NCBI GenBank assembly: GCA_016735355.1
Contig: JAERRQ010000173.1
Span: forward strand, 1-11,433
Length of the DNA: 11,433 bases
Source: Desulfobacterales bacterium
Lineage (GTDB): Bacteria; Desulfobacterota; Desulfobacteria; Desulfobacterales; BuS5
Direction of reading: 5' to 3'
Positions 1 through 11,433 of this stretch are shown here, piece after piece. Position 1 is the first letter of the stretch, and each line of letters starts with the position of its first letter. The notes below the pieces were generated by a model, which saw nothing but the letters and a program-made list of their open reading frames with translations, was not told the DNA's origin and searched no databases. A program made the translations under genes and the position numbers.

Positions 1-1
1 G

Positions 2-394
2 GCAGCTCATAATATTCCTTACGCAGCCACTGCAAGCATCGCCTTTCCTGAGGATATGATGAAAAAGGTGGAAAAGGCCAAAAAAATCAAAGGAACCCGA
101 TTTCTGCATGTTTTCGCTAGTTGCCCCACAGGCTGGCAGATCCCTTCGGAAATATCTATTAAAACAGCGCGCCAGGCTGTTCAAACCAGAATTTTCCCTT
201 TGTATGAAGTGTTTGACGGGGTCTCCTGGATAATCAACCGGATGCCTGATAAAATCCCGGTAGATGAATATTTTAAATCCCAGGGGCGTTTCAAGCACCT
301 TGCAGAGGAAGATCTGCGTGTAATTCAGGGTATGGTGGACGACAACTGGAAACTGCTGACGCAAAAAGCTGATATTGCCAACCAGGCGGTATAA
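2..394 (+). CDS. porB: Pyruvate:ferredoxin oxidoreductase, beta subunit (C-terminal part)
   Basis: This reading frame is open from the left edge of the window, so only the last 130 residues of the protein are present. The remaining part resembles the C-terminal end of the thiamine-diphosphate-binding beta subunit of multi-subunit pyruvate:ferredoxin oxidoreductases. Visible signatures are HNIPYAATAS, a short PEDMMKKVEKA helix, the FASCPTGW motif and a downstream FPLYEVFDG segment, in the family order. The enzyme oxidatively decarboxylates pyruvate to acetyl-CoA and passes electrons to ferredoxin in the cytoplasm of anaerobes. A full beta subunit is about 300 residues, so the TPP-binding motifs and the other subunits should lie to the left. 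The methionines near position 56 are internal, because the family similarity continues upstream of them. The stop codon is 6 bases before pncB, which suggests co-transcription. A different 2-oxoacid specificity (2-ketoisovalerate, for example) cannot be excluded from this fragment. Confidence 0.85.
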   Translation, partial: AAHNIPYAATASIAFPEDMMKKVEKAKKIKGTRFLHVFASCPTGWQIPSEISIKTARQAVQTRIFPLYEVFDGVSWIINRMPDKIPVDEYFKSQGRFKHLAEEDLRVIQGMVDDNWKLLTQKADIANQAV

Positions 395-400
395 CAACAA

Positions 401-1570
401 ATGCTCACCTCAATATTAGATAATGATTTCTACAAGTTTACAATGCAGAATGCTATTGTGAAACTTTTCCCGCGAGCCAAGGTACGATATAAATTTATTA
501 ATAGAGGGAAAAACAGATTTCCCGATGGTTTTGATCAATATCTGAAGGAAAACATCAACAAGTTGACGGAGCTGAAACTCACCTCTTCGGAACTATTATT
601 CTTAAAAGAAAAATGTTCATATCTTGATCCTACTTATATAGATTTTCTTCAAGGTTACAGGTTTGACGATAACGAAGTAAAGATAGCTTTAAAAAATGGC
701 GCCTTACAAGTAATAATTACAGGCTACTGGTATCGTACCATCCTCTGGGAAGTTCCTTTGCTGGCAATAATTTCCGAGTTGTTTTTCAGGTTGACCGGCC
801 GGAAAACATACTCTCAAAAAGATATATTGCTAATTGCCAAAAAAAAGGCTTTAAGATATAATAAGATAAAAGTTAGGATAGCCGATTTCGGTACCAGGCG
901 GAGATATTCATACACAAACCATGATATTGTTGTAAACGTATTATCAAAATACGGATCTTCCTCATTCATAGGCACAAGCAATGTTCACTTTGCCATGAAA
1001 TACAGTCTCATCCCTATTGGAACTCACGCCCATGAATGGTTTATGTTTCATGGAGCAAAATACGGTTATAAAATGGCAAACAGATTGGCCATGGAGCATT
1101 GGGTCGATATTTATCGGGGCAATCTTGGAATAGCATTATCAGATACTTATACTTCAAAAATTTTTTTCAAGGATTTCGATATAAAATTTGCCAAACTTTT
1201 TGACGGCGTGCGGCACGATTCAGGTGATCCCATCGAATTTGCAAACCGGATAATAGCGCATTATAAAAAATTTAATATAAATCCGAATTCAAAAACGATA
1301 ATTTTTTCTGATGGATTAAATCCGGATAAAGTAGAGGAAATTGCTGATTTTTGCCGCAACAAAATTAATATTTCTTTTGGAATCGGCACTGATTTTACAA
1401 ATGATGTCGGCGTTGAGCCATTAAATATCGTCATAAAGATGGTTGAGGCAAAACCTGAATGTCATGAGTGGACACCAACAGTTAAATTGTCTGATACCGT
1501 TGAAAAATATATCGGCGGACGCAGACCTATTCAATTATGCAAGGACATTTTGAATATAAAAGATCCTTAG
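401..1570 (+). CDS. pncB: Nicotinate phosphoribosyltransferase
   Basis: This 389-residue protein is a full-length nicotinate phosphoribosyltransferase, close to the roughly 400 residues of the enterobacterial PncB type. It converts nicotinate and PRPP to nicotinate mononucleotide, with ATP hydrolysis, in the Preiss-Handler NAD salvage pathway. The N-terminus has the family hallmark LDNDFYKFTMQ (residues 6-16). The segment PIGTHAHEW (205-213) holds the histidine that is phosphorylated in family members, most likely His211. RHDSGDP (271-277) and SFGIGTDFTNDVG (325-337) are the phosphate/PRPP-binding loops, and PLNIVIKMVEA (340-350) is also typical. The ATG at 401 gives the canonical N-terminus and is 6 bases after the porB stop. 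Only a weak Shine-Dalgarno-like AGGCGG (384-389) lies upstream, inside porB. The stop codon sits in the first copy of a 14-bp tandem repeat. All key motifs are intact. Confidence 0.95.
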   Translation: MLTSILDNDFYKFTMQNAIVKLFPRAKVRYKFINRGKNRFPDGFDQYLKENINKLTELKLTSSELLFLKEKCSYLDPTYIDFLQGYRFDDNEVKIALKNGALQVIITGYWYRTILWEVPLLAIISELFFRLTGRKTYSQKDILLIAKKKALRYNKIKVRIADFGTRRRYSYTNHDIVVNVLSKYGSSSFIGTSNVHFAMKYSLIPIGTHAHEWFMFHGAKYGYKMANRLAMEHWVDIYRGNLGIALSDTYTSKIFFKDFDIKFAKLFDGVRHDSGDPIEFANRIIAHYKKFNINPNSKTIIFSDGLNPDKVEEIADFCRNKINISFGIGTDFTNDVGVEPLNIVIKMVEAKPECHEWTPTVKLSDTVEKYIGGRRPIQLCKDILNIKDP

Positions 1571-1593
1571 AAGATAATCCTTAGAAGATAATC
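1563..1593 (+). repeat. 14-bp tandem repeat (2.2 copies) across the pncB stop codon
   Basis: The unit ATCCTTAGAAGATA occurs at 1563-1576 and again without change at 1577-1590, followed by three bases of a third copy. The first copy contains the last codons and the TAG stop of pncB. The second copy lies between the stop and the strong Shine-Dalgarno of the next gene. The perfect identity points to a recent slippage duplication. Confidence 0.9.
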
Positions 1594-1597
1594 AATC

Positions 1598-1606
1598 AAA
1601 GGAGGT
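1598..1606 (+). promoter_or_regulatory. Strong Shine-Dalgarno for the CBS-ACT gene
   Basis: AAAGGAGGT lies 6 bases upstream of the ATG at 1613. It is close to a full match to the 16S rRNA anti-Shine-Dalgarno and is one of the strongest ribosome binding sites in the window. It fixes the start of the following gene. Confidence 0.85.
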
Positions 1607-1612
1607 TGCAAA

Positions 1613-2296
1613 ATGTTAGTTAAAAACTGGATGGGTACAGAGATAAGATCAATCAACGCCGATGAGACCATAGAGCGTGCTGCAAAGCTTCACAAAGATA
1701 ACAATACCGGAGTGCTGCTCGTATTTGATAACAGAAAACTGGTGGGAATCGTGGCCGACAGGGATTTTGCAAAAGCATCTGTCTCCGAATTTCTAACTAT
1801 GGACAAAAGAGAAGTTCAACACCTTCTTTCCACTATTAAAGTCAGACAGATAATGTCGCATCATCCATTGACGGTTACTCGTGAGCATACGATGGATGAG
1901 ACTGCCGAAATTCTTTTGAAACATAAGGTATCCGCAGCTCCGGTATTGGATGATGACGGAAAAGTAGTGGGAATTATCAATCGCAACGATATCATGCAGT
2001 TCCTGAAGTCGGTCACAGGAGGAGATCAAATAGGCTACCAGCTTAACTTCAGTGTGCCGGATAAAGCTAATTGTATCACCGAAATTATCAATATAATAAA
2101 AGATTATGATGGAAGGATCTGGAATATAGTATCTTCCTATCATGGAGTCTCATATGGTTTTCGTAGAGTATCCATACGTGTTTATAGTATAAGTCCCGAT
2201 AATGTATCAGAACTGTTGAAGCGTGTGAAGGAGAAGACGCCTGAACTCTATGTTATAGATTATATTCAAAATCATAGAGGCGTCTTTAAAGATTGA
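1613..2296 (+). CDS. CBS domain pair plus ACT domain protein
   Basis: This 227-residue soluble protein has two CBS motifs followed by an ACT-like domain. The first CBS motif covers about residues 1-58 (WMGTEIRSINADETIERAA, then GIVADRDFAK). The second covers about 76-133 (IMSHHPLTVTREHTMDETAE, SAAPVLDDDGKVVGI, then NRNDIMQFL). Residues 138-215 form the ACT-like region, beginning YQLNFSVPDKANCITEIINI. CBS pairs usually bind adenosine nucleotides or S-adenosylmethionine, and ACT domains usually bind amino acids or similar small ligands. No catalytic domain is present, so this is probably a stand-alone ligand-sensing regulator; its ligand and partner cannot be read from the sequence. The ATG is set by a strong Shine-Dalgarno. 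Placement directly after pncB, an NAD-salvage gene, would fit adenylate sensing, but that is inference. The stop codon sits in the first copy of a second 14-bp tandem repeat. Confidence 0.88.
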   Translation: MLVKNWMGTEIRSINADETIERAAKLHKDNNTGVLLVFDNRKLVGIVADRDFAKASVSEFLTMDKREVQHLLSTIKVRQIMSHHPLTVTREHTMDETAEILLKHKVSAAPVLDDDGKVVGIINRNDIMQFLKSVTGGDQIGYQLNFSVPDKANCITEIINIIKDYDGRIWNIVSSYHGVSYGFRRVSIRVYSISPDNVSELLKRVKEKTPELYVIDYIQNHRGVFKD

Positions 2297-2329
2297 ACAA
2301 CAAAGATTGAACAACAAAGATTGAACAAC
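2291..2329 (+). repeat. 14-bp tandem repeat (2.8 copies) across the CBS-ACT stop codon
   Basis: The unit GATTGAACAACAAA occurs at 2291-2304 and 2305-2318, and a third copy is complete for 11 bases (2319-2329). The first copy carries the TGA stop of the CBS-ACT gene. Because 14 is not a multiple of three, the TGA triplets at 2294, 2308 and 2322 fall in all three forward frames. The array fills the gap up to the next gene, which has no recognisable Shine-Dalgarno just before its first start codons. Confidence 0.92.
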
Positions 2330-2343
2330 TTTTGTTTGCACCT

Positions 2344-2967
2344 ATGAATCCCTATCAGAAAGAACAATCAGAGGCCATTTCCATGGTCTGGAGACATCTT
2401 ATTGCTTTGGATACCGCAGCAATAGATGGTCTTAAAAATATGATTGCGGATTATCTACTATTTCGTAATAAAGTAAGCGAATTTCTTTCTGAACATTTCA
2501 GCGCCCTCTGTAATAGAAAATGTTATGAAAGCAAGCTCAGCGCATGTTGCTCTCGCGAAGGGATAATAATTTTTTTCGGCGATGTGGTCATTAATCTCAT
2601 TGAATCACAAGATTATGAAATTATGTCCATTCTTGCTACACTCGAACAGACCAACATGGGGTCAAAGTGTATATACCTTGGAAATAATGGATGTATTTGG
2701 CGTCTGAAACCGATTGTATGTGAGATGTTTTTATGTAAAACTGCCAAACAGGAAGTATTCAATGCCAATCCCCGCCTGGGTGAAATGTGGGATGAATTCA
2801 AAAGATGGGAAAAACTGTATAAATGGCCCGACAGGCCGGTGCTTTTTGATGATCTTGAAACTTATTTTATCAAAGCCGGTTTTTCATCAACATTAATGTA
2901 TCTACACAATAATCCCGGTCTTTTGAATGTTAAGAGGAAGTCTCAAATCTTGAAAAAATATGAGTAA
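2344..2967 (+). CDS. YkgJ-like cysteine-cluster protein
   Basis: This is a soluble protein of about 207 residues, rich in ordered cysteines. Counting from a TTG at 2332 (four residues further upstream), cysteines are at 60, 64, 72, 73, 113, 121, 130 and 135. They form C-x3-C-x7-CC, then KCIYLGNNGC, then RLKPIVCEMFLC. This spacing resembles the YkgJ family of putative zinc- or iron-chelating proteins, where a CC pair is followed by a 'C-x-DGRC-x-RPxxCR'-like segment, but it is divergent. I therefore claim the metal-binding cysteine cluster and not a biochemical reaction. The start is uncertain. The TTG at 2332 and the ATG at 2344 both lack a Shine-Dalgarno, whereas an ATG at 2383 has AGAGG about 9 bases upstream. 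An in-frame TGA at 2308 limits extension. The last 8 bases overlap the next gene, which suggests translational coupling. Confidence 0.65.
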   Translation: MNPYQKEQSEAISMVWRHLIALDTAAIDGLKNMIADYLLFRNKVSEFLSEHFSALCNRKCYESKLSACCSREGIIIFFGDVVINLIESQDYEIMSILATLEQTNMGSKCIYLGNNGCIWRLKPIVCEMFLCKTAKQEVFNANPRLGEMWDEFKRWEKLYKWPDRPVLFDDLETYFIKAGFSSTLMYLHNNPGLLNVKRKSQILKKYE

Positions 2968-3448
2968 GTTTATCGTAGGAGTTATGGGGCCTGGTGACAG
3001 GGCCCGGACAGAGGATGTTGCCGCTGCATACAAATTGGGACGCCTTATCGCCAAAGAAGAATGGGCGTTGCTTAGCGGAGGAAGAAATGCAGGGGTTATG
3101 GATGCGGCAAGCAGGGGAGCCAAGGAGGCCGGCGGTCTTACTATAGGCATAATGCCGGCACTCGATAAGGAATCAGTATCCCCTTCTGTCGAGATCCCCA
3201 TTTTTACAGGTATGGGGAGCGCGAGAAACAGCATTAATGTTTTAACGAGTGATGTGGTGATTGCATGCGGTATGGGTATCGGCACAGCGTCGGAAGTCGC
3301 CCTTGCGTTTAAAGCAGGCAAGCATGTGGTACTGCTTAATTCAACGGTAGAAAGCAAAAAGTTTTTCAAGAGTCTGGGATATGATGCATTGTATTTTGCA
3401 GATACACCAAAGGAGACAATCAGAATAATAAAAGAATTAAAAAAATAA
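2960..3448 (+). CDS. LOG-like Rossmann protein, TIGR00725 type
   Basis: This 162-residue protein resembles the TIGR00725 family, a group of small single-domain Rossmann-fold proteins related to LOG (cytokinin nucleotide phosphoribohydrolase), lysine-decarboxylase-like and SLOG nucleotide-binding domains. It starts with a beta strand and glycine turn (FIVGVMGPG, 4-12), followed by LLSGGRNAGVMDAA (37-50) and then GAKEAGG (53-59). The segment TGMGSARN (83-90) precedes ACGMGIGTASEVA (102-114). This last segment occupies the place of the classical PGGxGTxxE loop of LOG proteins: GIGT and the glutamate are kept, but the PGG is replaced. A role in binding or hydrolysing a nucleotide is likely for the fold, but the substrate is unknown. 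The ATG overlaps the end of the preceding cysteine-cluster gene by 8 bases, so the two may act together. An AT-rich stretch follows before the sigma-28 promoter. Confidence 0.8.
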   Translation: MSKFIVGVMGPGDRARTEDVAAAYKLGRLIAKEEWALLSGGRNAGVMDAASRGAKEAGGLTIGIMPALDKESVSPSVEIPIFTGMGSARNSINVLTSDVVIACGMGIGTASEVALAFKAGKHVVLLNSTVESKKFFKSLGYDALYFADTPKETIRIIKELKK

Positions 3449-3473
3449 AATATTCCGGCATCCTTTTTTATTC

Positions 3474-3500
3474 TAAAGTTTACGGCAAAACTGCCGATAA
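3474..3500 (+). promoter_or_regulatory. Sigma-28 (FliA) flagellar promoter
   Basis: TAAAGTTT at 3474-3481 is followed after exactly 11 bases by GCCGATAA at 3493-3500. Both elements match the enteric FliA consensus (TAAAGTTT-N11-GCCGATAA) at all 16 positions, with the right spacing. It lies 56 bases upstream of the preferred start of the FlgM-associated-like gene, and the predicted transcript would begin near 3507. Chance occurrence is very unlikely, and the product of the downstream gene agrees with flagellar class III control. Confidence 0.92.
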
Positions 3501-3556
3501 GTGCTTCAGGGAAAAATGGAATTATTAGTATGATATATAGTGCAGGGAAGAGGGCC

Positions 3557-3937
3557 ATGCATATACCTGGATATCAAATGCGGAATGTGTTAAACCTTTA
3601 CACTAGGCAGCTAAGGAATAACAAAAAATCCGCAAAGGAAAAACGGCACAACCGGGAAATGACTTTTGACCGTATCAGTATCTCGGCTGCGGGAAAACAG
3701 AAGGCGATCCTGGAAAGGATCACATCTGATATAATGAAAAAAATTTTTAATTTTAATTTTGATAAATATATGGAATGTAATGTGACAACTCAGCCTAAGG
3801 GAGCATTGAGCGGTAACGTTTCAGTTGAAAATAATGATAATAAAAAACTATTATTTCATACAATCGACAGCAATAATGTCAAATACAGAGAAACTCTTGA
3901 AATAAACGAATCAGACTTTCTGATTGAAGATGTATAA
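3557..3937 (+). CDS. Small FlgM-associated-like protein (DVU0524-type), sigma-28 controlled
   Basis: This 126-residue protein starts MHIPGYQMRNVLNLYTRQL. That opening resembles small Desulfobacterota proteins annotated as the DVU0524/FlgM-associated family, which typically begin with an IPxYQxxNVLxxYxxQL segment. A FlgM-like stretch follows, TFDRISISAAGKQKAILERI (36-55). After that come a helix ending DIMKKI and a polar C-terminal half with no membrane segment. The family function is not established to my knowledge; a role near the anti-sigma factor FlgM or in late flagellar assembly is inference. A consensus sigma-28 promoter upstream independently supports a flagellar role. An ATG at 3530 would add nine residues, but the one at 3557 is preferred: it has AGGGA 8 bases upstream and places the family-like MHIPGYQ at the N-terminus. 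A hairpin with a T-run follows the stop, so the gene looks monocistronic. Family assignment is from memory of sequence patterns. Confidence 0.68.
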   Translation: MHIPGYQMRNVLNLYTRQLRNNKKSAKEKRHNREMTFDRISISAAGKQKAILERITSDIMKKIFNFNFDKYMECNVTTQPKGALSGNVSVENNDNKKLLFHTIDSNNVKYRETLEINESDFLIEDV

Positions 3938-3945
3938 AAAGATAT

Positions 3946-3970
3946 CAAGCACAGGCTTGCTTTATTTTTT
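3946..3970 (+). terminator. Rho-independent-like terminator after the FlgM-associated gene
   Basis: CAAGC (3946-3950), loop ACAG and GCTTG (3955-3959) form a 5-bp stem, followed by C and TTTATTTTTT (3961-3970). The stem is short, so termination may be partial. It lies just after the stop codon at 3937 and would separate the sigma-28 unit from the signalling cassette. Confidence 0.6.
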
Positions 3971-4180
3971 GTGTTCCCCCTTTTTTTGCCCCGTTAAATA
4001 GAGCCTGAAAGAAAACTACCTGAAAAAACACTGTAAAACCTTTTCAAATCAGTCAAGATGGATTTTTTAACCATAGAAACATTTTTTATGAATGGGCAAT
4101 ATCTAAAATAATCTTTCATTATTGTGTATTTCTCCAGTTTTAATGATAAAAAAGAATCAGTTTAATTAGTGAGTTTAGTA

Positions 4181-5698
4181 ATGAAAAAAAAAATTCTTGT
4201 AGTTGATGATAATCGTGTACTGCTAAACTTTATTGACAGGATGCTGAGAAAGGAAGGGCATGAGGTGGCTATAGCAGGCGATGCTTTTGAGGCTCTGAAC
4301 ATCCTGACTGATTTTGTTCCTGATGTAATGTTTATAGATTTTATAATGCCCACAATTGATGGTGATAAGCTTTGCCAGATTGTTCGAAAAATGCGGCATA
4401 TGGATAATTGTTATATCGTCTTCATTACAGCAGCAGCTGCAGAGCTGGATTTTGACTATACAAAGGTAGGCGCGAATGCCTGCATTGCCAAAGGTTCTTT
4501 TGAATCTGTTGCCGGATATATCAAGGATGCAATCAGGGAGTCCGACATGCCGCATAGAAACAGCATTCCCAAAGCAATTATGGGTCTTGAGTCTATAAAT
4601 GCAAGGCAAATGACAAAGGAACTCCTTTCACGGCACCGCCATTTGCAAACGATTCTTGAAAGAATGGCTCAGGGAATTTTGGAGATTCAGTCCGATAAAG
4701 TCGTTTATGCAAATTCTGCCGCAGTTGCCCTTTTCGGGATGTCATATGAAGATATAATTGCATCATATCCACCTGATTTATTTGGAGAAAGTGTACGACC
4801 TGACATTGAAGCCACCATGAAGCCTGAAAACAGTTTGTCGGAGTTTGATAACCGTGATTTAAACACGGAACTGAACGGCCGGCAAGTATTAATCGAGTGT
4901 CTTCCCGTGGGAACAGAACCTACCGCAATTCTTCTGATCACTGATGTTACCCATAAAAAACGTCTTGAAACCAAATTTAATGAATTAAGAAGACTGGAAG
5001 CCATAGGGACTCTGGCAGGTGGGGTTGCCCATGATATAAATAATCTGCTTATGGGAATACAGGGCAACACTTCACTAATGCTGCTTGAAATAGAAAAAGA
5101 TACTATTCACTTTAATTTTGTTAAAAGTATTGAGAGATGTGTAAAAAAGGGCTCCAAGCTTACAAAAGAGCTCCTCGGTTTTGCCAGAGGTGGTAAATAT
5201 CTTGTTCGGCATATAGATTTAAACGGCCTTATAGAAAAGAATATATATATTTTTGATGATATAAACAGAATCATAAATCTCAATAAAGAGTATCAGGATG
5301 ACTTATGGGCCATAGAAGCCGATGAGAAACAGATAGAGCAAGTGCTGGTGACTATTTTTGTGAACGCATGCCAGGCAATTGGAACAAAAAGAGGAGAGAT
5401 CAGCATAAAAACAGAGAACATTTCCTTAACAAAAAATTTTACTGAACAATTTGAGGTTGAAGAGGGTGACTATGTAAAGCTGTCTTTGGCGGATAACGGC
5501 GTCGGCATAGATAATTCGGATAAAGATAGAATTTTCGAGCCATTTTTTACAACCAAAGAAATCGGCACCGGCACCGGCTTGGGACTTGCGGCTGTTTTTG
5601 GTATAATAAAAAATCATTATGGTATCATAAACTTTTCAAGTAAAAAAGATCAAGGTACTACTTTTAATATTTACTTGCCGTCGATTACTCAGCAGTAA
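4181..5698 (+). CDS. Soluble response-regulator/PAS/histidine kinase
   Basis: This 505-residue protein has no membrane segment. An N-terminal receiver domain (about 1-120) contains the acidic pair D9-D10, phospho-acceptor D53 in FIDFIMP, T83 and K104. A PAS-like region spans about 150-260, ending with ITDVTHKKRLE. The dimerisation/phospho-acceptor helix carries GGVAHDINNLL with His284. The ATPase domain has an N box (FVNACQAI, N395), DNGVGI (438-443), the F box IFEPFFTTK (451-459) and GTGTGLGLA (462-470). It should autophosphorylate His284 and is itself a phosphorylation target through D53, so it can take a middle position in a relay. The ATG at 4181 is preferred, giving the usual MKKKILVVDDN start, with a weak GTGAG upstream; a GTG at 4169 would add four residues. 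It heads a three-gene signalling cassette, after about 210 bases of AT-rich sequence in which I see no gene. Its signal is unknown. Confidence 0.92.
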   Translation: MKKKILVVDDNRVLLNFIDRMLRKEGHEVAIAGDAFEALNILTDFVPDVMFIDFIMPTIDGDKLCQIVRKMRHMDNCYIVFITAAAAELDFDYTKVGANACIAKGSFESVAGYIKDAIRESDMPHRNSIPKAIMGLESINARQMTKELLSRHRHLQTILERMAQGILEIQSDKVVYANSAAVALFGMSYEDIIASYPPDLFGESVRPDIEATMKPENSLSEFDNRDLNTELNGRQVLIECLPVGTEPTAILLITDVTHKKRLETKFNELRRLEAIGTLAGGVAHDINNLLMGIQGNTSLMLLEIEKDTIHFNFVKSIERCVKKGSKLTKELLGFARGGKYLVRHIDLNGLIEKNIYIFDDINRIINLNKEYQDDLWAIEADEKQIEQVLVTIFVNACQAIGTKRGEISIKTENISLTKNFTEQFEVEEGDYVKLSLADNGVGIDNSDKDRIFEPFFTTKEIGTGTGLGLAAVFGIIKNHYGIINFSSKKDQGTTFNIYLPSITQQ

Positions 5699-5716
5699 TT
5701 TTCCTAAAGGTTCGAG

Positions 5717-8317
5717 ATGACTAATAAAAGAAAGAAACATAATACAGATTTGATGGACCGTATGGTTTTTATAGGATGCGGGCTGGCAGCTATTTATTGG
5801 ATTCTTGAATCTTTGATGACTACCTTGCAGAATGAAGGGACATCATTTATAAACAATTTTATTGGGTATAGTGCTGATGAAATTTTTGCTCGCCTGCTGG
5901 TATTCTGTTTTTTCCTGATATTCGGTTCCCACGCTCAGTATACAATCAACCAGCGCAGAAAGCTTGACGAGGCTCTAGTGAAGAGCGAGGAAAAATATAG
6001 AACAATTATTGAGAACATTGAAGATGGTTATTATGAAGCTGATCTTGAAGGATTTTTTTCTTTTGTCAATGATTCCATGAGCAGGATTACAGGATATTCC
6101 AAAGAGAAGTTGAGGACTGCCGGTTTTAGGCTTTTTACGGATGATAATAATTTTATAAAACTGAATGATACTCTTAAAAACATATTACAAAATGCCATAG
6201 ATACTGCTTTAATAGATTTGACATTTATAAAACCTGAAGGAACGGAATATTTTGTTGAGGCATCAGTTCATTTAAAAAAAGATTCCCGAGGCAGAGTAAA
6301 AGAATTCAGAGGGCTGATACGGGATGTTACAAGACGCAGACAAACAGAAGCTTTAAAGCAGGAAAAAGCCACGGCAGAGGCGGCTAGCAGGGCAAAAAGC
6401 GAATTCCTTGCCAACATGAGCCATGAGATAAGAACACCGCTAAATTCAATAATAGGCCTCATTGAGTTAATGTCTGATTCAAATCTTGATGCTGAACAAA
6501 AAGAAGATCTGGATGTTGTGCTGTCTGCGGCCTATGCGCTTCTTTCCATAATTAATGATATACTAGATTTTTCAAAAATTGAAGCTGGAAGACTGGAACT
6601 TGAGAACATAGCTGTAAACCTCAGGAACATGATCGGAGATTCTTTAAAAATAATTGCAAAAAATGCCCATGAAAAAGGGCTTGAACTTGCCTACCGGGTG
6701 GCACCTGACGTTCCTGATTACATATTAGGAGATTCTGCCCGATTAAGGCAGGTACTTTTAAACCTGGCGGGTAATGCAGTAAAATTCACTGAAAAAGGGG
6801 AGGTTATAGTCTCGGTTGAAGCGTCAATGTTTACAGAGACTAAAGTTGATCTTGTTTTTTCTGTTATAGATACCGGGATAGGTATTGCCGAAGATAAACT
6901 GGATAAGGTATTCAGCCCCTTTGAACAGGCGGACAGCGGCACATCAAGGAAGTTTGGAGGCACAGGGCTCGGTCTGGCAGTATCTGCGCAGCTTGTGGAA
7001 TTGATGGGTGGAACAATCCGGCTGGAAAGCGCCCCCGGCAAAGGGAGCAGCTTTTATTTTAGCGTTTCTTTTGATGTGTCGACAGACGCAAAGCCGGTTT
7101 TGCAGTCTAATGATTTAAGCGGCGTCAGGGCCCTGGTAGTTGACGATAATGCTTCAAGCTGCAACATCATAAAGGAGATGCTGGAAAGCTGGAATATTTC
7201 CGCAAAAAGTTCATTATTAACTGGGGAAGCAAAAAAAATATTAATAGATGCCGCTAACCATGGTGAACCCTTTGATCTTGTGATAATCGATTTTGATTTG
7301 GTAAATTCTGAAAAAAGCAGTTTGCCGGAATGGATAAAAAAAGATGATATTGTTAGTGCAAACATAATCATTATGCTCACATCATCATGTCATCGTAACT
7401 GCAAAGATCTGCTCGACTCCTATGCAAAGTCCAGAGTCAACAAACCTGTAAGGCCCTCGGATCTGCTTGATGCGGTAATGATTGCTCTCGATTTAAAAAA
7501 GATCGAATTCGGAACGGAGAAAAAAGTTTTTTACCCCGATCCCCAGATTGGTCATGAGTTGTTACATTTTCTTGTTGCCGAAGATACCCCCTTTAATCAG
7601 AAGTTTATCCGCCGTCTTCTTGACCGTTGGGGTTTTAAAGCAGAGATAGTTGAAAACGGTTATGAAGTCCTGGAGGCTTTGAAAAAAAAGAGTTACGATC
7701 TTCTGCTGATGGATATTCAGATGCCGGAGATGGATGGACTGGAGGCTGCCAAGGCTGTCAGGAAGATGGAGAAAGAAAAAGGCGGACATATACCGATTAT
7801 TGCCATGACCGCACATACAATGAAGGGTGACCGTGAATTATGCATAGACGCTGGTATGGATGATTATGTGTCAAAGCCCATCTCTTCCGAAGTACTTTAT
7901 CAAGCAATACAATCACTTCTGCCGGGGAGGTTGTCTGAAACAAATCCATTTTACAAAAAAGCAGGAAAGGATGTTATCTTTGATAAAGAGAGATTTTTGG
8001 AAATATTTGATAACGACTGGAATTTTTTTAAGGAATCTGTAGATATGTTTCAGGCAGACTATCCTGATATGATCGTGGCTGTAAAAAATGCGGTAAAGGA
8101 AAGTAATTCCAATGCCCTTAGACGTTCGGCCCATGCGTTAAAAGGAATATTGGGCAATTTCCAGGCGGAATCAGCTGTAGAAGCAGCTTATCATCTTGAA
8201 AAAATGGGTACCAACGGAAACTTCTGCGAAGCAGAAAATAAATGCAGGCAACTTGAATACGTAGTAGATAAATTTTCAAAAGAACTGTCCGGGTTTGTTG
8301 AGGATATAAAGGTTTGA
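5717..8317 (+). CDS. Membrane hybrid histidine kinase (PAS-HisKA-HATPase-REC-REC-HPt)
   Basis: This 866-residue phosphorelay protein is a complete tripartite sensor of BarA-like domain order. Two hydrophobic segments (about 16-34 and 57-72) flank a short extracytoplasmic loop. A PAS domain covers about 90-205. The phospho-acceptor motif SHEIRTP has His236. The ATPase domain shows NLAGNAVKFT (349-358), DTGIGI (385-390), the F box VFSPFEQ and GGTGLGL (414-420). The first receiver (about 470-592) has D476/D477, the likely phospho-site D525 and K576, although the usual MP after the acceptor is replaced. The second (about 616-735) is canonical, with E622/D623, D666 in MDIQMP, T698 and K720. A C-terminal HPt domain has His806 in SAHALKG. 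Phosphate can thus pass His236 to Asp to His806 and on to a separate receiver. The start is 18 bases after the upstream kinase, with AAAGG ahead of the ATG, and the stop overlaps the HD-GYP gene. The sensed ligand is not apparent. Confidence 0.95.
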   Translation: MTNKRKKHNTDLMDRMVFIGCGLAAIYWILESLMTTLQNEGTSFINNFIGYSADEIFARLLVFCFFLIFGSHAQYTINQRRKLDEALVKSEEKYRTIIENIEDGYYEADLEGFFSFVNDSMSRITGYSKEKLRTAGFRLFTDDNNFIKLNDTLKNILQNAIDTALIDLTFIKPEGTEYFVEASVHLKKDSRGRVKEFRGLIRDVTRRRQTEALKQEKATAEAASRAKSEFLANMSHEIRTPLNSIIGLIELMSDSNLDAEQKEDLDVVLSAAYALLSIINDILDFSKIEAGRLELENIAVNLRNMIGDSLKIIAKNAHEKGLELAYRVAPDVPDYILGDSARLRQVLLNLAGNAVKFTEKGEVIVSVEASMFTETKVDLVFSVIDTGIGIAEDKLDKVFSPFEQADSGTSRKFGGTGLGLAVSAQLVELMGGTIRLESAPGKGSSFYFSVSFDVSTDAKPVLQSNDLSGVRALVVDDNASSCNIIKEMLESWNISAKSSLLTGEAKKILIDAANHGEPFDLVIIDFDLVNSEKSSLPEWIKKDDIVSANIIIMLTSSCHRNCKDLLDSYAKSRVNKPVRPSDLLDAVMIALDLKKIEFGTEKKVFYPDPQIGHELLHFLVAEDTPFNQKFIRRLLDRWGFKAEIVENGYEVLEALKKKSYDLLLMDIQMPEMDGLEAAKAVRKMEKEKGGHIPIIAMTAHTMKGDRELCIDAGMDDYVSKPISSEVLYQAIQSLLPGRLSETNPFYKKAGKDVIFDKERFLEIFDNDWNFFKESVDMFQADYPDMIVAVKNAVKESNSNALRRSAHALKGILGNFQAESAVEAAYHLEKMGTNGNFCEAENKCRQLEYVVDKFSKELSGFVEDIKV

Positions 8318-9339
8318 ATATACTTGCCGTAGATGATGAGGCAGTAACGCTGAACCGTGTTAAACATTATCTGAAAAAGTGGGGTTATAATATCCTGACC
8401 GCCGGAAATGGTGTTGAGGCGCTGGAAAAATTTTTATCCGGAGATATTGATATTATACTTACAGACTGGATAATGCCTGAAATGGACGGTCCTGAGCTGA
8501 TAAAACAGGTACATAAAAACAGTAAACGCTATGTATATATAATTTTATTAACATCAAAGAGAGAGACTGGCGATCTTGTAAGCGCTCTTTCGGAAGGTGG
8601 AGCGGACGATTATATTGTAAAACCCTTTGATCCCGAAGAGTTGAGGGCAAGAGTCAGCGTGGGTGAACGGACAGTTCTGCTGGAGAGAAAATTATGGGAG
8701 TATAATAATGACCTGGAAAATACAGTCCGAATGCAGACCCGGATTATTCGTCAGACCCAGGAAGAAACAATTTTCAGATTGCTTAGTGCCCTCGAAGCAA
8801 GAGATAAAGAGACAGGCGGTCATGTTAGAAGGATAGGGCTTTACAGCGCCAGGTTAGCAAAAGCTGCGGGATGGACACAGGATAAGATTGATGATATTCT
8901 TATTGCCGCATCCATGCATGATATCGGCAAGATAGGAATTTCCGATTCAATTTTATGCAAAAAGGGAAGACTGACCGAAGATGAGTTTGAAATTATAAAA
9001 TCACATACAATAATCGGTGGACGAATTTTGGGTGATTCAAAGCTTCCCATGCTTCAGATGGCGTACGATATTGCCTTGTGTCATCATGAAAAATGGGATG
9101 GATCCGGTTATCCTTGCGGACTAATTGGCGAGCAGATTCCTGAAGCAGCCCGTCTCGTGGCTCTGGTTGATGTTTATGATGCCCTTGGACGGGAGCGCAT
9201 TTATCGCAAGGCTTTGAGTGAGGAAGGAGTTTTTGCCAAGATGTATAAAGAAAGGGAATCACATTTTAATCCATATTTATTTAACATATTCACTGAATTA
9301 ATACCTGAATTCAGAAATATTGCAAAGAATAATCCGTAG
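8314..9339 (+). CDS. Response regulator with HD-GYP cyclic-di-GMP phosphodiesterase domain
   Basis: This 341-residue protein is built like RpfG: an N-terminal receiver, a helical linker and an HD-GYP domain. The receiver (about 1-120) has D7-D8, phospho-acceptor D51 in LTDWIMPEMDG, T80 and K103 in KPF. The linker (about 122-155) is probably a signalling helix or coiled coil. The HD-GYP domain (about 156-330) keeps the metal- and substrate-binding residues: His170 in ETGGHVRR, HD at 202-203, His231, HH at 257-258, GYP at 265-267 in DGSGYPCGL, and D286 in LVDVYDAL. Such enzymes hydrolyse cyclic-di-GMP, and lower c-di-GMP generally favours motility. The start is a TTG that shares bases with the preceding TGA stop (TTGA overlap), with GAGGA about 10 bases upstream, so translation is probably coupled to the hybrid kinase. 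It is the most likely acceptor of phosphate from that kinase's HPt domain; the pairing is inferred from gene order. Confidence 0.94.
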   Translation: MNILAVDDEAVTLNRVKHYLKKWGYNILTAGNGVEALEKFLSGDIDIILTDWIMPEMDGPELIKQVHKNSKRYVYIILLTSKRETGDLVSALSEGGADDYIVKPFDPEELRARVSVGERTVLLERKLWEYNNDLENTVRMQTRIIRQTQEETIFRLLSALEARDKETGGHVRRIGLYSARLAKAAGWTQDKIDDILIAASMHDIGKIGISDSILCKKGRLTEDEFEIIKSHTIIGGRILGDSKLPMLQMAYDIALCHHEKWDGSGYPCGLIGEQIPEAARLVALVDVYDALGRERIYRKALSEEGVFAKMYKERESHFNPYLFNIFTELIPEFRNIAKNNP

Positions 9340-9359
9340 TTTTACAAAGGAGTTTATCA

Positions 9360-10541
9360 ATGGCAGGACCTTTAAAAGGCTTAAAAATAATAGATTTTTC
9401 AACTTTATTGCCAGGGCCTTATGCAACAATGGCGCTGGCAGATCTCGGGGCTGATGTTTTGCGTATTGTATCGGGTTCCAGACCTGATCTTACCGATTTT
9501 ATGCCTCCGATACTTCCCAATACAAAAATTTCAGCAAACGGAGCCTGGATGGGGCGTGGCAAACGTTCTGTCACTCTTAATCTTAAAGATAAAAGGGCGA
9601 TAAAAATAGTACATCAACTACTTGCCGATTACGATATCATTGTTGAGCAATTCCGGCCCGGTGTCATGGAAAGATTGGGATTAGGTTATTCCGATTTGAA
9701 AAAGGTTAACCCGGCAATTATATACGGTTCGCTCACAGGGTACGGTCAGACCGGCCCCTTGAGCAAGAAAGCCGGCCATGATATAAATTATATTTCCCGC
9801 TCAGGACTAATGAGCTATTCCGGTCGCAACGATACAGGACCAAGCCTGACAGGCATGCAGATAGCAGATGTAGCATCCGGTTCAAACAACATGATTATCG
9901 GTATTCTTTCTGCAGTCTACTACAGGAGCAATACCGGTAAGGGGCAGTATCTTGACATCTCCATGATGGATGGTGTCGTCGCCTTTAATGCTATGACAGG
10001 TGCGGCATTTCTCGCTGGTGGAGATGAACCCCTAAGAGAATCGGAATTTTTGAATGGCGGCTGTCTTTATGATTTTTATCAGACTGAAGATAATAAGTAT
10101 TTGAGTTTCGGAGGGCTGGAGCCCAAGTTTTTTTCAGCATTCTGCAAGGCAATCGGTTGCGATGATCTTATCGAAGGTGGAGTAAACCCTGAAGGACTAC
10201 AAGACATAAAGAAGAGGGTTCGAGAAATTATCAGGCAAAAGAGACTTGATGACTGGATGAAAATTTTTGATCAAGTCGATGCGTGCGTTGAGCCTGTTTT
10301 TACACTTGAAGAAGCTTTCCGCGATCCCCATATAATGGAACGCGGGCTGATTATAGACGTTGAAATTCCTGGAGGCGGCACTGTAAAACAGATTGCAAAC
10401 CCCATTAAGTTTTCCGAGACTCAGCCTGAGTATAACACCACCGGCCAACTGGCAGGTACACACACAAAAGATGTTTTGAAGTCACTTGGATATTCTGAAA
10501 ATGATGTGGAAGAATTTGAAAAGACAGGTCTTTTTTCTTAG
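9360..10541 (+). CDS. Class III CoA-transferase-fold protein, alpha-methylacyl-CoA racemase-like
   Basis: This 393-residue protein belongs to the CaiB/BaiF (class III CoA-transferase) family, with the typical start GLKIIDFSTLLPGPYATMALADLGADV and the region MGRGKRSVTLNLK. Residues matching the catalytic set of alpha-methylacyl-CoA racemase are present: His140 in AGHDINYI, Asp170 in QIADVASG, and Glu254 in GGLEPKFF. A racemase catalysing inversion at the carbon next to the thioester of branched acyl-CoAs is therefore at least as likely as a formyl- or succinyl-CoA transferase, which share the fold and the active-site Asp. A Shine-Dalgarno, AAAGGAG (9346-9352), sits 7 bases upstream of the ATG. 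The gene is 20 bases after the HD-GYP gene, without a visible terminator, so read-through from the signalling cassette is possible. The stop TAG overlaps the GTG start of the next gene by one base. The substrate cannot be deduced from the sequence. Confidence 0.85.
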   Translation: MAGPLKGLKIIDFSTLLPGPYATMALADLGADVLRIVSGSRPDLTDFMPPILPNTKISANGAWMGRGKRSVTLNLKDKRAIKIVHQLLADYDIIVEQFRPGVMERLGLGYSDLKKVNPAIIYGSLTGYGQTGPLSKKAGHDINYISRSGLMSYSGRNDTGPSLTGMQIADVASGSNNMIIGILSAVYYRSNTGKGQYLDISMMDGVVAFNAMTGAAFLAGGDEPLRESEFLNGGCLYDFYQTEDNKYLSFGGLEPKFFSAFCKAIGCDDLIEGGVNPEGLQDIKKRVREIIRQKRLDDWMKIFDQVDACVEPVFTLEEAFRDPHIMERGLIIDVEIPGGGTVKQIANPIKFSETQPEYNTTGQLAGTHTKDVLKSLGYSENDVEEFEKTGLFS

Positions 10542-11326
10542 TGCCTCAAAAAATTAAACGCCGATATTTTATCCTTACAATCACCGGGAGGTTATTTGGA
10601 AAGCTGACAGAAGCCGGCCGTGACCTGTTGCCTATAATCCTGGTCATCGTCGTTTTTCAGCTTGCCATACTTCGCCAGTCGTTTCCGGACCTCCTTGAGG
10701 TGCTTACGGGAACAGCCTTAGTGGTAATCGGCCTCATGCTGTTCGTACAGGGACTTGAAATGGGCCTGTTTCCGATCGGGGAGAACCTTGCCGTCGCCTT
10801 TGCACGAAAAGGGAGTCTGGTCTGGTTGCTGCTCTTTGGATTCGGCTTAGGATTTTCCACAACCGTGGCCGAGCCCGCCCTGATTGCCATAACCCAGGAA
10901 GCTGCAAAAGTGGCGGCTCAAGCGAACATTATCGAATCTGGCGACAACGCCAGGGCATCTTATGCTCTGGGCTTGCGCTTTACGGTGGCTGTGTCAGTGG
11001 GGCTGGCTATCGCGATTGGCATAATACGTATCCTGCGCGGCTGGCCTGTTCATTATCTGATTATCGCCGGCTACATGATTGTCGTTTTGATGACTTTAAT
11101 AGCCCCCAAGGAAATTGTGGGTATCGCCTATGACTCCGGAGGCGTCACCACGTCCACGATAACAGTGCCCCTTGTCACCGCTTTGGGGGTCGGCCTTGCT
11201 TCATCTATCCGGGGCCGTAACACCATGATGGACGGTATTGGCATGATTGCCTTTGCCTCACTGCTTCCTGTGATTTTTGTTTTGGGCTTTGGTATGATAG
11301 TATTCGGTGTTAAAGTAACATGGTAG
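10541..11326 (+). CDS. DUF1538 family membrane protein (first of a pair)
   Basis: This 261-residue hydrophobic protein resembles the DUF1538 family of integral membrane proteins, whose function is unknown to me but which are suspected to be transporters. Candidate membrane spans are at about 28-45, 56-75, 92-110, 145-163, 171-188, 205-222 and 234-256. Family-type signatures are LLPIILVIVVFQLAILRQ (29-46), TTVAEPALIAITQEA (107-121), and a glycine/threonine-rich segment, DSGGVTTSTITVP (198-210), probably a re-entrant or substrate-binding loop. The GTG at 10541 shares its G with the previous TAG stop and lacks a good Shine-Dalgarno, so coupling to the upstream gene is likely. The next gene begins immediately at 11327 and looks like a paralogue of its N-terminal part, as expected for paired DUF1538 genes. 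G+C is visibly higher than in the rest of the window, which may mean transfer or codon bias of an abundant membrane protein. Confidence 0.85.
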   Translation: MPQKIKRRYFILTITGRLFGKLTEAGRDLLPIILVIVVFQLAILRQSFPDLLEVLTGTALVVIGLMLFVQGLEMGLFPIGENLAVAFARKGSLVWLLLFGFGLGFSTTVAEPALIAITQEAAKVAAQANIIESGDNARASYALGLRFTVAVSVGLAIAIGIIRILRGWPVHYLIIAGYMIVVLMTLIAPKEIVGIAYDSGGVTTSTITVPLVTALGVGLASSIRGRNTMMDGIGMIAFASLLPVIFVLGFGMIVFGVKVTW

Positions 11327-11433
11327 ATGGATATGTTTATTGAAATTGCACAGACATTTATGGCTACATGCAGGGATGTTTTTCCGGTTCTGGCGCTCAT
11401 AGTGGGTTTCCAGTATATCGTTCTGCGCCAGCC
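11327..11433 (+). CDS. Second DUF1538 family membrane protein (5' end only)
   Basis: An ATG directly after the TAG stop of the previous gene (no gap) opens a frame that runs off the right edge, giving 35 visible residues. The first residues are MDMFIEIAQTFMATC. The segment DVFPVLALIVGFQYIVLRQ matches, position for position in character, DLLPIILVIVVFQLAILRQ near the start of the preceding DUF1538 protein. Both share the acidic residue, the proline, the hydrophobic helix and the VxFQxxxLRQ ending. This is strong internal evidence for a paralogous partner and for a two-gene DUF1538 unit, probably forming a heteromeric membrane complex. The fragment is too short to judge anything else. Confidence 0.75.
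   Translation, partial: MDMFIEIAQTFMATCRDVFPVLALIVGFQYIVLRQ

Follow-up and report, generated by a model that had tools for sequence, protein, structure and literature searches.

The closest described counterparts of the site considered here are the enteric FliA (sigma-28) class 3 promoters, with which it has both octamers and the 11-nt spacer in common, and the E. coli tar-tap-cheRBYZ FliA site given in PMC4183435 is also a 16/16 match. Our site lies in an 11,433-nt stretch of a Desulfobacterales bacterium (contig JAERRQ010000173.1, assembly GCA_016735355.1; the whole stretch is called the window below), on the forward strand, where the -35 element TAAAGTTT (3474-3481, 8/8), the spacer ACGGCAAAACT (3482-3492, 11 nt) and the -10 element GCCGATAA (3493-3500, 8/8) together match the enteric FliA consensus at 16/16 positions. 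Letters, coordinates, spacing and strand are as the original prediction had them, and the predicted transcription start, 3507, placed from the usual distance between a -10 element and the start, is the same as well. The gene behind the site joins a family that is known, named and uncharacterised, the DVU0524 family; a literature search, with most subscription journals outside its scope, found no paper on DVU0524 or "FlgM-associated protein". In the reading that we prefer, and to which we give a probability of roughly 85%, 3474-3500 is a functional FliA promoter from which FliA, once released, would transcribe a one-gene late-flagellar unit for the DVU0524-family protein.

Given the base composition of the window, chance would supply 1.2e-5 exact matches there and 0.0023 in the whole 2.2-Mb assembly, which has two; no match arose in 200 dinucleotide-shuffled versions of the window. 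At one mismatch the assembly holds 2 matches against 0.11 expected, at two mismatches 7 against 2.3, and at three 51 against 30, and the whole-assembly total for 0-3 mismatches (34 forward and 28 reverse, 62) is barely above that of the reversed pattern (32 and 25, 57), so that the three-mismatch sites are mostly background and the closest matches alone are meaningful. The spacer and -10 element of the window site also form a 5-bp palindrome, CGGCA-AAAC-TGCCG, which is probably incidental; among the sites found before orthologues (below), a comparable 4-nt complement occurs at 4 of the 98 scoring ≥13, and at 8 of 121 scoring ≥11 against 2.8 expected. FliA-like sites of group f18 (L057, L075, L094, L096 and others) likewise have a GGCAA...TTGCC-like palindrome across the spacer and -10 element.

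The source assembly (411 contigs, 83% complete) encodes FliA downstream of a ParA/MinD-like gene (C115:5142-5813; TIGR02479 228 bits, cut-off 189.6), with FlhA on the same contig, and by this gene content the source genome is flagellated. The second 16/16 site of the genome (G000:C181, L067:1419-1668) precedes a 61-aa YjfB_motility (PF14070) gene, a 14/16 site precedes a flagellin N-terminus that is cut by a contig end (G000:C224, L068:470-2347), and of the 15/16 sites one precedes a GGDEF response regulator and one an HDOD gene. The flagellin contig has a further 14/16 site on its opposite strand, ahead of a gene for a TPR protein. Neither FlgM, also sought in the window, nor FlaG was found in this 83%-complete assembly.

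The gene behind the promoter (3557-3937, forward strand; 126 aa plus stop) matches NCBIfam NF041863, "DVU0524 family FlgM-associated protein", at 54.8 bits over residues 2-63 of 126 (cut-off 40), which bears out its earlier description as FlgM-associated-like, and Pfam profiles, including FlgM (PF04316) and FlaG (PF03646), gave no match to it. Among named relatives the nearest comes from Desulfosarcina sp. BuS5; that protein has 126 aa, is 90% identical and carries the same family name in UniRef. The same protein is encoded by a same-genus relative (G049), in which the FliA site, its spacer and its flanks are identical to those of the window and the likely ribosome-binding site AGGGAAGAGGG (3544-3554, forward strand) is unchanged. 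In the case of G049, site and gene are parted by an insertion with a net length of about 131 nt, which takes the place of the extra 5' stretch of the longer reading from 3530 and leaves no in-frame start codon 5' of the ATG equivalent to 3557, so the start behind AGGGAAGAGGG at 3557, with 56 nt between it and the end of the -10 element, is most likely the true one. A 135-aa open reading frame from 3530 was disfavoured on the same ground and by the recorded length of the orthologue, 126 aa. The insertion (L065), by which the gene start is set apart from an intact FliA site, is of a kind dispersed throughout the source genome as a short repeat with the core GACCGATAACGCRGTGAAATTATTTAT (53 copies at ≤2 mismatches, and none with the reversed pattern); inspected by eye, the sequence on either side of 20 copies points to a MITE-like element whose inverted ends lie around TATAGACNGTCA.

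A terminator-like hairpin with a T-rich tail follows the gene (3946-3959, forward strand; fold -8.9 kcal/mol, z -1.56, weak on its own; the region 3380-4200 has 3 hairpin-type sites against 0.5 expected) and would make the DVU0524 gene a one-gene transcript. Both flanking genes are non-flagellar by profile: the 5' neighbor (2960-3448) encodes a SLOG cluster4/TIGR00725 protein, whose position is kept in the same-genus relative, and the 3' neighbor a kinase with a receiver domain. With these neighbors and the hairpin, the gene is a lone one, as had been proposed. The downstream genes, from 4169, lie on the same strand, response-regulator domains are present in the first of them and in the gene at 8314, and a receiver-like protein is encoded downstream on the same strand at six other loci of the family (one example read), all of which would fit a promoter that serves signaling genes with DVU0524 as their leader only. 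The gap of 231 nt that holds the hairpin, and the fact that the gene most commonly found downstream in the family is flgM, nevertheless make this arrangement very improbable, and a one-gene unit is preferred. Farther along the window, 10541-11326 encodes a DUF1538 protein that resembles, at scores under the respective cut-offs, the Na,Li,K/H antiporter subunits UmpA/UmpB.

Absence of the motif before orthologues had been set beforehand as the result that would speak against the promoter, and the motif is present. For the 155 DVU0524-positive genomes of the order, scoring was by the best FliA-like match over 16 positions, with a spacer of 10-12, in the 150 nt 5' of the start. The places listed numbered 150, in 148 of the genomes; one genome's second copy was left unused, giving 149 loci, of which 145, the window's included and related genomes unthinned, could be scored, having a start codon and 300 nt of sequence before it. 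A site of ≥13/16 was found at 98 of the 145 loci, and the same loci gave 1 with the reversed pattern, 2 at -300 to -150 (the genus relative's true site being one), 2 on the minus strand and 1 in coding sequence. Named genomes, a set that overlaps the first, gave a site at 68 of 79 loci (80, less one without 150 nt upstream; reversed control 0), and the rest of the phylum at 24 of 27 (30, less three of the same order; control 0). Such recurrence at the same place, together with the small expectation for an exact match, renders a chance resemblance without any role extremely improbable, even though a single genome site was given and this genome has barely more matches at 0-3 mismatches than the reversed pattern gives. 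For most sites scoring ≥12 (87 of 112), 19-23 nt lie between the end of the site and the start codon, and at least one site occurs in 27 of 41 family-level groups.

Sites also go with FliA, being present, in counts unweighted for kinship, at 92 of 119 loci from FliA-positive genomes versus 6 of 26 from FliA-negative ones. Taken with the family match and the FliA gene of the source genome, the sites before orthologues and their association with FliA leave the assignment to the late flagellar regulon well supported at the level of comparative sequence. Points counted against the best explanation include group f46, in which FliA is present in 5 of 6 genomes and the site in 0 of 6; the 27 loci, out of 119 with FliA in the genome, at which the best site falls below 13/16, one being the genus relative with its 16/16 site beyond the 150-nt window; the repeat insertion between promoter and start codon in G049; and, from elsewhere in this account, the failure to find FlgM and FlaG in the assembly, the carriers of DVU0524 that lack FliA, the 39 FliA-positive genomes that lack the family, and the weakness of the FlgM and FlaG likenesses. 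The further suggestion, that an exact consensus is remarkable at such a distance from Enterobacteria, was not supported, as 36 of the 145 same-order loci (the window's included) have sites of 15 or 16/16, the source genome has a second 16/16 site, and 16/16 is also reached by 2 of the 27 loci from the rest of the phylum; the site thus appears genuine and less exceptional than first thought.

FlgM is encoded within 2 kb on the same strand at no fewer than 56 of the 150 listed places; all but one of these 56 have it downstream, at a distance of 509-884 nt, and the last has it upstream. Clustering of the neighboring proteins puts the downstream gene in the flgM group at 68 of 149 loci. For the phylum set of 27 loci, 13 next genes are flgM-like by a strict text pattern, and more of them by eye. 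Across the phylum, DVU0524 often stands directly 5' of flgM and follows a promoter of this type, so that the two proteins, DVU0524 and the anti-sigma factor FlgM, would be co-produced upon release of FliA. Where flgM is apart from DVU0524, it has a FliA-type site of its own in 23 of the 32 genes covered (a count without a control). One such case is G049, the relative of the window genus in which both genes are seen, where they are 1.6 Mb apart and each has its own FliA-type site (14/16 for flgM), so we take the window locus to be a separated member that kept its promoter. The term orphan suits the gene in this genus and leaves out of view that a promoter-DVU0524-flgM unit is common in the family. 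The window gene has no flgM beside it, with FlgM not found in the assembly and 1.6 Mb off in the genus relative, and this does not lower its membership of NF041863 by profile, because many members by profile are likewise apart from flgM.

A position outside any flagellar cluster, which had been singled out, is correct for the window, though it is not distinctive: the two large clusters of upstream genes among the 149 loci are aldolase-like (40) and NUDIX (38), so that a non-flagellar address is common in the family (the aldolase, NUDIX, flgM and receiver labels are each read from one example). At L132 and 29 other loci (30 of 149), the downstream gene falls in one small-protein cluster, the example of which ends in VVYEKYDKNGDLIFRVPPSYKPVDERA and has no Pfam match. 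Six loci (L319, L320, L323, L326, L327 and L336) encode family members of 75-80 aa with little past the N-terminal domain, and most of their next genes are flgM-like by eye.

Among 291 genomes of the order, the DVU0524 family occurs in 155, FlgM in 161 and FliA (at 1e-40) in 162. DVU0524 and FliA occur together in 123, DVU0524 alone in 32, FliA alone in 39 (of the 162 with FliA) and neither in 97, an odds ratio of 9.6 that is unweighted for kinship, and 126 of the 155 DVU0524-positive genomes also have FlgM. The 32 are FliA-less in the sense of having no match at 1e-40, by which a very divergent FliA could be missed; 30 of them are also without FlhA. Because 32 of 155 carriers lack FliA and 30 of those lack FlhA, the protein, as far as gene content can tell, cannot act only through FliA. 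The genomes without FliA, FlgM and FlhA number 26 of the 155, several being >95% complete, and 11 of the 26 have matches over the family cut-off. Pairwise dN/dS in two FliA-less groups and two further pairs is 0.18-0.52, a rough range in which many synonymous distances exceed 1, and the values for comparison are 0.52 in a flagellated pair and 0.36 in the window genus. With these ratios, the copies in FliA-less genomes do not look like decaying genes and appear to be kept under constraint. Examples of constrained DVU0524-like genes from genomes that lack both FliA and FlhA are those at L162, L164, L169, L170, L173, L176 and others, and at nine DVU0524 loci, six of them in FliA-less genomes, the convergent gene reads as hisF.

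Persistence in these genomes would reflect either a second task of the family or recent loss of the flagellum in the lineages concerned. The 26 of 32 FliA-less carriers that lack FlgM and FlhA too, and the constraint on the FliA-less copies, would accord with a main task that is non-flagellar, FliA control having been gained, or kept, in motile lineages only. Against that stand the odds ratio for co-occurrence with FliA, the frequent linkage to flgM, the roughness of the dN/dS ratios and the 17 of 32 FliA-less genomes whose DVU0524 matches are below the cut-off or unlisted, and we consider a mainly non-flagellar protein unlikely. Doubtful as well, if a little less so, is the idea of a composite family, with an N-terminal segment of FlgM type and a C-terminal module of FlaG type, that once shared a FliA-transcribed unit with flgM. 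In several lineages of the Desulfobacterales it would have survived the loss of the flagellum and be retained by purifying selection in genomes that lack FliA, FlgM and FlhA; if this were true, DVU0524 would have a cellular task of another kind.

The resemblances on which such a composite would rest come from alignment of family profiles. The family consensus runs from MqIPSYQIHNVLKVYSKQLSQ through a variable linker to DkI.ISaEGKRkAIIeKVAsdIVDRIT and a C-terminal end of FvFNvIDenN.KtT.TLSVEDS.FLikRLeeLA. Profile residues 1-59 align weakly to FlgM 1-62 (64% probability, score 29.7; best of 100 column shuffles 17.5), with 48% and 20% in smaller alignments against cluster-type and tandem-type flgM, respectively, and residues 93-130 align weakly to the FlaG C-terminal end (score 26.1; best of 100 shuffles 18.0), with 50-76% in smaller alignments. 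Among the matches listed (the best 25 of 50 Pfam families) for 52 family members, FlgM is absent, and FlaG is matched by one of the 52, at an unconvincing E of 0.06. An AlphaFold model of a relative (pLDDT 73.6, pTM 0.47) has helices at 5-31, 44-66 and 71-84, strands at 97-103 and 109-115, and a helix at 120-139; Foldseek and VIA-align found no clear structural match to this model. The FlgM-like N-terminal half and the FlaG-like C-terminal end are thus suggestive only.

The C-terminal region of FlgM binds sigma-28. In the flgM consensus, this region reads PDVREEKV...GTY...IA.KML, and the likeness to DVU0524 ends before it. The DVU0524 protein could still be imagined as a diverged FlgM that acts as a second anti-sigma-28 factor and, by binding FliA, puts its own promoter under feedback control, in keeping with a promoter type common to flgM and an N-terminal alignment above all 100 column shuffles; the missing sigma-binding region, the absence of FlgM from the Pfam matches listed, the presence of FlgM itself in most DVU0524-positive genomes and the persistence of DVU0524 where FliA is absent make this distinctly unlikely. 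We tentatively favor, at somewhat less than even odds, an accessory of the FlgM checkpoint that has the FlgM-like N-terminal segment without the C-terminal sigma-binding region, together with the FlaG-like hairpin and helix, and that, made alongside FlgM and perhaps exported with it, may be a late export substrate or an escort tuning FlgM/FliA.

The comparative evidence puts a named, uncharacterised family in the FliA regulon across much of the phylum, with its association with flgM as one arrangement of several. It raises the question of whether a protein made with FlgM alters FlgM export or FliA activity, and the survival of DVU0524 in apparently aflagellate genomes is an odd fact that calls for explanation. 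In comparison with known systems, FlgM (PF04316) is similar in that both genes have FliA-type sites and often stand in tandem, and in a faint likeness to the N-terminal half of DVU0524, which differs in having no FlgM-type C-terminal region and a different C-terminal module. The predicted C-terminal hairpin and helix of DVU0524 align to FlaG (PF03646) above all 100 shuffles, at 40% probability only. YjfB (PF14070) is likewise encoded by a small gene behind a 16/16 site in the source genome and belongs to a different protein family. With its NF041863 relatives, the window gene has in common the profile score and the promoter type, and it differs from them in lying away from flgM in this genus, in its short C-terminus and in a -10 element that ends 56 nt before the start rather than mostly 19-23 nt. 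Finally, in contrast to enteric FliA sites, those in Desulfobacterales have a spacer of 12 nt more commonly than one of 11 nt (57 versus 41 of 98 sites), and the window site is one with the enteric length.
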